DNA from: a virus
IMG/VR virus record: IMGVR_UViG_3300037235_000042
Location: 34,272-98,271 of that record
Direction: 5' to 3' (one strand)
DNA length: 64,000 nt
Shown: positions 1 to 64,000 of the stretch, piece by piece
Position numbering within the stretch: position 1 is the first letter of the stretch
Layout: each line of letters starts with the position of its first letter
Program-made: the position numbers and the translations under genes
Notes under the pieces: generated by a model
Told to the model about the DNA's origin: nothing
What the model saw: the letters and a program-made list of their open reading frames with translations, nothing else
The model's database searches: none

Positions 1-254
1 CCCGTTTGCCTATTGAACAACGGACGATCATGGCGCTGAATCTCTACCAGTGCTGGAAGGATGCACGGACAGTTCAGGAATGCCTGATCAAGTTGAAGGA
101 TCTGGAGAGGTATCTGGAAAAGGATAACGGTGGTCCAGGAAGCGGACATAGACGTAATCAATACGCGTTCAAATGCGGCCCGAGGGTAGCTGAGGTAATG
201 GAATTCGACCGCAGGATCGAGAGGTTGAAGGATCAGGTTACGACGGTCGAGTAA
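1..254 (+). CDS. Hypothetical protein, 5'-partial at window edge
   Basis: The reading frame is open to the left edge, so the start may lie outside the window; an internal ATG is at position 30. The product is charged and helical, with no family I recognise. It is the only plus-strand gene at the left end and stops five bases before the stop of the converging minus-strand block. It therefore looks like the last gene of the plus-strand cluster seen at 45.5-64 kb, continued around a circular or permuted map (inference). Confidence 0.6.
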   Translation, partial: RLPIEQRTIMALNLYQCWKDARTVQECLIKLKDLERYLEKDNGGPGSGHRRNQYAFKCGPRVAEVMEFDRRIERLKDQVTTVE

Positions 255-259
255 ACCGA

Positions 260-451
260 TCAGCAATCCGGCTTGTGGACGATTATTAAAGTGTCGACGT
301 TCGGGATTATCTGCGGTCGACAGTCGCAATCCCTTCCGATCTTGTGGCCGTGATGAAACTGAACCCCGTCGATCTCAATCCCTTGTACGACGTCGATCTG
401 CACGACTTCTGCTTCACCGTCGTCGGGGATTACCAGCCATTGACGTTTCAT
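260..451 (-). CDS. Hypothetical small protein
   Basis: 63-aa ORF, acidic and beta-rich, with a Cys/His-containing middle (HHGHK...CDC) and a C-terminal HKPDC. It starts inside the end of the previous gene (38-base overlap) behind an AAGAAG stretch just upstream of the ATG. It is the last gene of the long minus-strand virion block. Function unknown. Confidence 0.55.
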   Translation of the reverse strand: MKRQWLVIPDDGEAEVVQIDVVQGIEIDGVQFHHGHKIGRDCDCRPQIIPNVDTLIIVHKPDC

Positions 452-683
452 CTTCTTGGGAAGAGTCGATCTCTTTCTTGAGTTCGTTGGCCATTTTTAA
501 CAAATGATCAGGTTCTTCGGACTCTAGGATTGACATAACCTCGTCGCGGGAGAGATCGATCAGGAATCCTCCGTCGATAGGCGAACTCCCGGCGAGGAAG
601 ATCGAACAATGATCGTCGTCGATGGGCTTGACCACGGCTAGGAGATCAGTGTTGATTAGTAATTCGTCGAGCAGGATGAACAT
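414..683 (-). CDS. Hypothetical protein
   Basis: 89-aa ORF whose ATG directly follows the TAA stop of the 844-aa ejection-type protein, with a GAGG ribosome-binding stretch inside that gene's end. The N-terminal half is hydrophobic and beta-like, followed by a charged helix. No recognisable family. Its position suggests co-translation with the ejection-protein genes. Confidence 0.6.
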   Translation of the reverse strand: MFILLDELLINTDLLAVVKPIDDDHCSIFLAGSSPIDGGFLIDLSRDEVMSILESEEPDHLLKMANELKKEIDSSQEDETSMAGNPRRR

Positions 684-3218
684 TTACCTATTAACCTCTT
701 CTCTGGTTTCCGTCTCTTCTTTCTGATCTTCCTTAGGCGCTGACTGTCCCGCGACCGCAGCTCCCGCGTAGCGTCCGACTCGACGAGGCTTATCCAATCT
801 ACCAGACTTGGCCGGAGTAATCTTAACCCTTCTAGGCGGTTTCGCTCCACGATACGCTGAGTATTGCGTTAACTGTCGGTCGAGATCCGCGATGGAGTTC
901 TGGATCTGTTGCTGCAGATCCGACGGTAACGCAGCATAAGGCGTGATATTCCGTCCTCCTCCAGCCCTGGCCACGTAATCCTGCAACCGCTTCATGGCTT
1001 GGTACGCCATCTGTGGATCGGTCGTGTACATCGTCCCTGGACCGACACGGGACACGTCACCACCAGAAGTTTCAGGGATCATTTGCCAGACGGTTTCACG
1101 TTTGGTCGGAGAGCCGGTAAAACTACGATCAGGCGTGATACTCCCTTTCGGGCCGATTTCAAGCTTTCGCTCCTTGGGTGGAGTGTAGTAATCCTTGTGG
1201 AACGCCGGATCACCACCGACGCCGGTTCTTCCCTTGTGCGAAGACGGCTCGAAAGGTTCATAGCTAGGATTGGGAACTTCCCGCGTCCCCGCGTACTCCA
1301 TCCGAGTCGACCGTTCATAAGGAGTGATTAATTCCTGAGGAATTCCGCCGTTGACGCGAAACATGGGCTCCCCCGGAGAGGAAGTAGTCATGTCACGTAC
1401 TGGAACAGCACTGAAACTGTCTGCTTGGCCTTTTCCGTAAACTCGATGAATAGGTGCTTGTGAAGACGATGGAAGGGCTTTCTGTTCCACCGGAGCGACT
1501 TCTACCTTTTCTCCAGTTGCACCTTCGCCGAGCTTCCCTACTCCTTGCTTGAACCAGAGGTTGAACTCCCCGGCTGGTTCACGTTCGAATCTTAACGCCC
1601 GCTTGGCGACGTGGCGTTCCCACAACGAACCGTGTTCCAGATTACCAAGATAACCTTTCGCTACTTCAGCTGCTTGGCTAGGGTCGACATCAGCGAAGTA
1701 GGTCGCGTGAATGCCGTCACGGAAGCGGATCGCCGCAGCTTCCCTGGCTCCGTATTGTCGAAGGTCGACTCCGCTTATTTCAGATAACTTCGGATACATG
1801 AACTGCCGGATCGAGTCAGCGGCGATCTTCCATGCGTAGATTGTGTCAGCGGACGCACCAATAGTCTTACCAGGGACTCCACTTAGCGCTCCCTTGATCT
1901 TCTTGTTCGCGGTTATTTTGATATCGTTCAACTCGCCGATATTCTTAGCGTCGTCGACACGGTCAGCGAGGTTGTAGAGCGCTCTGGCGAGTTGAGGGTT
2001 GGCTGCTTTCTCTTCTTCAGCTGCGGAATTCATCAGATCGTCTATGATCTTAGGCTTTATATCCTTGATGGAATCCGCCGCGTATTCCTGCGCGATCTTT
2101 CTAAACGGACGGTCAGCAATATCAACCGCGCCACTTGAAGCTTCTAGCGCCCGTCGTGCACCAGCGCGGATATTGCTCACGAACTTCCCAGTCGGGTTCC
2201 CTTGAGCATCAAACGCGGGTTCTACCCGTTGAAACCACTTCGCACCGCGCCGGACAGGAAACGATCCCGTGAACCGGCCTTTCATACTTTTGGTGGCCGG
2301 ACTCTCTGAGAAGAAATCCGGATGAACAACTCTTTCTTCCAAGGACCGCTGGTCGACGTAGCCGCTTTCCTGCAGCCATTGTTTCAACAAGGGTCGAACC
2401 TGTTGAGCGATCCACAAGTTATCATGGACTTCACCGTAGATCGGTGTTCGATCAGCTTGGGACTTCCCGATCATTGCGGCGAGACTTTCGTCTTCCTTAA
2501 CCGCGTGTCGGCCTGTAGCCTCACTGGATTCACTCCCGCCGACGACTTTCTTCAACAATTTCCCTGCGCCGATAGTTGCAGCAGGAACGGTAAACATCGA
2601 CGCAAGGCCACTAGTGTACATCCCTGCACCGAAGTCCCTCCAAGCCTGATCAGGATCGCCGCCGAACAAGGCTGAGGTGAAGTTAAGTGATTTCCAAGCT
2701 TCCTTTGCTCCACCTTCTTTATTCGCTTCAGGATGAGATTGGAGATAACGTTGGAATTCTGAATCTGGTCTATCGGTTAATTGCCGGAAGGGGTCGGTCA
2801 GTCCCTTGCCGAAGTTCAGCGTAGAATCCCAGATCTTCTTCCCGGTCATCGGTCGGCCAGTTTCAGGATCGTTCAGAATAGCCATCGGTGCGCCGAGCTG
2901 GTCGGCTATTCCTTTACCTAATTCAACGATGCCTGACGCTGCCCGGACGGTTCCGGCGTCGGACGTGGGTTCAACCTTTGTCTTCGGCCCAGCAGCAGGA
3001 CGTTTAGCCTGTGCATAAGCAGCTGGAGCCAAGCGTTCAATGGTCTCGTCGAATTTCCTGTCTGACAGCTTGCCGAAATCCGGATCATGTTGCGCAAGGA
3101 AATCCTTCTGCCCCTTGGGCGTCATGGCATGGAAATCCGGATCGTTCAGCACTGATTGGATGACTTGGGAGTTATCCTGGGGGCTGGACGCCTGCGGGTT
3201 GTTTTGCTCCGGGGGCAT
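684..3218 (-). CDS. Large internal virion / ejection protein (gp16 position)
   Basis: 844-aa soluble, charged, helix-rich protein with long low-complexity linkers. A segment near the N-terminus (VLNDPDFHAMTPKGQKDF, about residues 26-43) resembles short repeats found in large phage virion proteins (from memory). It is last in a four-gene run GNAT-like / 200 aa / 743 aa / 844 aa that parallels T7 13-14-15-16, so a role in the DNA-ejection apparatus is inferred. It is shorter than T7 gp16 (about 1,318 aa), and I see no clear lytic-transglycosylase motif. It overlaps the upstream gene by 47 bases. The assignment rests on order and character, not on detected homology. Confidence 0.6.
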   Translation of the reverse strand: MPPEQNNPQASSPQDNSQVIQSVLNDPDFHAMTPKGQKDFLAQHDPDFGKLSDRKFDETIERLAPAAYAQAKRPAAGPKTKVEPTSDAGTVRAASGIVELGKGIADQLGAPMAILNDPETGRPMTGKKIWDSTLNFGKGLTDPFRQLTDRPDSEFQRYLQSHPEANKEGGAKEAWKSLNFTSALFGGDPDQAWRDFGAGMYTSGLASMFTVPAATIGAGKLLKKVVGGSESSEATGRHAVKEDESLAAMIGKSQADRTPIYGEVHDNLWIAQQVRPLLKQWLQESGYVDQRSLEERVVHPDFFSESPATKSMKGRFTGSFPVRRGAKWFQRVEPAFDAQGNPTGKFVSNIRAGARRALEASSGAVDIADRPFRKIAQEYAADSIKDIKPKIIDDLMNSAAEEEKAANPQLARALYNLADRVDDAKNIGELNDIKITANKKIKGALSGVPGKTIGASADTIYAWKIAADSIRQFMYPKLSEISGVDLRQYGAREAAAIRFRDGIHATYFADVDPSQAAEVAKGYLGNLEHGSLWERHVAKRALRFEREPAGEFNLWFKQGVGKLGEGATGEKVEVAPVEQKALPSSSQAPIHRVYGKGQADSFSAVPVRDMTTSSPGEPMFRVNGGIPQELITPYERSTRMEYAGTREVPNPSYEPFEPSSHKGRTGVGGDPAFHKDYYTPPKERKLEIGPKGSITPDRSFTGSPTKRETVWQMIPETSGGDVSRVGPGTMYTTDPQMAYQAMKRLQDYVARAGGGRNITPYAALPSDLQQQIQNSIADLDRQLTQYSAYRGAKPPRRVKITPAKSGRLDKPRRVGRYAGAAVAGQSAPKEDQKEETETREEVNR

Positions 3219-5403
3219 ACTTTTTGTTCAACCGTTCCTGGATTTCTTCGTCAGATTCCTTCTTCTCTCCAGCAGCAGCGTGGTGTTCCGCTGGTTCCGC
3301 TGATCGAGGGAACTTTTTATCCAGCTCCTCCTGCATATCCTTCGGCAGAAATCCCTTAGCTACATCGACGTCGTCTTGCAGGGTGTTGAGTTTCTGGGTC
3401 GCCTGAGCCTCGTCTTGGACATTGACGCCTAGCACGGGAAGTTCGTTCGACAACATGGCGTACATGGCCTGTTGAGGCTTACCGGAACTTCCTTGGAGCG
3501 AACGGATCGTAGCAGCGTTCGTCCAGGCGCGAAAGAAGTTGGTCAGATAAGTTTGTCCCGCCGGGCTCACCTTGCTTAAAGCTTCGTTGACTGCCGGGAT
3601 CGCTGACCAGTTGTCTTTGAAATATGCCAGCCAGCCATAGTCGGAAGAATCATGCCCAGCGGATTGAGTCTTGGCCAGCGAATCCAAAGCCCGCATGGCG
3701 ACTGAGATATTCTGCAGATCTTCTTTGTTCCTTAGAACGTTCAACGTAGATTTTCGCAGCCCGATATCCGTCTTCGATCCCGGCATGCCGTTGATCGTCA
3801 GTTCCTGTCCAGCGATAGCCTTAGCCGCACCTTGGTTATCCTTGGAGTATTTCTGGAACGCAATCGCGCCATGAGGAACGCCAGATTCTTGTGCGACCTT
3901 GTCTGCTTGTTTGAGATGATCTTCGACAGTTTTAGACTTATGGTGTTCAGGGGTAGGCTTCGTGGCCTTCGGAGGAACGTTGTGTAACGGCTGTTCTCCT
4001 CCTCCACGTTCACCTTCGCCGATTAGTTGTGCCCCTTCCTTAACCGCGCCTTCCGAGCCGACGTCGATTGGCTTGTCGACCTTCGTCCCCTTAGGTGGAG
4101 CGATCATCTGATGCTTGTACTGCGGCATGAACGGGACGACTAGTGTAGTAGGATTCCCGTTCGCGTCTCGTCCATCGATTTTTATATACTGCCCCTTCTG
4201 CGGAACCTTACCAACTTCTGCGCCTTCCCAAGTCTTGGTTAGAGGGTTGAAAACTCTTTGCACCGGTTGACCACTGGCGTCAGCGGTGGTCTTCAACTGA
4301 CCGGAGACGGTCATAGGTTCGTAGCGGACCATGGGCTGCCCGCCTGACTCGCCGTAGATAACTTCTCGGTAAGCATCTCCATCAGCCGGAGTGAACGTTC
4401 CACTCGGCCCAGGAACGCCGTTCGGATACATTTTCTTCAAATCTGTTCCAGTCACGTTCGGCCCGTAGCGGGGTGCGAAATACTTAGCTGCTCCTTGCGA
4501 GGCCGTTCCTCCGAGCGCCGAGATAGCGTCCTTAGTCTGCTGGATCTGACCGTCGTGTTGAGCCTTCGCCGCGTCGTCCATCTTCGACGTGTCCTGCTGC
4601 GTCAGGTCAGCCAGCTTACTCTGCAGCTCGACCTTCCGGGCTTCGTTCTCGGCGTTCTGTCCGCCGTATTTCTGATCGGCTTGGGCCTGTTTTGATCCTA
4701 GCTGATTGGCTTGGATATAAACCGGTGGCCCGAGCTTTAGTAGGGTTCCATAGATCCCTTCCATCTTCTCTTGGGGATCTTTCGAGAACGCTTGTTGAAT
4801 AGGATTAGCGTTCTGATCCTGTTTCTTTTTCTTCCCCTTTCCTTGCGGAGTGATCTGCGCACCGTAAATCCCCATCCAGTTCTTCCACGAAGTATCGACT
4901 GCGCCACGGGCTTGGTCGAATTCTTTCAACTGACTGTTGATCTCGTCGAGTCGGGCGGCTTGCTTGCTGGAATCTTCAGTCGGCTGACGAAGCGCTGGAT
5001 CACCGGCTGAAGCTTGGGCGGTTCTTGACTGGATCTCTCCTTCGATCTTCTTCTTCTCTTCCTGAAGTTTCTTCGGATCCCCATAACGCTTGACCATGTC
5101 GAGATATTTCTCGGCGTCGTTGTTATAGGAATACTGAGCAGCGTCGGCTTGCTTCTTCAGCTTCAGCGCCTTGATCTGATCAGCTTGAGCTTTCCCTTTC
5201 ATGTAACCGCGCAGGATGGAATCGCCCATCGAAGCGATCCCGCCCAAGGCTCCTTTGCCGCCACCGCCGAAGCCTAGGCTAGAAGGCTTGAACGGAGCCG
5301 GGGTTTCTACTTGTTGTGGAGGAGGCGCGGTGGCAGATTCCGGCAACTGTGCAGGTTGATAAGGCTGAGGGTCGGTCGGGTTATACTGAGGCGTCGTAGG
5401 CAT
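3172..5403 (-). CDS. Internal virion protein (gp15 position)
   Basis: 743 aa, close to the length of T7 gp15 (747 aa). Pro/Gln-rich N-terminus, then a Gly-rich segment (about residues 44-54), then long Lys/Gln/Glu coiled-coil-like stretches (about 85-175 and 250-300) and a Gly/Pro-rich middle. No signal peptide or membrane segment. It is placed between the 200-aa and 844-aa proteins. A structural or ejection role is inferred from order and size; I recognise no enzymatic motif. Confidence 0.6.
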   Translation of the reverse strand: MPTTPQYNPTDPQPYQPAQLPESATAPPPQQVETPAPFKPSSLGFGGGGKGALGGIASMGDSILRGYMKGKAQADQIKALKLKKQADAAQYSYNNDAEKYLDMVKRYGDPKKLQEEKKKIEGEIQSRTAQASAGDPALRQPTEDSSKQAARLDEINSQLKEFDQARGAVDTSWKNWMGIYGAQITPQGKGKKKKQDQNANPIQQAFSKDPQEKMEGIYGTLLKLGPPVYIQANQLGSKQAQADQKYGGQNAENEARKVELQSKLADLTQQDTSKMDDAAKAQHDGQIQQTKDAISALGGTASQGAAKYFAPRYGPNVTGTDLKKMYPNGVPGPSGTFTPADGDAYREVIYGESGGQPMVRYEPMTVSGQLKTTADASGQPVQRVFNPLTKTWEGAEVGKVPQKGQYIKIDGRDANGNPTTLVVPFMPQYKHQMIAPPKGTKVDKPIDVGSEGAVKEGAQLIGEGERGGGEQPLHNVPPKATKPTPEHHKSKTVEDHLKQADKVAQESGVPHGAIAFQKYSKDNQGAAKAIAGQELTINGMPGSKTDIGLRKSTLNVLRNKEDLQNISVAMRALDSLAKTQSAGHDSSDYGWLAYFKDNWSAIPAVNEALSKVSPAGQTYLTNFFRAWTNAATIRSLQGSSGKPQQAMYAMLSNELPVLGVNVQDEAQATQKLNTLQDDVDVAKGFLPKDMQEELDKKFPRSAEPAEHHAAAGEKKESDEEIQERLNKKYAPGAKQPAGVQPPG

Positions 5404-5406
5404 AGG

Positions 5407-6009
5407 TTAAGCCAATATCGCAGCTGTCCCCAGTTCCGCGCCCGATCCGGCGAGACTGCTCAGGGAGCCGAGGACATTCCCTTTCTGCTCCGCTTGGATC
5501 TGTTGCTCAGCGATTTGCTGATTACCGAGATTGGCTAGAGTGCTCGATCCAGCGCTTAAGCTGGAAATTCCCGTCCCTGCAGCTGAGATCGATTCCCCAA
5601 CCCCCTGACCAGCGATCTGCGCTAGGGCATTCGGAGCGCCTAGGAAAGCCTGAGTCGCGGTCTGGCCGACCTGTGCTCCTTTGTTCGCCTGAACGTTGGC
5701 CAAGGCGAGATTCTTTTCGCCGCCAGCCGGAGCGGATTCGAGAATTGACTGGGTTGCGCCTTGGGCGGATTGCTGGATCTGCCCGGCAGCAGGCCCGATA
5801 GCCTGCATGATCGACGAAGGATCGCCGGAAGCCAGTTTGGTGTAGAAATCTTCAGCGGTGGCTAGGCCGGGCTCGGTGAGGCCGAACAGGGTCTGTGCGT
5901 TCTGATTCTGTTGCTGCGCGATTTGAACCAGTGAAGTTTGGTTACTCAACTCCCCCTGAGTTACTTCCAGGCTCGCTCCCGCTGATCCGCCCTTCGAGCT
6001 TCCGCCCAT
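5407..6009 (-). CDS. Internal virion protein (gp14 position)
   Basis: 200 aa, against 196 aa for T7 gp14. Rich in Ala, Gly, Gln and Ser, with long amphipathic and small-residue helices (for example GVGESISAAGTGISSLSAGS), as expected for a protein that inserts in or crosses a membrane during ejection. It begins inside the end of the GNAT-like gene (68-base overlap) and stops 3 bases before the gp15-like start. Function inferred from synteny. Confidence 0.6.
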   Translation of the reverse strand: MGGSSKGGSAGASLEVTQGELSNQTSLVQIAQQQNQNAQTLFGLTEPGLATAEDFYTKLASGDPSSIMQAIGPAAGQIQQSAQGATQSILESAPAGGEKNLALANVQANKGAQVGQTATQAFLGAPNALAQIAGQGVGESISAAGTGISSLSAGSSTLANLGNQQIAEQQIQAEQKGNVLGSLSSLAGSGAELGTAAILA

Positions 6010-6667
6010 TTAATTCCCCGTCCTTATAGAGCCTAACTAGTTTCTGTTCAACATACTGTTCAAAATCTTCGATAAACAGGGTCGACGAGACTGCTCCAAC
6101 CAGTTTATCCCCCTGCATCATGTAACGAGGGATCAGGCCATTCTCGCGAAAGCCGAAAGTTCGTGTAAAGCGAGCAGTCAGCCCGTTGCTAGGGTAGCGT
6201 AAACCATGAATAGCCGTCACGTCGAACTGAACAAAAAAGTACGCCAAGCCGAGCATCCCCAGAATTTCCGCCTCAGGCCGTCCCCATACTTCTTTAAACA
6301 GGCCATACCCGGCGAACAGGGCTCGTTCAGGGCCGGTTTTATTCCCGATGACTGGTAGAGTTGACGGAAAACCGATTCCGGCCTCCTTGAACTCTTCCGG
6401 GCCAATCCAGATTCCAGCGATTATGACAGGACGAGTCGCGAGGTAGGTGGTTATGGCGTCGTGCGACAGGTCAGTCATGCCGCAGAACAGGGAAGGGAGG
6501 ATTCCTAAAGGAGACCGTCGCCCGGAATCTTTACACAACTGCCAAAGCTTGGTCAGGTAACCAGGAGGAAAGACATCTGTTCGACTACGGTCGTACAGCA
6601 TGACTTCGCAGTCGCCGATCCTGAACCCATCTTGTTTGAGCGCCAGAAGGACGGAATCTTCCTTCAT
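5942..6667 (-). CDS. GNAT-like acyltransferase-fold virion protein (gp13 position)
   Basis: 241 aa. The segment around residues 165-210 (ARFTRTFGFRENG...GDKLVG) looks like the C-terminal part of a GNAT fold. T7 gp13 belongs to a family (Phage_T7_Gp13) that is GNAT-like as far as I know, and the next three genes match gp14, gp15 and gp16 in order. It may be a structural or assembly protein rather than an active acetyltransferase. Its start overlaps the upstream stop (TAATG). The fold call is from pattern recognition only. Confidence 0.6.
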   Translation of the reverse strand: MKEDSVLLALKQDGFRIGDCEVMLYDRSRTDVFPPGYLTKLWQLCKDSGRRSPLGILPSLFCGMTDLSHDAITTYLATRPVIIAGIWIGPEEFKEAGIGFPSTLPVIGNKTGPERALFAGYGLFKEVWGRPEAEILGMLGLAYFFVQFDVTAIHGLRYPSNGLTARFTRTFGFRENGLIPRYMMQGDKLVGAVSSTLFIEDFEQYVEQKLVRLYKDGELNGRKLEGRISGSEPGSNSGGVE

Positions 6668-7098
6668 TAGAATCCCGTGACGGTGAAGAAGGCCAAGATT
6701 AATGCTGCTACGAAGAAGAACACGCCATATGTTCCCAGAGCTAGGGTGAACGCGTAGCGACTTGCCGTGTAGTTCGATTGCATAGAACCGGTCATTGTGT
6801 AACGGGAGGCGATGTAACTTTCATAAGCCAACGTAACCCAGAGGTTGAAGATCAGCGAACTGACAGTGGAGATCAGGAACATTCCGCCGAGCATGGGAAC
6901 GTGTAGCTCGCCAAACTTGAACGCACCGACCAAAGAAAGGATGAAGATCGTCCAGTAAGTAAAACGATAAGGAGCCCAGACGACCGCGAACATGAACTTG
7001 TGCCCTGCGGGGTCCATTTCGTAAACCTTCCCGCGAAGCCGGAACCAGAAAACCAGCCAGAGCAGGACGAACGCGCTAATGCTAAGGTAGAACATCAA
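6667..7098 (-). CDS. Integral membrane protein, about four TM segments
   Basis: 143 aa with hydrophobic segments at about residues 3-21, 45-64, 68-88 and 116-140. No signal-peptidase site. Coupled by overlapping start/stop codons to the genes on both sides (TGATG upstream, TAATG downstream). A holin role is possible, but its place beside the ejection genes also allows a virion or host-membrane role. Family not recognised. Confidence 0.65.
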   Translation of the reverse strand: MMFYLSISAFVLLWLVFWFRLRGKVYEMDPAGHKFMFAVVWAPYRFTYWTIFILSLVGAFKFGELHVPMLGGMFLISTVSSLIFNLWVTLAYESYIASRYTMTGSMQSNYTASRYAFTLALGTYGVFFFVAALILAFFTVTGF

Positions 7099-7355
7099 TT
7101 CGACCTCTGGCCTACGACCATTTGTGGGACTGTTAGTGGAGAAGGACCATTCCAGGTGTTGGACGCGCTTTCCAGATTCGCCGCAGCACTAAGCAACGGC
7201 TGCATACACGGGGAGAGAAGACTGTATTTCCTCTTTATCAGGACGGCTCCAGCTAGTTTGTTGATCGCTTTGCTCATCGACCGGAGAGCGTCGACGATTT
7301 CCATTTCGGTCATGTCGTCCCGGATAGCAACGGACAGGGAATAAAGATCAGCCAT
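7095..7355 (-). CDS. Hypothetical protein
   Basis: 86 aa when started at the ATG at 7355, which has GAGGAG six bases upstream; a longer in-frame start at 7385 lacks such a site. Helical N-terminal half (DDMTEMEIVDALRSMSKAINK), then a more hydrophobic tail. Its stop overlaps the start of the four-TM protein. No family recognised. Confidence 0.6.
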   Translation of the reverse strand: MADLYSLSVAIRDDMTEMEIVDALRSMSKAINKLAGAVLIKRKYSLLSPCMQPLLSAAANLESASNTWNGPSPLTVPQMVVGQRSN

Positions 7356-7398
7356 TGAGATCTCCTCGCCAGAAGAGTAGAACATTGTAAGAGATTGG

Positions 7399-7698
7399 TC
7401 AAGTCTTTTCTTGAGGATCGAGATCGATGGTCTTCCCGTTCAGGCTGATCAGTTCCATGTGGGATTGAGTCCGGCGAACGTGCTTGGTTAGCATCTCCTG
7501 ACCTACCCACTGGAGCCATTTCTGGATATCCCCGCCGAATTTCAAATCGAGCGCGGTTGACTCGATGGCGTAGGTTTCCTTAATTCCAGCTATAGTCTGG
7601 TTGGAATCGGTTAGCTCGATGATATGAACGAGGATCGTGTGATGACCAGTGGTTCCATCGACGGAAGGTTTCTCGATTTTCAGCTGATACTTCGACAT
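7399..7698 (-). CDS. Hypothetical protein
   Basis: 99 aa, soluble and beta-rich at the N-terminus (KYQLKIEKPS...HHTILVHIIEL), helical near residues 55-75. It lies between a fibre protein and the membrane-protein gene in the tail block. No recognised domain. Confidence 0.6.
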   Translation of the reverse strand: MSKYQLKIEKPSVDGTTGHHTILVHIIELTDSNQTIAGIKETYAIESTALDLKFGGDIQKWLQWVGQEMLTKHVRRTQSHMELISLNGKTIDLDPQEKT

Positions 7699-7707
7699 TG
7701 GTAACCT

Positions 7708-8667
7708 TTATAATCGAGCCAGTATTCTAACGTTGCTACCCGTCACTGGAGGCGTTGCGCCTGCGGAAGAATTCGTGTTGTCACCCCCAGAACCATTGAT
7801 TATGACCACAGCTATAAGCGTTTGGCTATCGAAATTTGCAATTAATCTATTGGACTGAGAGTCGGCGGAAAATGGTCCAGTTCTGACTAGTTGTCCGCTG
7901 TTTTTCTGGAGCGAGTAGTAATAAGTCCCAGAAAGAGAAACCGAGCCTCCAGAAGAACTCCCATTCGGCGCGAACTGCTGATACGTGAACACTGTACTTG
8001 AATGGATGTTCAGAACTTGGAACGACCCATCAAACGACGAATCCGCTACGCCGCCGACGACCGCGTTCTCGCCGGGGATTATAGAATTCACGCCGGTCGT
8101 GGTCACGGTCACGATATTCCCTGACCGAACGATGGTTGAAATCGTATAAGAAGTCGGCAAGGTTAGAGTATCGTTGAACGCTGAGTAAGCAACGATGCTG
8201 CGGTCGACTTTCTGATGAACTCCTGAGGAGATTGTAACCGGGACGGTTCCTCCACTGGGAGATCCAAAGTTGACGGTAGAAGTGTTCGTCGTAGGCGCGG
8301 TCGACATCAGGTTGTTCAGAAACGAGGAGGAGGTCTCACGTTGATTAACGTCGTTCAACCGGCGCATGGATTGTAAGACATTCTTCCCTAATATTTCTAG
8401 AGCCTGCCGGATCGTCGCTGGGCCGTAGTTTGCGTCAGCATAGGCCTTCGACACCGCATCTCCAGGATTAGAAGGATCTCCGAGGTTCTGGATCGTGTTG
8501 CCGGACAGGTTCAGGTGGGATTTGACCGTGGTCGTTCCGCCGCTACCGATCAGCGAATCCAGAGCAGCGGTTATATTCTGTAAGGTTTGGTTCAGCAGGG
8601 TTAGATTAGGGTCGTCAAGATCGGACTTCTTGAACGTGACCTGCGGGATGGCTAGCTGGAGCGGCAT
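7708..8667 (-). CDS. Tail fibre-like structural protein
   Basis: 319 aa. Residues about 50-80 (HLNLSGNTIQNLGDPSNPGD followed by AVSKAYAD) are the short repeat typical of phage tail-fibre shafts, where a conserved Gly/Asn turn is followed by DAV-K-Y. The rest is Ser/Thr/Gly-rich and beta-rich with a compact C-terminal domain. Probably part of the receptor-binding apparatus. It follows the nozzle gene, with one small zinc-type gene between. Confidence 0.75.
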   Translation of the reverse strand: MPLQLAIPQVTFKKSDLDDPNLTLLNQTLQNITAALDSLIGSGGTTTVKSHLNLSGNTIQNLGDPSNPGDAVSKAYADANYGPATIRQALEILGKNVLQSMRRLNDVNQRETSSSFLNNLMSTAPTTNTSTVNFGSPSGGTVPVTISSGVHQKVDRSIVAYSAFNDTLTLPTSYTISTIVRSGNIVTVTTTGVNSIIPGENAVVGGVADSSFDGSFQVLNIHSSTVFTYQQFAPNGSSSGGSVSLSGTYYYSLQKNSGQLVRTGPFSADSQSNRLIANFDSQTLIAVVIINGSGGDNTNSSAGATPPVTGSNVRILARL

Positions 8668-8681
8668 CTTGGGGCCAATGA

Positions 8682-8966
8682 CTAAACGCTAACCGCTTCT
8701 ACCTTTCGCACGCCTCGACGAGCAGCGAAGTTCTCCGTGAAATCCCGGTCGTCGTCGGATAGGCGTTGGACTAAACGGAAATCCACATCAGCGTGGAGAC
8801 TTAAATAACGTTCGAAACAACCGTAGCATAACCGGAGCTTCCCGACCTGGAACAGAGCCTTCGCGTGACATTCACGGAGATAATTTTCCCCGGTTTGCGT
8901 CGAGACGAGGTTGAAGCGATAACGGCATTGTTCAGGATCGCCGGTTGGATAGTAGGATTTCTTCAT
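8682..8966 (-). CDS. Small Cys-containing protein
   Basis: 94 aa with cysteines in CRYR, ECHAK and LCYGCFE contexts, possibly a single zinc site. It sits between the nozzle and fibre genes. Function unknown; its place suggests a virion-assembly accessory. Confidence 0.6.
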   Translation of the reverse strand: MKKSYYPTGDPEQCRYRFNLVSTQTGENYLRECHAKALFQVGKLRLCYGCFERYLSLHADVDFRLVQRLSDDDRDFTENFAARRGVRKVEAVSV

Positions 8967-8991
8967 AGATTGTCGGGTAGCTCCTTTCGCT

Positions 8992-11900
8992 TCATGAGGT
9001 CACTAGTTCTGATCTCTGGTAGCCCTTAGCTCCAGCGTCGATTACAGGTTTCTGATCTATCTGTGGAGCGTTCCAGAATTGCAGGTTCCCCGTCGTTGTG
9101 GCGATCAGCCGAAACTGGCGCAACTTTATCGCCGGGAATCTCACTCGCGTTGGGGATTCTGATCTAGCCGCGTTAGTTGGCAGGGTGAATGAGTAATAAG
9201 AATTCACATTCCCGTCTGCGTAGATGCCGACTATCACTGGAGCTGTAGACGTGTAGTCGAAATAGCCTTGCTTGACCAGCTTAGATTCGTCGGTGCCGAA
9301 CTTTATCCAGTAGGTGTCGTAGGAGTTTAGCTGAGCGGCTAGTTCTGCGGCCAGCATTTCCATCTGGTAGATAATCGGCGCGACAATCACAGATCCGCTC
9401 AACTGTGCGCTCAGACGATAAGCTTCTTGGCCGAATCCGGCGTTGACCGTGAACTGGAATTTCTGCCGAACTGCCCCGGTGAACGAGGGGAGAGTAATCG
9501 GCGCGACGGATCCGTTGTTGTCGTCGAACAGAAGTTCAAGCGTTAAGGACTGCCCGTTCGGATTGGCGTCGACCGTGACCATGTTGTACTGTTTCTGGTT
9601 GTTGGGGAGACTCTGGTCGTAGTAGGGAGTTTGCAGGGTGAATGAGATCGGGTATTTAACCAATGCTCCTGAGGCCCAGCCCGCATCATCGTAATCGCCA
9701 ACCTGATCGACTGCGACTACGAAGTTCGTTCCCGTTTGTGAAGCTGAAGGCTGGTAGACTCGGGCGATCACTAGAGTGTTTGTATCGGCTTCGTAGTTGA
9801 TCGCGTTGACGAATAAATCGTCATTCTTCCAGCGGTTGTATGTCGACCAATATACCAGTCGATGATTGTTCCCGTCTGTTCCTGGGTAGATCACGAACAC
9901 TCTGTTGTTCCAGAACGCCATCTTCACCTGACTGATCAGAGCTTGATTCAACGGGATCAATGGCGAAGGGCTAGGCGTTGTAGGCTGATTCTGGAACAAC
10001 CATTCGATAGTTGCTGAACGATAAGCGCCGTCGGTTCCGTTAAACTCCCGGACCCCGTCGAATCCTAAATACCAGATCGCCGACTCCGTCTGACACCATC
10101 CGAAACTCGCTGCGAGTCCGTGTTTCGATCCCGTTGGCTGGGCGACTGGCGGATTCGATGGATAGATCTGATACCAAGTAGACTTAGTCGCGATGAACAG
10201 AGTCCCCCGGAAATTAATAACCCCCATGATCGGATCTGAAGGATTCGACACTGGGATATAGTTCTGGGGTGGGAAGTTCTCTGGGAATCCGGGGTTCGAG
10301 AAATACAACAGATGAGGATTGTTGGGATCGCCTGCCAGCCAGACTTGGTTGTAGGCTAGAGCAACTAGATTGCATGGAATCGCTGGCTTCGAGAACACTT
10401 GAACCTGTTCTCCAGCTGCATGCGGAAGTTGAACACAGGCTTGAAACGAGCCCGTCCCCCCGACAGCTACGATAGTCTGTTCGAGATCAGAAACGTTGCC
10501 GATATTCACGATCTGCCCGACGACGAACGTCGCAGTAAGTTGCGTAACTGAAACGGTGATGGGGATGAACGGTGCGGTCGGGCTAAGCGCAGTAGTTAAG
10601 GTCGTGACGATAGGGTTCTGTAAAGTGCTGCTGACCGGGGGGTCATTAGCCAGGTTTAGCGGAAGCTGTTCGAACAGATCAGCGTCGGTGAAGATGTCAT
10701 TGTAGCTGAAGGTTCCAGTTCCGATGACGTTAGGAATCTGATCAACCAGCAACCACGCAGGGCCAGGAAGCACTCCGCCGCGACGATAGATTCGAACGTG
10801 GGTTACGCGAGGATTCGGACTGTATTGCCCTTGAACGTTTATAGGTTGCCGGAGAACGATCAAGGTGGATATTCCCGCAGGGTTGTAGGTGGTTACTGGA
10901 TAGTATTGAGATGAGCAAGGATTCGACTCAGTGTTGGTTACGGCGTCAAAATATGTATAACGATAATCATATCCGACTCCGCCGTAGGAACTTGGCCCAG
11001 CTCCACTCAGCGTATAAAGTCCGTTCAGCCCAATCGCCGTCGAACCTTGGGTGTTAGTGATGATCTGAATCTGCCAGCCGGTAACCTTCGACCAGTCCGC
11101 TCCCGGTTCGTCGGCGTTCCCGACCGGCAGGAAGTCTCCCTTTCGCATGTAGACCACCGACCATGCCGAAGTTCCAGTGCTGATGTTCACAGGTTGAAGC
11201 CGAGGGACCGATGGATCGCTGATGGTTAGAGGTTGTTGTTTTATCTCAGTCTGAGTGTCTTGTGGAAGGGTGAGTAGGCCGAAAGTGTTGGAATTAACCA
11301 CGCCGCCAGCTTGACCTGAGACTTCGTTGGTCACAGCTTGAGCTGGAGAGGTCGTGCTTGGGGAGGAGACTCCAGTTTGGAAAGTTTGAGGCGTTATACT
11401 CTTGTAGTAATAGGTTGAAGTATAACCCGACGAGTTGACGTCGAATTGAAGTCTGATCTCCTGTACGACTTCCGGCGAGCCGACCTGGATGACTAGGACT
11501 ATGAAATCATCCGGGGTCATGTTAGTCAGAACCGGGAACGACCCTGTGGTCTTGCCGATGCTGCCGATGGAATTCGTCGCCACAGTCCCGTTCAGGGCGT
11601 TGAACAAGAAGCTGTCCGTGGCCGCGTAGGTGCCGCCGAGGAAGTTTATAACGTTGAACTTGGTCGTGTCTTGGGTAGTATCGAACTTGACCATGAACTG
11701 GCCGGTGTGGTTGCTCAGGCCGATGCAGCCGTCTTGGACAAGCGCGGAGGAACCGTCCGTACAGGAATATTTCTCGTAGGTCAGGACGCCGGTGCCGCTG
11801 CTGCCGTTCACCGTAGCAATGGTCGTGATAGTCGTGATCGTGAAGCCGCTGGTGGTAAATCCTGTGCCAGTATCGAAGGCGTCAATCCCACCTTGGAAGA

Positions 11901-12456
11901 TTCCCAGCGCTCCAGGGAGAGTATTAACGACCTGGGTCGGACCAAGAATCCCCCAGCTCACCGGGTTACCGATTCCAGAATCTTTTAACATGGCCAAGGC
12001 GTCGGCGATGAATAGATAAGGCTGCGCGGACTGGTAGCAAGGGGTGACGAGTGTGGAAAATTGCTGCCCAGATAAGTTGATAACCGTCCCACCGTAGATA
12101 TTGGTCGGGGAGAGTTTGGTGAAGGGTCCTTGGCTATCGCCAGCCCTGCGCCAGAGCGTATTCGAAGAAGGTCCAGTTACGCCAACGTAACGCCAAGTAG
12201 ATGAACCTGAGACCAGCCGAGCGATAGTGTTCGGCGGCCCGGTGAAGAAATAATTCGACGTTCCGATCCCTAGAGGATCTCGATTGATGATCAGCGAGCC
12301 GTAGCGAGAGCTAAGAGATTGTTCCTCGCGTTCTTCACAGGAATCGAGATTGAGATACCAGCCTTCGCCAGGCGGACGGTCAATTGTGTAGCGGGAGTAT
12401 ATTCCGCGACTTTGAAATATATATGGCCAGTTTTTGTATTTAGTGTCGGTGCTCAT
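8992..12456 (-). CDS. Tail nozzle / stabilisation-type protein (gp12-like)
   Basis: 1,154 aa, beta-rich throughout, with many Gly/Asp/Asn turns. Segments such as WYLGFDGVREFNGTDGAYRS and KSTWYQIYPSNPP resemble propeller blades of podovirus tail tubular protein B / P22 gp10-type stabilisation proteins. The start (ATGA overlap) is coupled to an adaptor-like gene, the expected partner. The call rests on size, composition, motif style and context. Confidence 0.65.
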   Translation of the reverse strand: MSTDTKYKNWPYIFQSRGIYSRYTIDRPPGEGWYLNLDSCEEREEQSLSSRYGSLIINRDPLGIGTSNYFFTGPPNTIARLVSGSSTWRYVGVTGPSSNTLWRRAGDSQGPFTKLSPTNIYGGTVINLSGQQFSTLVTPCYQSAQPYLFIADALAMLKDSGIGNPVSWGILGPTQVVNTLPGALGIFQGGIDAFDTGTGFTTSGFTITTITTIATVNGSSGTGVLTYEKYSCTDGSSALVQDGCIGLSNHTGQFMVKFDTTQDTTKFNVINFLGGTYAATDSFLFNALNGTVATNSIGSIGKTTGSFPVLTNMTPDDFIVLVIQVGSPEVVQEIRLQFDVNSSGYTSTYYYKSITPQTFQTGVSSPSTTSPAQAVTNEVSGQAGGVVNSNTFGLLTLPQDTQTEIKQQPLTISDPSVPRLQPVNISTGTSAWSVVYMRKGDFLPVGNADEPGADWSKVTGWQIQIITNTQGSTAIGLNGLYTLSGAGPSSYGGVGYDYRYTYFDAVTNTESNPCSSQYYPVTTYNPAGISTLIVLRQPINVQGQYSPNPRVTHVRIYRRGGVLPGPAWLLVDQIPNVIGTGTFSYNDIFTDADLFEQLPLNLANDPPVSSTLQNPIVTTLTTALSPTAPFIPITVSVTQLTATFVVGQIVNIGNVSDLEQTIVAVGGTGSFQACVQLPHAAGEQVQVFSKPAIPCNLVALAYNQVWLAGDPNNPHLLYFSNPGFPENFPPQNYIPVSNPSDPIMGVINFRGTLFIATKSTWYQIYPSNPPVAQPTGSKHGLAASFGWCQTESAIWYLGFDGVREFNGTDGAYRSATIEWLFQNQPTTPSPSPLIPLNQALISQVKMAFWNNRVFVIYPGTDGNNHRLVYWSTYNRWKNDDLFVNAINYEADTNTLVIARVYQPSASQTGTNFVVAVDQVGDYDDAGWASGALVKYPISFTLQTPYYDQSLPNNQKQYNMVTVDANPNGQSLTLELLFDDNNGSVAPITLPSFTGAVRQKFQFTVNAGFGQEAYRLSAQLSGSVIVAPIIYQMEMLAAELAAQLNSYDTYWIKFGTDESKLVKQGYFDYTSTAPVIVGIYADGNVNSYYSFTLPTNAARSESPTRVRFPAIKLRQFRLIATTTGNLQFWNAPQIDQKPVIDAGAKGYQRSELVTS

Positions 12457-13676
12457 GCTGATCGCCTCTTAGCTTGTTGACCGGAATTCATCATCCCCTT
12501 TATCCAACGAGTCGTGGCCACAACGCCCATTTCGAAACGTTGATGGCAGTAGCTAGCAAGTTGCTCCGATCTTTCTTCACCATCTTTTGAGAACATATAC
12601 TCCAGCGTTTTGTATTTGACGTAGTGTAGAACCAGATCCGGAACCGCAAAGCCGTCAGTCAGTGCCAGAGAGTCTGTGTCTCGGATTGAACACAACAATT
12701 CAACTGGGAAACTAGAACTAGGTTTACCCCCTACACCCCACCTATAATTTCCTCCACGATCTTCCCACCAATTTTTAGGGTAAAGTTGAAATTCCGATTG
12801 CCAGTTCCGGTCCTGCATTGTCAGTTGTTCCTGACTGACTTCGTACAATCGAGTCAGGGGAAGCGATGCGAACGATCCAACGGCTGTGTTCATAATCCCG
12901 TTGGTTAATTGGAGGAAGAATGCCATCCCGTTAGGCGCGATCAGAGGGAGCTGCGTCGGCGCTGATGGAGTCTGCGAGGACATCGGAGCGCTGTGGAGAA
13001 TTCCGCTGCTTCCGCCGACAGAAACGATGGTCAGCTGCCATGTCAGGCCACTAGCCGTATCGTTGACCAAGATCCCGGTTGGAGCCGTGCCCGCGACCGG
13101 CGTGGTGTCGACGATTCCACTGTTGGTAACGATGATCTGCCAAGCCTGCGAGGCTGCGTCTAGGAGAATGAACGAAGCCGGAGGAATCGTAGCCAACGCG
13201 ATCCGTTCGATCTCGATACAGGTTGAAGGGGTCGATTGGTAGATCTGCCCATAGGCTATGGATTGATAGAAGAACTGGAATATGCAAGGAACTCGGGCGA
13301 GGAATTCGTTCTGGGCTCGGGACAGGTAGCCTAGGACTTCGGATTGAGTGAAGAAGGGATCGCCTGCGATGGCTTGGGTTGAAAACGTAGGTCCAAATAC
13401 GCTTGCGCCGGAGTTATGGGAATTCGCAAAAGTAGCCGTGATCGACGTTCCTGGTACGAACGCCGTTACAGTCACAGCTTCCTGATTAGGCGTGTTGGCG
13501 TCGACGATGATCTGAGCGCCGACGTAGATTCCTAAGGTCGAGCCGATGGTTACGGTTTCTGGACCTACGGAAGAATTCTGGGTAAGAGTTGTCTGCAGAA
13601 CTGGTTCTAAAACGTGGTAGGAAATCTCGCACAGCAAAGACCAGACCGACCGACTTCCTAAGCCCGGATTGGCCAA
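12453..13676 (-). CDS. Adaptor / tail-tubular-A-like protein, copy 3
   Basis: 407 aa. The helical core segments (about 105-140, FFTQSEVLGYLSRAQNEFLA, and about 340-395) are those of phage head-tail adaptor proteins, with beta-rich insertions at residues 40-95 and 180-265. The start is a TTG with GGGGGAG seven bases upstream. It overlaps the nozzle gene by four bases. It is one of three adaptor-type proteins in this block. Confidence 0.6.
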   Translation of the reverse strand: MANPGLGSRSVWSLLCEISYHVLEPVLQTTLTQNSSVGPETVTIGSTLGIYVGAQIIVDANTPNQEAVTVTAFVPGTSITATFANSHNSGASVFGPTFSTQAIAGDPFFTQSEVLGYLSRAQNEFLARVPCIFQFFYQSIAYGQIYQSTPSTCIEIERIALATIPPASFILLDAASQAWQIIVTNSGIVDTTPVAGTAPTGILVNDTASGLTWQLTIVSVGGSSGILHSAPMSSQTPSAPTQLPLIAPNGMAFFLQLTNGIMNTAVGSFASLPLTRLYEVSQEQLTMQDRNWQSEFQLYPKNWWEDRGGNYRWGVGGKPSSSFPVELLCSIRDTDSLALTDGFAVPDLVLHYVKYKTLEYMFSKDGEERSEQLASYCHQRFEMGVVATTRWIKGMMNSGQQAKRRSA

Positions 13677-13793
13677 GACACGTCTCCCCCGCCAATACTG
13701 TGTTGACCTTACGCGGTCGTTTGTGAGACAGTATGGCTGAACGTGTCGGATTTTCTCAGAGGGCCGACCTCTGGCAAGGAATGGCCCTTCAAG

Positions 13794-14189
13794 TTAAGCT
13801 ACGACGGCTTCCTTCTTGATCTCCTCTTTCTGATCGTTCTTGGCTTGATTCTGTTGAGTCTGAGTTGCTAACTGGGGCTGAGGTTGAACGCCTTGAGGCT
13901 GTTCAGGCTGAAGTTGAATCCGTGGGCTCTCAGGTTCCTTCGCCGAGAGCGATCCAGTTCCACCACAGATATCACAGACTGACTTATATTCCGACTTTCC
14001 ATCCCAAGGCGCGACTGAGCCGACCATTCCTTCCCCATCGCATTTCAAACATTGAGCGATATAACCTGAGACCAGACAGAATTTACAATAGGTCTTCAAC
14101 GGCGGAGGGAGTTTGGAATTCCCACAGTGTTCGCAGACTCGGATCGGACCTCGGTACTTCGCTACGTCGATGTGATTGTCATTAATCAT
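13794..14189 (-). CDS. DnaJ-type double zinc-finger protein
   Basis: 131 aa from the ATG at 14189, chosen for its GAGG site; an upstream GTG is in frame. Four CxxC pairs: CEHC, CKFC, CLKCDGEG and CDICGGTG. The last two carry the CxxCxGxG signature of the DnaJ cysteine-rich domain. The C-terminal third is a Gln/Pro-rich tail ending in a charged segment. No J domain is present here; a J-domain protein without a zinc finger is encoded at 42.1-42.7 kb. The role, perhaps chaperone-like folding of large spike proteins, is inferred. Confidence 0.65.
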   Translation of the reverse strand: MINDNHIDVAKYRGPIRVCEHCGNSKLPPPLKTYCKFCLVSGYIAQCLKCDGEGMVGSVAPWDGKSEYKSVCDICGGTGSLSAKEPESPRIQLQPEQPQGVQPQPQLATQTQQNQAKNDQKEEIKKEAVVA

Positions 14190-14237
14190 TTTTGAACCTC
14201 GGCTATCCATGTTACTACGAATCGACACAATAAAGCT

Positions 14238-15695
14238 CTAGTTTCCAAGACAGAACCAGTTAATATGCCCAGTATCGCTGCCTACGCTATCGGTCGGAGT
14301 TACCCCAGTGGTAGAAGTGACGAAACTTAATATCCCAGTCATGGTGCCTATTCCATTCCAGCTCCCAAAGCACTGGGGGGCTACTGCATAAGTTGTCGCA
14401 AAGTTTTGTCCTGGACAAGTTCCAGAACTCAACGTACACGTACCTTGATCGCTGATCTGTAGACGGTAGTTCTGCAACTTCATGGCTGCCGAATTTCCAG
14501 ATAATTGGGTAGTGCAATAATTGACAGAAGGGTTTCCAGCTCCACTAATCAGGGTAGGAAGAGCGCCCCCAGTACGAGGACACCACTGAATAGTACCAAA
14601 TGCTATAGCATGCACGTAGCCATTAGTCAACGTATTGCTTGACGCAGTTATAGTAGTGTTTTGTACGTTTAAGCTATCACCAGAGAAAGTTATGAATTCC
14701 GGAATAGTTCCAACACCTGTGTCCGCCAGCATCAAACCCCCAAGCATGGTTATATTATTATTACTACCAGTAGACTTGATAAAATCTCCAGTCGATCCAA
14801 CGCCATTCATCTCTAAGTGAACTCCATTTAGTGTTAGATTAATAAAGTTCGCAGGCATCACTATGCCAAGTGAACCAGTACCTAAATTTGTCTCTATGTC
14901 TGTGCCTTGGATATAAACGTCCACAGACGTGCCCAAAAGGATATCTTCTATCGTATTTTGAAAAGTAGTCCCTTGGAGGATCCACATCACGCTCCCCGCA
15001 TTAAAGTTGACGCCAATACCATTGTTAGCGATCATTGGCTGAACAAAGCCTGAATCAAAAGCGTTCATGATAGCAGCTGTACCCCAACCCTGCATTGCGA
15101 CATTTTCAAATATCACGCCTTGTGTTGGGAAGTTCGGGCCATTGCCGACGTTGGCACCAACAGTAGTGCTGGTAGCCCCTGAAATATTACAATTCATATA
15201 ACATAGAGTCAGGTTGGAGATCACTCCTGGGTGGCCATTAATACCCAAATTACCTCCCCAATTAATGACGAACGCTGTCCCCGTGCTACTACCTGTCCAG
15301 TTTAAACAGGTTGGTCCTGAACCAGCTCCAGTGAGATTGACTATCTTGCCTACAGTGTTGAACACGATCTCTGTGGAAAAATTATAGCAAGTAGAATTAG
15401 GGGATACAAAAATCGTGCCTCCTGGGGACGGTAGAGATGCATAAGCTAGATTTATTTCAGCTCCTATGTCTGCTCCACCTCGGGATAATGCAGAGTTCAC
15501 ATACTGAACGCCGTTTAGGATAGAGGTTATAGTCGGCCCTGTGGTCGTGGTCGTGCCGCTGAAGGTGTTGTTACCCGTGAATAGATTGTTAACATCTAGT
15601 GCAGCGAAGGTATGGCCTTGTGAAAGTAAGAGAGAAGATAGGATCATCAGGACTACGAAAGCAGCGAGCAGTTTATAGGGAGTGGTCATGTTCAC
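14238..15695 (-). CDS. Exported beta-helix tailspike-like protein
   Basis: 485 aa. N-terminal signal peptide or anchor (hydrophobic residues about 8-26, ending SQGHTFA). It is followed by LFTGNNTFSGT, a common phage/bacterial fibre turn, and then a right-handed beta-helix of pectate-lyase-3 type (GADIGAEINLAYASLPSPGG) with many short Asn/Gly rungs. A small Cys-containing C-terminal domain follows. The base composition is visibly more AT-rich than the flanking genes, suggesting separate acquisition. Likely a receptor-binding or polysaccharide-degrading spike; catalytic residues cannot be identified by eye. Confidence 0.65.
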   Translation of the reverse strand: MNMTTPYKLLAAFVVLMILSSLLLSQGHTFAALDVNNLFTGNNTFSGTTTTTGPTITSILNGVQYVNSALSRGGADIGAEINLAYASLPSPGGTIFVSPNSTCYNFSTEIVFNTVGKIVNLTGAGSGPTCLNWTGSSTGTAFVINWGGNLGINGHPGVISNLTLCYMNCNISGATSTTVGANVGNGPNFPTQGVIFENVAMQGWGTAAIMNAFDSGFVQPMIANNGIGVNFNAGSVMWILQGTTFQNTIEDILLGTSVDVYIQGTDIETNLGTGSLGIVMPANFINLTLNGVHLEMNGVGSTGDFIKSTGSNNNITMLGGLMLADTGVGTIPEFITFSGDSLNVQNTTITASSNTLTNGYVHAIAFGTIQWCPRTGGALPTLISGAGNPSVNYCTTQLSGNSAAMKLQNYRLQISDQGTCTLSSGTCPGQNFATTYAVAPQCFGSWNGIGTMTGILSFVTSTTGVTPTDSVGSDTGHINWFCLGN

Positions 15696-16384
15696 CTTTT
15701 CGGGATAGAATTCAGTCCTGTAATCCCGCCAAAACTTCGACTGAACAACAATGGATCCTTGCGGTCTTCAATCTGGGTCATTCTCTGAGCTAAGGTTAAA
15801 TAAGACTGGTAGAGAGTCATGGATTCTTTGAACTCCGCTCCTGATTCCTTAATTCTACAGAAATGGGCACTGTACATTTCAAGCGCTTCAAAGAATTCGT
15901 CATGGAACGGAACTACCTCGGTCCCAGTGTAAGGCCAGTTATCAGCCGTTGGATAAGGAATAGTTGTGATACTGACCTGTGTAGGAGCATTCGGAGCCGG
16001 ATGGACGAAAAATAACCCACCGAGCCCGACTGGCCCCCAGCGTTGTGGGATAGGGGCAGTATCCGCTTCCCATGATGATCCCCATGAAGCTTGTTCGTAG
16101 TCCATAGAGAACAAGGAAACCCGCCAGAGCGGGGAAGATGGGCCTTGGATATCCGTGATCAGCAACTGACCTTTAGGCATCTGTTGCCAGACTGTATTTG
16201 GAACGAGGTTGAACGGTTGGTTGACCAGAAAGTCCGGACGCCCGACTAGGATCAAGAGATCATTGCAGGCTTCGATCAGACCAGAATAGAGTTCGTTCGA
16301 GAGATTCCAGAAAACAGGAGGATTGTTCTCTTCTAAACGGTTGATGACCTGTCCTGCCAAGACGCTGATTGGAGTGGTTCCCAT
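15692..16384 (-). CDS. Adaptor-like protein, copy 2
   Basis: 230 aa with the general layout of head-tail adaptor proteins: an N-terminal helix pair (VINRLEENNPPVFWNLSNEL, ELYSGLIEACNDLLIL), a beta domain, and a C-terminal helix bundle (FEALEMYSAHFCRIKE, MTLYQSYLTLAQRMTQ). It overlaps the spike gene by four bases. Functionally it may join a spike to the tail hub rather than being the head adaptor. Confidence 0.5.
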   Translation of the reverse strand: MGTTPISVLAGQVINRLEENNPPVFWNLSNELYSGLIEACNDLLILVGRPDFLVNQPFNLVPNTVWQQMPKGQLLITDIQGPSSPLWRVSLFSMDYEQASWGSSWEADTAPIPQRWGPVGLGGLFFVHPAPNAPTQVSITTIPYPTADNWPYTGTEVVPFHDEFFEALEMYSAHFCRIKESGAEFKESMTLYQSYLTLAQRMTQIEDRKDPLLFSRSFGGITGLNSIPKR

Positions 16385-16488
16385 ATCTTATTTCTTGCCT
16401 AGGATAATATCATCATATTTGAGTTTTCATTGTGAGTATTTCGTCTCTATTGAATTTCCCAGAGCCTGTGGTAAAGTGTCAGACCTTT

Positions 16489-16716
16489 TTATTGAATCAC
16501 CACGTTTGCGCCTTGCATGTTTACAGTGCCGGTAAAATTCACCTGATTACCCGATGCACCAACCGGACACATCCGCATATAACCTGTAATCGGCTTGGGG
16601 CATTGCGCCACGGTCGGAGCAATTGGGCCGACTCCGAGAGCACCGTAGGAACCGCTAGCCTTGACCCAGAGCACGAATCCACCAACCATTAAGATTACCA
16701 AGAGAACGATTTTCAT
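16489..16716 (-). CDS. Small membrane-anchored protein
   Basis: 75 aa with an N-terminal hydrophobic segment (residues 2-18, KIVLLVILMVGGFVLWV) and an extracytoplasmic-type tail with two cysteines and a short beta repeat (FTGTVNMQGANVVIQ). ATGA overlap with the end of the 1,083-aa gene. Function unknown; the third gene in a run of exported products. Confidence 0.6.
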   Translation of the reverse strand: MKIVLLVILMVGGFVLWVKASGSYGALGVGPIAPTVAQCPKPITGYMRMCPVGASGNQVNFTGTVNMQGANVVIQ

Positions 16717-19700
16717 CGGGCATCTCCCTCCACTAAAAAATTACCCGCCATGAACCATGCTGCCGGAGAGCTGTTAGTCACACCTGCCGGAGCAATCGCT
16801 GCACCCATTACGATATAACTTCCGCCGCTGTCAAAACTCGGTGTGTAAGCTGCGGGAGTAACTCCTAACCGATATTCAGAAAGATCGTCTGCGGTGTCGT
16901 TAACCCCAACAGCATACGGAGTAAGAGCACCGAGCGCAGTATCTACACAGGCAAACCAGACAGAATCATTATTCGCCGCTGTAACGTTGGATACACTCGT
17001 GGAGCACTGGCCTGAAGCTCCTGCCGACGATCCGACCGCTGCAAAAGTCGTAGTGCCACCAACCGTAGAATTGCCCTGAAATTCTCCGCCGAGCACGGTG
17101 CCAAAGTTAGAACAATCAGAAACTCCGCTCCCGGTGAACGACACCGTAAAGGTTGCGCTCGAAGTATTGGGAGCGATGAAACCAAACAAGGCACTCACGT
17201 TGCCAGTCGTGTTGCCCAGTGGAGCAATCAACTGCGTGCTGTTTGTCCAGCCCGTAGCCGTCAAGGTGATAGCCGTAATCGTCCCACTGGAAGGATGGCA
17301 ATCAACCGCGAATAACACTGCATCTCCAGTTCTGGCTGGAGTGCAGGAAAAAGTCGGTGTGTTGCTTGCACCAGTGAGGATAGCGCTGGTCGAACAGCCT
17401 CCGCTAATGTAGCCTATTGGTATCCCGGTTCCCTGCAATGCAACGGAATCCGGTGAACTGGTGGCGTTGGTTGTAAAAATGAGTGAATAATTCTGACTTC
17501 CGAGCGCGTTCGGAGTGAAGGTTACGCTCACCGTACAACTGCTCGTCGCGGCCAGCGTAGAACCGCAAGTGGTAGAAGATTTCACATACTGCGAATTATT
17601 GGTGGCGATGCTGACAATGTTGAGTGTGGCGTTCCCGGTGTTGGTGAGCGTTGTTGTCTGCCCACCAGAAGTCACGTTTAGGACTTGGCTGCCAAACACC
17701 AGCGTAGTCGGAGATAAGGACACAATTGGCCCGGTCGCAACTCCCGTACCCGTAAGATTTATCGTGTCCGGGTTGCCAACGTTATCTGGCACGCTGATGG
17801 TCGCGGGCTTCGATCCTGCTGAAGTCGGACTGAAAGTTACAACGAATGTGCACGTCGCATTTACCGCAAGATTCTGACCGTTGCAGGTGTTACTCGATAT
17901 CGCATACTCCGCATCGCTGGGCGATCCTAGAGTGCCGATATTTAGAGTTCCGCTCGTCCCGTCGTTAGTGATGGTCACCGTGATCGGGCTGCTGCTTGAG
18001 CCATCGTTGATCAAACCAAAAGCGACCGGAGACGGGCTGTACTGAAATCCTGGGCCGGACGATGCGGTGTACTCATAAGTCCCAACGTCCCAAGCTCCGC
18101 TGGACGGGCGAGTATTGGCGGTAGTTGCTGGGCAGGTATTTACGTGAGTGCTTGTGTTGTAGAAACAGGCGTAGGTTGTGGCTGATTTACAGGCCGTCGC
18201 TGCTGCACTTAATCCTGCCGTGGCTAGTGCCGCACAGTAACCGCCCGTTTCATTGGTCCCCACCCCTACCGTAGAATTGGTCGAAGCCAGCGGAGAATAA
18301 GCATAAGTCTCGCTGCTGGTGTACTGATCGAACTTTGGCGTAACGTTGGCATCCGAGTAGGTCGGACAGGCCGTGGTCGTCCCGCCAGAAGTATTCGACT
18401 GGCATAAATTAGTTGTGCTTACCTGCGTGCTGCATCCCGTTCCGATGGGTGTTGAGGTGTCGTCGATGTAGTGCTCATTGGTGTCGTTCACGGCTGCGGC
18501 AGTGTACCCGGAACAACGAATGATGACTTGGGAATAATTACTCTGCCATGTGTTGTTGAAGAAGGTGTAGGGGCCATTGGCGTTTGACCCCGCCGTACCT
18601 CCTATATTCAGGTACTCCAGATTCCCGATGTCGTAGCCTACATTGTTGAAAATGTAGTCCGTCGTGATCGTGCTGCCATTGCATCCGTAAGAACTGATCC
18701 CAGTGTTGCACGGCGGCGAGAACCACAGGAAGACTCCGCCACCGCTCGTGATCCCTGCCTCTACGTGGCGAAACACGTTGTTGTAAATGGCATTCGCGGT
18801 GGTCGGGTTATCCGGGATGCCTTCAATCATGTTCGAGTGGCCGTTTTCAAAAAAATATTCGTAAAGGTTGTCGTGGAAAAGATGAAGCCCATTAGCGCCG
18901 CCTGGGGCGCACTGCGTCGTATAGCGAAAGACGTTGTAGGCTACGTTGTAGAATCCACTAAAACAAAGGCCCTCCCCAATAGGATCGGAGTCCGCAAAAT
19001 CCACCACGTTGTTGACTATGGTTTCTCCGACGCTGCTGTTGTTCACGCCACCTTGAAAAGCAAAATTGTTAAAGCAGTACACGCCAGCGCAGTTTTGCCC
19101 GTTCTGCACGCCGAACTGCGGGTGACTCGATCCGTGAATATAGAGATTTTCTAGGGCGAGCGGCGGAACCCCACCGGAGCAGCCGGAATTGCACATGCTG
19201 CCGTATCTCACGTAGGTGTCGTTGCCCTGAACTACAAAGTTCGGGGAGCCTTGTGATTCATTGCAGATCCCCAGCATCTCAATGTTGTCCACGATGTAAT
19301 ATTTCAGGCCGCTTACATTCAGCATGTTGTCCGTGCCGCCCGAAATCTGATAGACGCAGGCCGAGACGTAATTGCAATTCTGACTGGCATAGCCCGTACC
19401 GTTTGCATAACAAGCCGTGCCTGTGGCTGCAAAGCACGTTGCTCCATCGGGCATGGTTCCCAGAGTCGAGCCGTTGCACGGTGAATTGTCGGCATTGAAA
19501 GCAGGACGGACCCATGATCCGCCCGAGTACCATGACTTATCTACTCCGACGTAGATGGGATTCGTACTCGTTCCCATTGGGTAGGGCGAAACGCTGAAGT
19601 TCCACGTTCCCCCGGTGTATGGAGTGGCACCATTATTTCCAAAGTGCCACATATCTCCACCGCGGAATATGATTCCGGTTCCCGCTGGTAGCGTGGCGCT

Positions 19701-19964
19701 TTGCACCGTCAAACAATTACTCGCGCAAGTTGGCATCTGTGGGGCGTGCGCCCAAGGATGTCCACTGGCTTCGCTCAATCCATCATTCGAGTCGGAACCA
19801 TTAGACGCCACAAAATAACAGCTTGTCACTCCCAGACTGGCAAGCGTGACCAGCGTTCCTTGCGGGTTCGCTGGATTCGTATAGTTAGCACCAGACGGAC
19901 ATGTCCCGCCAGCTCCAAATGACGGGACTATGAATAAGAGCGGGATAAGCCAGCGGAGTTTCAT
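16713..19964 (-). CDS. Exported beta-helix protein with choice-of-anchor-D (ASH) repeats
   Basis: 1,083 aa. Signal peptide at residues 1-18 (MKLRWLIPLLFIVPSFGA). Residues about 30-635 form a right-handed parallel beta-helix (short rungs such as YYIVDNIEML and IYNNVFRHVEAG). About 638-850 hold two ASH / choice-of-anchor-D repeats (FGLINDGSSS..., LVFGSQVLNVTSGG...). The last 230 residues are a separate beta domain. ASH repeats of this type are common in Acidobacteriota exported proteins. It is coupled at both ends by ATGA overlaps, hence co-expressed with the 1,455-aa protein. Probably a spike or surface depolymerase; a true Sec signal on a virion protein is unusual. Confidence 0.65.
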   Translation of the reverse strand: MKLRWLIPLLFIVPSFGAGGTCPSGANYTNPANPQGTLVTLASLGVTSCYFVASNGSDSNDGLSEASGHPWAHAPQMPTCASNCLTVQSATLPAGTGIIFRGGDMWHFGNNGATPYTGGTWNFSVSPYPMGTSTNPIYVGVDKSWYSGGSWVRPAFNADNSPCNGSTLGTMPDGATCFAATGTACYANGTGYASQNCNYVSACVYQISGGTDNMLNVSGLKYYIVDNIEMLGICNESQGSPNFVVQGNDTYVRYGSMCNSGCSGGVPPLALENLYIHGSSHPQFGVQNGQNCAGVYCFNNFAFQGGVNNSSVGETIVNNVVDFADSDPIGEGLCFSGFYNVAYNVFRYTTQCAPGGANGLHLFHDNLYEYFFENGHSNMIEGIPDNPTTANAIYNNVFRHVEAGITSGGGVFLWFSPPCNTGISSYGCNGSTITTDYIFNNVGYDIGNLEYLNIGGTAGSNANGPYTFFNNTWQSNYSQVIIRCSGYTAAAVNDTNEHYIDDTSTPIGTGCSTQVSTTNLCQSNTSGGTTTACPTYSDANVTPKFDQYTSSETYAYSPLASTNSTVGVGTNETGGYCAALATAGLSAAATACKSATTYACFYNTSTHVNTCPATTANTRPSSGAWDVGTYEYTASSGPGFQYSPSPVAFGLINDGSSSSPITVTITNDGTSGTLNIGTLGSPSDAEYAISSNTCNGQNLAVNATCTFVVTFSPTSAGSKPATISVPDNVGNPDTINLTGTGVATGPIVSLSPTTLVFGSQVLNVTSGGQTTTLTNTGNATLNIVSIATNNSQYVKSSTTCGSTLAATSSCTVSVTFTPNALGSQNYSLIFTTNATSSPDSVALQGTGIPIGYISGGCSTSAILTGASNTPTFSCTPARTGDAVLFAVDCHPSSGTITAITLTATGWTNSTQLIAPLGNTTGNVSALFGFIAPNTSSATFTVSFTGSGVSDCSNFGTVLGGEFQGNSTVGGTTTFAAVGSSAGASGQCSTSVSNVTAANNDSVWFACVDTALGALTPYAVGVNDTADDLSEYRLGVTPAAYTPSFDSGGSYIVMGAAIAPAGVTNSSPAAWFMAGNFLVEGDAR

Positions 19965-22900
19965 TGGAGAAGTAACGCCATTGCCGCTTGCGGGTTTGCG
20001 GTCTGATTACCCGTCCCCGTTGATGGTAACGTAATGGTTGTGCTAGACACCTGCCCTCCCGATACCGTAGCGGTCAAAAACCCTTGCGAATATGGCATTG
20101 GCGTTTGCCCATTTTGATAACCGATTGCATATTTTATTGTGGTTCCTGCGCTAACCAACATCAAAATCGCATTGCCTCCCGGCCAATTTACAGTACCTTG
20201 GGAGCACGCAGAGTTCGTCGCGCTCGTCCAGCCAGTGGAGGCCTCGACTGCCGCCGTAGTGCTGCACCACACCTTACCCGCAGTATCAGCCAGTCCCCAC
20301 GAAGACGGGTTTGTTCCATCGGCAGTTGATATGTAAATCGTCATATGGGTAAAAGTGGTTGCCGGAATGTAAACTGTGCCGAACTCAACCGTGTTACCAG
20401 AGCTGGTAAAAATCTGAGTATCGCAACCGCCGCCGCAGCCTGCTGAATTGAGCCAGAAAGACAACTGATTTGCGCCTATTGCTGGCCCCCGTCCGTGAAC
20501 GTAGTTGCTTCCGTTGGAGCAAATCTCTACGCTTGTTCCCGGCGTGATCGGGAATCCCGTATAAGCCGTACCGTCCAGCGTTAGGCTATTTGTACTCAAG
20601 AGTAAATTGTAGGGAGCTGACGCCAGCGAGTTACTCACGATTTCACAGGGCATGTTGCCGCTAACGAGAGCAGGAGCGCTGGCGAGCAGGGTATGCGTCA
20701 CCGCAGTTGATGAGGAAATTGTGTAGATGATTTCCGTCTCTGGCGTCGTCGCGTTGGAAAAATCTCCTGAAACTGTGGAGTAGTTCGCCGTCTTGGTGAG
20801 AGGTGTGATGGTTGCAGGAGCACCCGAACCACCGCCGCTTCCTCCACCTGAAGGGGTTCCAATAAACATCAACTGATCGGTAATTGTGTTTGAAGTGCTG
20901 GCGCTACTAAACGTCGCAAACGTGTCGAGAAACAACGCTGCCGTAAGGTCGATATTACTGGATGTCGCTGTGTTCGCGTCAGAGTAAGTAGTAGTGACGA
21001 CACTGCCTGAGGTAAGATCAATGGCCGCTACTCCGTGGCAGATTAAGTTGCCGGTTGAGCCAGTGGTCTTTGTACCGCACTTTAGGTTGGCGTTAAATTG
21101 ATTGTTAGCTCCGGTCACAGTAGTCGCGCTTGCCAACGCTGCTAGAGTTACGACGGTTCCTGAGCCGCAGCCCGAGACGGTACAAAGCTTGAACGTCAAC
21201 GTAAGCGAAGGCGTTGATGTCGTGCTAAATATCCCTGAGCTATGGATAAGCGTTGGAAAGCTGGCCGAATTTAAGTATCCCGCTGTAAGAGATAGTTCTT
21301 GAAGCTGCTGGGCAGTCGTAACGCTATTATTCGCTGTGACTGGCGTAGTGTTCGATACTGCTAAGGAATTCAAACATCCAGTCGTACTTACGCCTCCATT
21401 TGCTGTTGCACAAACTGGCGTTCCAACTGTTGTGCTGATTGTCGCAGCCGAAGCAAGTCCGGTATCGGTTCCTACAATAGCTTCCGAGGAGGTAACCGTG
21501 CTCGCAGTCGCTGCTATAGCAACCTGCCCAGCGGTCATGCCAGACAGACTTCCGCTAATCGTATTACAGCCCCAGGCGTGTGTTGTCGTGTTATACGTCA
21601 GGGCGCTCGTTCCAGCCGAGCAACTTGGAATCGCAACGTCCGTTGGGGCTGCCGTGCTGCCTGTTTCGTTCTGATAAATAGAGTCGGCGGCTAAGGTTGG
21701 AAGCTGGGCTAGTGTTGCATTTCCGGTGAGTCCGGTAAATGGAACGCCAGTGAAGTTGGTCCCTGTCAGTGTCGGTGCCGTGTTGCAGGAGAATCCTGTC
21801 GTGGTTGAGAATTGCATGACCCCGGTGCAGGCCGGGAATGCTGCAAAGGTCGGGAAGTAAATCCGGTCCCAGTTAGTCGCTGCATCGGAGTATACGAAGC
21901 TGGCGAAGTTGTTGAGGATCGTGCAAGTGGAAGCGCCGTCGCACAGATCGGAATGGCCTGCGTTTGGGGTGATTGTCATGGTCGCGCCTTCGGTATTTCT
22001 CAGAGCGAAACCGTCGTTATTGGTGAATCCCGATGAGGCCAGAGATGGCAGAGCTAAAGCCGTACCCGTCGTCCAATTCAGGAAGTTAAAGCGATCAGTC
22101 GTTAGCAGTGTGACCGGATTCGTCGCATCAATCGGCACGCCCGCTAATTGCCACACTTCCGCTGCTGCGGCTCCTGCTGATGGAGTATTCGTTAGGAATT
22201 GCGGAACACTATTGGGTGCGGTCGGCCCTGCTAATCTTGCCGCTGCTGGCGTGGCATTCTCGTAAATGATGTCTCCGAGCGTGGTCATGGGATTCGCAAA
22301 ACCGCTTGTCTGCGCCACGCAATCGCTGGCTTGTGGCGTGAATACGTAAGTGGCTGTGTTGCATCCGGTTAGCCCTTGAATCAAAGTAGCGGCCTGGCCT
22401 GCCGTGGCTGCCGTGTCTGCCGCGCTCGCAGTGCCATACCTAAATCCAGTGATGCTGGTCGTTGAGATTGCGCCTGCGCTGGTGATCGCTAGCGGGAGTG
22501 TCGCACTTAGGCCCGCACTGCCCACATCGGCAATCGGAATAAGGTTCGTACATGTGCTGCTTAAATTCTTGCTAGCATCGGTGCAGATGGGAAGTGAGGC
22601 TGTCAGGCTACTGTCGTTGAATAGCGGTGCAGTTACTGAAGTCCCGGCAGTGGCTGCACCCCCGATGCTGAAGGCGTGCGTGACTAAATTGTCTACAAAG
22701 AAATTGGCAGCACCATTGGCGGTATAGGTCGCCGCTGGTCCGTTGTACGACCATGCGGCAGTTCCATATAAGCGATTGCCCACATCGTAAACGTCATCTA
22801 CGATGGCGAACGTTCCAGCATCATGTTCCGATGCCATCATGTTAACGGTAAGCGCAGTCAGAACATTGCTGCTTCCGCCGATAACGTCGATTCCATACTG

Positions 22901-24328
22901 GGTCTGCTCATAATTTAACTGCCCAATGTTCATCCCCGGCGAAATTCCGCTTCCTGTGGGATTATTGATCACGACACAAACTTCATCGTAACCACAAATA
23001 AGGTGTTGCACGGCAGCGTGTTCAACTAACGTCAAAGCGGTAGTAAAGCCATCAGCCCGCAATGTTCCAATGTCGATCAGGTCGGGATTCCCGGCACCGG
23101 GAGCGATCACACATACACCGCCTGCGGTCGGAACTGCCACGGGGACGCTGCCCACATCGCAACTATTGAATCCCGGCATCGAGAGTTGGCCAATGGCTAC
23201 TGCGTTGATCGCGCTGTAAAGTGGATTAACCGTCCTACGAAATGCGATTCCATTGACGATCAACTTGACGGCAGTGTACCCACTGTTTCCGCCCGTGGAT
23301 GATCCAGCGCCCGCGATTAGATCGCAACCCGTGCTAGCGGTTTGAATCACCGTGCCGCCTTGGGCTGCCCCGTTATCTAAATTTAGCGCGGGCGTGAGGC
23401 CTTCGATGTCTACAACTGCGAATGGGGTATCGACGAAAGTTGCGGTGTTGATCGTCGGAACCAGAATCATCGAGGTTGCGGCATTGGAGGTCTGACAAGC
23501 GGTGTTTACGTTGAATACCCCAGAGGGTAGAAGAATCTTTGCTTCGGTCGATGTCGTAGCCGTGTTAACTGCTGCTTGCAGTGCAGCACCATCATCGTGA
23601 TAAACACCTTTGCCTGCAGTGGTTGGCGCAGAACTGCAAGCCGGGGAGATCGTCAGATTCCCTGTCGCGACCGCTGTGATCTTGCTCACGCAATCACTCG
23701 TACTCGACCCCGGACAGTGTTGTGTTCCGGTTGCGCCTGCACCGACGATACACACTCCCTGATTTACTGCAAAGTCAGTGATCGAGGCGACATTAATCGA
23801 AGTTGTGGTGCTGGCTGTACCAGAAATAGTAGTGCTAAGATTCGCGCCGGACGAAACGACGAGCGCTGACGATGGAATGGAAACAGTTGGATTGATCGGA
23901 CCTGAAACTAGGTTCTGCGCCGAAATTGCCGAGATACTAGAAATTGTTCCGGTTCCGCTGGTTGCCAGCGAGGCCCCGCTTCCCACCACCATTGCTGCTG
24001 ATGTATTCGTAGCTGAGGTAATCGCACTGAAGGCAGGGGCCGATGCCGACGATCCGGCAAAGGCCCACGCCGATCCAGTATAGATACAGGCTACAGCGTT
24101 CGTCCCGCTACCGGTCGTACAGTCACTGGTTGTAGATCCGTCAGAGACCGTGGCGAAGAAGCCACGGGATTTTCCGGTGGGTAGAGTAGCCACAGTGTAG
24201 ATAGTAAGTCCGCCACCCCCACCGCCCGGACCTCCACCACCGCCTTGTTGAGCGAACACGGGGATAGCCAGTAGGAATAGGCTTAGACAGAGGTTAAGTT
24301 TCCTGCTACACAATTGCGAACGAGACAT
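19961..24328 (-). CDS. Very large exported fibre/spike-like protein
   Basis: 1,455 aa from the ATG at 24328, which has GGAGA upstream; the frame is open further to 24493 but that part reads as a shadow of the neighbouring gene. Signal peptide at residues 1-26 (ends PVFAQQ), then a poly-Gly linker (29-40). A beta-helix entry motif of pectate-lyase/GH28 style, DDGAALQAAVNTA, is at about 245-257, followed by long Ala/Thr/Ser/Gly-rich beta repeats typical of fibres. ATGA overlap with the next spike gene. A role in receptor binding is inferred. Large enough to be a trimeric fibre. Confidence 0.65.
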   Translation of the reverse strand: MSRSQLCSRKLNLCLSLFLLAIPVFAQQGGGGGPGGGGGGLTIYTVATLPTGKSRGFFATVSDGSTTSDCTTGSGTNAVACIYTGSAWAFAGSSASAPAFSAITSATNTSAAMVVGSGASLATSGTGTISSISAISAQNLVSGPINPTVSIPSSALVVSSGANLSTTISGTASTTTSINVASITDFAVNQGVCIVGAGATGTQHCPGSSTSDCVSKITAVATGNLTISPACSSAPTTAGKGVYHDDGAALQAAVNTATTSTEAKILLPSGVFNVNTACQTSNAATSMILVPTINTATFVDTPFAVVDIEGLTPALNLDNGAAQGGTVIQTASTGCDLIAGAGSSTGGNSGYTAVKLIVNGIAFRRTVNPLYSAINAVAIGQLSMPGFNSCDVGSVPVAVPTAGGVCVIAPGAGNPDLIDIGTLRADGFTTALTLVEHAAVQHLICGYDEVCVVINNPTGSGISPGMNIGQLNYEQTQYGIDVIGGSSNVLTALTVNMMASEHDAGTFAIVDDVYDVGNRLYGTAAWSYNGPAATYTANGAANFFVDNLVTHAFSIGGAATAGTSVTAPLFNDSSLTASLPICTDASKNLSSTCTNLIPIADVGSAGLSATLPLAITSAGAISTTSITGFRYGTASAADTAATAGQAATLIQGLTGCNTATYVFTPQASDCVAQTSGFANPMTTLGDIIYENATPAAARLAGPTAPNSVPQFLTNTPSAGAAAAEVWQLAGVPIDATNPVTLLTTDRFNFLNWTTGTALALPSLASSGFTNNDGFALRNTEGATMTITPNAGHSDLCDGASTCTILNNFASFVYSDAATNWDRIYFPTFAAFPACTGVMQFSTTTGFSCNTAPTLTGTNFTGVPFTGLTGNATLAQLPTLAADSIYQNETGSTAAPTDVAIPSCSAGTSALTYNTTTHAWGCNTISGSLSGMTAGQVAIAATASTVTSSEAIVGTDTGLASAATISTTVGTPVCATANGGVSTTGCLNSLAVSNTTPVTANNSVTTAQQLQELSLTAGYLNSASFPTLIHSSGIFSTTSTPSLTLTFKLCTVSGCGSGTVVTLAALASATTVTGANNQFNANLKCGTKTTGSTGNLICHGVAAIDLTSGSVVTTTYSDANTATSSNIDLTAALFLDTFATFSSASTSNTITDQLMFIGTPSGGGSGGGSGAPATITPLTKTANYSTVSGDFSNATTPETEIIYTISSSTAVTHTLLASAPALVSGNMPCEIVSNSLASAPYNLLLSTNSLTLDGTAYTGFPITPGTSVEICSNGSNYVHGRGPAIGANQLSFWLNSAGCGGGCDTQIFTSSGNTVEFGTVYIPATTFTHMTIYISTADGTNPSSWGLADTAGKVWCSTTAAVEASTGWTSATNSACSQGTVNWPGGNAILMLVSAGTTIKYAIGYQNGQTPMPYSQGFLTATVSGGQVSSTTITLPSTGTGNQTANPQAAMALLLQ

Positions 24329-24950
24329 TATATTGGTCTCCACTTGTGCCCAGCACGAACAGCTCAGACATCGCGAATGGGTTGCCGAAAAAGTTTTCAG
24401 TCGCGGAATAGTAATAGGGATTAGCCAGAGAAGCGACCTTCGGCAGTTTGAAAATCCGGCGGAACGTGGCGGACATGTTATAAGAGTTTCCAATATAGAG
24501 GAAATTCCCAGTCCCGCCGTCTTCGAGGGTTACCAGAAGATTGTTCGCGGTCGTGTTAGGGATGATGAAGGAGCCCGTGCCAAACGCTCCGGAGACGTGG
24601 GAGTTTTCAGTCACGACGCCTGGGCCGCCACCGACACCGGTTTTCTTATAGCCTAAGGTAACGGTGTTAACAGTGGTCCCGCCAATACTTGTGATTAGGA
24701 CGTCTTCTGCGTTCCCTCCGGCAGGATCGACAATGAGCGCGTTCATTCCAGCGATGGACTGACCAGCAGGACCGCCGAAGATGGAAGTAGCATCACACAC
24801 GCTGCCAGTGGTTACAGTGGCCGTTCCTAAAGTAAGGGTGATCGGAGCCTTGGAAGGAGCGCCGATCCCAGCAGTGATCCACGAACCGACTAAGGGCTGA
24901 GCGACGGTTGACGATGCCAGCGTAAAAACTGCAAACGAGCGGAATGCCAT
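24306..24950 (-). CDS. Virion structural protein (hypothetical)
   Basis: 214 aa, beta-rich and Gly/Thr-rich, without clear charge clusters. Despite a mildly hydrophobic start (FRSFAVFTLASS) it is not a convincing signal peptide. It ends in SGDQYNVSFAIV. Starts by TAATG overlap with the upstream gene and overlaps the large spike gene by 23 bases. Likely a fibre-base or decoration protein. Confidence 0.55.
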   Translation of the reverse strand: MAFRSFAVFTLASSTVAQPLVGSWITAGIGAPSKAPITLTLGTATVTTGSVCDATSIFGGPAGQSIAGMNALIVDPAGGNAEDVLITSIGGTTVNTVTLGYKKTGVGGGPGVVTENSHVSGAFGTGSFIIPNTTANNLLVTLEDGGTGNFLYIGNSYNMSATFRRIFKLPKVASLANPYYYSATENFFGNPFAMSELFVLGTSGDQYNVSFAIV

Positions 24951-25333
24951 TAGCTCTCCTCTTGGTCGTTTCGGTTCTGTTTCCCGGTGAAAGCTGGATG
25001 TTTCAACGTGTTATTCCCACTACCCCAGCCATAACCTCCGACCTCAGGGCTGTACTTAGCAGCATCGTGCATTCGTTCTGGTGAAGCTCGACGGCGGGTG
25101 ACGGTGACGTTACACGGGGAGGACAGCATGCCTGGGTAATTACGCTGCCGTCCCTTTGGCTGACGGGATGGAGTACAGTCGATGTGAGTTTCCATGGGCA
25201 TGGTGGAATCGCCGACGACTGAAGTTACGGAACGGGAATTGACGGAGAGAGGATGCTTGCCGGAATCGCCTTCGACGTCGCGGCGGTAACCACGAACGCG
25301 GTCGGATTCAGGAGTGCGGACTGGTTTAACCAT
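24950..25333 (-). CDS. Hypothetical basic protein
   Basis: 127 aa, rich in Arg, Ser and Pro with little predicted structure (TVTRRRASPERMHDAAK). No recognised domain. Coupled to the next gene by TAATG. Confidence 0.55.
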   Translation of the reverse strand: MVKPVRTPESDRVRGYRRDVEGDSGKHPLSVNSRSVTSVVGDSTMPMETHIDCTPSRQPKGRQRNYPGMLSSPCNVTVTRRRASPERMHDAAKYSPEVGGYGWGSGNNTLKHPAFTGKQNRNDQEES

Positions 25334-25346
25334 TGTTCAAGTCTCC

Positions 25347-25820
25347 TTAAGCGACCAGTAATTTATCCTTGGTCGTCGGTCCTACGTTAACGCCGACCAT
25401 GTCGTCTCGCTGCTCAGGTGGCGTCCATTTCCACTTATAATCGTGTCTGATGTCTCCTGCCCAGTTCTCATGCTGCGGCGGCGTATCGAGAGCTTCCTGA
25501 GTCAAACAATGAGAAGCATGATGGACGAAGCCAAACTTCTTCTCAGCGGCTCTCAACTCCCGTTCGGAGTTAACCTTGACCGGCTTGTTGTTCTCGTCGC
25601 GGACGTGTTGCAGGGTGAGATTCTCGAATGGATTGTGGGCCGGGCCACGTTTCATGGCGAATCTCGTCGGAGCCATTCGAGTGTGAACTCGGGAGATTAG
25701 ACGTTCGAGGTTCTTCGAGTCACACTTCGGACAAGCGACCATGGCTTCGTGGGCCTTGGTCAGGATCAAGGCTTCGAACTCGATATGACAGTCTAAACAA
25801 CGTTCGTCGAATATGGGCAT
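25347..25820 (-). CDS. FmdB-type zinc-ribbon protein
   Basis: 157 aa. The N-terminal 40 residues are an FmdB-like zinc ribbon: MPIFDERCLDCHIEFEAL, then CPKCDS about 20 residues later. The C-terminal two thirds (about 45-157) are unlike FmdB regulators and hydrophilic. Such zinc-ribbon proteins are frequent in phage structural blocks. Role unknown. Confidence 0.65.
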   Translation of the reverse strand: MPIFDERCLDCHIEFEALILTKAHEAMVACPKCDSKNLERLISRVHTRMAPTRFAMKRGPAHNPFENLTLQHVRDENNKPVKVNSERELRAAEKKFGFVHHASHCLTQEALDTPPQHENWAGDIRHDYKWKWTPPEQRDDMVGVNVGPTTKDKLLVA

Positions 25821-25823
25821 TGG

Positions 25824-26042
25824 TTAAGCGACTCGCTTTTGTTCCTGTTCCTGTTCACGTTCCTCAACCCAGGACCGTTTGATCTCCAAGAGAACCTTGT
25901 GTGTCCAACCTTCCGCTCGGCGGATATTCCGTTCTGCTAAACTCAACCAAGGCTCTCGCAGCATCCGTCTCCATTCCTGAACTGATCGATTCCGTAACTG
26001 CATAAGGAACCAATAAGCCAAGGCTTGGTCGGAGATCGACAT
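25824..26042 (-). CDS. Small basic helical protein
   Basis: 72 aa, Arg/Trp/Glu-rich helix (RNRSVQEWRRMLREPWLSLA) ending in a Glu/Gln repeat from a run of related hexanucleotides. No known family. It lies between the first adaptor-like gene and the zinc-ribbon gene, within the tail block. Confidence 0.5.
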   Translation of the reverse strand: MSISDQALAYWFLMQLRNRSVQEWRRMLREPWLSLAERNIRRAEGWTHKVLLEIKRSWVEEREQEQEQKRVA

Positions 26043-26110
26043 CTTGAGATAGAACTCGGAGATATGGTATTCGAGGCTTAGGGGAGGGAACTAGGAGAAG
26101 TGAAAATTTG

Positions 26111-27118
26111 TTACCAGTCGCCGTCGCTGTTGGTCGACGATCCGACCGGGTGTAACACGTCGTAGAACGCATCGCCGGGATCGACCATGGGCATCTGCTC
26201 CCAACGCTGGACGACGTCCTGACGGTAGAGTTGTTCGTCGGCCTGTTCCATGGCCATTAGCTCCCCGGCGAACTCCTGCATTTTGGTCCGGGAGACCGCT
26301 AAGGCAGTCGCAGGGTCGTAGTAGGAATTCTCCTTCGGGCGATAGAGCAGGCAGTCAGCGATAGCGCGAGCCACGAGAACGTCCGAACGCATGAACGCTG
26401 GAAGCACGTCGGAGTCGTTCACGAGGTTCGGCGGCTGGGTATAGGCGAGATAAGGAAAAGTCTGCTGAATCATCGACGCCGGGTAGAGTTCGAACTGGAA
26501 GTTTCCGTTCGGATCCGGAGGCATCGAGGCCAGACCCCAAGGATACAATATCTGCAGCCGCGAGGGGTCTCGGGCGTTCAAGGTCGCCTGATTCAAGTTG
26601 ACCCACATCCGGCGTTGAAGCTGGAGGTTGATGCATTCGATGATGAACTTTATGTTCGGGATCGAGTAGTATTGCTGGACGATGAAGTAGCCGGTTGAGG
26701 ACTGGGAAGGCGAGCCCCACGGGAGTTCGAGGGTTAGGGTGGTGGAATTGGGAACCGCGATGATGTTGTAGATCGGGTTTATGTAGCCGACGCGAAGGGA
26801 CAGTCCGACTAGGGAAGAGGTGAAGTTCGTGCCCGTGCCAGTGACAGTAGCGGAACCGTTGGTGACTGCGATGGTTCCGGTTGAGTAGTAGGCTGGAGAA
26901 ATTATCTGGCCCTTTCGTAATGTCCCTACCCATAATCTTTTATCTATGACTGAACGCAAAGCGTTATTTAGAAAAGTTTGCACCATGCTAACGCTACAAG
27001 AGGGGTTCCAAGAAAGACATTCTCCAATCATTTGTCCGAAACTCTGTTGAGCAACATACGGCTGATTGCCGTTCGGGCCGATCTGATTCGGTATGGCTTG
27101 AGGTGGAATGATCGGCAT
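26111..27118 (-). CDS. Head-tail adaptor-like protein, copy 1
   Basis: 335 aa. N-terminal helices (MIGECLSWNPSCSVSMVQTF, NNALRSVIDKRLWVGTL), then a beta insertion with an Ig-like GTIAVTNGSATVTGTGTNF turn at about 80-98, then helices and a C-terminal segment (ADCLLYRPKENSYYDPATAL) as in podovirus adaptor/gp11-like proteins. It is nearest to the capsid and decoration genes, so the best candidate for the true adaptor. An intrinsic terminator lies just upstream. Confidence 0.6.
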   Translation of the reverse strand: MPIIPPQAIPNQIGPNGNQPYVAQQSFGQMIGECLSWNPSCSVSMVQTFLNNALRSVIDKRLWVGTLRKGQIISPAYYSTGTIAVTNGSATVTGTGTNFTSSLVGLSLRVGYINPIYNIIAVPNSTTLTLELPWGSPSQSSTGYFIVQQYYSIPNIKFIIECINLQLQRRMWVNLNQATLNARDPSRLQILYPWGLASMPPDPNGNFQFELYPASMIQQTFPYLAYTQPPNLVNDSDVLPAFMRSDVLVARAIADCLLYRPKENSYYDPATALAVSRTKMQEFAGELMAMEQADEQLYRQDVVQRWEQMPMVDPGDAFYDVLHPVGSSTNSDGDW

Positions 27119-27164
27119 ATAAAAACCTAATGGGCCTCAGCTCCCTTCGAAGCTTTGGCCCATT
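27112..27164 (-). terminator. Intrinsic terminator between decoration and adaptor genes
   Basis: On the minus strand an 8-bp perfect stem (AATGGGCC / GGCCCATT, arms 27129-27136 and 27157-27164) with a nested AGCT/AGCT pairing is followed by AGG and five T's. It sits directly before the ATG of the adaptor-like gene and after the abundant head proteins, so it probably lowers downstream transcription rather than stopping it. Confidence 0.75.
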
Positions 27165-27214
27165 CTACGCCTTCTCGGGGAAGAGAAGAACGATTAAACT
27201 TCTTCGACCTCAAC

Positions 27215-28372
27215 TTATCTCTGACACATCACGAGCGCTGTCCATGAGTAAGTGGTCAGGTTCGTGCCCGCAGCAATCTCGACAGAATCCTCCGGAGCCG
27301 CGCCCACGATCAATGGAGCTGCAGCGCCAGCGTCCGCACCGGTCGAGATATTCGCGTGGTTGAAGTTATATTCAAACAGCGCGTTGGTCAGGCCAGTTGC
27401 GATGACCGTGCCGACGTAACCGTTCAGCGCGGCTCCGTTGGTCAGGCCTTGGACCATCACTAAAGTATTGACTGGAAAATTCTGGACGGCGCTTAGAGAA
27501 ACCACGTTCGACGTCAGAACGCTGTTCGTTACGGAAGCCGAGAAGCCAGTAGTGATGGGCGTCCGGCCTTGCGTGACCATAGGAACAACGGATCCGGTGG
27601 TTTCTGAGCCAGTGGTGACGTTGGCATGGTTCAGGTTGAACGTGAACTGGGTCGCGGAAGCGGTTAAGACTTGAACCGTGTAACCGTTCAGAGCTGAAGC
27701 GTTCGTTAAACCTTGCAATAGGACTAGCTGGCCAGGGACGAACGTGTTGGCCGCAGTGATTGTGCCGACGTTCGACGCTAGGACGGTTGTGGTCGGGATT
27801 CCTGTAGCCACGCCTGCGAAGGTTGCTCCACCGCTCTGGGTCACGACTGGGTAGGCTAGAACTCCAGTATCGGCGGCTGAGCTGACTGCACCACCGATCC
27901 CCGCCCATGTGAACGAGAAGGTTGTAGCTGTGGCAGCAGTGACGTAGACGAGTTGTCCGTTGGCCTTAGCGATATTTCCGTTCGCTGCTCCTTGGAAGAC
28001 TACGAAGCATGGGGCCACGAGAGAATTAGGCGCGGTGATGGTTACCAAGTTAGCCGCTGTACAGACGCTCAGGGTGGAAGTTCCAGTCGCTGCTCCCAAG
28101 GTTAGGAACGTTCCAGACGGCGTGCCTGGGCCTTCAACTTGAAGCGTTCCTAGAGTGCTTTGATAAGCGAGTTCAAATTGCTGAAAAGAAGTCGACGCGC
28201 CAAGTTGAAGAACCCCGGCCAAGTGAATCCCGTCGAGCCCGAACAGCCCAGGCGTGAGCGGATAGCCTCCGGCAGGATAGCTCGAATCGCCGGTGATGGT
28301 GAACAGGCCGAACGGGGTAAGTCCGGCGAAGTCCAGCCCAGAATCCCCAAGTTTCGTAATCGTAAGCGCCAT
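27215..28372 (-). CDS. Repeat-containing capsid decoration-like protein
   Basis: 385 aa. The middle is built of about three related beta modules near residues 100-340; the best conserved pair share LQGLTNASALNGY / VQGLTNGAALNGY and FNHANIST / LNHANVTT. A short N-terminal domain (GDSGLDFAGLTPFGLFTITG) and a C-terminal cap (VEIAAGTNLTTYSWTALVM) flank them. No enzyme motif. The place after the capsid and a smaller decoration-like gene suggests a head-surface protein. Confidence 0.6.
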   Translation of the reverse strand: MALTITKLGDSGLDFAGLTPFGLFTITGDSSYPAGGYPLTPGLFGLDGIHLAGVLQLGASTSFQQFELAYQSTLGTLQVEGPGTPSGTFLTLGAATGTSTLSVCTAANLVTITAPNSLVAPCFVVFQGAANGNIAKANGQLVYVTAATATTFSFTWAGIGGAVSSAADTGVLAYPVVTQSGGATFAGVATGIPTTTVLASNVGTITAANTFVPGQLVLLQGLTNASALNGYTVQVLTASATQFTFNLNHANVTTGSETTGSVVPMVTQGRTPITTGFSASVTNSVLTSNVVSLSAVQNFPVNTLVMVQGLTNGAALNGYVGTVIATGLTNALFEYNFNHANISTGADAGAAAPLIVGAAPEDSVEIAAGTNLTTYSWTALVMCQR

Positions 28373-28407
28373 TTTCCGTACCTCGCGAAACTTTCAAATC
28401 TTTCAAC

Positions 28408-29046
28408 TTAGAACAGGGGTAAATTGGCTTCGACGTCAGCCAAGTTGCTCGTGACTGTTCCGATGACCCAGCCGAGTAGCTTGTTGGTTGGGGCGGTGTT
28501 GACCGCAACGCCGGTCGGGGTCCAAGCAGTGGCTGAGCCGACGAGGCCTTGACCTTGCGAGGCTGAAGCGACGTAGGCTCCACCGATGTAGCCAGAAAGC
28601 CCGATGAACACGAAAGAGCCGTTCCCGCTGTTACGCAGGACAGAGATAGTGAACGCGGTTGTGCCCAGAGCAGTCGTGTTCGGCAGCAGCCAGCCTGCGA
28701 TAGAGTTGGCGTCGGCTAGTTGGGATTCAGACTGGAGATCGGTGACTTGGGTGTAGGTCTCGTCCGTCCAGTAGACCGGGGCAGGACCGGCTTTGACGGC
28801 GGTCGTGTCGGTGCTTTTGAACAAAACGTATTTCACCCATAGCCCTGAGCCTGACCCCTTCGACGTTGAAGCAGTCAGATATTGGTTTGACTGCAATCCG
28901 CCCTCACCAGCTCCAAGGAAATAGAGCGATCCCAGAGGGTTCAACGCGCCGTTGTTCTGCACGGTAGAGACATAAGGATCAGCGGTCCCGAAGACTCCGT
29001 TGCCCAAGACCAAGTTGGACGAGATTACTGGGTAATTTGGTAACAT
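28408..29046 (-). CDS. Head decoration-like protein
   Basis: 212 aa, beta-rich, Gly/Ser/Ala-rich, without charged clusters, directly after the major capsid gene. Strong site GAGGAGA upstream of the ATG. A stable leader hairpin (TTGCCC / GGGCGA, loop AATC) precedes it. Probably a capsid-associated protein; family not recognised. Confidence 0.6.
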   Translation of the reverse strand: MLPNYPVISSNLVLGNGVFGTADPYVSTVQNNGALNPLGSLYFLGAGEGGLQSNQYLTASTSKGSGSGLWVKYVLFKSTDTTAVKAGPAPVYWTDETYTQVTDLQSESQLADANSIAGWLLPNTTALGTTAFTISVLRNSGNGSFVFIGLSGYIGGAYVASASQGQGLVGSATAWTPTGVAVNTAPTNKLLGWVIGTVTSNLADVEANLPLF

Positions 29047-29108
29047 TTTCTATTCTCCTCGCCCGATTGGGCAAGCTCAATTTCTATCAACCTACGACCA
29101 GATTACGA

Positions 29109-30080
29109 CTAGCTCGTGACTCCAGTCATGATGAATCCCAACCTCGGGGCCGTCACCACGATATCTCCGCCGTAGATATTCTGTCCCGCCATATCGATAG
29201 AGTTCGGCAGCTCCTTGAAGCCAGTAAAGCCGAACGCGAACAACGGATCCTCGGACACGTAAGCGTCGATATAGCTGGTGTTCATGCCGAAGATATCTCC
29301 GGACGGGCAGTATTGATCGACCACCACGGCCATTCCGTTAAACAGGAAGGATTTGAACCCGGCTCCCTGGAGGTCAGGGTCTTCCTTGAACGTGCGTTGC
29401 AGAGGAAGCATCTTGGCCCAAAAGGAGTTGTAGATCGTCTGGGTCGTGGCAATCAGGTCGGGCTGGTTAGGTCCGAAGGTCGCTTGACCGTAGGCAGTTT
29501 GCAGAGAATTCAAAGTGAACGGCCCGGCGAGATTGATGTAGTAGCCGTTGATGCCGTTCGACGCGCCCGTGCCCACGGCTGAACGGGTGACGCCGCCGTA
29601 GGACGCGTAGTTCGTGCCATCGTCGTAACCAGCGAGGATACCGTCTAGCGCGATCTGACTAGACACCGTGCCTTGACCGTCGCGGTAGAAGTCCTGGATC
29701 AGCGCCTGCGCGAGGGATTGTTCCCCGTTGACCATCTTGGGCTCGATGAAGTTCATGACCGCTTCCGGGCCACGGTTCAGAGGGAGGGCGGTGCGCTGGA
29801 TCGTTATATTGCTGTAATAATATTTGGGATTGAAGAACATCGCCGTCTGGGTCTGGACGTAGGAAATGTCGAACACGCCGCCCGGAGGAAACGGCCCGGC
29901 CTTCAACGGAGCGTACTGAAAGGGGACTTGGATCTGCAAGCCACCTTCAAAGGGCTTGGACATCTTGCCGCCCTTCCAGACTTTGACGAAGACTGGGCTA
30001 ACCTTAAAGTACGCGTCGACCATTTCATTGGACACGTAGTTGACAGTTACGGCGGAGATGTCCCCATAAGTGAGCGCCAT
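29109..30080 (-). CDS. Major capsid protein
   Basis: 323 aa. Composition and segment order fit an HK97-fold capsid subunit: N-terminal helix (ALTYGDISAVTVNYVSNEM), an E-loop-like beta hairpin (about 45-110), a spine-helix region (FIEPKMVNGEQSLAQALIQD, about 115-135), and a C-terminal beta domain (about 235-323). It follows the scaffold and precedes decoration genes, the canonical order. Start preceded by AGAGG and overlapping the stop of a homing endonuclease gene (TGATG). Confidence 0.8.
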   Translation of the reverse strand: MALTYGDISAVTVNYVSNEMVDAYFKVSPVFVKVWKGGKMSKPFEGGLQIQVPFQYAPLKAGPFPPGGVFDISYVQTQTAMFFNPKYYYSNITIQRTALPLNRGPEAVMNFIEPKMVNGEQSLAQALIQDFYRDGQGTVSSQIALDGILAGYDDGTNYASYGGVTRSAVGTGASNGINGYYINLAGPFTLNSLQTAYGQATFGPNQPDLIATTQTIYNSFWAKMLPLQRTFKEDPDLQGAGFKSFLFNGMAVVVDQYCPSGDIFGMNTSYIDAYVSEDPLFAFGFTGFKELPNSIDMAGQNIYGGDIVVTAPRLGFIMTGVTS

Positions 30081-30619
30081 CAGTTTATCCTCTTATCTCG
30101 ATCAACCTCTGACACGACTACCGCGTCAGACGGAAGATGCGGAGAATTTATTGCACGCAATTTATTTCGTAAATCCTCGTGTGCTTGAAGCTCTACAATC
30201 GAAATCTTTTTACCCTGCGATCCTTTAACCTTCAGCCGCATGAACGCCAGACCAATTTCAGCCTGTTCTCGTTTCATTATGAAATACGGCAAGCAATGTT
30301 CCAAGATCACGACCGCTCGCGTGTTGAACATCCGCCACGATTGGCAAACCTTGTTGCTCCGATAACTGGTAACTGCATTCTTGATCAGGTAAACAGCACC
30401 ACTAAAATTGTTCTGTAGCCACTCATGTAAACGAGGGTCAGTCCCAGAAACGATGACCTCCAGGTGGTATTGGAGATTGGTATAGCCCTTACGCTTACTA
30501 CGAGTGATTGAGATACAACCTTCTCCATCGATGAAGGCAGCTAAACGTGCCCAGTTTAGTTCAGACACTAAGGCGACCTTAGCTTCGAAATCTTCGCGAG
30601 ACGTTAGAGGTCTAGCCAT
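30080..30619 (-). CDS. LAGLIDADG homing endonuclease (free-standing)
   Basis: 179 aa. One LAGLIDADG motif is visible (about residues 26-35, LAAFIDGEGCISI), followed by the usual Tyr/Arg-rich beta sheet and a helix (REQAEIGLAFMRLK). A single motif suggests a homodimer or a degenerate second motif. It sits exactly between scaffold and capsid genes with start/stop overlaps on both sides (TAATG and TGATG), so it is not in an intron and does not interrupt either gene. Likely a selfish element cutting homologous sites in related phages. Confidence 0.85.
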   Translation of the reverse strand: MARPLTSREDFEAKVALVSELNWARLAAFIDGEGCISITRSKRKGYTNLQYHLEVIVSGTDPRLHEWLQNNFSGAVYLIKNAVTSYRSNKVCQSWRMFNTRAVVILEHCLPYFIMKREQAEIGLAFMRLKVKGSQGKKISIVELQAHEDLRNKLRAINSPHLPSDAVVVSEVDRDKRIN

Positions 30620-31392
30620 TAGGCCGCTGCCCCTTCTCTTGCCCGTTCAAGCTGCGCCAACCTCTCGGCAGCCTCCATAGCCCTAGTCTTTCCGTTTCCA
30701 TCTCCGGTCGTCTTCTTCGCGTCGGCGATGATCTGCTGGGCCGGTGACATGGACGCAGTGTGCGTCTGGGCCGGGACGGACTGGGAAGAAGTGAATTGTT
30801 TCTTGGCTTCTTCGACTTCTTTCTTGACCCGAGCTTCGATTCGCTTTTCCGATACCCAGTTGTTGTAGGCCGCGCTGATCGACGGCCAGTTCGCACCGGA
30901 TTTCTTCTGCTCGTTGACGTATTCGTCGAACTTAGTCAGGTCGAGGGACTCACCGAACTCCTTCTCGTGGGTGGACTCGATCCGGCTTAACTCATGGGAC
31001 GTTTTCAGCGCTTTCGAGAGGATCTGTCCTTCGTATTCAGGGAGCTTGGAAGCAGGGATGAAATCCTTCTTCAAGGCGTCGAGCTTGCTGTCGAGCAGAG
31101 TGGTTAGCTCGGCTAGGATAGACTTGTTGTCCGGAGTTCCGTTGTTCCGCGCAGCAGCGGCCTGACGGTCAGCTTCGGCTTTGTCAGCCATGGCCTTGCG
31201 GTCTTTTTCCGCCTGTTCGACACGCGCCCGTTCAGCTGCGTCGTCTTGGTCGTCATCGCCTTCTTCGCCCGTGTAGAATCGGTACAGCCGCTCGCCTTCT
31301 TGGAGACGTTTGGCGACGTCGGATTTGGCGGCGATCTTCGCAGCGGCGTCCTTGCCGACTAGAGCTTCGAGTTCTTCCAGGATTGTTGCCAT
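30619..31392 (-). CDS. Capsid scaffolding protein
   Basis: 257 aa, highly charged and helical with Ala/Glu/Lys/Asp heptad-like stretches (about 45-90, 185-205, 230-257), no cysteines, and an acidic patch (GEEGDDDQDDAAERA). This composition plus placement between portal and major capsid protein is typical of scaffold proteins. No protease motif seen. Confidence 0.75.
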   Translation of the reverse strand: MATILEELEALVGKDAAAKIAAKSDVAKRLQEGERLYRFYTGEEGDDDQDDAAERARVEQAEKDRKAMADKAEADRQAAAARNNGTPDNKSILAELTTLLDSKLDALKKDFIPASKLPEYEGQILSKALKTSHELSRIESTHEKEFGESLDLTKFDEYVNEQKKSGANWPSISAAYNNWVSEKRIEARVKKEVEEAKKQFTSSQSVPAQTHTASMSPAQQIIADAKKTTGDGNGKTRAMEAAERLAQLERAREGAAA

Positions 31393-31441
31393 TTTGTGTA
31401 GTCCTTTTTCATTCCCCGAGATTTTAGATCTTACGTCCTAA

Positions 31442-31816
31442 CTAAGCTGGAACCGGTTGTGTTTCCATTCCCCCACCGCCTGCGTCCGGAGCCGGTCCCT
31501 GACCTTCCATGGCAGTTGGCTGTGGAGCTTCCTTCGACGGACTACCAGCCCCGTCAGCCTTCACGAACTTATCGTTGTACTTCTGCAGGAGATCGGAGAA
31601 CTGTTGGATCATGTCTCCTTTTTCCTTGTCTTCCCCAGCGGCTTTACGCCATTTCTCAAACACCCGGAACAACGTCTTGACGATTTCAACTTCGTCCTCT
31701 CCGGCGGGCTTCTTCTCTCCCGGAGGCTTCGGGCCGCCACCGCCGCCCGGCGCACCCATCCCAGCCATGTTCGAGTAGAACGAAGGTGGCGCAGGCGGCT
31801 TGGTGGGCGGGGCCAT
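31442..31816 (-). CDS. Pro/Gly-rich hypothetical head-region protein
   Basis: 124 aa. Gly/Pro-rich N-terminus (MAPPTKPPAPPS; GAPGGGGGPKPPGEKKPAGED), a charged helix (about 45-82, FRVFEKWRKAAGEDKEKGD), and a Gly-rich tail. No family assigned. Its place between portal and scaffold suggests an assembly co-factor. Confidence 0.6.
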   Translation of the reverse strand: MAPPTKPPAPPSFYSNMAGMGAPGGGGGPKPPGEKKPAGEDEVEIVKTLFRVFEKWRKAAGEDKEKGDMIQQFSDLLQKYNDKFVKADGAGSPSKEAPQPTAMEGQGPAPDAGGGGMETQPVPA

Positions 31817-31822
31817 AGAAGG

Positions 31823-32044
31823 TTACTTAGGGCTAATCCCTTTCGACTTGTTCATGTGGCCCTCTGGGTAGCCGGTCTTAACATTGATCGGATCAGTTTC
31901 CTTCGGCCAGACAGTTCCTTCACGGAGGTCATGCCCGAACATGTGCATCTCGCCGCCCTGGATTGAAATAGTCGGCGGAGCGGAACCGAAAGACCGTTCC
32001 CGGACGTTCTCTTTCATCTTGGACTTGATTGGATCTTTGCTCAT
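31823..32044 (-). CDS. Hypothetical small protein
   Basis: 73 aa, charged, Met/Lys/Glu-rich, beginning MSKDPIKSKMKENVRERSFG. A good AGGAG site precedes the ATG. Located between a tiny basic peptide gene and the Pro/Gly-rich gene. Function unknown. Confidence 0.55.
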   Translation of the reverse strand: MSKDPIKSKMKENVRERSFGSAPPTISIQGGEMHMFGHDLREGTVWPKETDPINVKTGYPEGHMNKSKGISPK

Positions 32045-32069
32045 CTGATAACTCCTGGTGAGAAGGTTG

Positions 32070-32103
32070 AGGAGAGGTTAAACTTGAAAGATCAACCTCT
32101 CCT
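32070..32103 (-). other. Inverted repeat in intergenic spacer
   Basis: Perfect 10-bp arms AGGAGAGGTT / AACCTCTCCT separated by 14 bases, between the tiny basic peptide gene and the 73-aa gene. No T-tract follows on either strand, so it is not a classical terminator; an mRNA-processing or stability hairpin is possible. Confidence 0.5.
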
Positions 32104-32122
32104 GGAATCCGCTTAGCGGACG

Positions 32123-32173
32123 TTAGCGCTTGTGCTTACGTCCACCCTTTTTGCGACCCTTTTTACGTGCCAT
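32123..32173 (-). CDS. Sixteen-residue highly basic peptide
   Basis: The peptide MARKKGRKKGGRKHKR has 11 of 16 residues Lys, Arg or His and no acidic residue. A clear AAAGGAG site lies about 10 bases upstream of the ATG, and the gene stands alone in an otherwise non-coding 281-base spacer between portal and head genes. It resembles a DNA- or RNA-binding peptide. It is far below usual gene-calling limits, so it would be missed by most annotation. Function is not known. Confidence 0.5.
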   Translation of the reverse strand: MARKKGRKKGGRKHKR

Positions 32174-32240
32174 CGGGTTCACTCTCCTTTTCTGAGATGT
32201 GAGGGTTTAGAGTTATGAATCCCGGCCTCCACCGTGATAA

Positions 32241-32263
32241 TTAAGGACCGGTGAAATCCTTAA
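32241..32263 (-). other. Palindrome in leader of the head operon
   Basis: Perfect 7-bp arms TTAAGGA / TCCTTAA around a 9-base centre, between a candidate promoter and the basic-peptide gene. It could be an operator or leader hairpin; no T-tract follows. Confidence 0.4.
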
Positions 32264-32272
32264 TCGAGAATG

Positions 32273-32306
32273 AGCGTATAACACGTCTATAGCCGAAGTA
32301 CAACAG
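32273..32306 (-). promoter_or_regulatory. Candidate promoter for head genes
   Basis: On the minus strand TTGTAC, 17 bases, then TATACG, in an AT-rich non-coding stretch just after the portal stop. Both boxes are only partial matches to sigma70 consensus, but this is one of the few non-coding stretches in the structural block. Confidence 0.35.
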
Positions 32307-32325
32307 AACAGAAAATATTTTTTAC

Positions 32326-34122
32326 CTACTTGCCTTTCCCGTGTTGGCCTTTGCCGGTTAGAGCGGCGTTGGCAGCGGCTACGAGTAACTTCAACCGGGC
32401 TTCTTCGAGCAGTTCTTCCTTATTGCGTTCGAAGTTGAAGTTAGGCTCAATCAACCGGAACAAACCACGAGAACTCAAATCGCCCATCTTCCGTAGCTGG
32501 AATGCGGCTTGGATCTTGTCGTTCTTTTCAATGGCCAAGGTTGATCCGGGCTTGATCACGAAGCTGAACTTGCGGACAAACTCTTCTGGCTTCATTCCTG
32601 AAGGTCGGGCTTCGCCGTAGATCGGGCGATAGTCGGCGGAGGTGATACCTTTGCCGCCCAGGATTTCGATGCGATGACCGACGGAGTAGAACTGGAGCAT
32701 GTTGCAAATGCCCATGTAGCCAGAGTCACGGAGGAAGCTTTCCAGAGCCCGAGATTGAACCCGGACTGGGGTAGAACGGGAATTCTTGATGGTTTCGAGC
32801 GCGTCTCCGCCGGGGATTTGCTTCTTGCCTAGAGCTTGGGTAATGGCTGAGCCGGTTGAAGTAGCTTCAGCTTCCTTTGAGATGTCCTGAAGATAGGTTA
32901 ACACGAACGCTGGGAGTTCACGGCGAGCTTGGAACTCGGGAGCTTTCGGAGAGTTGTTGTTGTATTTAATCTTTGCGCCGTAGGCTCCAGGGTCGAGCGC
33001 TTCCCAATCGGCGGGCGGGAACGCGGCTTTGGGCGCGATCAATGTAGGCTCGATGATCGAGATGATCATGTCGAGGATTCCGCCGTTCACCCGGTTCAGG
33101 ATGTTGTTCATCTGCATGATGGGCTTCATGGCAGGCATGCCCGAGAGCTTCCACGGAACGCGGAACGGGCGGAAGGTAGAGAAGGGGAATTTCGCGTGCC
33201 AGTAAGGGTTCGGAGAGTCAGCGAGCACGCAACCCCCAGCCGTGACGATCACGCGACCCCGAGGGTAGAGTTTCTCGCCAGGCTGAACGAGGTAGGACCA
33301 AGAGAATTTATCGTTCGGCACCCAGACCGGCTCGCTAGCTTCATTGACCGCATCATCGCGGAGCCAGAACTCTTTCAACATCGTCATTTGATATTGAGCA
33401 GAGATTGACTCGGGGACATCGCCTAGGAGTTGCTTGAGGACCGTGCCCATCCGGTTCCAGGATTCCTTGGAGACGTGTTTAGGCTTCATGACCTCGGAGC
33501 CGGAGAGGTCGGAGTATTGAGGATCAGGTTTTACCCGCCGGGCAGTTTCACCGTAGGTCCGCAACAAGTGTTCCAAGGTAACGACGTGGTAGTAGATCAG
33601 GCATTCGGCTTGCTGGAGATCCGTAGCCGCGCCGATGATCGCGAGGTTCCACGGGGCGATGGGGATCATTTGAATATCGCCCATGCCGCCGTTCAGGGAA
33701 GAGTTCCACTGAAGCTTGGCGTAACCGGTGTGGAGAAGGCCATAGGTAACGATGTCTTGGAGTGTGGCTTCGAAGTCGGAACGGAGAGCCCAATGGACAG
33801 CGAGCTGATTGAGCATTTCCTCGAACTCGTTGAAGTCGCCTAGGGAGTTGAACAGTTTGACTTGGAAGTCTAGCGCGAGGTCGGTTAACAGGCCGACGTT
33901 CTCCCAGAAATGCTTGTGGACCTTGTTAACCACCGGACGGGAACGAGCCCGGCGCATTTTCTCCGTCCATTGCTTTCCTTCCAAGTAATCCATGAGCTTC
34001 ATGGTGTCGCGGATTTCTCTCTCGCGATCTTTGTCCTGCATGGATTGCTGGAACAGGGATTCGGTCCACTGGATGACGGATTCTTCGAATTCCAGAGGCG
34101 AAGTTGGGATAAGCGCGGGCAT
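32326..34122 (-). CDS. Portal protein
   Basis: 598 aa, within the usual range for podovirus portals. Recognisable pieces: an N-terminal helical segment (LMDYLEGKQWTEKMRR), a conserved-looking FPFSTFRPFRVPWKLSG region (about residue 313), and a central helix near 370-440 (DISKEAEATSTGSAITQALG). Gene order TerS-TerL-portal-scaffold-capsid supports the call. The upstream 40 bases are pyrimidine-rich and lack a Shine-Dalgarno stretch. Confidence 0.8.
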   Translation of the reverse strand: MPALIPTSPLEFEESVIQWTESLFQQSMQDKDREREIRDTMKLMDYLEGKQWTEKMRRARSRPVVNKVHKHFWENVGLLTDLALDFQVKLFNSLGDFNEFEEMLNQLAVHWALRSDFEATLQDIVTYGLLHTGYAKLQWNSSLNGGMGDIQMIPIAPWNLAIIGAATDLQQAECLIYYHVVTLEHLLRTYGETARRVKPDPQYSDLSGSEVMKPKHVSKESWNRMGTVLKQLLGDVPESISAQYQMTMLKEFWLRDDAVNEASEPVWVPNDKFSWSYLVQPGEKLYPRGRVIVTAGGCVLADSPNPYWHAKFPFSTFRPFRVPWKLSGMPAMKPIMQMNNILNRVNGGILDMIISIIEPTLIAPKAAFPPADWEALDPGAYGAKIKYNNNSPKAPEFQARRELPAFVLTYLQDISKEAEATSTGSAITQALGKKQIPGGDALETIKNSRSTPVRVQSRALESFLRDSGYMGICNMLQFYSVGHRIEILGGKGITSADYRPIYGEARPSGMKPEEFVRKFSFVIKPGSTLAIEKNDKIQAAFQLRKMGDLSSRGLFRLIEPNFNFERNKEELLEEARLKLLVAAANAALTGKGQHGKGK

Positions 34123-34179
34123 GGACAGGTCAGAGGGAGGATAGCACGCAGGGGGGAAGGAAGGCTATTTGAAGTAGAA

Positions 34180-34707
34180 CTAAGTTGTAGCGTCGGAGCG
34201 CAGACCGGCAGCGTGGAGGATAGGGGCTAGCAAGTCGAGTTGTTTCTGCATGGCTTCAATCGTGCGTTCCTGTTCCTTGGCGTTGTGAAGCATGGCCACG
34301 ATGTCCTTTCCGGACTTAACGCCTTGGAGTTTCAACTCCTTGATCTCCGGGCCTTCGATGAAGATTATCGAGTCATCGGCTAAGGCTGCGAACACGGTTC
34401 TCAGGGTTACCAGGAGACGACCGGAGAATTTATCGTTTAATCTCTCCCATAAGGTAGGGTGAATCCATATCTCCCGTTTGACGTCGGTGTCCGCTGGTTG
34501 CTCGATGATTTTAGTTTTGATCATCTCGATCAGCTCGCCGCGCTCGGACATGGCCATTAGTTCCTTGTACGAAAATTGATGTGAAAATGTGCATTTAAAG
34601 AGGAACATATCACGGGAGAGGACCACGTCGACGTTGTTACGTTTACAGGTCGGGCAGAATATGTAGGAAGACCGTGGGTCCAACTGGGGAACGATGTTCT
34701 GGGGCAT
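34180..34707 (-). CDS. Zinc-ribbon and coiled-coil protein
   Basis: 175 aa. N-terminal zinc-binding-like segment (YIFCPTCKRNNVD then a single Cys in FKCTFSHQF). The middle is mixed alpha/beta, and the C-terminal 50 residues form a helix (MLHNAKEQERTIEAMQKQLD). Located between terminase and portal. A packaging or regulatory accessory is possible; no family recognised. Confidence 0.6.
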   Translation of the reverse strand: MPQNIVPQLDPRSSYIFCPTCKRNNVDVVLSRDMFLFKCTFSHQFSYKELMAMSERGELIEMIKTKIIEQPADTDVKREIWIHPTLWERLNDKFSGRLLVTLRTVFAALADDSIIFIEGPEIKELKLQGVKSGKDIVAMLHNAKEQERTIEAMQKQLDLLAPILHAAGLRSDATT

Positions 34708-34719
34708 AGGCTACTCTAA

Positions 34720-35316
34720 CTACTGGATCTTATCTATCTTTAAGATTGGTTTACTTGGACTCTTCGGAATTAGGCTAACACCATTCCACAACTCCCCCAT
34801 AGGACCGTCACCCACATAAACTTTTCTGTCATAAACATCGTCGATTTTAGGGGCTACAGGCAAAGTCCAAGAATTAAACTTGTAGAAAATCCACCAAGAA
34901 AAATTGAACAATTTTTTGGCAAACTTCAACCTAAAAACCAAATCCAGATCTGGATGTTTCCTAACATAGGACGCCCAGGCTAAATTACGTGCAGCTTTGT
35001 AGGGATTACTGCCCACAGCAGACTTTATCACAGGACCAGCCGCATGGACGTACATGATAAAGGCCATGTTGTCGTAGACCAGATTAGGGCCAAAACAATC
35101 CAACAGATGAGAAGAAAATTGACGCTTGGCAGGCTCAATGCCGTTGTATATTGTCGAGAACTCTTCAGTTGTCAAACATACTATTGGAATCTCCTTGTCA
35201 TTGTATGAAATGGTTTTGGGCCTAGAAGACCAAGGAGGAAAACTACGTGCAGGTAATTTGAGAGTCACTTCAGATTTGATCCTCGACAACAACGCACGGT
35301 GGTTCATACTCGACAT
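34720..35316 (-). CDS. Hypothetical protein of unusual composition
   Basis: 198 aa, basic, rich in Lys, Asn, Phe and Tyr, with a Trp/Phe-rich segment (LFNFSWWIFYKFNSWTLP, about 133-150). Codons are clearly more A/T-rich than in the neighbouring terminase and zinc-ribbon genes. Site AGGATT precedes the ATG. It looks like a later insertion (moron-type gene) between terminase and portal. Function unknown. Confidence 0.6.
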   Translation of the reverse strand: MSSMNHRALLSRIKSEVTLKLPARSFPPWSSRPKTISYNDKEIPIVCLTTEEFSTIYNGIEPAKRQFSSHLLDCFGPNLVYDNMAFIMYVHAAGPVIKSAVGSNPYKAARNLAWASYVRKHPDLDLVFRLKFAKKLFNFSWWIFYKFNSWTLPVAPKIDDVYDRKVYVGDGPMGELWNGVSLIPKSPSKPILKIDKIQ

Positions 35317-35346
35317 GCTAATCCTACAACTATGAAGTAGTCAAGA

Positions 35347-37551
35347 TCAATCTTCTTCTGAGATCGCTCCGCCGCCTTCGTGATGGTTCAAGTTAAGCAG
35401 ATCACGCATTGCCATCACGGCATCAGGCAAAATATGACGGTCCTTCATTCCGTAGTTAGCATACAATTCACGTTCAGCTCCAGCAGCGTCAGGGGAGTGT
35501 ATCGGCGACCAGCAAGTGTTGGCCTTCATGGCTTGGACCGCTATTATGCGCCAGGGCAATTTCACTTTATAACGGTCTTCCATCTTCTGAATCAGGTTCT
35601 TCCCCTCTTCTTCGGAAGGGACTTGTTCGATCTGTCGCATGTACTGATCGTAGATCGCATAGACGGAAGGAACCTTGGGCCTGTTATCCTCTGTCCTTCC
35701 GCTGGAACCTTCGGATAGTTGACCACCGAGCGCCAGACGTTCTCGAAGCGCGGTTAGCCCGATCCCCGCACTCATTACCATGTCATCGTTGTTGTCGATT
35801 CCTGCGACCTTGATCTGGTCCTCGTAACGTCCGAAATCGCGCATTTCTTCGATCAGATGTTTGTCACGAATGATAACGGTTTTATCGATCAGGGCTTGAT
35901 TCATCCGGTTGATCATCTCCGGACGGGTCTTCGAAGAGGTCATCCAGTGGAAGTAGAGAGTCAGGGCGTTGGTGACCTTGTCGAGATGCTTCCAGCGATA
36001 GAGGTTAGGGTAGTCTAGTAGCCATCGCAGATCGTTACCGGTTGTGATCCCGTATCCCGTGTACTCAACCGCGATCTCGGCCATGTGATACCAGACGCCA
36101 AGAGCGGCGAGGACTCGGGCGTAGTGGGAAGGGTCGATCAACCCATGCCATGAGGCGACCTGAACATCAGGCTCGCCCAGAGCGCCAATCCGCCAGACGC
36201 AGGCAGCCGAGAAGTCTCCGCCGTCGCCTGAGCTGCAATCCGCGCCGATGTAGTACTCGACCGCGTCGGATTCGTCCGGGAGTTCCCAGACCCAGAGACG
36301 GTCGAGGAATTCTGCTTTGTCTAGGAGGTCATGTTCTTCCGGCGGACGGAGTTTCGGCCCGAGGCTAGAGCTGAACGTCGGTTGAGTATCGCAACTAGTG
36401 AATTGAATCTCCCCAATTAAGATCGGTGGACGGCAGTTCTGCGATTCCTGTTCGTTCAGGCATTTCCGAGGAAACGCACAGAGGCCTGAGGAGACGAAGG
36501 CTTCGCCAGGGGTTATGGGGTAGGACTCGGCGTGAGTTTCGTCCGAGCCGGTAGCGTTGATCGTAGCTTGAATCTTCCGCCGACGCCATTTGAAGAAACT
36601 GGAAGGGATGGTGAAGTTGTCGAGTTCTTTCACCTTTAGACGGATGGTTCGTTCGTCATCGGTTAGAGTGAATTTCTCCCCGGCTTTCAAGGGAATGGAA
36701 TATTTCCGGACTTTGTAGACTGGAATGAAGATCGGCGTCCATTCAGATTGCCCACGTTCCGCTGCCATCCACATGTTGTAGAACAGGCCAGAACGCCCGA
36801 ACGCTGTGGACTCCATGATCGCCAGAAGGTCACGGGCGTTCATCGAAGGCTCGATGTCACCTGTCCAAACGTCGGCATCAGGCCAGCGGCTGACTTCACT
36901 CGCATGCAAAGTTCTCACGGTCCGACCGATTAGGACCCCGGATTTTCTTTGAGCATTGGATACAAGCAACGTAGAATCTAGTCCTGGATCAGTCTGCCGT
37001 TGTCTCTCATCCGTCCGGGTGAACATCATGTGGCGTTCTTGCTGGACCGAGCCCCGTTCTGGCTGCATCCACCAAGGGAGGTTGTCGTAGGCATAGGTTG
37101 AACGACGCCAGAGTTCAGCGGTGGTTTCTTCGTCCTGGGCCATAATTACCGAGAACACGCGAGGCTCGAAGATCGTCCGGTGGAAGACGATCCCGCCGAC
37201 GAAGGTGGTTCCGCCGGTTTGCCTAGGCTTGAGAACGATTCCCCGGAAGCAACCGTCCTGCGCCCAGCCTTTTTCCATGGCCTCGAAGATGATTTCTTGT
37301 TGATCGAGGAACGGATACATGGTTTGAACGTGGCCGTGCTCGTCACGGATCAGGTGGTAGTTTTCCAGATAGTAACGACGGGAGAATTGACAGAGTTCGA
37401 TTTGTTTATCAACCCAGTCGAGTTCAGATTGATCAAGAGAATTCCAAGCTTGTTGAAGGTCGAAACCAGTTTTAGTCGGGAACTGGAGAAGTTTCTCGTC
37501 TAGCAGGTCAATTGCGTCATTTAGGTTGTTGTCTCTACGAGGAACTCTCAT
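35347..37551 (-). CDS. terL: Terminase large subunit
   Basis: 734 aa. ATPase domain: Walker A LKPRQTGGTT (about 107-116), Walker B-type segment TVRTLHASEVSRW (about 211-223) with the catalytic Glu, and coupling motif AIMESTAFG (about 244-252). Nuclease domain: first acidic motif YIGADCSSGDGGDF (middle of the second half) and a later DD pair in NNDDMVMSAGIG. It drives DNA packaging through the portal. Overlaps the upstream probable small subunit by 17 bases. Confidence 0.9.
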   Translation of the reverse strand: MRVPRRDNNLNDAIDLLDEKLLQFPTKTGFDLQQAWNSLDQSELDWVDKQIELCQFSRRYYLENYHLIRDEHGHVQTMYPFLDQQEIIFEAMEKGWAQDGCFRGIVLKPRQTGGTTFVGGIVFHRTIFEPRVFSVIMAQDEETTAELWRRSTYAYDNLPWWMQPERGSVQQERHMMFTRTDERQRQTDPGLDSTLLVSNAQRKSGVLIGRTVRTLHASEVSRWPDADVWTGDIEPSMNARDLLAIMESTAFGRSGLFYNMWMAAERGQSEWTPIFIPVYKVRKYSIPLKAGEKFTLTDDERTIRLKVKELDNFTIPSSFFKWRRRKIQATINATGSDETHAESYPITPGEAFVSSGLCAFPRKCLNEQESQNCRPPILIGEIQFTSCDTQPTFSSSLGPKLRPPEEHDLLDKAEFLDRLWVWELPDESDAVEYYIGADCSSGDGGDFSAACVWRIGALGEPDVQVASWHGLIDPSHYARVLAALGVWYHMAEIAVEYTGYGITTGNDLRWLLDYPNLYRWKHLDKVTNALTLYFHWMTSSKTRPEMINRMNQALIDKTVIIRDKHLIEEMRDFGRYEDQIKVAGIDNNDDMVMSAGIGLTALRERLALGGQLSEGSSGRTEDNRPKVPSVYAIYDQYMRQIEQVPSEEEGKNLIQKMEDRYKVKLPWRIIAVQAMKANTCWSPIHSPDAAGAERELYANYGMKDRHILPDAVMAMRDLLNLNHHEGGGAISEED

Positions 37552-38236
37552 CTTTGATTACCTCTTCTTCAACATCGTCCTCGAACTCAGCGTCTTCAAT
37601 GAGCGGTACGGGATCGCTGGAGTCTACGTCATTGGTCAGGCCTCGGGCTTCGCGTTTTTTATGAATCCGGTCTTCGAACGACCGCCCGCCAATGTTGGTT
37701 ACGGAGCCGACTTGGGTGCCGAAGTTCACGTTAGTTTTAGATTCCTTGGACGCTACCATATCCCGGAGATCCTTGAGGTGTTCAATGACCCGAGCGCGAG
37801 TGTTGTAGTCAATTTCTACGATTTCGCGTACTACGTGTTTCTGAGTAGGTTTGCCGTCTACGAGGACTTCAATGACCTCGGAAATGGTGCGAGTCTTGGT
37901 CGCGGTGGCGAATTCGCCGATTATTTGATCCAGGGATTCGAAATGCTTCAGGATTATCTCGTGAGCTGAAGCGGTGACGATAGGGAGAGAGTTGATCTGC
38001 TGCCAGGTTGCGACGGCTTGGATAGACTCGCGGATTTTCTGGGGGTCGACCGGCCCGTGGGGTTCAGCCAGGGCGATATCTTCGTCGGTTATGCCCAGAC
38101 GGGATTTGGCGTAACGGGCGAAGTCCCGGCGGGAGGGCTTTCTAAGCGTCGTCTTCGCCTGAGGCTTGGAGATCGCCTCGGGCAGTCGGGTTGTAGTCGA
38201 CAAACTTTTCTCCGGGTTCGGGAGTTGCGTATTCAT
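37535..38236 (-). CDS. Probable terminase small subunit
   Basis: 233 aa. Helical N-terminal region with a possible HTH (RRDFARYAKSRLGITDEDI, about 39-57), a helical centre (HEIILKHFESLDQIIGEF; ARVIEHLKDLRDMV) and a very acidic tail (DAEFEDDVEEEVIKDESSS). Its position immediately before TerL and its size suggest the DNA-recognition subunit; the HTH is not certain. It overlaps the preceding membrane/coiled-coil gene by 95 bases in another frame. Confidence 0.6.
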   Translation of the reverse strand: MNTQLPNPEKSLSTTTRLPEAISKPQAKTTLRKPSRRDFARYAKSRLGITDEDIALAEPHGPVDPQKIRESIQAVATWQQINSLPIVTASAHEIILKHFESLDQIIGEFATATKTRTISEVIEVLVDGKPTQKHVVREIVEIDYNTRARVIEHLKDLRDMVASKESKTNVNFGTQVGSVTNIGGRSFEDRIHKKREARGLTNDVDSSDPVPLIEDAEFEDDVEEEVIKDESSS

Positions 38237-38594
38237 CAGGTTTTAGACCGGCTCCATTTTGGGAGATTGTATCACGGTCGCTGAGCATGAACTTGGCGAG
38301 TTCGCCGAAGGCCACGCAGGCCTTCTCGATCCGGGAGGCGGAGAGGAGGATGGATTTCGAAGCCGATTCGAGGCCTTCACCGTTGAGCCGACTGATCATG
38401 GCCGTTAGGTCGGACTTGTGGAGTTTGAGGAACTCGACTAGATTGTCCTGCCGGGATTGCAGGTCGGACTGGATTTGGGTGATGGTTCGTCGAAGCTGGA
38501 GATTGGTCCAGATTAAGAGGCCAACGCCAGAGATCAAGACTGCGAGGAACAGTCCAGCGATCAGGGAGAGGACGACGATGCCGATAGTTCCCAA
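38142..38594 (-). CDS. Membrane-anchored coiled-coil protein (spanin- or holin-like)
   Basis: 150 aa. One N-terminal TM segment (about 4-28, IGIVVLSLIAGLFLAVLISG), then a long heptad-rich helix (about 33-75) and a hydrophilic tail. This is the layout of Rz-type inner-membrane spanins, which T7 also places near the terminase genes. No partner lipoprotein nested inside is obvious. Lysis role inferred. Confidence 0.55.
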   Translation of the reverse strand: MGTIGIVVLSLIAGLFLAVLISGVGLLIWTNLQLRRTITQIQSDLQSRQDNLVEFLKLHKSDLTAMISRLNGEGLESASKSILLSASRIEKACVAFGELAKFMLSDRDTISQNGAGLKPDEYATPEPGEKFVDYNPTARGDLQASGEDDA

Positions 38595-38831
38595 TTAATC
38601 AGCCTCGACCAAGGTTAGAATACATTGATCGTCACGGGAAGCGTCGTAACGGATACATAAGGTTCGATTCTTCAAGCGTTCCGCAATCTTGTCGGAGTTG
38701 GGGACTACTAACAGTCCTCCAGCTTCAGCGACCAAGTAGCCTAGAACATCGACTACGTCTTGGGCTATGTCGGTCGGGACATTGTCGTTGGTTAAATGGA
38801 TGGGTTGTTCGTCGTCTTCCGGTTCTGCCAT
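38595..38831 (-). CDS. Hypothetical acidic protein
   Basis: 78 aa from the ATG at 38831, which has GGGAGG just upstream; the frame is open to 38891. Acidic N-terminus, helix (DIAQDVVDVLGYLVAEAGG), then a small beta unit. Stop overlaps the region before the membrane/coiled-coil gene. Unknown function. Confidence 0.6.
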   Translation of the reverse strand: MAEPEDDEQPIHLTNDNVPTDIAQDVVDVLGYLVAEAGGLLVVPNSDKIAERLKNRTLCIRYDASRDDQCILTLVEAD

Positions 38832-39025
38832 TCGGCCTCCCAAGACTTCCCCCATTGATAATGAGCATGACGGCTCAGGTTGAATTCCCATTGCTGGTTG
38901 ACGAAGGAGATATAAGCGGTTAAGGGATCCTCGGCGTGGAGGAAACGTTGTGGGATGTAGGTTAGTGGGATAAGGGATCGGGATTTGACATAGGTTGTTG
39001 TCCCGAGGGATCGAGGTTTGAACAT
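38792..39025 (-). CDS. Hypothetical protein in lysis region
   Basis: 77 aa, aromatic and basic, with a plausible helical C-terminal half (AYISFVNQQWEFNLSR; YQWGKSWEAEWQNRK). It fills the gap between the peptidase-like gene and the next ORF and overlaps the latter by 40 bases. No good ribosome-binding site, so it is less certain than its neighbours. Confidence 0.45.
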   Translation of the reverse strand: MFKPRSLGTTTYVKSRSLIPLTYIPQRFLHAEDPLTAYISFVNQQWEFNLSRHAHYQWGKSWEAEWQNRKTTNNPSI

Positions 39026-39038
39026 GACTGACAATGAA

Positions 39039-39821
39039 TCAACTCGCGATCAGGTTGAGATCAGCTTCCAGAGTTTTCAGGTCAAGTCCGCCAGGGGTCA
39101 ATTTTGTGACTTGGTTGAACCAGTCCTCGGTGATCAGGACGTATTCCTCATCGACGTATTGGGAACTCCACGCTGCCGAGGCCTTCTGATCCCACTTCGC
39201 CCAAGTCACGTAGTCGTCGCCGAGGGAGCCATAGCCAGGGTGTAGGATGGCATGCCCGCCTTCGATCTGGCCGTTTGAGACTTCCCATGATTGACCAGCG
39301 GCGAATTGGGTCTGGGCCGTGTCGGGAAGCTGAACGCCTGTGCAGGTCGCGCCGAACAGATCGACTCCCAGCCGACGATGGATGAGATTCGTGTGATCGA
39401 TCTGCGCCCATGCAAGGATTTTATGCCCGGCGATGCCGGTTGACTGTAAATAGGCGAACGCAGCAGTCATGGATGTCCCGTTGTCGTTCGCGCCGGTCGT
39501 GGGATCGAAGCCGGTGACGGCGCTGTAGGCTCCGAGGACGTCAGCGAGAGTTGGAATGACGACGTTTCCCGTATGAACAGTCGTGAGGATCAAGAAATCC
39601 GCCACCATAGCCCAGACGCAGCAGCCGTATCTATCGTTGCCGTACATCTGCATGGCTTCGATAGGAGTTTTGTACTCGCGGTAGACCTTGGAAGCCGGAG
39701 ATAGACCAGGGGCGTTCCACCTTTTGGCTATTCCTAAGCCGTTGATATGTGGAGTTACCAGATATTTGGCGAAGGATAGGGTTTTAGGGTGGAACGCCGG
39801 AGCGAGCTTGCCGAGCTTCAT
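39039..39821 (-). CDS. Cysteine-peptidase-like protein, possible endolysin
   Basis: 260 aa. The motif YGCCVWAMVADFL (about 65-77) looks like a papain-fold nucleophile helix, and GGHAILHPGYG (about 190-200) like the matching catalytic-His strand, both followed by WAKWD...VDEEYVLITEDWF. This is the pattern of C1/C39-type cysteine peptidases. Placed beside membrane-anchored small proteins upstream of the terminase genes, a role in lysis is plausible but not proven; no cell-wall binding domain is seen. Confidence 0.55.
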   Translation of the reverse strand: MKLGKLAPAFHPKTLSFAKYLVTPHINGLGIAKRWNAPGLSPASKVYREYKTPIEAMQMYGNDRYGCCVWAMVADFLILTTVHTGNVVIPTLADVLGAYSAVTGFDPTTGANDNGTSMTAAFAYLQSTGIAGHKILAWAQIDHTNLIHRRLGVDLFGATCTGVQLPDTAQTQFAAGQSWEVSNGQIEGGHAILHPGYGSLGDDYVTWAKWDQKASAAWSSQYVDEEYVLITEDWFNQVTKLTPGGLDLKTLEADLNLIAS

Positions 39822-39830
39822 GGTTGATCC

Positions 39831-40457
39831 TTAGTTAAGCTTCGGTGCTGCCGGGCCGAAGTTCTGCTGCAAGGTAGCGTTGAACTGTTTTTTGAAGTCT
39901 GATCCGTTCTTGATCATCTTGTTGTTAGTGGCTTTGAACGTTACCTTGCCTTCGACGTTGTTGACGATGTTCTCTACGGAGGTGATAGCGGCAGAGATTA
40001 TGTTCACCGCCGCGACGACTTTGGCTTGGCTGCTGGGGTCGAGGACTTGGAACACGGGGAGGATGGATAACACGTCCTGTTGCGTAGTGGCGATCAAGGC
40101 GTTAATCTTCGCTTGGGTGGTTGGGTTGGTGGCTAGATCGCCCTGGAGCTGTTGGATCAGACTGCCCAGTTGGGTGACGTCGGACTGGAGTTTCGGTGCC
40201 CAGGTATTGACAGCGGAGGTGACGGTCGGAGGAACGCTAGTCCCAAGTAGAGGGAGGACGGAAACGACGATCTGAACCGCTGGGCCGACTTCTTGCAGGA
40301 TTGTATTAACGTTGTTCACCCAAGTTTGCACGTTGCAGGCGAAGCCGGAAACGAGGATGACCAGAGCCATCAGCAGGGCTAAGAGGGTGTAACGCGCTGG
40401 GCGGATGGAACGGTCGATTGCGATGCCGATCAGGGGAAAGCTCAACGTAGTGCTCAT
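39831..40457 (-). CDS. Membrane-anchored helical protein (lipoprotein- or holin-like)
   Basis: 208 aa. One hydrophobic segment at about 22-40 (YTLLALLMALVILVSGFAC) ends in a Cys that could be a lipobox, although the -3 residue is unusual. The rest is hydrophilic-to-neutral helices with Val/Asn/Thr (about 45-180). GGAGAA site precedes the ATG. Part of the probable lysis region. Confidence 0.55.
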   Translation of the reverse strand: MSTTLSFPLIGIAIDRSIRPARYTLLALLMALVILVSGFACNVQTWVNNVNTILQEVGPAVQIVVSVLPLLGTSVPPTVTSAVNTWAPKLQSDVTQLGSLIQQLQGDLATNPTTQAKINALIATTQQDVLSILPVFQVLDPSSQAKVVAAVNIISAAITSVENIVNNVEGKVTFKATNNKMIKNGSDFKKQFNATLQQNFGPAAPKLN

Positions 40458-40494
40458 GGTAATTCTCCTATAGTCAAATTTAGTCAGCCCGTAA

Positions 40495-40980
40495 TCAGGC
40501 TGTCTGGGTGATCGTCACCCCGGTCAATGGTGTGATCACGGGAACTGGAACCGTATCTTGGAATGAGCCTACGACTACGGTTAGATTGAATGTCGTCAAG
40601 GTTGATCCCGCCGGAACTGATGCTACCACTGAGGTTCCATCTGAGGAAGCAGCCAAGGAAATCGACGGGTCTGAGGCTGTCCATTGTGGGGTTACGCCTT
40701 GCGGCAGAGATGCAGTCGATGGGACAGGTTCAACTTGGAAAGTTCCCTGACCGCCTACAGTGATACCGGTGATAGCCATGAGCTTGGCTCCTTTACGTTG
40801 AAATATTCTGACATTGGTTATAGGTTGAAGACGTTCCAGCAGGCTGAGAATCTGGCTTAACTGGAAAACGATTATGAAACAGGACGATATAACAACACAT
40901 GCCATGAAGGCAAGGAGTAAAATCTCCCAACGGTGTTCGGCGATGGTAGCTTGGCCGAGCGAGTAGAGCAGGGAGTTCAT
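40495..40980 (-). CDS. TM segment plus Ig-like domain protein with internal start
   Basis: 161 aa from the ATGA-coupled start at 40980: TM helix at about 21-42, then from residue 68 a compact Ig-like (Big_2-type) beta domain. The ATG of residue 68 (at 40779) has a good AAAGGAG site eight bases upstream, so a 94-aa soluble Ig-like protein is very likely also made from the same frame. The long start has no Shine-Dalgarno site but overlaps the upstream stop. Confidence 0.6.
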   Translation of the reverse strand: MNSLLYSLGQATIAEHRWEILLLAFMACVVISSCFIIVFQLSQILSLLERLQPITNVRIFQRKGAKLMAITGITVGGQGTFQVEPVPSTASLPQGVTPQWTASDPSISLAASSDGTSVVASVPAGSTLTTFNLTVVVGSFQDTVPVPVITPLTGVTITQTA

Positions 40981-41192
40981 TTGCGCCCGTTGCGGACATA
41001 GGTGTAGAGAGTCAATTTCTTGATGTTAAGATGCTTGAGCATCTTCTTCCCAGGTTGACGAACTCCGCGCAGAACATGAGCGATAAACTGATAGCTAACT
41101 CCGATGACCTTGGCGTATTCTTCGAGGGTACGGTCGCCCCTGTCTTCCTTGAGTAAATCGACGACTTGATCGGTGGTTAGGTATTCCGGCAT
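40977..41192 (-). CDS. Small XRE-like HTH protein
   Basis: 71 aa. Helix-turn-helix region at about 22-49 (TLEEYAKVIGVSYQFIAHVL then RGVRQPGKK) in the style of Cro/cI-type DNA-binding proteins, with a basic C-terminal tail. Probably a transcription regulator of the phage. Overlaps the next gene by ATGA. Confidence 0.6.
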   Translation of the reverse strand: MPEYLTTDQVVDLLKEDRGDRTLEEYAKVIGVSYQFIAHVLRGVRQPGKKMLKHLNIKKLTLYTYVRNGRK

Positions 41193-41238
41193 AGGCTACT
41201 AAAGTGTAGACGGATACAAAGATGGAGTCAAGGGGAAG

Positions 41239-41475
41239 TTAATCAAGTTTAGGCGGTTCCAGCCCCCATTCGGCCTGGAGGAACCCGATATCTCCTTTGA
41301 GGATTCTGTTGAATAGAGCAGAACAGGCCTCGTATGAGACCCGAATACAGCCGACTTTTATGGAGTTAGCGCGGAGTTCTACTTCCGGGTAGCGGATGGT
41401 TCCGTCGCTGTAGATGACGCGGAACAGGCCGTTTTCGTCGAGGGTGAGTTTCGCGCCACGGTTGGGTGGGGCCAT
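41239..41475 (-). CDS. Hypothetical protein
   Basis: 78 aa, beta-rich N-terminus (KLTLDENGLFRVIYSDGTIR) followed by a helix (RVSYEACSALFNRILKGD). No family recognised. Directly downstream of the winged-HTH-like gene. Confidence 0.6.
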   Translation of the reverse strand: MAPPNRGAKLTLDENGLFRVIYSDGTIRYPEVELRANSIKVGCIRVSYEACSALFNRILKGDIGFLQAEWGLEPPKLD

Positions 41476-41476
41476 C

Positions 41477-41929
41477 TTATAAATCCTTCAACGACAATGA
41501 ACCACCGTTGTCGACGAACCACCCCTGCCGGAGCAACGGACCGATGAGGTTACTGGAACAATTGGAATAATCCATCTTCAGGGCTGCTGCCAGTTGTTTA
41601 CGGCGCATCGAGCCTTGGAGCATCAGGATATCGATGGCTTCGGCGTGGCGCGGGGGTAGCTTCTTCTTTATGGCATCCCACTTCGACGATTGAGTTTCGG
41701 ACGCGGAAGAGAGATCGTCGATATCGAACTCGCCGGAAGCGATCTGTTTCATCGATTTCACCAGAAGGTTGAGCAGGATCACGACGGCATCCCGTTTGAC
41801 GAGATCGAGACGGGATTCCAGCATCTCCAGCCGACGTTCCAGTTCGCGAACTCGGGACAGGAGTTCTACGTGGTCAGGGAGTTCGGAGTACTGAGGATCG
41901 CCGGAATCAAGCAACCGAGGAGACGACAT
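41477..41929 (-). CDS. Coiled-coil / winged-HTH-like regulator
   Basis: 150 aa. Residues about 20-70 form a coiled coil (RVRELERRLEMLESRLDLVK). Residues about 95-150 look like a winged helix (PRHAEAIDILMLQGSMRRKQ, then LAAALKMDYSNCSSNLIGPL and a short wing). Likely DNA-binding. Start overlaps the upstream stop (TAATG). Confidence 0.55.
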   Translation of the reverse strand: MSSPRLLDSGDPQYSELPDHVELLSRVRELERRLEMLESRLDLVKRDAVVILLNLLVKSMKQIASGEFDIDDLSSASETQSSKWDAIKKKLPPRHAEAIDILMLQGSMRRKQLAAALKMDYSNCSSNLIGPLLRQGWFVDNGGSLSLKDL

Positions 41930-42126
41930 TATTTTAACCTCTTCAAAGTTTCTGGAAGTTTTACGATCTCGGCTCGTTTAGAATTACGCGGGAAACGTTT
42001 TTCTACCTCAGACCATATAGCCGAAACCACATCTGGACGCTTTTCGGTTAACCATTGAAATCCCAACTGTCTGGCGTATAAAAATCGACTTGTGGCATTA
42101 TTACGCTTAGGAGACGGAGACGACAT
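41929..42126 (-). CDS. Small basic hypothetical protein
   Basis: 65 aa from the ATG at 42126 (an upstream in-frame start exists at 42162). Arg/Lys-rich with a helix (LYARQLGFQWLTEKRPDVV). More A/T-rich than its neighbours. Overlaps the J-domain gene end by 20 bases. Function unknown. Confidence 0.5.
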   Translation of the reverse strand: MSSPSPKRNNATSRFLYARQLGFQWLTEKRPDVVSAIWSEVEKRFPRNSKRAEIVKLPETLKRLK

Positions 42127-42709
42127 CGCCCACCCCCGAGGTGATTTGTTTCGAGAAGCCACGCCACGCCCGTTCAGTCATCGCCGTCGCACCGTAGATT
42201 TCCATCCAGCGCATGCAGTGGATCGTACCTCGAATAGCGAGAACGTTCCAGCGTTGTTCTTTGAAACCGTCGCAAGCTATAACCCGTTCGTGTTCTACAT
42301 TCTTCTCCCCACGAGCCCATGCCCGCGCCCGATCTCGATGCTTGGTTAATTCATGGAAGGCGACGATGTCTGGAGTCGGGCCATCGGGATGAACCCGCTT
42401 GGCTTTTTCCATGTAGGAACGGTCGATCTGCTGCACGGTAGGGACTTCACCGATGAAGCCAAGAGCTTCCTGCCACACGAAGTCGTTGATCGGCTTGAGT
42501 GACAGGTAGAGTGAGACTCCGGCATCTTCGCTGCTGGCATCGTTGCGGGTGATCAGCCATGAGGTCGCACCTAAAAGTTTGAGTTCCTTCTCCAGTATGT
42601 CTACGGATTGGAGATAGGTTTTCTTCCACGCCGGACGGCCCTTACGATCCTGGAAACGTGTACGCGGCCAGCCCTCCGGCCAGTTCAACGGGCGTTGTTC
42701 TTCCTTCAT
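42107..42709 (-). CDS. J-domain-like phage protein
   Basis: 200 aa. The segment YMEKAKRVHPDGPTPDIVAF (about 99-118) carries the HPD motif and flanking helices of a J domain, followed by ELTKHRDRARAWA. The N-terminal part (WPEGWPRT...LEKELKLLGATSWLI) and the end (AIRGTIHCMRWMEIYGATAM, AWRGF) match a family common in phages in which a J-like segment interrupts a conserved domain. The role is unknown; HPD suggests contact with host DnaK. Confidence 0.65.
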   Translation of the reverse strand: MKEEQRPLNWPEGWPRTRFQDRKGRPAWKKTYLQSVDILEKELKLLGATSWLITRNDASSEDAGVSLYLSLKPINDFVWQEALGFIGEVPTVQQIDRSYMEKAKRVHPDGPTPDIVAFHELTKHRDRARAWARGEKNVEHERVIACDGFKEQRWNVLAIRGTIHCMRWMEIYGATAMTERAWRGFSKQITSGVGDVVSVS

Positions 42710-42717
42710 CGGGATAG

Positions 42718-42876
42718 CTACCTTCCTTTATAACGCTTCCTCAACTTCCACCATTGCAAATAACGGATCAGTTGACAGAGTAAACAATCGTCGGTCTCGG
42801 AACAGGAGAGGATGTGTTCGCGGACATGGACAGGGTAGAAAGACACTGAACATAGTTTATCTGACCTTCTCCGCAT
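42718..42876 (-). CDS. Short Cys-containing protein
   Basis: 52 aa (MRRRSDKLCSVSFYPV... ending LRKRYKGR) with cysteines in LSCSETDDCLLCQ, perhaps metal-binding. AGGA lies five to six bases before the ATG, which is inside the end of the upstream gene. It ends just before the J-domain gene. Too short for most gene-calling limits. Confidence 0.55.
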   Translation of the reverse strand: MRRRSDKLCSVSFYPVHVREHILSCSETDDCLLCQLIRYLQWWKLRKRYKGR

Positions 42877-43225
42877 GCGGTTCCTGAACGCACACGCCGT
42901 CGAACTTTAACCACTCCTTCATCTCGTGAAGTTCCATAGCACGGATTAAATTTATGATAAAACAATCGACGATCTGAGCGTCGTCCAAGCGTTCGAGGGC
43001 ATCGGAGAAAACAGAAATCTGCTGGCTGAGTTGGATCTCGACCTTCGGATTGTCGATGCTTGGCTGAGTCATCGTGCCTTGGAGGATGAAAGTTCGCCAA
43101 CGTTCAGGTTGGAGATGGCTAGGATCGAATTCATGCGGAGGAATAACTCTCAGTTCCCATCCGGGTTTGTAGGTAATGCGGGAGACGATAGATGAGAGCC
43201 GTTCGTAAGCAGACATCATGGTCAT
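42857..43225 (-). CDS. Hypothetical protein
   Basis: 122 aa, mixed alpha/beta and soluble (ELRVIPPHEFDPSHLQPERW). No recognised family. Its start overlaps the stop of a 55-aa gene by ATGA, indicating coupling. Confidence 0.6.
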   Translation of the reverse strand: MTMMSAYERLSSIVSRITYKPGWELRVIPPHEFDPSHLQPERWRTFILQGTMTQPSIDNPKVEIQLSQQISVFSDALERLDDAQIVDCFIINLIRAMELHEMKEWLKFDGVCVQEPHAEKVR

Positions 43226-43389
43226 TTCAGGAATTCCTCAATCTCCCTCGGACTCAGCGGTTCGATCTTCAACTCTTGCGTTTCGGCCCGGTCGAGCAGA
43301 GAGTAGAACCAGTCAAGGAAACGGTTAGACGGCGAGTTTGACGTCGTTGGGAGAGAAGAAGGATGAAAACTGGTGAAGATCCAAGACAT
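43222..43389 (-). CDS. 55-residue hypothetical protein
   Basis: The protein begins MSWIFTSFHPSS, with a helix (NRFLDWFYSLLDRA) and an acidic end (PREIEEFLK). AGGAG lies eight bases upstream of the ATG, and the stop overlaps the next start (ATGA), which strongly supports translation. A sigma70-like promoter with nested palindromes precedes it. Confidence 0.65.
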   Translation of the reverse strand: MSWIFTSFHPSSLPTTSNSPSNRFLDWFYSLLDRAETQELKIEPLSPREIEEFLK

Positions 43390-43398
43390 TCATTAGAC

Positions 43399-43438
43399 TC
43401 CTAGAAAGTAGAATTAATCTACTACCGTTTGGTAGAAA
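43399..43438 (-). promoter_or_regulatory. Promoter with nested CTAC/GTAG palindromes
   Basis: On the minus strand TTGCAA, 17 bases, TAGATT. The -10 region overlaps a palindrome AGTAGA-N5-TCTACT (plus strand 43409-43425... region) and the spacer holds CTACC-N4-GGTAG. These are good operator candidates. The -35 box lies in the last codons of the Gly/Asn-repeat gene. Confidence 0.5.
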
Positions 43439-43742
43439 TTGCAAGAACTTTTTTCCTCTTCCTAGCCACGTCTCTGGCTCCATTTCCGTTTCCGTTTCCA
43501 TTCCCATTTCCGTGACCGTTCCCGTTCCCGTTCCCATGACTGTTCCCGTTCCCGTTCCTACCCCCGGCCCCGTTCTGAACCTCCCCCGCTGTCCAATCCC
43601 ACGGCTTCAATCCTCGCCACTTCCTCCGGGCATCCACCCATTGATGAGCTTCGACGATCAGCTTGTCCCAGTCCGGATGGTTCAGGTGGAAGTTCTGGGA
43701 GAAGGCCTTGAAGCCGTGGCCTGGGCCTTGAGGAATGGCCAT
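43422..43742 (-). CDS. Gly/Asn-repeat protein
   Basis: 106 aa. An ordered N-terminal half (NFHLNHPDWDKLIVEAHQWV, about 18-37, and ARRKWRGLKPWDWTAG) is followed by about 30 residues of alternating Gly and Asn with a few His/Ser (about 62-87), encoded by a hexanucleotide repeat. It ends in a basic tail (RDVARKRKKV). The repeat length is likely variable by slippage. Function unknown. Confidence 0.6.
   Translation of the reverse strand: MAIPQGPGHGFKAFSQNFHLNHPDWDKLIVEAHQWVDARRKWRGLKPWDWTAGEVQNGAGGRNGNGNSHGNGNGNGHGNGNGNGNGNGARDVARKRKKVLAISTKR
43508..43560. repeat. Hexanucleotide repeat encoding Gly-Asn
   Basis: A tract of CCGTTC/CCATTC-type hexamers, imperfect, on the plus strand; in the minus-strand gene it gives alternating Gly and Asn codons. 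Confidence 0.8.
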
Positions 43743-43783
43743 CGGCGGATTTTACTACGCTTTCCCGAGAAGAATAAGCAGGA

Positions 43784-44242
43784 CTAGAATTCTCCTTCGG
43801 CGACTTGGAACACCCGCAAGCCACGGGCTCGGAACATATCGACGACCTGTTTACGGTCCTCGAACACGCCGCCGATCTTCTCGGAGTTGACTAATGGCCG
43901 CCATTTAGGGTCCAGCACGAACTGGTCGAGCATCTCCGCTTTGACGATGTAATCCTGGCGATAGTCTCCTTGCTTACGCATCAGTAACACATCGTAGAGC
44001 ACGTTTTCCCGTCCCAGCCAGCGAATGGTCTTCTCGCGGCATTCATCGCTTCGTCCGCTGAAGATGGCGATGTAATTCCCTTCAGAGTTCAACGCCCGGT
44101 TGATCTCGATGATTTCAGGGATGGGCTTGTCCTGATCGCAGGCTTGATAGAAGGAAGTCCAGTCGGCAGGTTTCGACTGGATGAAGTGAAGTCGATGGTT
44201 GAGGTTAGCGAGCGTGCTGTCGAGGTCGAAAATATAGATCAT
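43784..44242 (-). CDS. HAD-family phosphatase (polynucleotide 3'-phosphatase-like)
   Basis: 152 aa. HAD motif I FDLDSTLAN (residues 4-12), motif II in IAIFSGRSDECREKT (Ser about 62), a conserved Lys in the DYIVKAEML segment and a motif-IV-like VFEDRKQVVDM (about 131). Similar in layout to the phosphatase half of T4-type polynucleotide kinase and to phage HAD proteins; no kinase domain is present. Probably hydrolyses a phosphate on a nucleic-acid end or nucleotide. ATGA-coupled to the upstream gene. Confidence 0.75.
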   Translation of the reverse strand: MIYIFDLDSTLANLNHRLHFIQSKPADWTSFYQACDQDKPIPEIIEINRALNSEGNYIAIFSGRSDECREKTIRWLGRENVLYDVLLMRKQGDYRQDYIVKAEMLDQFVLDPKWRPLVNSEKIGGVFEDRKQVVDMFRARGLRVFQVAEGEF

Positions 44243-44478
44243 CTAGGAATCTCCAATTCCGACGCCACTCTACATTCCCGCGACGTCAGCAATAACCAAT
44301 AGAACACCATGAACATTTGACACTGTTCATTCCGGCAGTAGATCTCCTTATATATGGAGTCTTTCTCGTGCTGCCCGAGGCCGCCGGATTTGAACGAGAG
44401 ATCCTGACCGCATTCCGGGCAGGAGACGTGGATATGGAGGTTCAGCCCAGCGGGAGGGGGGTTGTCGGGGGACCACAT
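44239..44478 (-). CDS. Zinc-ribbon-like small protein
   Basis: 79 aa from the ATG at 44478 (GGGGAAG about ten bases upstream). Cys pairs VSCPECGQD and IYCRNEQCQMF form a probable zinc ribbon like those of Ogr/Delta-type phage activators, but without their full pattern. It ends in RVASELEIPR. DNA-binding role possible. Confidence 0.6.
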   Translation of the reverse strand: MWSPDNPPPAGLNLHIHVSCPECGQDLSFKSGGLGQHEKDSIYKEIYCRNEQCQMFMVFYWLLLTSRECRVASELEIPR

Positions 44479-44479
44479 C

Positions 44480-44743
44480 TCAATTCTTCCCCGTTGAAGT
44501 CTGGGTCGCTTCACCGGATTTATACTTGGCGATAAACTCTTCCAGGGCCCGGATCATGGTGTCACGCTGAGCATTCGAGATCCATGTGAACTCCGGCCCG
44601 TCGAAGGCGAAGATCATGAGCGCGAAGCCTATCCGTTCGTTCTCCAACTGGATAGCCGAGCCCAGCATGTGACCAAGATCGCGACAGTTGGCTTCCATCC
44701 GGCGGAGGAGTTGCGGGTCGATTTCTTCCCGGTCCCTGGCCAT
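44480..44743 (-). CDS. Hypothetical protein
   Basis: 87 aa. N-terminal helix, then a hydrophobic strand (IGFALMIFAFDGPEFTWISN) and a C-terminal helix (RDTMIRALEEFIAKYK). Similar small proteins with an FDGPEFT-Y/W-ISN core occur in phages as far as I recall; function unknown. TAATG-coupled to the NADAR gene. Confidence 0.6.
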   Translation of the reverse strand: MARDREEIDPQLLRRMEANCRDLGHMLGSAIQLENERIGFALMIFAFDGPEFTWISNAQRDTMIRALEEFIAKYKSGEATQTSTGKN

Positions 44744-45159
44744 TAGTCGGCTCCTAGATCATCTCGTACAGTCATGATAATTTTCCCGAGCTGATTCTCG
44801 CCTACCCCATTAGAAGTTCCCCAAAACGTATCACCCCACCAGTTTCCCTCTTCAATCTCATGCGGGGCCGTCGCCAGAAGTTTCGACCGAAGAGGTTCCT
44901 TTGAGAATTTCTGGGCCACTAACGCCTTCATGACCTCGACTCGGACTTGGTCCCAATGAGGCCGGAGTTTCACCACTCGTCCGAGACGCTTGGCCTCCGA
45001 GGCTTTTATGTGGACAAACTGGGCTCTGTCTGACAGGTGACGGCATTTCGCTGCTTGGTAGGCGTTCTCAACCGAGGGATATTCTACGCCTTCGTAGACG
45101 ATGAAGCAGGACCAGAAGTTAGAGAGAAAACGATACTGTCCGCTCAGTTCAGGGATCAT
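44743..45159 (-). CDS. NADAR-family protein (YbiA-like)
   Basis: 138 aa, the full length of a NADAR domain. Family landmarks visible: FLSNFWSCFIVYEGVEYPSV (about 11-30), ENAYQAAK, AKRLGR, LRPHWD, and the C-terminal EEGNWWGDTFWG plus GENQLGKIIM. NADAR enzymes cleave N-glycosidic bonds and some remove ADP-ribose from guanine; a phage copy could counter ADP-ribosylation-based defence (inference). First gene of the minus-strand block, with a strong promoter whose expected start site is almost at the ATG. Confidence 0.85.
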   Translation of the reverse strand: MIPELSGQYRFLSNFWSCFIVYEGVEYPSVENAYQAAKCRHLSDRAQFVHIKASEAKRLGRVVKLRPHWDQVRVEVMKALVAQKFSKEPLRSKLLATAPHEIEEGNWWGDTFWGTSNGVGENQLGKIIMTVRDDLGAD

Positions 45160-45167
45160 ACTACTAA

Positions 45168-45196
45168 GTTGTAGCGCAAGGAAGGAAGAATGTCAA
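45168..45196 (-). promoter_or_regulatory. Sigma70-like promoter of the NADAR gene and minus-strand block
   Basis: On the minus strand TTGACA, 17 bases, TACAAC. The -10 box ends nine bases before the ATG, so the transcript would start within about 2 bases of the start codon and be leaderless. The stretch TAGTAGT beside the -10 matches a palindrome 100 bases upstream. Confidence 0.7.
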
Positions 45197-45268
45197 GAGA
45201 ATTCTAACGACAACCCTCCGTAGTCTGCTTTCCACTCTTCCTCAACGATAACACCGGTTCGAAATTCA

Positions 45269-45286
45269 TACTACTAAAAAGTAGTA
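45269..45286. promoter_or_regulatory. Palindromic operator candidate
   Basis: Perfect palindrome with 7-bp arms TACTACT and AGTAGTA around four A's, in the divergent region between the two main gene blocks. Related CTAC/GTAG sites occur at 43.4 kb and 50.5 kb. Confidence 0.5.
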
Positions 45287-45289
45287 AGA

Positions 45290-45535
45290 TTAAAAATGAA
45301 ACTGGAAATTGTTTGCGAATACCCATGCGCTCGCCGAGCACTCTGTTCCATACCCCGGTACCCTTGGACCTAGGGGCCGGGGCTGGGGCAGACTGTCCGG
45401 TCGGCGCGGTTAGGTCGACAGGCTGCTGGGGTATAGCTGGAAGTAGAGCCGACTCTTGGTGAGGTATAGCCAGATGTTATAGGTGTGTAACTGTTATATG
45501 GTTCGCTGGGGAATCGTGCGCCTGTGGACGAATCT
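45290..45535. other. Non-coding divergent region with strong secondary structure
   Basis: About 240 bases without a credible gene on either strand. It contains a stable nested hairpin at 45353-45382 (CCCCGG / CCGGGG with inner CCCT / AGGG), two near-identical GGTATAGC(T/C) boxes and a GC-rich stretch. It could be a leader RNA or small RNA of the plus-strand block; no known RNA family is recognised. Confidence 0.4.
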
Positions 45536-45539
45536 TTAC

Positions 45540-45568
45540 TTGACAGGTGTTCTGAGCATAGGTTAATG
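45540..45568 (+). promoter_or_regulatory. Candidate early promoter with CATAGGTTAA motif
   Basis: TTGACA followed after 17 bases by TTAATG (poor -10); the motif CATAGGTTAA is at 45557-45566. It lies directly upstream of the first gene of the plus-strand block. Confidence 0.4.
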
Positions 45569-45592
45569 TTCCTGCCACGGAGGGTTACACGG

Positions 45593-45790
45593 ATGAGACA
45601 CATACAAGGATACAGGATTACCGGACGATTCACAGTCGCATGTCCTACTTGTGGAGGTAACACTACGCTGAAGTATGTCCGTTTACACGGCGGCCAGTGC
45701 AAGCATTGTGCGGAGCATTGTGCGGAGCCAGTGGAGAAACGTGCGTCACGCGAGGAGCAACACGCGAGGTATATAGATTGTGGTCCGTAA
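45593..45790 (+). CDS. Small zinc-ribbon protein
   Basis: 65 aa from the ATG at 45593 (GGAGG nine bases upstream; the frame is open further upstream). Cys pairs CPTCGG and CKHCAEHC form a zinc ribbon; the end is charged. First gene of the plus-strand block. Unknown function, possibly regulatory. Confidence 0.6.
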   Translation: MRHIQGYRITGRFTVACPTCGGNTTLKYVRLHGGQCKHCAEHCAEPVEKRASREEQHARYIDCGP

Positions 45791-45910
45791 GCTTGGGACG
45801 ATAGGGATTAGTTCCGACATTAGCCTCTGCCAAGAGGGGCTATTGATGTAACTAACGCGACAGTCCGGCAGTTCGATGAGTTGACCGACGGTCCGCGAGA
45901 GGTGATGAAG

Positions 45911-46099
45911 ATGCAATATACGCAACGTCCCCAGGTAGTTCAGACGCATGACTCACGCTATGATCATTCCCCGGTTAAGCCTACACACTTTCAACGGTTC
46001 CTGAACGAATGGGCAGAACGGCAGGCTATTAATAAGGATACAGCCAAGGTAGAACTATCCGACCTGTCAGCTTGGGAAAACGAAGGAGGTGCTCTATGA
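45911..46099 (+). CDS. Hypothetical small protein
   Basis: 62 aa from the ATG at 45911 (GAGG eight bases before). Hydrophilic, with a helix (FQRFLNEWAERQAINKDT). The stop overlaps the ATG of a 30-aa membrane peptide gene. Confidence 0.55.
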   Translation: MQYTQRPQVVQTHDSRYDHSPVKPTHFQRFLNEWAERQAINKDTAKVELSDLSAWENEGGAL

Positions 46100-46188
46100 C
46101 TCCAGTTCAAGCTTTTCTCCTTGCTTACGTGGTAGATACGCTCATTCTTGGTTGGCTGATCTCTCGGGACATGGGAGGTGGGTTATGA
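46096..46188 (+). CDS. 30-residue membrane peptide
   Basis: Begins MTPVQAFLLAYVVDTLILGW; one TM helix. GGAGG lies six bases upstream of the ATG; ATGA overlaps on both sides. Shorter than usual gene-calling limits, but the repeated GGAGG-ATG coupling pattern makes it credible. Confidence 0.6.
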   Translation: MTPVQAFLLAYVVDTLILGWLISRDMGGGL

Positions 46189-46289
46189 CTCTACTTCACA
46201 ATCTCGGGTCGTATCTTCTTTATATGGTCCGAATTCGATGGTTTCTGTTGATGGTTAGAATCCGGTCAATCCTCGGAGGTCGGCTATGA
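46185..46289 (+). CDS. 34-residue membrane-associated peptide
   Basis: Begins MTLLHNLGSYLLYMVRIRWF; amphipathic-to-hydrophobic with several Arg residues. GGAGG site six bases upstream; ATGA overlaps with the next gene. A longer ORF in the same frame starts at 46089 but lacks its own site. Confidence 0.55.
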   Translation: MTLLHNLGSYLLYMVRIRWFLLMVRIRSILGGRL

Positions 46290-46489
46290 CTCAAGTGACT
46301 GAATTCCTTAGCTTGATTCCTTGTGGCGCGGCGATTCTAGCCGTTCTGACTATTCTGGCCATTGGCGCGATTCTAGACGCGATTGTCATGCGGGATATGT
46401 GGGTAATTCGTGTTCTAGCCGTTGTCGTTCTGTCGCTGGTTAACCTTTACATTCTGTTAACTTTGCCGATTCTCGGAGGTTTGTTATGA
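46286..46489 (+). CDS. Small membrane protein, two TM segments
   Basis: 67 aa; TM helices at about 7-34 and 39-62 with a short charged turn (MRD). GGAGG upstream. It could be a holin-like or superinfection-exclusion protein; no family recognised. Confidence 0.6.
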   Translation: MTQVTEFLSLIPCGAAILAVLTILAIGAILDAIVMRDMWVIRVLAVVVLSLVNLYILLTLPILGGLL

Positions 46490-46689
46490 CATCTCTCAGA
46501 TGGTTTGACCCATTGTCTGATCAACCTGCTAAGGCATTACCGCCATGCACGTTATGTGGCCACCATGGCGTCACGGTCGACGTTATGGAAGGAATATTGT
46601 GCCTGCAATGCGCTACGGGTAAGGCTGAATTACTGGTCATGCAATACGCTTTGTCGGCTGAAACGGAGGTAGATCGTGAGGCTAATTGA
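46486..46689 (+). CDS. Small zinc-finger protein
   Basis: 67 aa. Cys/His pattern CTLCGHHG and CLQCATGK suggests one zinc site. ATGA-coupled to the preceding membrane gene; the following gene begins inside its end. Confidence 0.55.
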   Translation: MTSLRWFDPLSDQPAKALPPCTLCGHHGVTVDVMEGILCLQCATGKAELLVMQYALSAETEVDREAN

Positions 46690-46972
46690 ACAGGATAACT
46701 CTGGGAAATTCACCGCTTTAGCCCTAGTCGGACTGGCTCTGTTATTCATCGTTCTAGCCTGTCTTGGATGCCGGGCAGAGGATAAGCCTAGGCTGAATCC
46801 TCGGCAGGATTGGACGGTCGGACACAAGGCCGATGAGTCGCAACCATCGTTGACTCGGATGGTTCATGGTGTCGAATTGTCGATTCCAGTTCAACGTAAT
46901 CCGCAGGTCTCTATTGCCGTTCCTGTCGTTCATGTAGTTAGAATCCTACATACTTTCAGGGGGAGAAAATGA
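46676..46972 (+). CDS. Membrane-anchored or lipoprotein-like protein
   Basis: 98 aa with a GTG start (GGAGG upstream). TM/signal segment at about 14-30 (ALALVGLALLFIVLACLG) containing possible lipobox cysteines, then a hydrophilic tail with beta character. ATGA-coupled to the next gene. Unknown function. Confidence 0.55.
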   Translation: MRLIEQDNSGKFTALALVGLALLFIVLACLGCRAEDKPRLNPRQDWTVGHKADESQPSLTRMVHGVELSIPVQRNPQVSIAVPVVHVVRILHTFRGRK

Positions 46973-47193
46973 CTCAACACGCGGTGAAACACGCCACACG
47001 GGCGCTAAAAGTGGTTGTCAAACACCATAACAAGATTGTGCGGGTTACGATCTTCGTGGTCATAGTTTGTGCAGTGGTTGTGACTCACGAATCCGGCTTG
47101 TCACTTCTGGCCATAGGTTATAAAGCCTTGGAAATGTTCGCCGATGTCGTGGCGGATAGGGTATTTCCAAGTGAGTGGGTTGAACATAGGTAG
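46969..47193 (+). CDS. Small single-TM protein
   Basis: 74 aa. Basic N-terminus (HATRALKVVVKHHNKIVRV), TM helix at about 24-39, then a helical tail. Last gene of the small-membrane-protein cassette, followed by a strong terminator. Confidence 0.55.
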   Translation: MTQHAVKHATRALKVVVKHHNKIVRVTIFVVIVCAVVVTHESGLSLLAIGYKALEMFADVVADRVFPSEWVEHR

Positions 47194-47223
47194 AGTTAAG
47201 TTAGAGTTAAGCTAGTGAAAATA

Positions 47224-47255
47224 AAGGCCTTAGGTCGGTATGACTAAGGCCTTTT
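47224..47255 (+). terminator. Bidirectional intrinsic terminator
   Basis: Perfect 10-bp stem AAGGCCTTAG / CTAAGGCCTT, 10-base loop, then TTTTCGTTGTT on the plus strand; the other strand reads TTTATTTT after the stem. It separates convergent genes, so it can stop transcription from both sides. Confidence 0.9.
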
Positions 47256-47312
47256 CGTTGTTATACGCTCGGTTGGCGTTATTGGGACGGGTAGAATAGA
47301 ACGCGCGCGCGC

Positions 47313-47861
47313 CTAGGGCAGGGTAGGCTTAGGGGAATCGGGCTCTACGGTCGCGACGGTCGCGTCTGGCAACGTCACCATTAGACGCGGGATTCTATAG
47401 CGGTAACCTGTCGAGATGTCCTCGCCTTTGATGTACGGTTTTAGCTGTACGATCTGGTAATCGTGGCCGTTAGTGAGCCGGATAGTTTCGCCAATTTTCA
47501 ACTGTCGAGCTCTGGCTAGTTTCGCAGCCCGATTAGCATGGTATGCGCGGACACGTTTCCGCCATGCAGAGGCGAATTCTCCAGTGGGCTCTGGCACCAT
47601 TTCCAGGTAAGCAAGTGGACACGATACCTCGCACGGTCCCATTGACTCTGTTAGTGGTTTGTAGCCCCATCCGTCACGCTGGTCGCCATTGCGCAAGAGG
47701 TAACAACCGATGTAACGTTGCTTTGGTTCCTCTTGGATTTCGCCGACTGTCCAGAGGGTAGTGCCTCGGAGACAATGAGCCAGAGTTTTATGACGGTCGG
47801 AATCCTTGATTAATTCCGCGATCTGTTCTTTGCAAGAGTTAGCGCCGAAGTACCAGCCCAT
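47313..47861 (-). CDS. DUF6927-like hypothetical protein
   Basis: 182 aa beginning MGWYFGANSCKEQI, with THC-like (LAHCLRGTTLWTV), GWGYKPLTESMGP and CPLAYLEMVP segments that I associate with the DUF6927 group found in phages and plasmids (recalled, not searched). Soluble; a beta-rich C-terminal part. Function unknown. Confidence 0.6.
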   Translation of the reverse strand: MGWYFGANSCKEQIAELIKDSDRHKTLAHCLRGTTLWTVGEIQEEPKQRYIGCYLLRNGDQRDGWGYKPLTESMGPCEVSCPLAYLEMVPEPTGEFASAWRKRVRAYHANRAAKLARARQLKIGETIRLTNGHDYQIVQLKPYIKGEDISTGYRYRIPRLMVTLPDATVATVEPDSPKPTLP

Positions 47862-47863
47862 TG

Positions 47864-48130
47864 TTAGTTACCTCCCGCCATGACATAGGCGATTGCGTTG
47901 TTCTCATTCTGCCAATTGCGAATTAGTTCCCGCGTTGTGGTTTCTGATTCCCAAGTACCGACAGTCCGTTGTCGATAGACTTGATAATCGGTAATGCTTT
48001 GAAAGTCTCCGGCTTTGGACTTGATTTCCTCTGCCGTGGGCTCATGACGAAAGGTGTATTCATAAGAACTGGTGAAACCTTCCCAAGTCTCGCCAATGAG
48101 CCGGACGGTGTAGATCGTTGATTCTTGCAT
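47864..48130 (-). CDS. Hypothetical protein
   Basis: 88 aa, small alpha/beta protein (YTVRLIGETWEGFTSSYEYT). No family recognised. Part of a four-gene minus-strand island. Confidence 0.55.
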   Translation of the reverse strand: MQESTIYTVRLIGETWEGFTSSYEYTFRHEPTAEEIKSKAGDFQSITDYQVYRQRTVGTWESETTTRELIRNWQNENNAIAYVMAGGN

Positions 48131-48133
48131 GGG

Positions 48134-48460
48134 TCACCGTTTCACTTTCGCCATTGCTTTAAGTTCCGCCTTGATGCGGCGCGCTACTGGGCCGCGCCAA
48201 GTCTGGGCATTGGCTAGGAAATAGAGGACTATCGAGACTGCGGAATCACAGAAGTAGTCCTCCGAGATTGAGTTAAGAGTGGACATGGCGTCTAGATAGG
48301 GGACTGCTCCGAAGTAGACGGGAGACCAGTTTTTGCGGATTTCACGGGCGATCTCAGACAATGGTCTCGGAGAATCACACTTTGGACACTTGCCGATTGG
48401 CCCATGATACTCAGTTTTACACTTCTCACATGTTTGGTAGAGCGTCATCGTTTCAGTCAT
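48134..48460 (-). CDS. Zinc-ribbon hypothetical protein
   Basis: 108 aa. N-terminal zinc ribbon (CEKCKTEYHGPIGKCPKCDS), then a helical domain with Trp/Tyr-rich loops and a basic end. Preceded by AGAGGTG and a good promoter candidate. Confidence 0.6.
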   Translation of the reverse strand: MTETMTLYQTCEKCKTEYHGPIGKCPKCDSPRPLSEIAREIRKNWSPVYFGAVPYLDAMSTLNSISEDYFCDSAVSIVLYFLANAQTWRGPVARRIKAELKAMAKVKR

Positions 48461-48475
48461 TGTTGTATCGCACCT

Positions 48476-48504
48476 CTCATAGTTAGATGTTAAGCTATGC
48501 TCAA
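48476..48504 (-). promoter_or_regulatory. Sigma70-like promoter with CATAGCTTAA motif
   Basis: On the minus strand TTGAGC, 17 bases, TATGAG, carrying CATAGCTTAA just after the -35 box. It drives the 48460-to-47313 genes. Confidence 0.55.
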
Positions 48505-48508
48505 GGAT

Positions 48509-49561
48509 TCAGAATCCGTCTGCCGTTACGCGGTCCTCCATTGAACGGACTTCCAAGCATAGTTGACCGTTAGCGTTGAATTCCTTCAATCCCTTGGATT
48601 CAAGAAAATCCTCAGGCGTAGCGTAGCGATTGGCATCGTCGCGGCAGTCTCCAGCGAAGTCCCAAGGATGAAAGCAGGAACAGATGCCGCATTCGAAAAT
48701 CGTCCATTTTTTCGTAGCTGGATAGATCGGCTCTACGCCAGAGTAAGGAACGGACTTGCCGTCTCGATTGACGGAGATTAGGAATTCCTTGCGCCGTCCG
48801 TTTTTGGAAACTAACTCTTCGACCCATCCGGCGATGGGCCAGTTTTTGGTTCCCTTGAGATGATGAGCGGAAGAGTAGCCAAAACCGCCTTTACGCCAGA
48901 TTTTCCCTTTGATCTTGTAAGCGACGGCATCATGAAGTTCTAGCGGTCGCTTTCCCAGATAGGTTAAAGTGTGTAGGCGTGCACTGTCAGTGTCGCGAGT
49001 CTCGGGGAAGTGTTTTTCCGCCACGTGGCAGCAACGTTCAAAGTTCTGGCCACATTCAACGATGGCCCAATCCGGCTCTGGCCCATTGAGATCGTAGGTT
49101 CCGGCTAAATCCTTGCCGTTGTAGACGGATAGACTGGAAGTGGGAATGTCGAAAACGTAAGCCCATTCCAGATCGTAACTCGCCAGGGTTAGAGGATTGG
49201 CGGATTCGTGACGCTCGCCATGGCAATAACATTGTGGCCGGGCGATATGTTTTAGCCTCAGGTAACGGCGATAACGTTTTCCCCAATCGGCTGAGGATTC
49301 TCCGGTTTTATGTTTCGGATAACCTTTGGACGAATTGCCGTAGCCAGGGGTTAGGCTGAAGTCCTTTTCGCAGATGGTAGACCATCCGGCGGGATGCTTG
49401 TCGATTAGCGTGGTTAGCATCCTTGGGAGATTCTTGTCGAAGTGGCCGATGTACAGCCGCCATAAGTTCTGACCTAAACAGGTCGGATAGCTGTCCCAAT
49501 GATGGTAGACGCCTGTCGGGCCAGATGGACCGTTGCGCAGGATAGCTCCGTTGGTTGACAT
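48509..49561 (-). CDS. Hypothetical phage protein
   Basis: 350 aa from the ATG at 49561 (AGAGGTG upstream). Recognisable segments: VYHHWDSYPTCLGQNLW near the N-terminus and several Trp/Cys-rich stretches (CYCHGERHES; ECGICSCFHPWDF). Proteins starting with an N-G-x-Y-x-H-W-D-x-Y-P pattern occur in phages; role unknown. Confidence 0.6.
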   Translation of the reverse strand: MSTNGAILRNGPSGPTGVYHHWDSYPTCLGQNLWRLYIGHFDKNLPRMLTTLIDKHPAGWSTICEKDFSLTPGYGNSSKGYPKHKTGESSADWGKRYRRYLRLKHIARPQCYCHGERHESANPLTLASYDLEWAYVFDIPTSSLSVYNGKDLAGTYDLNGPEPDWAIVECGQNFERCCHVAEKHFPETRDTDSARLHTLTYLGKRPLELHDAVAYKIKGKIWRKGGFGYSSAHHLKGTKNWPIAGWVEELVSKNGRRKEFLISVNRDGKSVPYSGVEPIYPATKKWTIFECGICSCFHPWDFAGDCRDDANRYATPEDFLESKGLKEFNANGQLCLEVRSMEDRVTADGF

Positions 49562-49602
49562 TTTTCGCACCTCTTTTCAAGTTTGAGTTTCTAAGTTACC
49601 AG

Positions 49603-49634
49603 AGGTTAGATTACATTAACCTATGCTAAGATTC
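49603..49634 (-). promoter_or_regulatory. Promoter candidate of the 350-aa gene
   Basis: On the minus strand TTGAAT, 17 bases, TAATCT, with CATAGGTTAA (49616-49625) in the spacer. It occupies the gap between divergent genes and overlaps an early in-frame ATG of the plus-strand Gp88 gene, which argues for a later start there. Confidence 0.45.
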
Positions 49635-49700
49635 AAGAGGTTTGGAGAATTATTTTTTAATTTGCAACTTTGTGCGGAGGATGATAATCTACATGTTCGT

Positions 49701-50447
49701 ATGCACAAATCAGTCCGATTAACCTCTACCAAGTTGCTCACGGTAGAGAATCCCAAATCAAGCAAAGGTGAGAAGTTCGGTTATCTGACAGGGATTCTCT
49801 ATCTAGCCCCGGCGCAGGAATCCGGAGTGGTCAATGTCTGCCCGTTCAGCACGGAAGGATGCCGGGCTGCGTGTCTGTATGATGCCGGAATGAGCCGAGT
49901 GTTCCCGAAGATTAAACAGGCCAGGATTAGGAAAACGAAATGGTTGTTCGACGACAGGGAAGGATTTCTCCGCGAGCTGCGGAATGATATCCGGCTAGTA
50001 GCGGAAAAGGCGGAACGGGAGAATTTAATCCCCACATTCAGGTTGAATGGGACGAGTGATCTGCCGTGGCTCGGGATGCAGATGGCTAGGGAGTTTCCTC
50101 AGTACATTTTCTACGACTACACAAAAGTAGTAAGACCGTGGCTTAGGCAACTGCCGAATTATCACATTACGTTTTCCCTAAGCGAATCGAACTTTCAGGA
50201 TGCATTCGACTGCCTGCAGCATGGGATGAATGTCGCGGTCGTGTTCGACGTTCCAGCGAAGGGGAAGAATCGGAAAGCGGAACCGCTGCCGGAAATGTGG
50301 CGGGGAGTTCACGTAGTCGATGGAGATTTGACGGATTTGCGCTTTCTAGACCAGCACAGGTTCGGGCTAGTGGTCGGCCTGAGAGCGAAGGGGAAAGCTA
50401 AACAGGATCAAAGCGGGTTCGTACAGATTTCAGGTTTGAACGGCTGA
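49701..50447 (+). CDS. Gp88-type phage protein
   Basis: 248 aa from the ATG at 49701; the frame is open to 49623, but those 26 residues do not look conserved and overlap a promoter. Family landmarks: KLLTVENPKSSKGEKFGYLT, VNVCPFSTEGCRAACLYDAG, QARIRKT, LNGTSDLPW and a C-terminal VDGDLTDLRFLD. The conserved cysteines suggest metal or Fe-S binding. The function of this mycobacteriophage-Gp88 family is not established. No clear ribosome-binding site at either start. Confidence 0.7.
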   Translation: MHKSVRLTSTKLLTVENPKSSKGEKFGYLTGILYLAPAQESGVVNVCPFSTEGCRAACLYDAGMSRVFPKIKQARIRKTKWLFDDREGFLRELRNDIRLVAEKAERENLIPTFRLNGTSDLPWLGMQMAREFPQYIFYDYTKVVRPWLRQLPNYHITFSLSESNFQDAFDCLQHGMNVAVVFDVPAKGKNRKAEPLPEMWRGVHVVDGDLTDLRFLDQHRFGLVVGLRAKGKAKQDQSGFVQISGLNG

Positions 50448-50463
50448 GTCGCACCTCCCGTTC

Positions 50464-50499
50464 GGGCTGAGGTTGATTGATTGACTTCGGCCCTTTTTT
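50464..50499 (+). terminator. Intrinsic terminator after the Gp88 gene
   Basis: Ten-base-pair stem with two G-U pairs (GGGCTGAGGT / ACTTCGGCCC), 10-base loop, then six T's. Confidence 0.85.
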
Positions 50500-50514
50500 A
50501 TTTCCAGAAAGTTC

Positions 50515-50556
50515 TTGCATCCTTTCCGGAGTCATGCTACTCATATGTAGTACGAA
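50515..50556 (+). promoter_or_regulatory. Promoter candidate with CTAC/GTAG dyad
   Basis: TTGCAT, 17 bases, TACTCA (weak, but with a TG just before it), overlapping the dyad CTAC-TCATAT-GTAG. The preceding AGTTCTTGCA matches the 43.4-kb promoter. Precedes the DUF932 gene. Confidence 0.35.
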
Positions 50557-50612
50557 GTTCACAGTAGGTCCGGTTAGATGAGTTGAGACCACGGTTGAAC
50601 TGAGGTTAAACA

Positions 50613-51692
50613 ATGCAGATTTACTCAGCAAGTCATCAATGGTCGACCAGACCAGAGGATGAAAGATTCCCCACCTTACAAAGCCTGCTAGACGCTACCA
50701 AGGCTTACTACCAGTCAGCGATTGAGCGGGAAGCGACGATTTCCGACCTGCGGACGGAAGAGGTCAATGGGGACGTTCAACTTGTGGGGAGACAGAACGC
50801 TCCGGCCAAGTTGACGCATTGGAGTTTCGGTCAACTGGCCAGTAAGGTCGGCGCTCCGGCGGAATATCTCAGGAACATCCCTGCGACACTGGCTTGTCAG
50901 AATCTCAACTGGGGATTGAAGAATCTGGCGGAAAAGTCTGAAACGGCTAGCTTACTGCTGCATAACAACGGGAGCCTGCTGCTGAGAGCTATAACCAGTC
51001 AGAAATACGTGAGAATCTGGAACTGGGAAGTCGCTGAGCGGCTGCTCGGAATGCAGGAGTACGGATGGGTTCCGGCGGAGTCAGACTTCAACATGGCGAA
51101 GGATAGCGATCTGGCGCGGGAGAGGGATCTGTACGCGAGCGATCACGATATGTTCGTTTTCCTCTGCAACGGAGAGTCCAGAGTCGCGGAGCCGGGGAAT
51201 CCTGAAGGGTTGAAACGCGGGATTATTGTCGAGAATTCCGAAGTCGGTTCGAGTGCGCTGAAGATGACTAAGTTCCTTTACAGAGGGAGGTGTGGGAACC
51301 ACATCTGCTGGGGAGTCAGCAAGATGATGGAGATTTCCGTCCGTCATGTTGGCGATGCCCGGAACAAGTGGAGCCAGTATCAGTATGAGCTGAAGAAGTA
51401 TGCGGAGTCGTCCGTCCATGAGGATGAGGCTAGGATTTCGAGCGCGAAGACTCGGATCATCGCCGATACGAAGGAGCAGGTGTTGGATCGGTTCGGGCAA
51501 AGGAACTTGAACCTGAGTCTGAAAACTCTAACGGCGGGGTACGATGCGACCAAGCCGGAAGAGGACGGCGACCCACGGTCGGTCTGGGGAGTGGTGAACG
51601 GGCTCACACGATTTAGTCAAAGCCTGCCATATGCCGACCAGCGGATTCAGATTGACCGGGCTGCGGGGAAGTTGATGGAAGGGAGTTTCTAA
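50613..51692 (+). CDS. DUF932 / phage-plasmid-like protein
   Basis: 359 aa, the usual length of the DUF932 (TIGR03299-like) family: N-terminal short helices, a central ITSQKYVRIWNWEVAERLLG segment, FVFLCNGESRV and RGIIVENSEVGSSALKMTKF, then GNHICWGV. It is common in phages and plasmids; its function is not settled. GAGG lies seven bases before the ATG. Confidence 0.75.
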   Translation: MQIYSASHQWSTRPEDERFPTLQSLLDATKAYYQSAIEREATISDLRTEEVNGDVQLVGRQNAPAKLTHWSFGQLASKVGAPAEYLRNIPATLACQNLNWGLKNLAEKSETASLLLHNNGSLLLRAITSQKYVRIWNWEVAERLLGMQEYGWVPAESDFNMAKDSDLARERDLYASDHDMFVFLCNGESRVAEPGNPEGLKRGIIVENSEVGSSALKMTKFLYRGRCGNHICWGVSKMMEISVRHVGDARNKWSQYQYELKKYAESSVHEDEARISSAKTRIIADTKEQVLDRFGQRNLNLSLKTLTAGYDATKPEEDGDPRSVWGVVNGLTRFSQSLPYADQRIQIDRAAGKLMEGSF

Positions 51693-51694
51693 AA

Positions 51695-51886
51695 GTGACC
51701 CTTGCCGCCTACGAGTTAGACGACGACAACGAAGCTACCGGCACTGTTTACCACTTCTGTAGTGAATGGTGCCGGGATCAGTTCACCTCGGACGCCATCA
51801 AGGGAATTAACTTCTCTTGTGGGAATTCGTCAGACGCAATTCAAGGAACGGTCTGCGATAACTGTGCGGGGAAGTTGGACGTTTGA
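51695..51886 (+). CDS. Small Cys-rich protein
   Basis: 63 aa with a GTG start (GGGAG upstream). Cys residues in HFCSEWC, SCGN and CDNCAG, probably a zinc site. Follows the DUF932 gene by two bases. Confidence 0.55.
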   Translation: MTLAAYELDDDNEATGTVYHFCSEWCRDQFTSDAIKGINFSCGNSSDAIQGTVCDNCAGKLDV

Positions 51887-51969
51887 ATTCCTTGACCGGA
51901 CCGGGCTGCGCATGGTTACACGCAGGATTTTTAAAATTTATGTTTGGTGGCGGAACAGTGGGGAAATTT

Positions 51970-52227
51970 ATGACCGGAGAAAAAGTCAAACTTCTGAACC
52001 TGTCCTGTTGTCCTTGTGGCTTTCCCGTGCTGCACGATCATATCAAGCTAGGCGCGGAATACACGATCTACCCGGAGACGATCAGGAACGGGTTCAAGTA
52101 CTTCTGTGGCGGTTGTGGACGGACACAGAATGACGTAATTGTGGTTGACGCGGATCAGCCAAGCGGAGGCGAGCCAATGCCGTTGCCGCTGGTTCTATTT
52201 CAAGTTCGAGAGGAGACTATACAGTGA
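51970..52227 (+). CDS. Small zinc-ribbon protein
   Basis: 85 aa from the ATG at 51970 (GGGGAA upstream; the frame is open to 51883). CCPCGFP and CGGCGRT supply a zinc-ribbon pattern. The next gene begins in its stop region. Confidence 0.55.
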   Translation: MTGEKVKLLNLSCCPCGFPVLHDHIKLGAEYTIYPETIRNGFKYFCGGCGRTQNDVIVVDADQPSGGEPMPLPLVLFQVREETIQ

Positions 52228-52574
52228 ATCAACACGAAGTTAAGTTACAGGACGGGAAATTGACCCTATCGGCAATCCCCGGCCAGGAGGTTTGTGATTT
52301 CTGTTCCTCGCCAGAGATCGTGAAGGATTACGATTGTCAGGATTTTCATCTGCCGGTCGGGGGATCGACCATGACAGCCGGGAGTCTAGGGAAATGGGCT
52401 AGCTGTGCGGAATGCGCGAGGTTGATCGATGCTGAGGATCGGGAAGGGTTGGTGGTTAGAAGTCTGGAGTGTTTTTACAGGAATAATCCCCAGACTCGAT
52501 TGAGCCAAGCTGAAGGGATCAAGAGGTTTCTGGAGGAGTTGCATGGGGAGTTCTGGAGGTTGAAGCGAGGTTAA
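52224..52574 (+). CDS. Zinc-binding hypothetical protein
   Basis: 116 aa with a GTG start (GAGGAG upstream). Cys in VCDFCSSP, and later WASCAECARLID; a helical C-terminus (GIKRFLEELHGEFWRLK). The CDFCSxP core occurs in several phage proteins of unknown role. Confidence 0.6.
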   Translation: MNQHEVKLQDGKLTLSAIPGQEVCDFCSSPEIVKDYDCQDFHLPVGGSTMTAGSLGKWASCAECARLIDAEDREGLVVRSLECFYRNNPQTRLSQAEGIKRFLEELHGEFWRLKRG

Positions 52575-52594
52575 CAAAGCTGGAAAAATAGTTC

Positions 52595-52623
52595 TTGACA
52601 TAGGTTGAGAGATGGGATACAAA
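52595..52623 (+). promoter_or_regulatory. Sigma70-like promoter with CATAGGTTGA motif
   Basis: TTGACA (exact consensus), 17 bases, TACAAA; CATAGGTTGA spans the end of the -35 box and the spacer. About 55 bases upstream of the GTG of the next gene. Confidence 0.75.
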
Positions 52624-52680
52624 GTTGTAGTGTTCGCTGGTTCAACATTCAACATTTCAAAGAATTGAGAGGTTAAAAAG

Positions 52681-52884
52681 GTGAATATCCGCAAAGCGTT
52701 AATGCAGGCCGCTCACGAGTTACTCGGGCAATCTCCTGTTCTAAGTGAGCAGGACCGGAATCTGGCCGCGATTGAGATTCTGCAGTTCGTCAAACAGGTT
52801 GATCTGGTGGCTGGGCAGGTGGAACAGTTGCTGGCGCAGAAGCTGACGGAAGAGATGCAGGGGAAGGGAATGGCTCAGGCCTAA
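52681..52884 (+). CDS. Small helical protein
   Basis: 67 aa with a GTG start (GAGAGG upstream). Entirely helical and Gln/Leu/Glu-rich (IEILQFVKQVDLVAGQVEQL). Could be an adaptor or regulator; no family recognised. Confidence 0.55.
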   Translation: MNIRKALMQAAHELLGQSPVLSEQDRNLAAIEILQFVKQVDLVAGQVEQLLAQKLTEEMQGKGMAQA

Positions 52885-52888
52885 AGTC

Positions 52889-53152
52889 ATGCGAACCATC
52901 TGGAAATTTCCGTTGCGCGAACTTGGCGTTAATATTCTGTCGATGCCAAACGTTCACAAGTTTCTAACCGTTCAGCTTCAGGAGAGGATTCCTACGTTGT
53001 GGGCTGAGGTTAACTCATCGGCTCCGACTCAGGAGGTCGCAATTTATGGCTATCCGACTGGCGGAGAAGCTCCAGGGCCGGACGAACAGTATATCGGGAC
53101 AGTTCAGCTTGACGGATTTGTTTGGCACTACTTCGCCAAGGATTTGGACTAA
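52889..53152 (+). CDS. DUF7352-like small protein
   Basis: 87 aa. Segments MRTIWKFPL, ILSMP, LTVQLQERIPTLWAEV and YIGTVQLDGFVWHYF fit a widespread phage family that I recall as DUF7352. Compact beta protein; function unknown. Confidence 0.6.
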   Translation: MRTIWKFPLRELGVNILSMPNVHKFLTVQLQERIPTLWAEVNSSAPTQEVAIYGYPTGGEAPGPDEQYIGTVQLDGFVWHYFAKDLD

Positions 53153-53199
53153 GGGATCGTCCGTCCTCTCTGAGGATGAACGAGAGGGGAGTTCGAGGA

Positions 53200-53568
53200 A
53201 TGGAAATTCCCATCTACTTAAACAACCATCCATTCCTCCCTCCCCCGGAACAGGTTGATCCGAAGATGAACGCTGCTGTTGCTGCTGCTGCCACTCGTCT
53301 GGAAGTTCTCAGGCTTCGCGGGGAAGGTCCGGCTAAACTGACTCCGCGCCAAGTTGAGGTTGTAAAACTGGTCGCGGAAGGGAAGTGTACGAAAGAGATC
53401 GCCGGGGAACTGGGGATCGCCGCGAGGACGGTGGTTACGCATAGACATAATATCTTCACGAGACTGGGGATTAGAGATCGGGTAGTGCTGACGCATTGGG
53501 CCTTGGCGGAAGGGTTGCTGAGGAATAAGTTTCAGCAAGGGGATCAGCCAGGGGGAGATCGGCTATGA
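53200..53568 (+). CDS. LuxR-type HTH regulator
   Basis: 122 aa from the ATG at 53200 (GGGGAG eight bases before). C-terminal GerE/LuxR helix-turn-helix at about 46-110: LTPRQVEVVKLVAEGKCTKE, then IAGELGIAARTVVTHRHNIF and TRLG. No receiver or autoinducer domain, so a simple DNA-binding regulator. Likely controls phage or host promoters. Confidence 0.8.
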   Translation: MEIPIYLNNHPFLPPPEQVDPKMNAAVAAAATRLEVLRLRGEGPAKLTPRQVEVVKLVAEGKCTKEIAGELGIAARTVVTHRHNIFTRLGIRDRVVLTHWALAEGLLRNKFQQGDQPGGDRL

Positions 53569-53774
53569 GAGAACCAGAGTTGATGGGGAACTTTGTCGAT
53601 CAGGTCAGGCAACAGGAGGATTACGCCTACGCCGACCGGCAAGAGTTTATATGGACCGTGGCCCATCCATGGCTGTCCCTCGCCTACCGGATCGTCGGCC
53701 TGTCAATCATGGCCGGATGCGCCGGGCTGATCGGATGGGGGTTGTGGGCACTAGGGAGGTTAGTGATCAGGTGA
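53565..53774 (+). CDS. Small membrane protein
   Basis: 69 aa; hydrophilic N-terminus and one TM region at about 38-65 (LAYRIVGLSIMAGCAGLIGW). ATGA-coupled to the LuxR-type gene. Function unknown. Confidence 0.6.
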   Translation: MREPELMGNFVDQVRQQEDYAYADRQEFIWTVAHPWLSLAYRIVGLSIMAGCAGLIGWGLWALGRLVIR

Positions 53775-54007
53775 GTTATAAACGGAAGATCGAGCTGAGA
53801 CCGACGATTCTGGAATCGGTGAATGGCCCGGCGGGGGTCGTTACTCGAGGGCAAAGAAAGCCGACGTTTAGACTGACAGGCAGGAGCTGGCCTGTCTACG
53901 GCATCCCTTCGTACCTACGGGGAGCTGTCAACATCGCCGAGGCTACTCCCGGCTACCTTCTCCAGAAGCTAGGCCAGCGGATCTACGAGTTCAGGATCGA
54001 ACCATGA
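53771..54007 (+). CDS. Small basic protein
   Basis: 78 aa from the GTG at 53771 (GGGAGG eleven bases upstream; the frame is open to 53651). Basic N-terminus and a C-terminal segment (GYLLQKLGQRIYEFRIEP). Overlaps both neighbours. Confidence 0.5.
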   Translation: MSYKRKIELRPTILESVNGPAGVVTRGQRKPTFRLTGRSWPVYGIPSYLRGAVNIAEATPGYLLQKLGQRIYEFRIEP

Positions 54008-54066
54008 TCGAACTTCTCCCCTTGGTGGTCCTGCTAGCGGTGATTGTCTATTGGGAGTGTTGCTGA
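54004..54066 (+). CDS. 20-residue membrane micropeptide
   Basis: Begins MIELLPLVVLLAVIVYWE and ends in two cysteines; one complete TM helix. ATGA overlap with the gene before, and the next gene starts immediately after its stop. Supported by position only. Confidence 0.45.
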   Translation: MIELLPLVVLLAVIVYWECC

Positions 54067-54426
54067 TTGGCCCATATAGCCTACCAAGGTGTCCTGCAGC
54101 GCCTACGAGCCCTGCCGAACGATCTCAAACGAATTTGGGCTGGAGGACGTAAATCCGAGATCGTGGCTCATATTGCAGCTAATGCGATTCTTCTCTCCGA
54201 AGCAGCTCTATGTTCTCAATGTGAGACTATTGGCGACTCCTTGAACCGTTGTCCTAGGTGCGGGTCGGACGCCTTGATAGCCCTCACGAGGATCATCCCT
54301 CAACATGAAGACTCGATCCGCCTAGTCTGCGATCCGGTCGAGCCCGCTGTCAGGAAGCCGGTCGAACAGGAATTCTATCGACCAACGAACAGGAATTGGT
54401 TCCTCGTCTCAAATATCTCAAAGTGA
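54067..54426 (+). CDS. Zinc-ribbon protein
   Basis: 119 aa with a TTG start (GGGAG nine bases upstream). A helical N-terminal half, then a zinc ribbon (CSQCETIG, CPRCGSDAL). Last plus-strand gene before the candidate origin. Confidence 0.55.
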   Translation: MAHIAYQGVLQRLRALPNDLKRIWAGGRKSEIVAHIAANAILLSEAALCSQCETIGDSLNRCPRCGSDALIALTRIIPQHEDSIRLVCDPVEPAVRKPVEQEFYRPTNRNWFLVSNISK

Positions 54427-54433
54427 GATCTAC

Positions 54434-54622
54434 GGACACCGGACACCGGACAGACACCCGTCCGGTTATTCCCTATATGAGAAACAGGCATATACGTGAT
54501 GAATATATATAATTATGATGTCCTAAGTGTCCTATATGTCCTATAGTTATTAATATCAATAAGTTACAAACAGGACAGCTCCAGACAGATAGGACACTCA
54601 TTAGCATAGGTTGATTATGGCC
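54434..54622. other. Candidate replication origin with iterons
   Basis: Non-coding stretch holding eight copies of GGACA or its complement TGTCC: three GGACA with 7-base spacing (54434, 54441, 54448), three TGTCCTA with exact 9-base spacing (54519, 54528, 54537), and two GGACA at 54573 and 54592. Between them lie very AT-rich blocks. It lies directly beside the helicase gene. Phage P4-type replication proteins act on iterons near their gene, so an origin is likely (inference). Confidence 0.55.
54446..54465 (+). terminator. Hairpin after the zinc-ribbon gene
   Basis: CCGGAC / GTCCGG with an 8-base loop, followed by a weak TTATTCCC tract; a poor terminator that also contains one of the iteron cores. 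Confidence 0.35.
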
Positions 54623-54644
54623 TAGGTTATTGTAGTTCTAAGAG

Positions 54645-56177
54645 TTAGTTCACTTTTCCCTTGATTTCCACCGAGACCGGCCCGTCTGAATCGTCTTCCT
54701 CCGGATCGGCTATCAAGCGAATTCCGACCACTCCCCTGGCGGTGTGCTCGGAGTTTCTCTTGCTGATTGCAAAGCCTTTATTCTTCAATTGGCTGGTTAA
54801 ATGAGTAATACCGAGACCCGGAAAGTAACCTTGTACTTTACACCATTGGGTCCAACTTGCCCATAGACGGGAGTTTAGCTCGAAGCCATCTGAGGGTCTC
54901 AGGGTACACTGGTCAAGCCACATCTGGATACTATCCATAGTTTCCAAGTAACTATCTGATGATGTGGTAACCGATGCTGGAGGTGTTAGCCCTAACTCTA
55001 ACCATTCAATACATCCATCGAGCATCCAACGTAGAATTTGCGGGTACTCCGCCTCCAGTTTGAAAGCGAACCTGCCGTCACGGACAATGTCTGTCCGGGG
55101 ATTGAAGGTCTTGTCGTCCGGGAATTTGAAGGTAGCTTTCCACTCGACGATCTGAAATCTCCGCCGCTCGGCCTCGCCGACGTTCGACAGGATCGGCTGG
55201 TTGTTACACGATATGATCAGGGAATGGCTGGGAAGAAACGTTACCGAGTCACGATGGACTCGACGGGCAGTTATTGGGTCGGAACTGGTCAGGCGCTTAA
55301 GTTGAACCAGTCTCCAGGTACGGCCTTCTTCGGTTTCTTGGGCGACTACTAGGCGTTTCCCTTTTAAATCCATCAATTCGGTCGGATGAGTTTCATGTCG
55401 GGACATCATCAAAGGTTCAGTACGCATGGTGTGTGCGTAATCGCCCATGATCTCGTGTAGACAGTCTAGAAAGGTCGACTTCCCATTCCCTCCGCCCCCG
55501 ACGAACCATGTTAAAGCCTGTTCGCGGGTTGATCCGGTCAGGGAATACCCGGCTAGACGTTTTAGGTAACTGATAACTTCCTGATCGCCTCGGAGAGCCT
55601 TGTTGAGGAAGTCAAGCCATAGAGGACAATCCGCTTTGTCTGCAGGGGAGATTTTTGTAGTCTTCGAGATGAAAGTTTCCTTGGTTGGAGTGGTAACCTG
55701 ACCGGTTCGGAGATCGATCAGCCGGTCAGGGCAGCCTAAAAGCCAAGGATCGCCGTCGAATTTGTCAGGTTTGACGCTTAGAAGGGCTCTGGCTTGGGCG
55801 AGACAGTTCTGGATCGAGTGGTGGCTGTCGGATTTATGCGACCACGCGATCTGACGGGCTTTCTCCTCCTTAGCTAAGGCTGTCGGAGCTTTCATCTCCA
55901 TGGCGTCGGCCCGGCGAAGCTTGTTCGTTTCCCAGACGATTTGGTAGATCTTGAATTCCTGATCCTCGCGCCAGAGGCCGTTGTCAGATTTCAACAGCCA
56001 ACGGTCGGCAGCGGCGTCGTGACAGATTTTCCCGCCGAACAGGTAGTGAAGGAGCTGGGCGTTGCCGACATCGGAGGGGGAGAATTGAGTGGCTTTCTTA
56101 CGTTTTTTACTGGGTTGCGTTGGTTGAGGTTGGGCTGGTTGCGTTGGTTGCGGAGACGGAATCGGCTTACCGGACAT
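54645..56177 (-). CDS. D5-type / SF3 replicative helicase (primase C-terminal type)
   Basis: 510 aa from the ATG at 56177 (GGGAG five bases before). Pro/Gln-rich N-terminus (1-25), D5_N-type domain (about 40-215), SF3 ATPase: Walker A WFVGGGGNGKST (224-235), Walker B RLVVAQETEEG (275-285), motif C SLIISCNNQP. Then a primase-C-like C-terminal domain. No archaeo-eukaryotic primase domain precedes it. Probably the phage replicative helicase. It runs against the surrounding plus-strand genes and lies beside the iteron region. Confidence 0.85.
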   Translation of the reverse strand: MSGKPIPSPQPTQPAQPQPTQPSKKRKKATQFSPSDVGNAQLLHYLFGGKICHDAAADRWLLKSDNGLWREDQEFKIYQIVWETNKLRRADAMEMKAPTALAKEEKARQIAWSHKSDSHHSIQNCLAQARALLSVKPDKFDGDPWLLGCPDRLIDLRTGQVTTPTKETFISKTTKISPADKADCPLWLDFLNKALRGDQEVISYLKRLAGYSLTGSTREQALTWFVGGGGNGKSTFLDCLHEIMGDYAHTMRTEPLMMSRHETHPTELMDLKGKRLVVAQETEEGRTWRLVQLKRLTSSDPITARRVHRDSVTFLPSHSLIISCNNQPILSNVGEAERRRFQIVEWKATFKFPDDKTFNPRTDIVRDGRFAFKLEAEYPQILRWMLDGCIEWLELGLTPPASVTTSSDSYLETMDSIQMWLDQCTLRPSDGFELNSRLWASWTQWCKVQGYFPGLGITHLTSQLKNKGFAISKRNSEHTARGVVGIRLIADPEEDDSDGPVSVEIKGKVN

Positions 56178-56213
56178 TAGATCTCCCAATGGCCAGGAGA
56201 AGCTTTCCTCGAA

Positions 56214-56267
56214 GAATAAGGAAGGAGGAAGGGGAATGTCCGAAGTTCCCCTTCCTTATTCTTTTTT
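56214..56267 (+). terminator. Long hairpin plus T-tract, plus-strand orientation
   Basis: A 16-bp stem with a 7-base bulge (ends GAATAAGG / CCTTATTC, 56214-56261) followed by six T's on the plus strand. It lies in the 5' leader of the helicase gene (which runs the other way), so it would stop plus-strand transcripts antisense to the helicase. Confidence 0.7.
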
Positions 56268-56315
56268 GGAAGAAGCCAGGAGATCAACCCTAGCTTGCCT
56301 CTGAAGGCGAGGAGA

Positions 56316-56344
56316 ACTATAGCACGAAGATTAAGGGGAGTACA
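56316..56344 (-). promoter_or_regulatory. Candidate helicase promoter
   Basis: On the minus strand an extended -10, TGCTATAGT, with a poor -35 (TGTACT) 17 bases upstream; about 140 bases before the helicase ATG. Confidence 0.45.
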
Positions 56345-56474
56345 GGAGATTTTAGATGTGGTTACGGGGTTTGGGGGATTGTGTTTTGGAGAGGAAATCC
56401 GAGGGAAAATCCGGGCTGGTTGAACAAAACTGATCGTCCGTCGTGAGGACGCCAAATGAGGAGAATTTTTCTCC

Positions 56475-56503
56475 TTGACAGAGGTTGAACGAGGGAGTAG
56501 GGT
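56475..56503 (+). promoter_or_regulatory. Sigma70-like promoter with AGGTTGA motif
   Basis: TTGACA, 17 bases, TAGGGT; the spacer begins GAGGTTGA, one base from the CATAGGTTGA motif seen elsewhere. It drives the cassette that begins at 56526. Confidence 0.6.
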
Positions 56504-56525
56504 AGATAGGAATCACGGAGGCGTG

Positions 56526-56687
56526 ATGGCTGAGAGGAAAGTGGTTTGCAAGAATTGCGGAAAGCCAATTTGGTTCGACTCAATACCCGGACGCGGTTGG
56601 CGGCACGAGAGTCCTGGCGGCGGCGGTTCCTACGAATGCAGTTCCCGGAAGTACGCAGAACCCAATGGAGAAGAAAATCGTGGCTGA
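56526..56687 (+). CDS. Small zinc-finger-like protein
   Basis: 53 aa, MAERKVVCKNCGKPIWFD..., with CKNC and a later Cys/His (GGGSYECSSRKY). GGAGG precedes the ATG. Its first 15 coding bases recur at the start of the next gene. Confidence 0.6.
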   Translation: MAERKVVCKNCGKPIWFDSIPGRGWRHESPGGGGSYECSSRKYAEPNGEENRG

Positions 56688-57108
56688 GAGGAAAGCAGAG
56701 CACACACCCGCAGAAAAATGGTTTGCGGAATTGTGGGGATCAGCAGAGTACGATTGTGGCCCCGAGGACTATGAATGGATGGTCGAGCAGTCTATCGCGG
56801 CGATGCGGCGACTGAAAGCATTGCCCGAACCCACACCGGGAACTTGGTCACTCAAACGACGCGTAAACTCTCGCGGAGATTTCCTTGGATACGCAATCCA
56901 TGGTGGAATGGGTACCGTAATAGGTGAAATTTATAGCGTTAAAGATGCTCGCCTTATAGCCCAATCTCCCGACCTACTCAAAGCTGCCAAGTGTTTCGTG
57001 CGCTGGGTAGACGCCTGTTGGGGAGCCTCGGAGATTCTATCCTCGGAAACCCTGAAAGAATACGAAGAGGCCAAAGAAGCCATTCGTAAGGCAGAAGGCG
57101 GGGAGTAA
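56680..57108 (+). CDS. Hypothetical phage protein
   Basis: 142 aa from the GTG at 56680 (GGAG nine bases upstream; an ATG is in frame at 56665). A helical N-terminal part and a C-terminal SPDLLKAAKCFVRWVDACWG plus EAIRKAEGG that resembles common short phage proteins. Unknown role. Confidence 0.55.
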   Translation: MAERKAEHTPAEKWFAELWGSAEYDCGPEDYEWMVEQSIAAMRRLKALPEPTPGTWSLKRRVNSRGDFLGYAIHGGMGTVIGEIYSVKDARLIAQSPDLLKAAKCFVRWVDACWGASEILSSETLKEYEEAKEAIRKAEGGE

Positions 57109-57111
57109 AAC

Positions 57112-57309
57112 ATGGCAACTGATATTAATCCCGAGTTTGAACGCTGGGTAGTAAAGCAGACGTTTAGTGGACTCGATACGCCTTTATCCGATGGCACTAA
57201 ACGGTTGATGCAACGAGCTTTTGAAGCGGGGCAGAAGCAGCAGGCGGATCAAGACGCCATAATCGTTGAATCGCTGGACGAGTTACGTAAGGCAGAAGGC
57301 GGGGCCTGA
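57112..57309 (+). CDS. Hypothetical protein
   Basis: 65 aa, helical and charged. Its last 19 coding bases (CGTAAGGCAGAAGGCGGGG) are identical to the end of the previous gene, a sign of recombination or duplication. Confidence 0.55.
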   Translation: MATDINPEFERWVVKQTFSGLDTPLSDGTKRLMQRAFEAGQKQQADQDAIIVESLDELRKAEGGA

Positions 57310-57352
57310 TATTTTATGACTTTCCGTTCGCGAGCAGCAGAGGAGCGTAACA

Positions 57353-57568
57353 ATGGCAGGTAATCCTAATGGGCACCACGAAGAGTTCTACTGGGCTGGT
57401 ATGGGCAAATCTGATTTTGAAGAATTGCCAGATGAATTGCCTGGTCACTATGCGGTTGATGATGGGTTCTGTTCGTGCGGGGTTTTATGCGAAACAGGAA
57501 CAGGACTTCGCAGACACTTGGCTGAGGTTTTACGGACCCCACATCGGCAATCCGCCGAAAGAGAGTGA
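57353..57568 (+). CDS. Hypothetical protein
   Basis: 71 aa with CSCGVLCETG and a His-rich segment; maybe zinc-binding. Its stop overlaps the next gene's upstream frame. Confidence 0.5.
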   Translation: MAGNPNGHHEEFYWAGMGKSDFEELPDELPGHYAVDDGFCSCGVLCETGTGLRRHLAEVLRTPHRQSAERE

Positions 57569-57576
57569 GGAAAAAC

Positions 57577-57954
57577 GTGTCAAAAGTTTGGCGTTGTTTC
57601 TTTTGCGATGAAGTATTTCGTGATCGCAAATCTGCGCACGAACACTTTGGAGACGAGAATTGCGTGACCGATCCTCCAGCGTGCATAGACCCATTACGCG
57701 CTGACGAGAAACAGCGCCTCACCGAATTGCGAGAAGCACGCGAACACGCTCTCAAAGCCTTCAATGAGCGCGACCGGGCCGAAGAACTTGCGGAAGGATT
57801 ACAGGCTGAACATGACAATTTTTTTCGATACTTCGGGCCAGACTGCCGCACGATGTGGCAAGCCGCCGACCGTTACAAGAACGCGCTGTATGAATTGGAA
57901 CTATTGAAGGATTCTCGCGTGTCCTCGCTCGAAGCTCCCCCGGAGGCGAAGTAA
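57577..57954 (+). CDS. C2H2-like zinc-finger protein
   Basis: 125 aa from the GTG at 57577 (GAGG upstream; the frame is open to 57565). N-terminal finger CFFCDEVFRDRKSAHEHFGD, then a coiled-coil middle (about 50-85) and an acidic tail. Resembles phage proteins with an H-x-H-F finger. DNA-binding possible. Confidence 0.6.
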   Translation: MSKVWRCFFCDEVFRDRKSAHEHFGDENCVTDPPACIDPLRADEKQRLTELREAREHALKAFNERDRAEELAEGLQAEHDNFFRYFGPDCRTMWQAADRYKNALYELELLKDSRVSSLEAPPEAK

Positions 57955-57955
57955 T

Positions 57956-58156
57956 ATGGCCGATAAACTAAAGTTCAACAAGCCGACCTTGCGCATTATA
58001 TTCAGTGCCTTGTGCGATGCGGTGGATTGGCAGGACTCGCTAGCCGATTCTTGGAAACACGAGCCGAAGTCGGCGGACTTGCGGCGAGCTAAAGCGAAAT
58101 CCTTGCAGTATGCCAATATCCGCGAGCAAATAGGCGAATTCTTGAGGGGTGCCTAA
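57956..58156 (+). CDS. Hypothetical small helical protein
   Basis: 66 aa, helical (RIIFSALCDAVDWQDSLADS). No family recognised. Start follows the previous stop by one base; ends in a TAATG overlap. Confidence 0.5.
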   Translation: MADKLKFNKPTLRIIFSALCDAVDWQDSLADSWKHEPKSADLRRAKAKSLQYANIREQIGEFLRGA

Positions 58157-58386
58157 TGGCCGATCCCGTCAAAGAGATCTCACAGATATTAGCAGAGATG
58201 AAGCCCTTGACTGCCAAAATGGAGCGCCGGATTTTGGAGTGGAGGCCAGAATATCCCGGCCGTGCGCCGAATGTGGACGTTGGCTTGTACAAGCGTGGGT
58301 TAATTGAAGATATGTCGGCAGTTCCATTGCGGCTGACAATTAAAGGCGAAACCATTCGCCGAACCTTATTGGCGAGAGAGGGGTGA
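58156..58386 (+). CDS. Hypothetical small protein
   Basis: 76 aa, basic-helical with a beta C-terminus. Coupled by TAATG to the gene before and four bases from the next one. Confidence 0.5.
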   Translation: MADPVKEISQILAEMKPLTAKMERRILEWRPEYPGRAPNVDVGLYKRGLIEDMSAVPLRLTIKGETIRRTLLAREG

Positions 58387-58389
58387 CTA

Positions 58390-58602
58390 ATGTCCGATCC
58401 CAGAGAGATTGCAGAGTTGATCGACAAAGACACAAATTACCACGCCGTGGAACGCATTGAGCGGGCGATCCGCATGACCATCGAGGCCATGTTACCGTTC
58501 TGTGCCCATCAGAGCACCACAATTAAAGCTGGAGCTATGCGTTTGCCGACCGAGGCTGAGATTTGCGCCCGCATCAAGGCAGAGTTGGAGAAGAAAGCAT
58601 GA
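58390..58602 (+). CDS. Hypothetical small helical protein
   Basis: 70 aa, helical throughout (AVERIERAIRMTIEAMLPFC; EAEICARIKAELEKK). ATGA-coupled to the next gene. Confidence 0.5.
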   Translation: MSDPREIAELIDKDTNYHAVERIERAIRMTIEAMLPFCAHQSTTIKAGAMRLPTEAEICARIKAELEKKA

Positions 58603-58973
58603 GCAAGTTTAGAATGGAAGTGTCTAACGGGGATTCGACTTGGTGGGAAGATTATGAGCGCCCACAGGTTCGAGACGAAGCCAGCGCTCGCGTAGCCGCC
58701 CAGCAACTTGTTGATTATTTTAATTCCACACTGCATCCTAAAGAGAAGCCGCGTACCCTTTTGTCAGTTAAATTTGGGGCCGGAAACTCACTAAAACAGC
58801 ACCGATGGGACAAACAAAATCTTGTAACGATTCGGCGTCGCGGTCTCTATTTCGATGAGATGAAATGCCGTGATTGTGGCGTTACCGGCAAGAGATTTGG
58901 ACTGCAAGAGGTCACACTTGACCGCAAATTCAAGGCGAAGAAATATTTAGTTTGTCAGGCGGTGAAAGCATGA
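58599..58973 (+). CDS. Zinc-site-containing hypothetical protein
   Basis: 124 aa from the ATG at 58599. Beta-rich N-terminus and a Cys pair CRDCGVTG plus a C-terminal Cys. ATGA-coupled to both neighbours. Unknown role. Confidence 0.55.
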   Translation: MSKFRMEVSNGDSTWWEDYERPQVRDEASARVAAQQLVDYFNSTLHPKEKPRTLLSVKFGAGNSLKQHRWDKQNLVTIRRRGLYFDEMKCRDCGVTGKRFGLQEVTLDRKFKAKKYLVCQAVKA

Positions 58974-59287
58974 ACGCAACAGAGAAGGCGAGACAGTGGC
59001 TCATCCCGCAAAAGGATGAATACGCCTCAGTCTTAGACTATGGACTGGATCTTGAGCAAGTTGCAATATTGTGCGGCAATTACGCCCGTGCCGCCGAACT
59101 CGCAGCCTATGAAGAGTGCTGCAAAGCAGTGTGCAAGGGCTGCAATGAGGGTTTAGCGTGCCTTTCACACCCACATCAAAATGGAGATCATCTCGATCAT
59201 GATAGGGATGGTTTTTTGTTGCGGTGTGCAGCTACTGACATTCGCAGTCTCCCCAGGTTTCAGGAGTTGCAGAAATCTAAATCTTGA
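58970..59287 (+). CDS. Cys-rich hypothetical protein
   Basis: 105 aa from the ATG at 58970. Cys/His-rich centre (CCKAVCKGCNEGLACLSH) that may bind metal; His-rich loop (HPHQNGDHLDHDRD). No family recognised. Confidence 0.55.
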   Translation: MNATEKARQWLIPQKDEYASVLDYGLDLEQVAILCGNYARAAELAAYEECCKAVCKGCNEGLACLSHPHQNGDHLDHDRDGFLLRCAATDIRSLPRFQELQKSKS

Positions 59288-59360
59288 TCGTCTATGAATT
59301 TGCGCACGAAATAGTACACAACGGGTCCCTTCCCTAAACAAGGGAGAAAGTGATGGTGAG

Positions 59361-60137
59361 ATGACGAAATACAATCTGGAGCGGGTGACGATTACCGGAG
59401 CTGACGGCAATTCCAATATTGAGCGATTGATGGAAATTTCCCAAGAGTTCCCCTTTGTAGAATGGGGTATTTTAGTGTCTCGCCGCGCTGAAGGCACTCC
59501 GCGATTTCCGGGGCGTGAGTGGATTGACGAATTTGTCGAGGTCTGCCAAGCGCAGGACACGCCCATAGATGTGTCCATGCACGTTTGTGGTGCGTGGGTG
59601 CGTCAAATGCTCGTAGGGGATCTGGAGTGGTCGGAACTTCCAAGTGTGCGCCATATATGCCAGCGCGTGCAGATCAACACTCACGCGGAGTTACATAAGT
59701 CCACAACTGGCTTATGGAAAAGCCTGAAAGAGCAGATCGACAAAGAATTCATCTTCCAATGGGACGGCATAAACGATCATCTCACTTATGCGGCCTTCGC
59801 TGGCGGTCTGAAAGTTGCCGCACTCTTCGACACTTCTGGCGGTGCTGGCATCCTGCCACTGTCATGGCCGAAGCCGATAAAATCATTCCCGTGTGGCTAC
59901 GCTGGTGGGCTTGGGCCAGAGAACGTGGCGCAACAACTGCGCAACATTGGCCGTGTCTGCGACCAACCGTTCTGGATCGACATGGAGAGAAACGTCCGCA
60001 CCTTCAACGATGCGGGGTTAGATATTGCCTCAGTGCGCAAGGTGTTACATATCGCCAAGCAGTTCTTACGTGTCGATAAACGGAGCGCCGAAGAGGTTCA
60101 TGGGGAGGGACCCATTGCGAGCACTCAACGAAGATAG
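59361..60137 (+). CDS. TrpF-like TIM-barrel protein
   Basis: 258 aa, the size of a single-domain TIM barrel. Landmarks: VTITGADGNSN at the N-terminus, EFPFVEWGILVSRRAEGTPR, DVSMHVCGAW, RVQINTHAE, AALFDTSGGAGILPLSWPKP and CGYAGGLGPENVA near the phosphate-binding end, then FWIDMERNVR. These resemble phosphoribosylanthranilate-isomerase-like proteins. Unusual cargo for a phage. The surrounding small genes are of unknown function; the substrate cannot be inferred. Confidence 0.65.
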   Translation: MTKYNLERVTITGADGNSNIERLMEISQEFPFVEWGILVSRRAEGTPRFPGREWIDEFVEVCQAQDTPIDVSMHVCGAWVRQMLVGDLEWSELPSVRHICQRVQINTHAELHKSTTGLWKSLKEQIDKEFIFQWDGINDHLTYAAFAGGLKVAALFDTSGGAGILPLSWPKPIKSFPCGYAGGLGPENVAQQLRNIGRVCDQPFWIDMERNVRTFNDAGLDIASVRKVLHIAKQFLRVDKRSAEEVHGEGPIASTQRR

Positions 60138-60180
60138 TCGTGGAAAATAAAAGGGGCGGTTTGCATAAGGAGAGAAGCCA

Positions 60181-60435
60181 ATGTGGTTAGCACCGAATGC
60201 CGAACAAATTGAAGCGGCTGCGGACAGCCTAAAATCCGCAGATCCGAAGATGCTGCAATCACAGGCAAAAGAGTTGATGTCATTTGGTCCTGGTCGAGCG
60301 CAACAAATTAACGCTTCGGGCTTGTCCGAAGATTTTCAGGTTGGATATACGCTCGGCCTGCAAACTGCTCGGAAGGTTCTTTCGGGAAGCGTGGCGCTTG
60401 CACTAAAAGGTGTCGATCCATCGGAAGTTCTTTAA
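60181..60435 (+). CDS. Hypothetical small protein
   Basis: 84 aa, helical and Ala/Gln/Leu-rich. AGGAGAG precedes the ATG. No family recognised. Confidence 0.5.
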   Translation: MWLAPNAEQIEAAADSLKSADPKMLQSQAKELMSFGPGRAQQINASGLSEDFQVGYTLGLQTARKVLSGSVALALKGVDPSEVL

Positions 60436-60485
60436 CTTTTTTGGGCTGAGGGGCTACGCGATAGCGAGGGAGAGGGGGAAATGGG

Positions 60486-60734
60486 ATGAAGTTCGAGGCC
60501 AAGCAATATCACGAATGGTCATGCGAGATTTCAAGGGGAGATGTGCAGTGTCCATATGTAACTCCCAGCGGTAGCGGTTATCTGTGCTGCGGGTGGAAAG
60601 CTGGTCACCCAGATACACTACCCCACGAGATAGTGTACGACCAACCATCCCCGCCTCCAATCAGGAGATGGTTCATTCAAAGGGAACACGTCAAGCATCA
60701 ATGCCTGCCAGACATAGGCGGAGATCCGCAATGA
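60486..60734 (+). CDS. Cys-containing hypothetical protein
   Basis: 82 aa with Cys in SCEI, CPYV, CCGW and CLPD contexts and a GHPDTLPHEI segment; a zinc-binding fold is possible. ATGA-coupled to a secreted protein gene. Confidence 0.5.
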   Translation: MKFEAKQYHEWSCEISRGDVQCPYVTPSGSGYLCCGWKAGHPDTLPHEIVYDQPSPPPIRRWFIQREHVKHQCLPDIGGDPQ

Positions 60735-61018
60735 AACATCTCTCCCTGCTTCTCTTGTGTCTCTGCGGGATAGGGTACGGACAAACGAGTGCGGACTTCT
60801 GCCTGCCTAACGAGTGTGGGTACATATTTGGTCCGGCTCCGATCTTGCAGGCCGCACTGCCCGATCAGATACTCTACCAATGCTGCCAATTTACAGACCT
60901 CTCGACTGATTTCTGGGAGCACATCGAATGCGATCATGGAGTGTGCACGATGACGCCGGAAATCTATTACCCTCCGCGCATTCAAGTGCCAGAGCCGAAA
61001 GGGTTGCAAGGTCGATGA
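60731..61018 (+). CDS. Small secreted Cys-rich protein
   Basis: 95 aa from the ATG at 60731 (GGAG upstream). Signal peptide at residues 1-17 (MKHLSLLLLCLCGIGYG), then a Cys-rich mature part (FCLPNECG, YQCCQF, IECDHGVC) that could form disulfides in the periplasm. Function unknown; ATGA overlap with the nuclease frame. Confidence 0.55.
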   Translation: MKHLSLLLLCLCGIGYGQTSADFCLPNECGYIFGPAPILQAALPDQILYQCCQFTDLSTDFWEHIECDHGVCTMTPEIYYPPRIQVPEPKGLQGR

Positions 61019-61044
61019 ACGAACTCAAACCGAAAGAGGACTCC

Positions 61045-62364
61045 ATGACAGAAGTTATAACTCACTATGCCCACAGAAGTGGCTACACCGCCGGGCAACG
61101 CTGCCCAAGATTAGGATTCTGGCAATATTTCTATCAAGGAATCGGAGTGGAACGTTTTCGCCTGGACGTCCCTTTAGCTCGCGGGATCTACGTCCATCGT
61201 GGACTGGAGAGATTACTCCTAGGCCAGTCAATCGACGATTCCATAAAATTCGCTCTCGACGAGTTCGACCGGGAGATCGCCTCTCGCGGACTGGAGGTCG
61301 CCTCGCTTGAAGACTCCAGTTACGTCTACAAGGAACAACGAGCGTTGATCGAGGCTATGTTATACGGCTGGTGGAAGAAGCGGTTTCCGGTGCTACTCGA
61401 TCAGTACGATATTCTGGAAGTCGAGCGGGAGGAAGAATGGGATCTCGGGGAGTTCGACACTCAGTATGGAAAATGTCGTCTGGTCTGGCTAGGGAAGGCC
61501 GATGCTCTGTTGAAGGAGAAGGATTCCGGGGATTTGTTCATCCAATCGTTCAAAACGACGGCAGACTGGGATTCGCGGAAGGATTCCGCCGCGATGCATG
61601 ATGTGCAGGGATTGTCGGAGCTGTGCGCAGTGGAACATCGTTTAGCTGGGTGGTGGGAAGGCGTACAACCGAACGCCCAGTTGGAACAGCATTGCGATGA
61701 TCTCGTACATCGACATTTAGCTACGTGTTCCGAACCACCGAAGATCATGGGAATTAGGATGGAACACTTGCTGGCCGGGAACCGGATCGCCTACAAGAAG
61801 ACCGACGGCCAGAAGGTTCAATACAGCCCACTGATCAGAGGTTACAAGAAAGACGGAATCACCCCTGAGCTGGATGAACTCGCCTGGAAGTTTACGTGGA
61901 GCGATGAATTTGGAGAGCATAGGCTGGGAAAGGGCTGGCGAGCGTTGAACATGTGGGAACAGGAAGGCGGGGTTCGGGCGTGGATCGATAAGCTAGCCGA
62001 TCAACAGGTTCAGGCTGAGTTAGGAGATTGTCTAGAGCAGCAAGTGATTGCGCCGATACCTTATTACAGACAGGAACAGGACGCGATTGACTTTGTACAG
62101 CAAATGATCGCCGAGGAATTGAGGAAGTTCGAAGGTCGACAACGTTTAGCCCAAGTCCAATCACCTGAGGAAGAACGCTTCGTGCTTAATTCTCTGTTCC
62201 CCCAATATAGGCATAGCTGTGACTATCCAAATCTTTGCAATTACTCCCTTGTGTGTTTCGATCCTGGATATGCTGAAGATCCGGTTAGAACCGGCATGTA
62301 TCGTTATAGAACGCCTCATCACAAGGCCGAGAAAGATGCGCTTGTCAATATAGTGCTAAAGTAG
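61045..62364 (+). CDS. PD-(D/E)XK nuclease with probable Fe-S cluster
   Basis: 439 aa from the ATG at 61045 (GAGG five bases upstream; an ATG at 61015 is possible). RecB/Cas4-like layout: Cys in GQRCPRLGFW at the N-terminus, catalytic region VWLGKADALL ... FIQSFKTTADW (the usual acidic residue before x-K is Ser here), and three C-terminal cysteines (CDYPNLCNYSLVC) that with the first can hold an Fe-S cluster as in AddB/Cas4. Probably acts on DNA ends in replication or recombination. Confidence 0.75.
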   Translation: MTEVITHYAHRSGYTAGQRCPRLGFWQYFYQGIGVERFRLDVPLARGIYVHRGLERLLLGQSIDDSIKFALDEFDREIASRGLEVASLEDSSYVYKEQRALIEAMLYGWWKKRFPVLLDQYDILEVEREEEWDLGEFDTQYGKCRLVWLGKADALLKEKDSGDLFIQSFKTTADWDSRKDSAAMHDVQGLSELCAVEHRLAGWWEGVQPNAQLEQHCDDLVHRHLATCSEPPKIMGIRMEHLLAGNRIAYKKTDGQKVQYSPLIRGYKKDGITPELDELAWKFTWSDEFGEHRLGKGWRALNMWEQEGGVRAWIDKLADQQVQAELGDCLEQQVIAPIPYYRQEQDAIDFVQQMIAEELRKFEGRQRLAQVQSPEEERFVLNSLFPQYRHSCDYPNLCNYSLVCFDPGYAEDPVRTGMYRYRTPHHKAEKDALVNIVLK

Positions 62365-62376
62365 TATATTTGCTAC

Positions 62377-63075
62377 ATGAGTAAATCACAAGAAGTTTGG
62401 CGCGATATTCCGGGGTGGGAAGGGCTGTATCAAGCTAGCACTTGGGGTAGAATTCGCAGGCTGAATATACTAAAACCTTCCTTAACCTCGGGCACAGGCT
62501 ATCCAGCAGTTGGGCTCCCTGCCGAGTCGGTAGGAAAACACACGACGTCTAAACGTCATCATGTTCATGCGTTGGTCGCACTGACGTTTATTGGGCCTCG
62601 TCCGCTAGGGATGCATATTGACCACAAGGATGGGAATAGGGAGAATGCTGAACCAGAAAATCTTGAATATGTAACTCCCAAGGAGAATAATCATCGGTCC
62701 TATGTTACGGGAAATAATCGCCATCGACTCTCTGAGAAGCAAATGGATAGGGTCGCAGACCTTTACTTCGAGGACGGTCGGTCAGCCCTCAGCATCGCCA
62801 AAGCTTTAAAGGTGAACATCAAGGCTATTCACAGTATTGTTCAGATTTGGCGGTGTCAGGCAGGCCCAAGAAAGAAGAATCCTTACCAGCACAAACTAAC
62901 GCGGAAGAAATTCGTCGAGATGAAAAAACTTTACGAGACTTCTGGCCTGACAATTACGGCGGTTGCGAAGGTTTATGGACTGAGTCCTTCCCACGCCAGT
63001 CGAGTATTGAAAAGGGATTCATGGGGCGATCCTCGACGTGTGTACAAAACTGAACGTGAAGAAAATAAGTCGTAA
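62377..63075 (+). CDS. HNH homing endonuclease (NUMOD4 type)
   Basis: 232 aa. NUMOD4 motif EVWRDIPGWEGLYQASTWGR (about 6-25), HNH core with HHVHALVALTFIG and IDHKDGNRENAEPENLEYVT (about 81-100), then two HTH-like DNA-binding segments (SALSIAKALKVNIKAI; ITAVAKVYGLSPSHASRVLK). Free-standing in a gap between genes, more A/T-rich than its neighbours. Confidence 0.9.
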   Translation: MSKSQEVWRDIPGWEGLYQASTWGRIRRLNILKPSLTSGTGYPAVGLPAESVGKHTTSKRHHVHALVALTFIGPRPLGMHIDHKDGNRENAEPENLEYVTPKENNHRSYVTGNNRHRLSEKQMDRVADLYFEDGRSALSIAKALKVNIKAIHSIVQIWRCQAGPRKKNPYQHKLTRKKFVEMKKLYETSGLTITAVAKVYGLSPSHASRVLKRDSWGDPRRVYKTEREENKS

Positions 63076-63084
63076 AAATTTCCC

Positions 63085-63113
63085 TTGACATAGGTTGATT
63101 TGGGTGGTTTAAT
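63085..63113 (+). promoter_or_regulatory. Sigma70-like promoter with CATAGGTTGA motif
   Basis: TTGACA, 17 bases, TTTAAT (5 of 6). CATAGGTTGA spans the -35 end and spacer. The expected start site is about ten bases from the next ATG. Confidence 0.75.
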
Positions 63114-63129
63114 CGGTTTCTCATCTTTT

Positions 63130-63336
63130 ATGAGTTATCATCCACTGACATCCGAATCTGGCGGTGACGAACTATCCCGCATCGAAGAAGCGCAGAAAAT
63201 CTGCCGTCTGCTTGAGGAATTCTACGACCAGATGACCGACAAGGAAAAAGGAATGATCGAGCAGATGACCGATTGTGATTACTGTTCAACCAAGCAGTTG
63301 TTTTTTCTTCGCGATATTAAAGATCGGTATTTATGA
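63130..63336 (+). CDS. Hypothetical protein
   Basis: 68 aa from the ATG at 63130. Helical (EEAQKICRLLEEFYDQMTDK) with CDYCS near the end. No ribosome-binding site and a very short leader behind a strong promoter. Confidence 0.6.
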   Translation: MSYHPLTSESGGDELSRIEEAQKICRLLEEFYDQMTDKEKGMIEQMTDCDYCSTKQLFFLRDIKDRYL

Positions 63337-63494
63337 GCCAAAACGGCGAAGTCTGGGTAGGGAACTGTCCACATTGCGGTCGAACTGGCCTGGTGCTAAG
63401 CCGGAAGCACAAAGAGATCGATCCGGCCAAGCTTTACTGTCCGGAATGCCGGGAAGAGTGTCTGTTGTCTGAGATCAAGTGGTCGAGACTTTAG
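63333..63494 (+). CDS. 53-residue zinc-ribbon protein
   Basis: MSQNGEVWVGNCPHCGRTG..., with CPHCG and CPECREEC. ATGA-coupled to the gene before. Too short for common gene-calling limits but convincing by pattern and coupling. Confidence 0.6.
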   Translation: MSQNGEVWVGNCPHCGRTGLVLSRKHKEIDPAKLYCPECREECLLSEIKWSRL

Positions 63495-63517
63495 CTTAAG
63501 CAAAGGGGAAGAGATCA

Positions 63518-63820
63518 ATGTCTAGAGTTAACGGCGTTGCGGCAGAGCTGGTAGGAGATTGGGAGCTGGTAGTATCCGCCCAGTTCCAGGCAGACGGTTA
63601 CCTAGTCGTCGGGTTCAGGCGAGAACGGGAAATCGGATCGGTCGAGCTGAATTTATTGACCAAACTCCCGTTCAGGATAATCGGGGAAGCTACCTACGCC
63701 GACGCGTTGAGGCAATTCGCACGCTTGGTAGAACTTACGAATTGTGGTGAAGAACCGCTTCCGCCGCCCGAAGGGTATAAATTCTACAAAACAGTCGTCG
63801 CTGATCGATTCAGCGATTAA
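63518..63820 (+). CDS. Hypothetical protein
   Basis: 100 aa. Beta-rich N-terminal half, helical middle (DALRQFARLVEL), Pro-rich end. GGGGAAGAG precedes the ATG. No family recognised. Confidence 0.55.
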   Translation: MSRVNGVAAELVGDWELVVSAQFQADGYLVVGFRREREIGSVELNLLTKLPFRIIGEATYADALRQFARLVELTNCGEEPLPPPEGYKFYKTVVADRFSD

Positions 63821-63844
63821 CTTAAGTAAAAAGGGGAAGAGACT

Positions 63845-64000
63845 ATGGCAGATCAGAAGTTCGTGCAATTCCTGCGTGAACTGGCGGATTGGTACGAAGA
63901 GCATCCAACCGTTCCAGCTCCCTATGCGCTCGAAGGGGAAACGGTTTCCGTTTATCTATTCGGGCACCCGAATCCTAAGGAAGTTCTACGGGCGATTGGA
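63845..64000 (+). CDS. Hypothetical protein, 3'-partial at window edge
   Basis: 52 codons are visible (MADQKFVQFLRELADWYEEH...) and the frame is open at the right edge. GGGGAAGAG lies eight bases upstream of the ATG. The LADWYEEHP-x-VPAPY opening is common in small phage proteins of unknown role. Confidence 0.6.
   Translation, partial: MADQKFVQFLRELADWYEEHPTVPAPYALEGETVSVYLFGHPNPKEVLRAIG

What the first reader, a model, noticed from the sequence alone, without database searches (positions are those of the whole stretch)
32123..32173. Sixteen-residue highly basic peptide gene between portal and scaffold
MARKKGRKKGGRKHKR with a strong AAAGGAG site occupies a non-coding island flanked by two inverted repeats and a promoter candidate inside an otherwise densely packed operon. 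Such a charge density suggests nucleic-acid condensation, scaffold binding or a regulatory leader peptide.
Basis: partly seen in the sequence, partly recalled or inferred. Interest (0 to 1): 0.75.

Follow-up and report, generated by a model that had tools for sequence, protein, structure and literature searches.

The report
Conserved tiny cationic-peptide gene in phages
A gene of only 16 codons that makes an almost purely positively charged peptide is conserved just ahead of the capsid genes across a large group of uncultured soil phages, always between a folded RNA leader and a hairpin, and it probably helps build or fill the phage head.

Summary
MARKKGRKKGGRKHKR is encoded on the minus strand at 32123-32173 behind AAAGGAG. 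All 31 assessable relatives with portal identity of 35% or more carry an 11-29 codon Lys/Arg/Gly ORF in the same slot, as do many at 30-35%. Shuffles give such an ORF in 10 of 6,200 cases; the real loci give 31 of 31. Substitution is concentrated at third codon positions, and charge (+7 to +13) is kept while Lys and Arg swap.

The ORF sits in an unreported RNA frame. Upstream are structured leaders with covarying stems, in several classes, without Rfam match. Between its stop and the next gene every locus has a perfect hairpin of unrelated sequence and no T-run. One leader class alone, searched through all of IMG/VR, hit 17 contigs: all this locus, all with the micro-gene.

Best reading: a real, probably strongly expressed, disordered polycation made with the capsid genes, acting like a protamine or phiX174 J in head filling or assembly. 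That function is inferred. Rivals are a peptide that binds its own leader RNA, and a regulatory leader peptide. The micro-gene matches no Pfam, PHROG, NCBIfam or PDB entry. New variant of a known kind.

The parts
32123..32173 (-). micro-gene, MARKKGRKKGGRKHKR, net charge +10
   Evidence: conserved in relatives; pN/pS 0.44 and codon-position differences 0.30/0.24/0.56
32184..32190 (-). Shine-Dalgarno AAAGGAG, 10 nt before the ATG
   Evidence: AAAGGAG-type SD also in most relatives
32221..32236 (-). leader hairpin CACGG-TGGAGG-CCGGG (loop TGNAGG class; one A-G mismatch in the window's stem)
   Evidence: covariation across 10 distinct sequences: 94% paired, score 0.818 against 0.247 in shuffles
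32240..32264 (-). upstream leader hairpin ATTAAGGA/TCCTTAAT
   Evidence: sequence; a stem of different sequence precedes the loop hairpin in L015 and L023
32108..32120 (-). small hairpin TCCGC-TAA-GCGGA just after the stop codon
   Evidence: sequence; fold
32070..32103 (-). 12-bp hairpin AGGAGAGGTTGA/TTAACCTCTCCT between micro-gene and p73, no T-run
   Evidence: a hairpin at this position in all 31 loci, 29 with p<=0.05 against shuffles
31823..32044 (-). p73, small protein of unknown function, next gene after the micro-gene in most relatives
   Evidence: tblastn; alignment; no Pfam, PHROG or NCBIfam match
32326..34122 (-). portal protein gene (upstream neighbour)
   Evidence: PHROG portal, E 1.2e-14
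31442..31816 (-). p124, proline-rich small protein of unknown function
   Evidence: tblastn
30619..31392 (-). presumed scaffolding protein, acidic, all-helical
   Evidence: position before capsid gene; net -7; model pLDDT 82; no fold match
29109..30080 (-). major capsid protein gene
   Evidence: PHROG major head protein, E 6.7e-27

Best explanation
It is a genuine protein-coding micro-gene, the first cistron of the capsid transcription unit. It makes a disordered, almost purely cationic peptide. Shown: conservation of start, frame, SD, slot and charge; coding-type substitution; flanking conserved RNA structures. Inferred: that the leader starts its own transcript, that the 5' structure and the 3' hairpin give the micro-gene a separate and high level of expression, and that the peptide works as a polycation in head assembly. 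On this view it neutralises part of the packaged DNA or bridges DNA and the acidic scaffold, as phiX174 J or a protamine does.
For: 31 of 31 loci with portal identity >=35% carry the ORF: 30 found automatically plus L020, whose copy lies beyond the search window (L020). Real 31/31 against 10/6,200 shuffles. Third-position bias, pN/pS 0.44. Length 11-29, net charge +7 to +13, Lys and Arg interchangeable, under 10% hydrophobic residues. Arg codons CGC/CGT make up 79% in the micro-genes against 51% in the window's structural genes. Distant relatives fill the same slot with larger basic proteins: a DUF6496 protein with a basic tail in L074/L080, a 42-aa protein in L085, KPFGK-type proteins in L094 and Tunturi_1. 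That argues the slot encodes a protein with a job. Opposite-strand ORFs lie between portal and leader in L008, L014, L017, L020 and L032, about 300-370 nt before the micro-ATG, so the unit probably has its own promoter.
Against: No expression or virion data exist. No consensus promoter was found in the window. Packaged cationic peptides of this size are not established in tailed dsDNA phages; PMC7096446 finds that tailed phages do not follow the charge relation seen in small viruses. The conserved leader RNAs and hairpin are more than a plain structural gene needs. Most relatives below 30% portal identity lack a stand-alone micro-ORF.
Confidence: 0.5

Rival explanations
1. RNA-binding autoregulator: the arginine-rich peptide binds the structured leader of its own mRNA (as Tat binds TAR or ribosomal proteins bind their leaders) and sets expression of the capsid operon.
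For: A structured, covarying leader lies right before the micro-gene, and a search for the core of one leader class found only this locus, in 17 contigs. In class F, conserved CATTCCGGGG can pair with CCCGGAAAGG over the SD, an alternative to the local hairpin. The SD is partly paired in most leaders.
Against: Leader classes A and B differ strongly while their peptides are nearly identical. The peptide lacks any fixed recognition pattern beyond charge. The downstream hairpin is not explained.
Confidence: 0.22
2. Regulatory leader peptide: translation of the Lys/Arg run, not the product, controls p73 and the capsid genes through the downstream hairpin (attenuation or translational coupling).
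For: Short first ORF followed by a conserved hairpin in every locus. Precedent: speF expression in Salmonella is controlled through leader regulatory elements that respond to arginine (PMC6386406).
Against: No T-run after the hairpin in any of the 31 loci, so no intrinsic attenuator. Lys and Arg interchange freely, lengths vary from 11 to 29, no C-terminal stall residue, common codons. In distant relatives the slot holds 42-72 aa proteins.
Confidence: 0.15
3. Assembly glue: the peptide binds the acidic scaffold or portal and nucleates proheads, without being packaged.
For: It always lies between portal and scaffold genes; the presumed scaffold is acidic and helical.
Against: No direct evidence. 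The scaffold's net charge is modest, -1 to -8 in most loci and -14 to -16 in some.
Confidence: 0.1
4. Chance ORF inside a conserved structured RNA: the nucleotide sequence is conserved, not the peptide.
For: The region is rich in conserved RNA structure.
Against: Third positions differ at 0.56 against 0.30 and 0.24. The ORF occurs with unrelated leader classes and hairpin sequences. A search by SD-plus-peptide pattern through IMG/VR returned only 12 contigs, eight with this locus and four distant ones with the ORF downstream of terminase or portal genes.
Confidence: 0.02

Closest known systems
Microviridae DNA-packaging protein J (phiX174)
   Same: Very short, extremely basic, made with the capsid genes; would work by neutralising genome charge.
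   Different: J serves ssDNA T=1 capsids and (own knowledge) has a hydrophobic C-terminal part that binds the coat protein; here there is no hydrophobic tail and the virus is a tailed phage with terminase and portal.
DUF6496 (PF20106) proteins
   Same: In L074/L080 a DUF6496 protein with a basic tail occupies the same slot; in Synechococcus phage S-CBS4 one lies between portal and capsid genes.
   Different: The micro-peptides have no DUF6496 domain; the window's own virus carries a DUF6496 ORF elsewhere, G000:17445-17582.
Tunturiibacter phage Tunturi_1 slot genes
   Same: Podophage of Acidobacteriota with the order portal, small basic ORFs, proline-rich protein, further protein, capsid; an unannotated 22-codon Lys-rich ORF (MAKESKKEMKKEELKKKKSGKK) with an SD.
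   Different: Capsid identity only 26%; the peptide is Lys/Glu-rich; no hairpin after it.
Arginine-rich-motif RNA-binding peptides (lambda N, HIV Tat)
   Same: Arg/Lys-rich stretch of 15-20 residues next to structured RNA (own knowledge for the known cases).
   Different: Those are parts of larger proteins; binding not tested here.
Transcription-attenuation leader peptides
   Same: Short ORF followed by a hairpin ahead of an operon.
   Different: No T-run terminator, no fixed regulatory codons.

Membership tests
Microviridae J protein | short, strongly basic peptide | tested here: met
   11-29 aa, net +7 to +13
Microviridae J protein | hydrophobic C-terminal part for coat-protein binding | tested here: not met
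   C-termini are basic; hydrophobic residues below 10%
Microviridae J protein | present in the mature virion | not testable with these tools
   needs virion peptide mass spectrometry
DUF6496 (PF20106) | match to the Pfam model | tested here: not met
Transcription attenuator leader | intrinsic terminator (hairpin plus T-run) after the leader ORF | tested here: not met
   hairpin in 31/31, at most 4 T in the next 8 and no T-run; window scan 0 terminators
Transcription attenuator leader | run of codons for one regulated amino acid | tested here: not met
   Lys and Arg exchange, common codons
ARM peptide with cognate RNA (N/boxB, Tat/TAR type) | specific binding to the structured RNA | not testable with these tools
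   needs binding assay
Known structured RNA (Rfam 15) | score above gathering threshold | tested here: not met
   0 matches in 12 loci; no meaningful weak hits
Any PHROG family | HMM match of the micro-peptide | tested here: not met
   E<=1; short queries are insensitive

The most novel reading that the evidence does not exclude
A self-contained RNA-peptide module of tailed phages: a set of previously undescribed leader RNAs recognised by the 11-29 residue peptide that they precede, which thereby couples capsid-operon expression to its own role in head filling. It would be among the smallest autoregulatory gene products known.
Probability: 0.2. Interest if true: 0.88.

Novelty: new variant of a known kind. 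Interest (0 to 1): 0.66.

Why it matters
An 11-29 codon gene kept with its slot, charge and flanking RNA structures while the neighbouring portal drifts to about 30% identity is one of the smallest conserved genes in a phage capsid operon, and no annotation used here lists it. If the peptide is packaged, tailed dsDNA phages also use protamine-like counter-ions, which bears on how they balance DNA charge. If it binds its leader, it is a minimal RNA-peptide switch. Either way the short-ORF length cut-off hides a likely functional gene in many soil phages.

Tried and rejected
Near-identity DNA search and portal tblastn in named phages gave nothing. My first micro-ORF pattern found nothing because the SD-to-ATG spacing was fixed wrongly; the corrected one worked. 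Rfam: no family. RNAalifold on class F was inconclusive, with only one compensatory pair. p73 structure prediction was poor, pLDDT 63. Presumed scaffold: no fold match. DUF3008-like basic proteins (family name from memory) beside the portal of BUCT555 were followed but are a different family, and their match lies in larger structural proteins in jumbo phages. Tunturi_3 (97.6 kb, similar size) has no such ORF in its portal gap. Of the distant pattern hits, L121/L125 MARRRRHGKKR is in frame with a 72-codon ORF and may be its C-terminus, so it is not counted as a stand-alone micro-gene. The few hairpins in control gaps (3 of 15 and 0 of 10) show that the spacer hairpin is not a general property of these intergenic regions.

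Full report
What is there. The minus strand of the window encodes MARKKGRKKGGRKHKR at 32173-32123, behind AAAGGAG. It lies between a portal gene (PHROG) and p73, with p124, a presumed scaffold, an HNH endonuclease and the major capsid gene downstream. The virus record is 98 kb. Within the 64 kb, this is the only SD-led ORF of 15-30 codons with net charge of at least 7 on either strand, and shuffled local sequence produces one in 2 of 3,000 trials.

Conservation. A capsid-protein scan gave 14 loci, more followed from an alignment and an Acidobacteria MAG contig, and a portal alignment gave 76 loci down to 22% identity. The slot between portal and p73 or scaffold holds a basic micro-ORF in every assessable locus with portal identity of 35% or more: 24 of 25 automatically plus L020, whose copy lies 1.87 kb downstream, and 6 of 6 at 35-45%. 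At 30-35% it is stand-alone in 7 of 16; in L074 and L080 the flagged ORF is the tail of a DUF6496 protein. Examples are MARRKGRGKKRHGGRKGKR, MARGRKRRGKKGRKHGRK, MRKSHKGKKGGRKHKRGSKRA and MFETKRGKGRKKGGRKHGR. A blind scan of all IMG/VR for SD plus MARxxxRGKKR returned 12 contigs. Eight were known members. The other four were distant phages with the ORF downstream of terminase or portal genes: L122 MARRKHRGKKRK, followed by a hairpin and a small ORF reading MPGSMGEKTFDEEI; L127 MARRHRRGKKR, followed by an ORF rich in Ala and Pro; and L121/L125. My own estimate of chance matches for that pattern is well below one.

Coding, not just conserved RNA. Differences by codon position are 0.30, 0.24 and 0.56, and pN/pS is 0.44. 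Across 35 distinct peptides Lys is 28%, Arg 26%, Gly 18%, acidic 2%; net charge is 7 to 13, median 11. Lys and Arg replace each other. Arg codons are mostly CGC and CGT; AGA and AGG are nearly absent.

The RNA frame. From the stop of the micro-gene to the start of the next gene, all 31 loci tested carry a stem of 6-18 perfect pairs (G-T counted). The stem sequence is unrelated between classes, starts 17-44 nt after the stop and ends 19-63 nt before the next start. 29 of 31 have p<=0.05 against dinucleotide shuffles, against 3 of 15 and 0 of 10 in two control gaps. None is followed by a T-run. Upstream, the leader falls into classes. In the window, L004, L015, L023, L061 and L043-L053 there is a hairpin with loop TGNAGG, in most followed by an A-rich stretch and CC; 94% of cells pair, with a covariation score of 0.818 against 0.247 in shuffles. 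In class A (L005, L009, L010, L014, L020) a 6-bp stem pairs in all five with four doubly changed pairs. The stems were chosen by eye, so the counts carry some selection. Classes D and B show similar variable stems by eye only. Rfam has no match. Searching IMG/VR for the core of class F alone gave 17 contigs; every one is this locus and every one has the micro-gene.

Transcription unit. In L008, L014, L017, L020 and L032 an opposite-strand ORF sits between portal and leader, about 300-370 nt before the micro-ATG, and L083 has a T-run terminator just upstream of its leader. This suggests, without proving it, that leader, micro-gene, p73, p124, scaffold and capsid form their own unit. No consensus promoter was found in the window.

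The slot in distant relatives. Where the micro-ORF is missing, several slots hold larger basic proteins: the 42-aa MKEHEEKKEERKEEKKEERKEKGKRHGKREGKRHEGRSSGRR in L085, a DUF6496 protein with basic tail in L074 and L080, KPFGK-type proteins in L094 and Tunturi_1. Tunturi_1 also has an unannotated Lys-rich 22-codon ORF. In L085 and Tunturi_1 the following spacer has no strong hairpin. A slot that keeps a small basic product, whatever its length, points to the product rather than to the act of translation.

Mechanism. I judge a working polycation made with the capsid genes most likely (0.5): a peptide of charge about +11 that neutralises DNA in the head, or bridges DNA and scaffold, as phiX174 J or protamines do. 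The leader and hairpin would then give it an expression level of its own. The leading rival (0.22) is that it binds its own leader; class F has a competing pairing over the SD and most leaders partly pair the SD, but classes A and B have different leaders and nearly the same peptide. A codon-sensing leader peptide (0.15) is disfavoured by Lys/Arg exchange, common codons and the missing T-run.

Novelty. No Pfam, NCBIfam, PHROG or PDB sequence matches the micro-peptides, and no paper found describes them. The short length limits what these searches can see. Catalogues of phage and microbial small genes exist (PMC11323111, PMC11364881), and the sequence could be listed in one without a function. 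The kind (small basic nucleic-acid-binding viral peptide) is known; this lineage, size, slot and RNA frame are not.

Noticed in passing
window 31823-32044 and homologues: p73, a 56-83 aa protein with a conserved SFG...GG.MH.FGH...VWP...KTGYP core, follows the micro-gene in most relatives and matches no family; AlphaFold gives no fold (pLDDT 63).
   Followed up: partly
window 30080-30619: HNH endonuclease gene inserted between scaffold and capsid genes, also at this place in L008, L011, L013, L015, L017, L021 and L022 and absent in others.
   Followed up: no
L014:4970-6280, L017:4870-5747, L020:2042-3909, L032:6998-7964: The gap between portal and leader is an insertion hot spot for opposite-strand ORFs, some HNH-like or methylase-like by eye.
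   Followed up: partly
L018:3400-4451: The portal gene is split after residue 97 by about 1 kb of inserted DNA; intron, intein or homing gene not resolved.
   Followed up: no
G000:C1:17445-17582 (outside the window): The window's virus also has a DUF6496 ORF (87 aa) far from the capsid genes.
   Followed up: no
L013:12336-12467: A second Lys/Arg-rich small ORF (MPRPDDDMMMTPKETRAEKKRMGMKGKRKGKRGKGKRKVSSRR) downstream in the same locus.
   Followed up: no
L025:5736-5804 (Tunturiibacter phage Tunturi_1): Unannotated 22-codon Lys/Glu-rich ORF with a strong SD in the homologous slot of an isolated phage, which makes experiments possible.
   Followed up: partly
L103-L118 leaders: Class F leader core AGACCTCCGGTATCCATTCCGGGGAT is nearly invariant over phages whose portal is about 33% identical to the window's; a further hairpin-like stretch precedes it.
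   Followed up: partly
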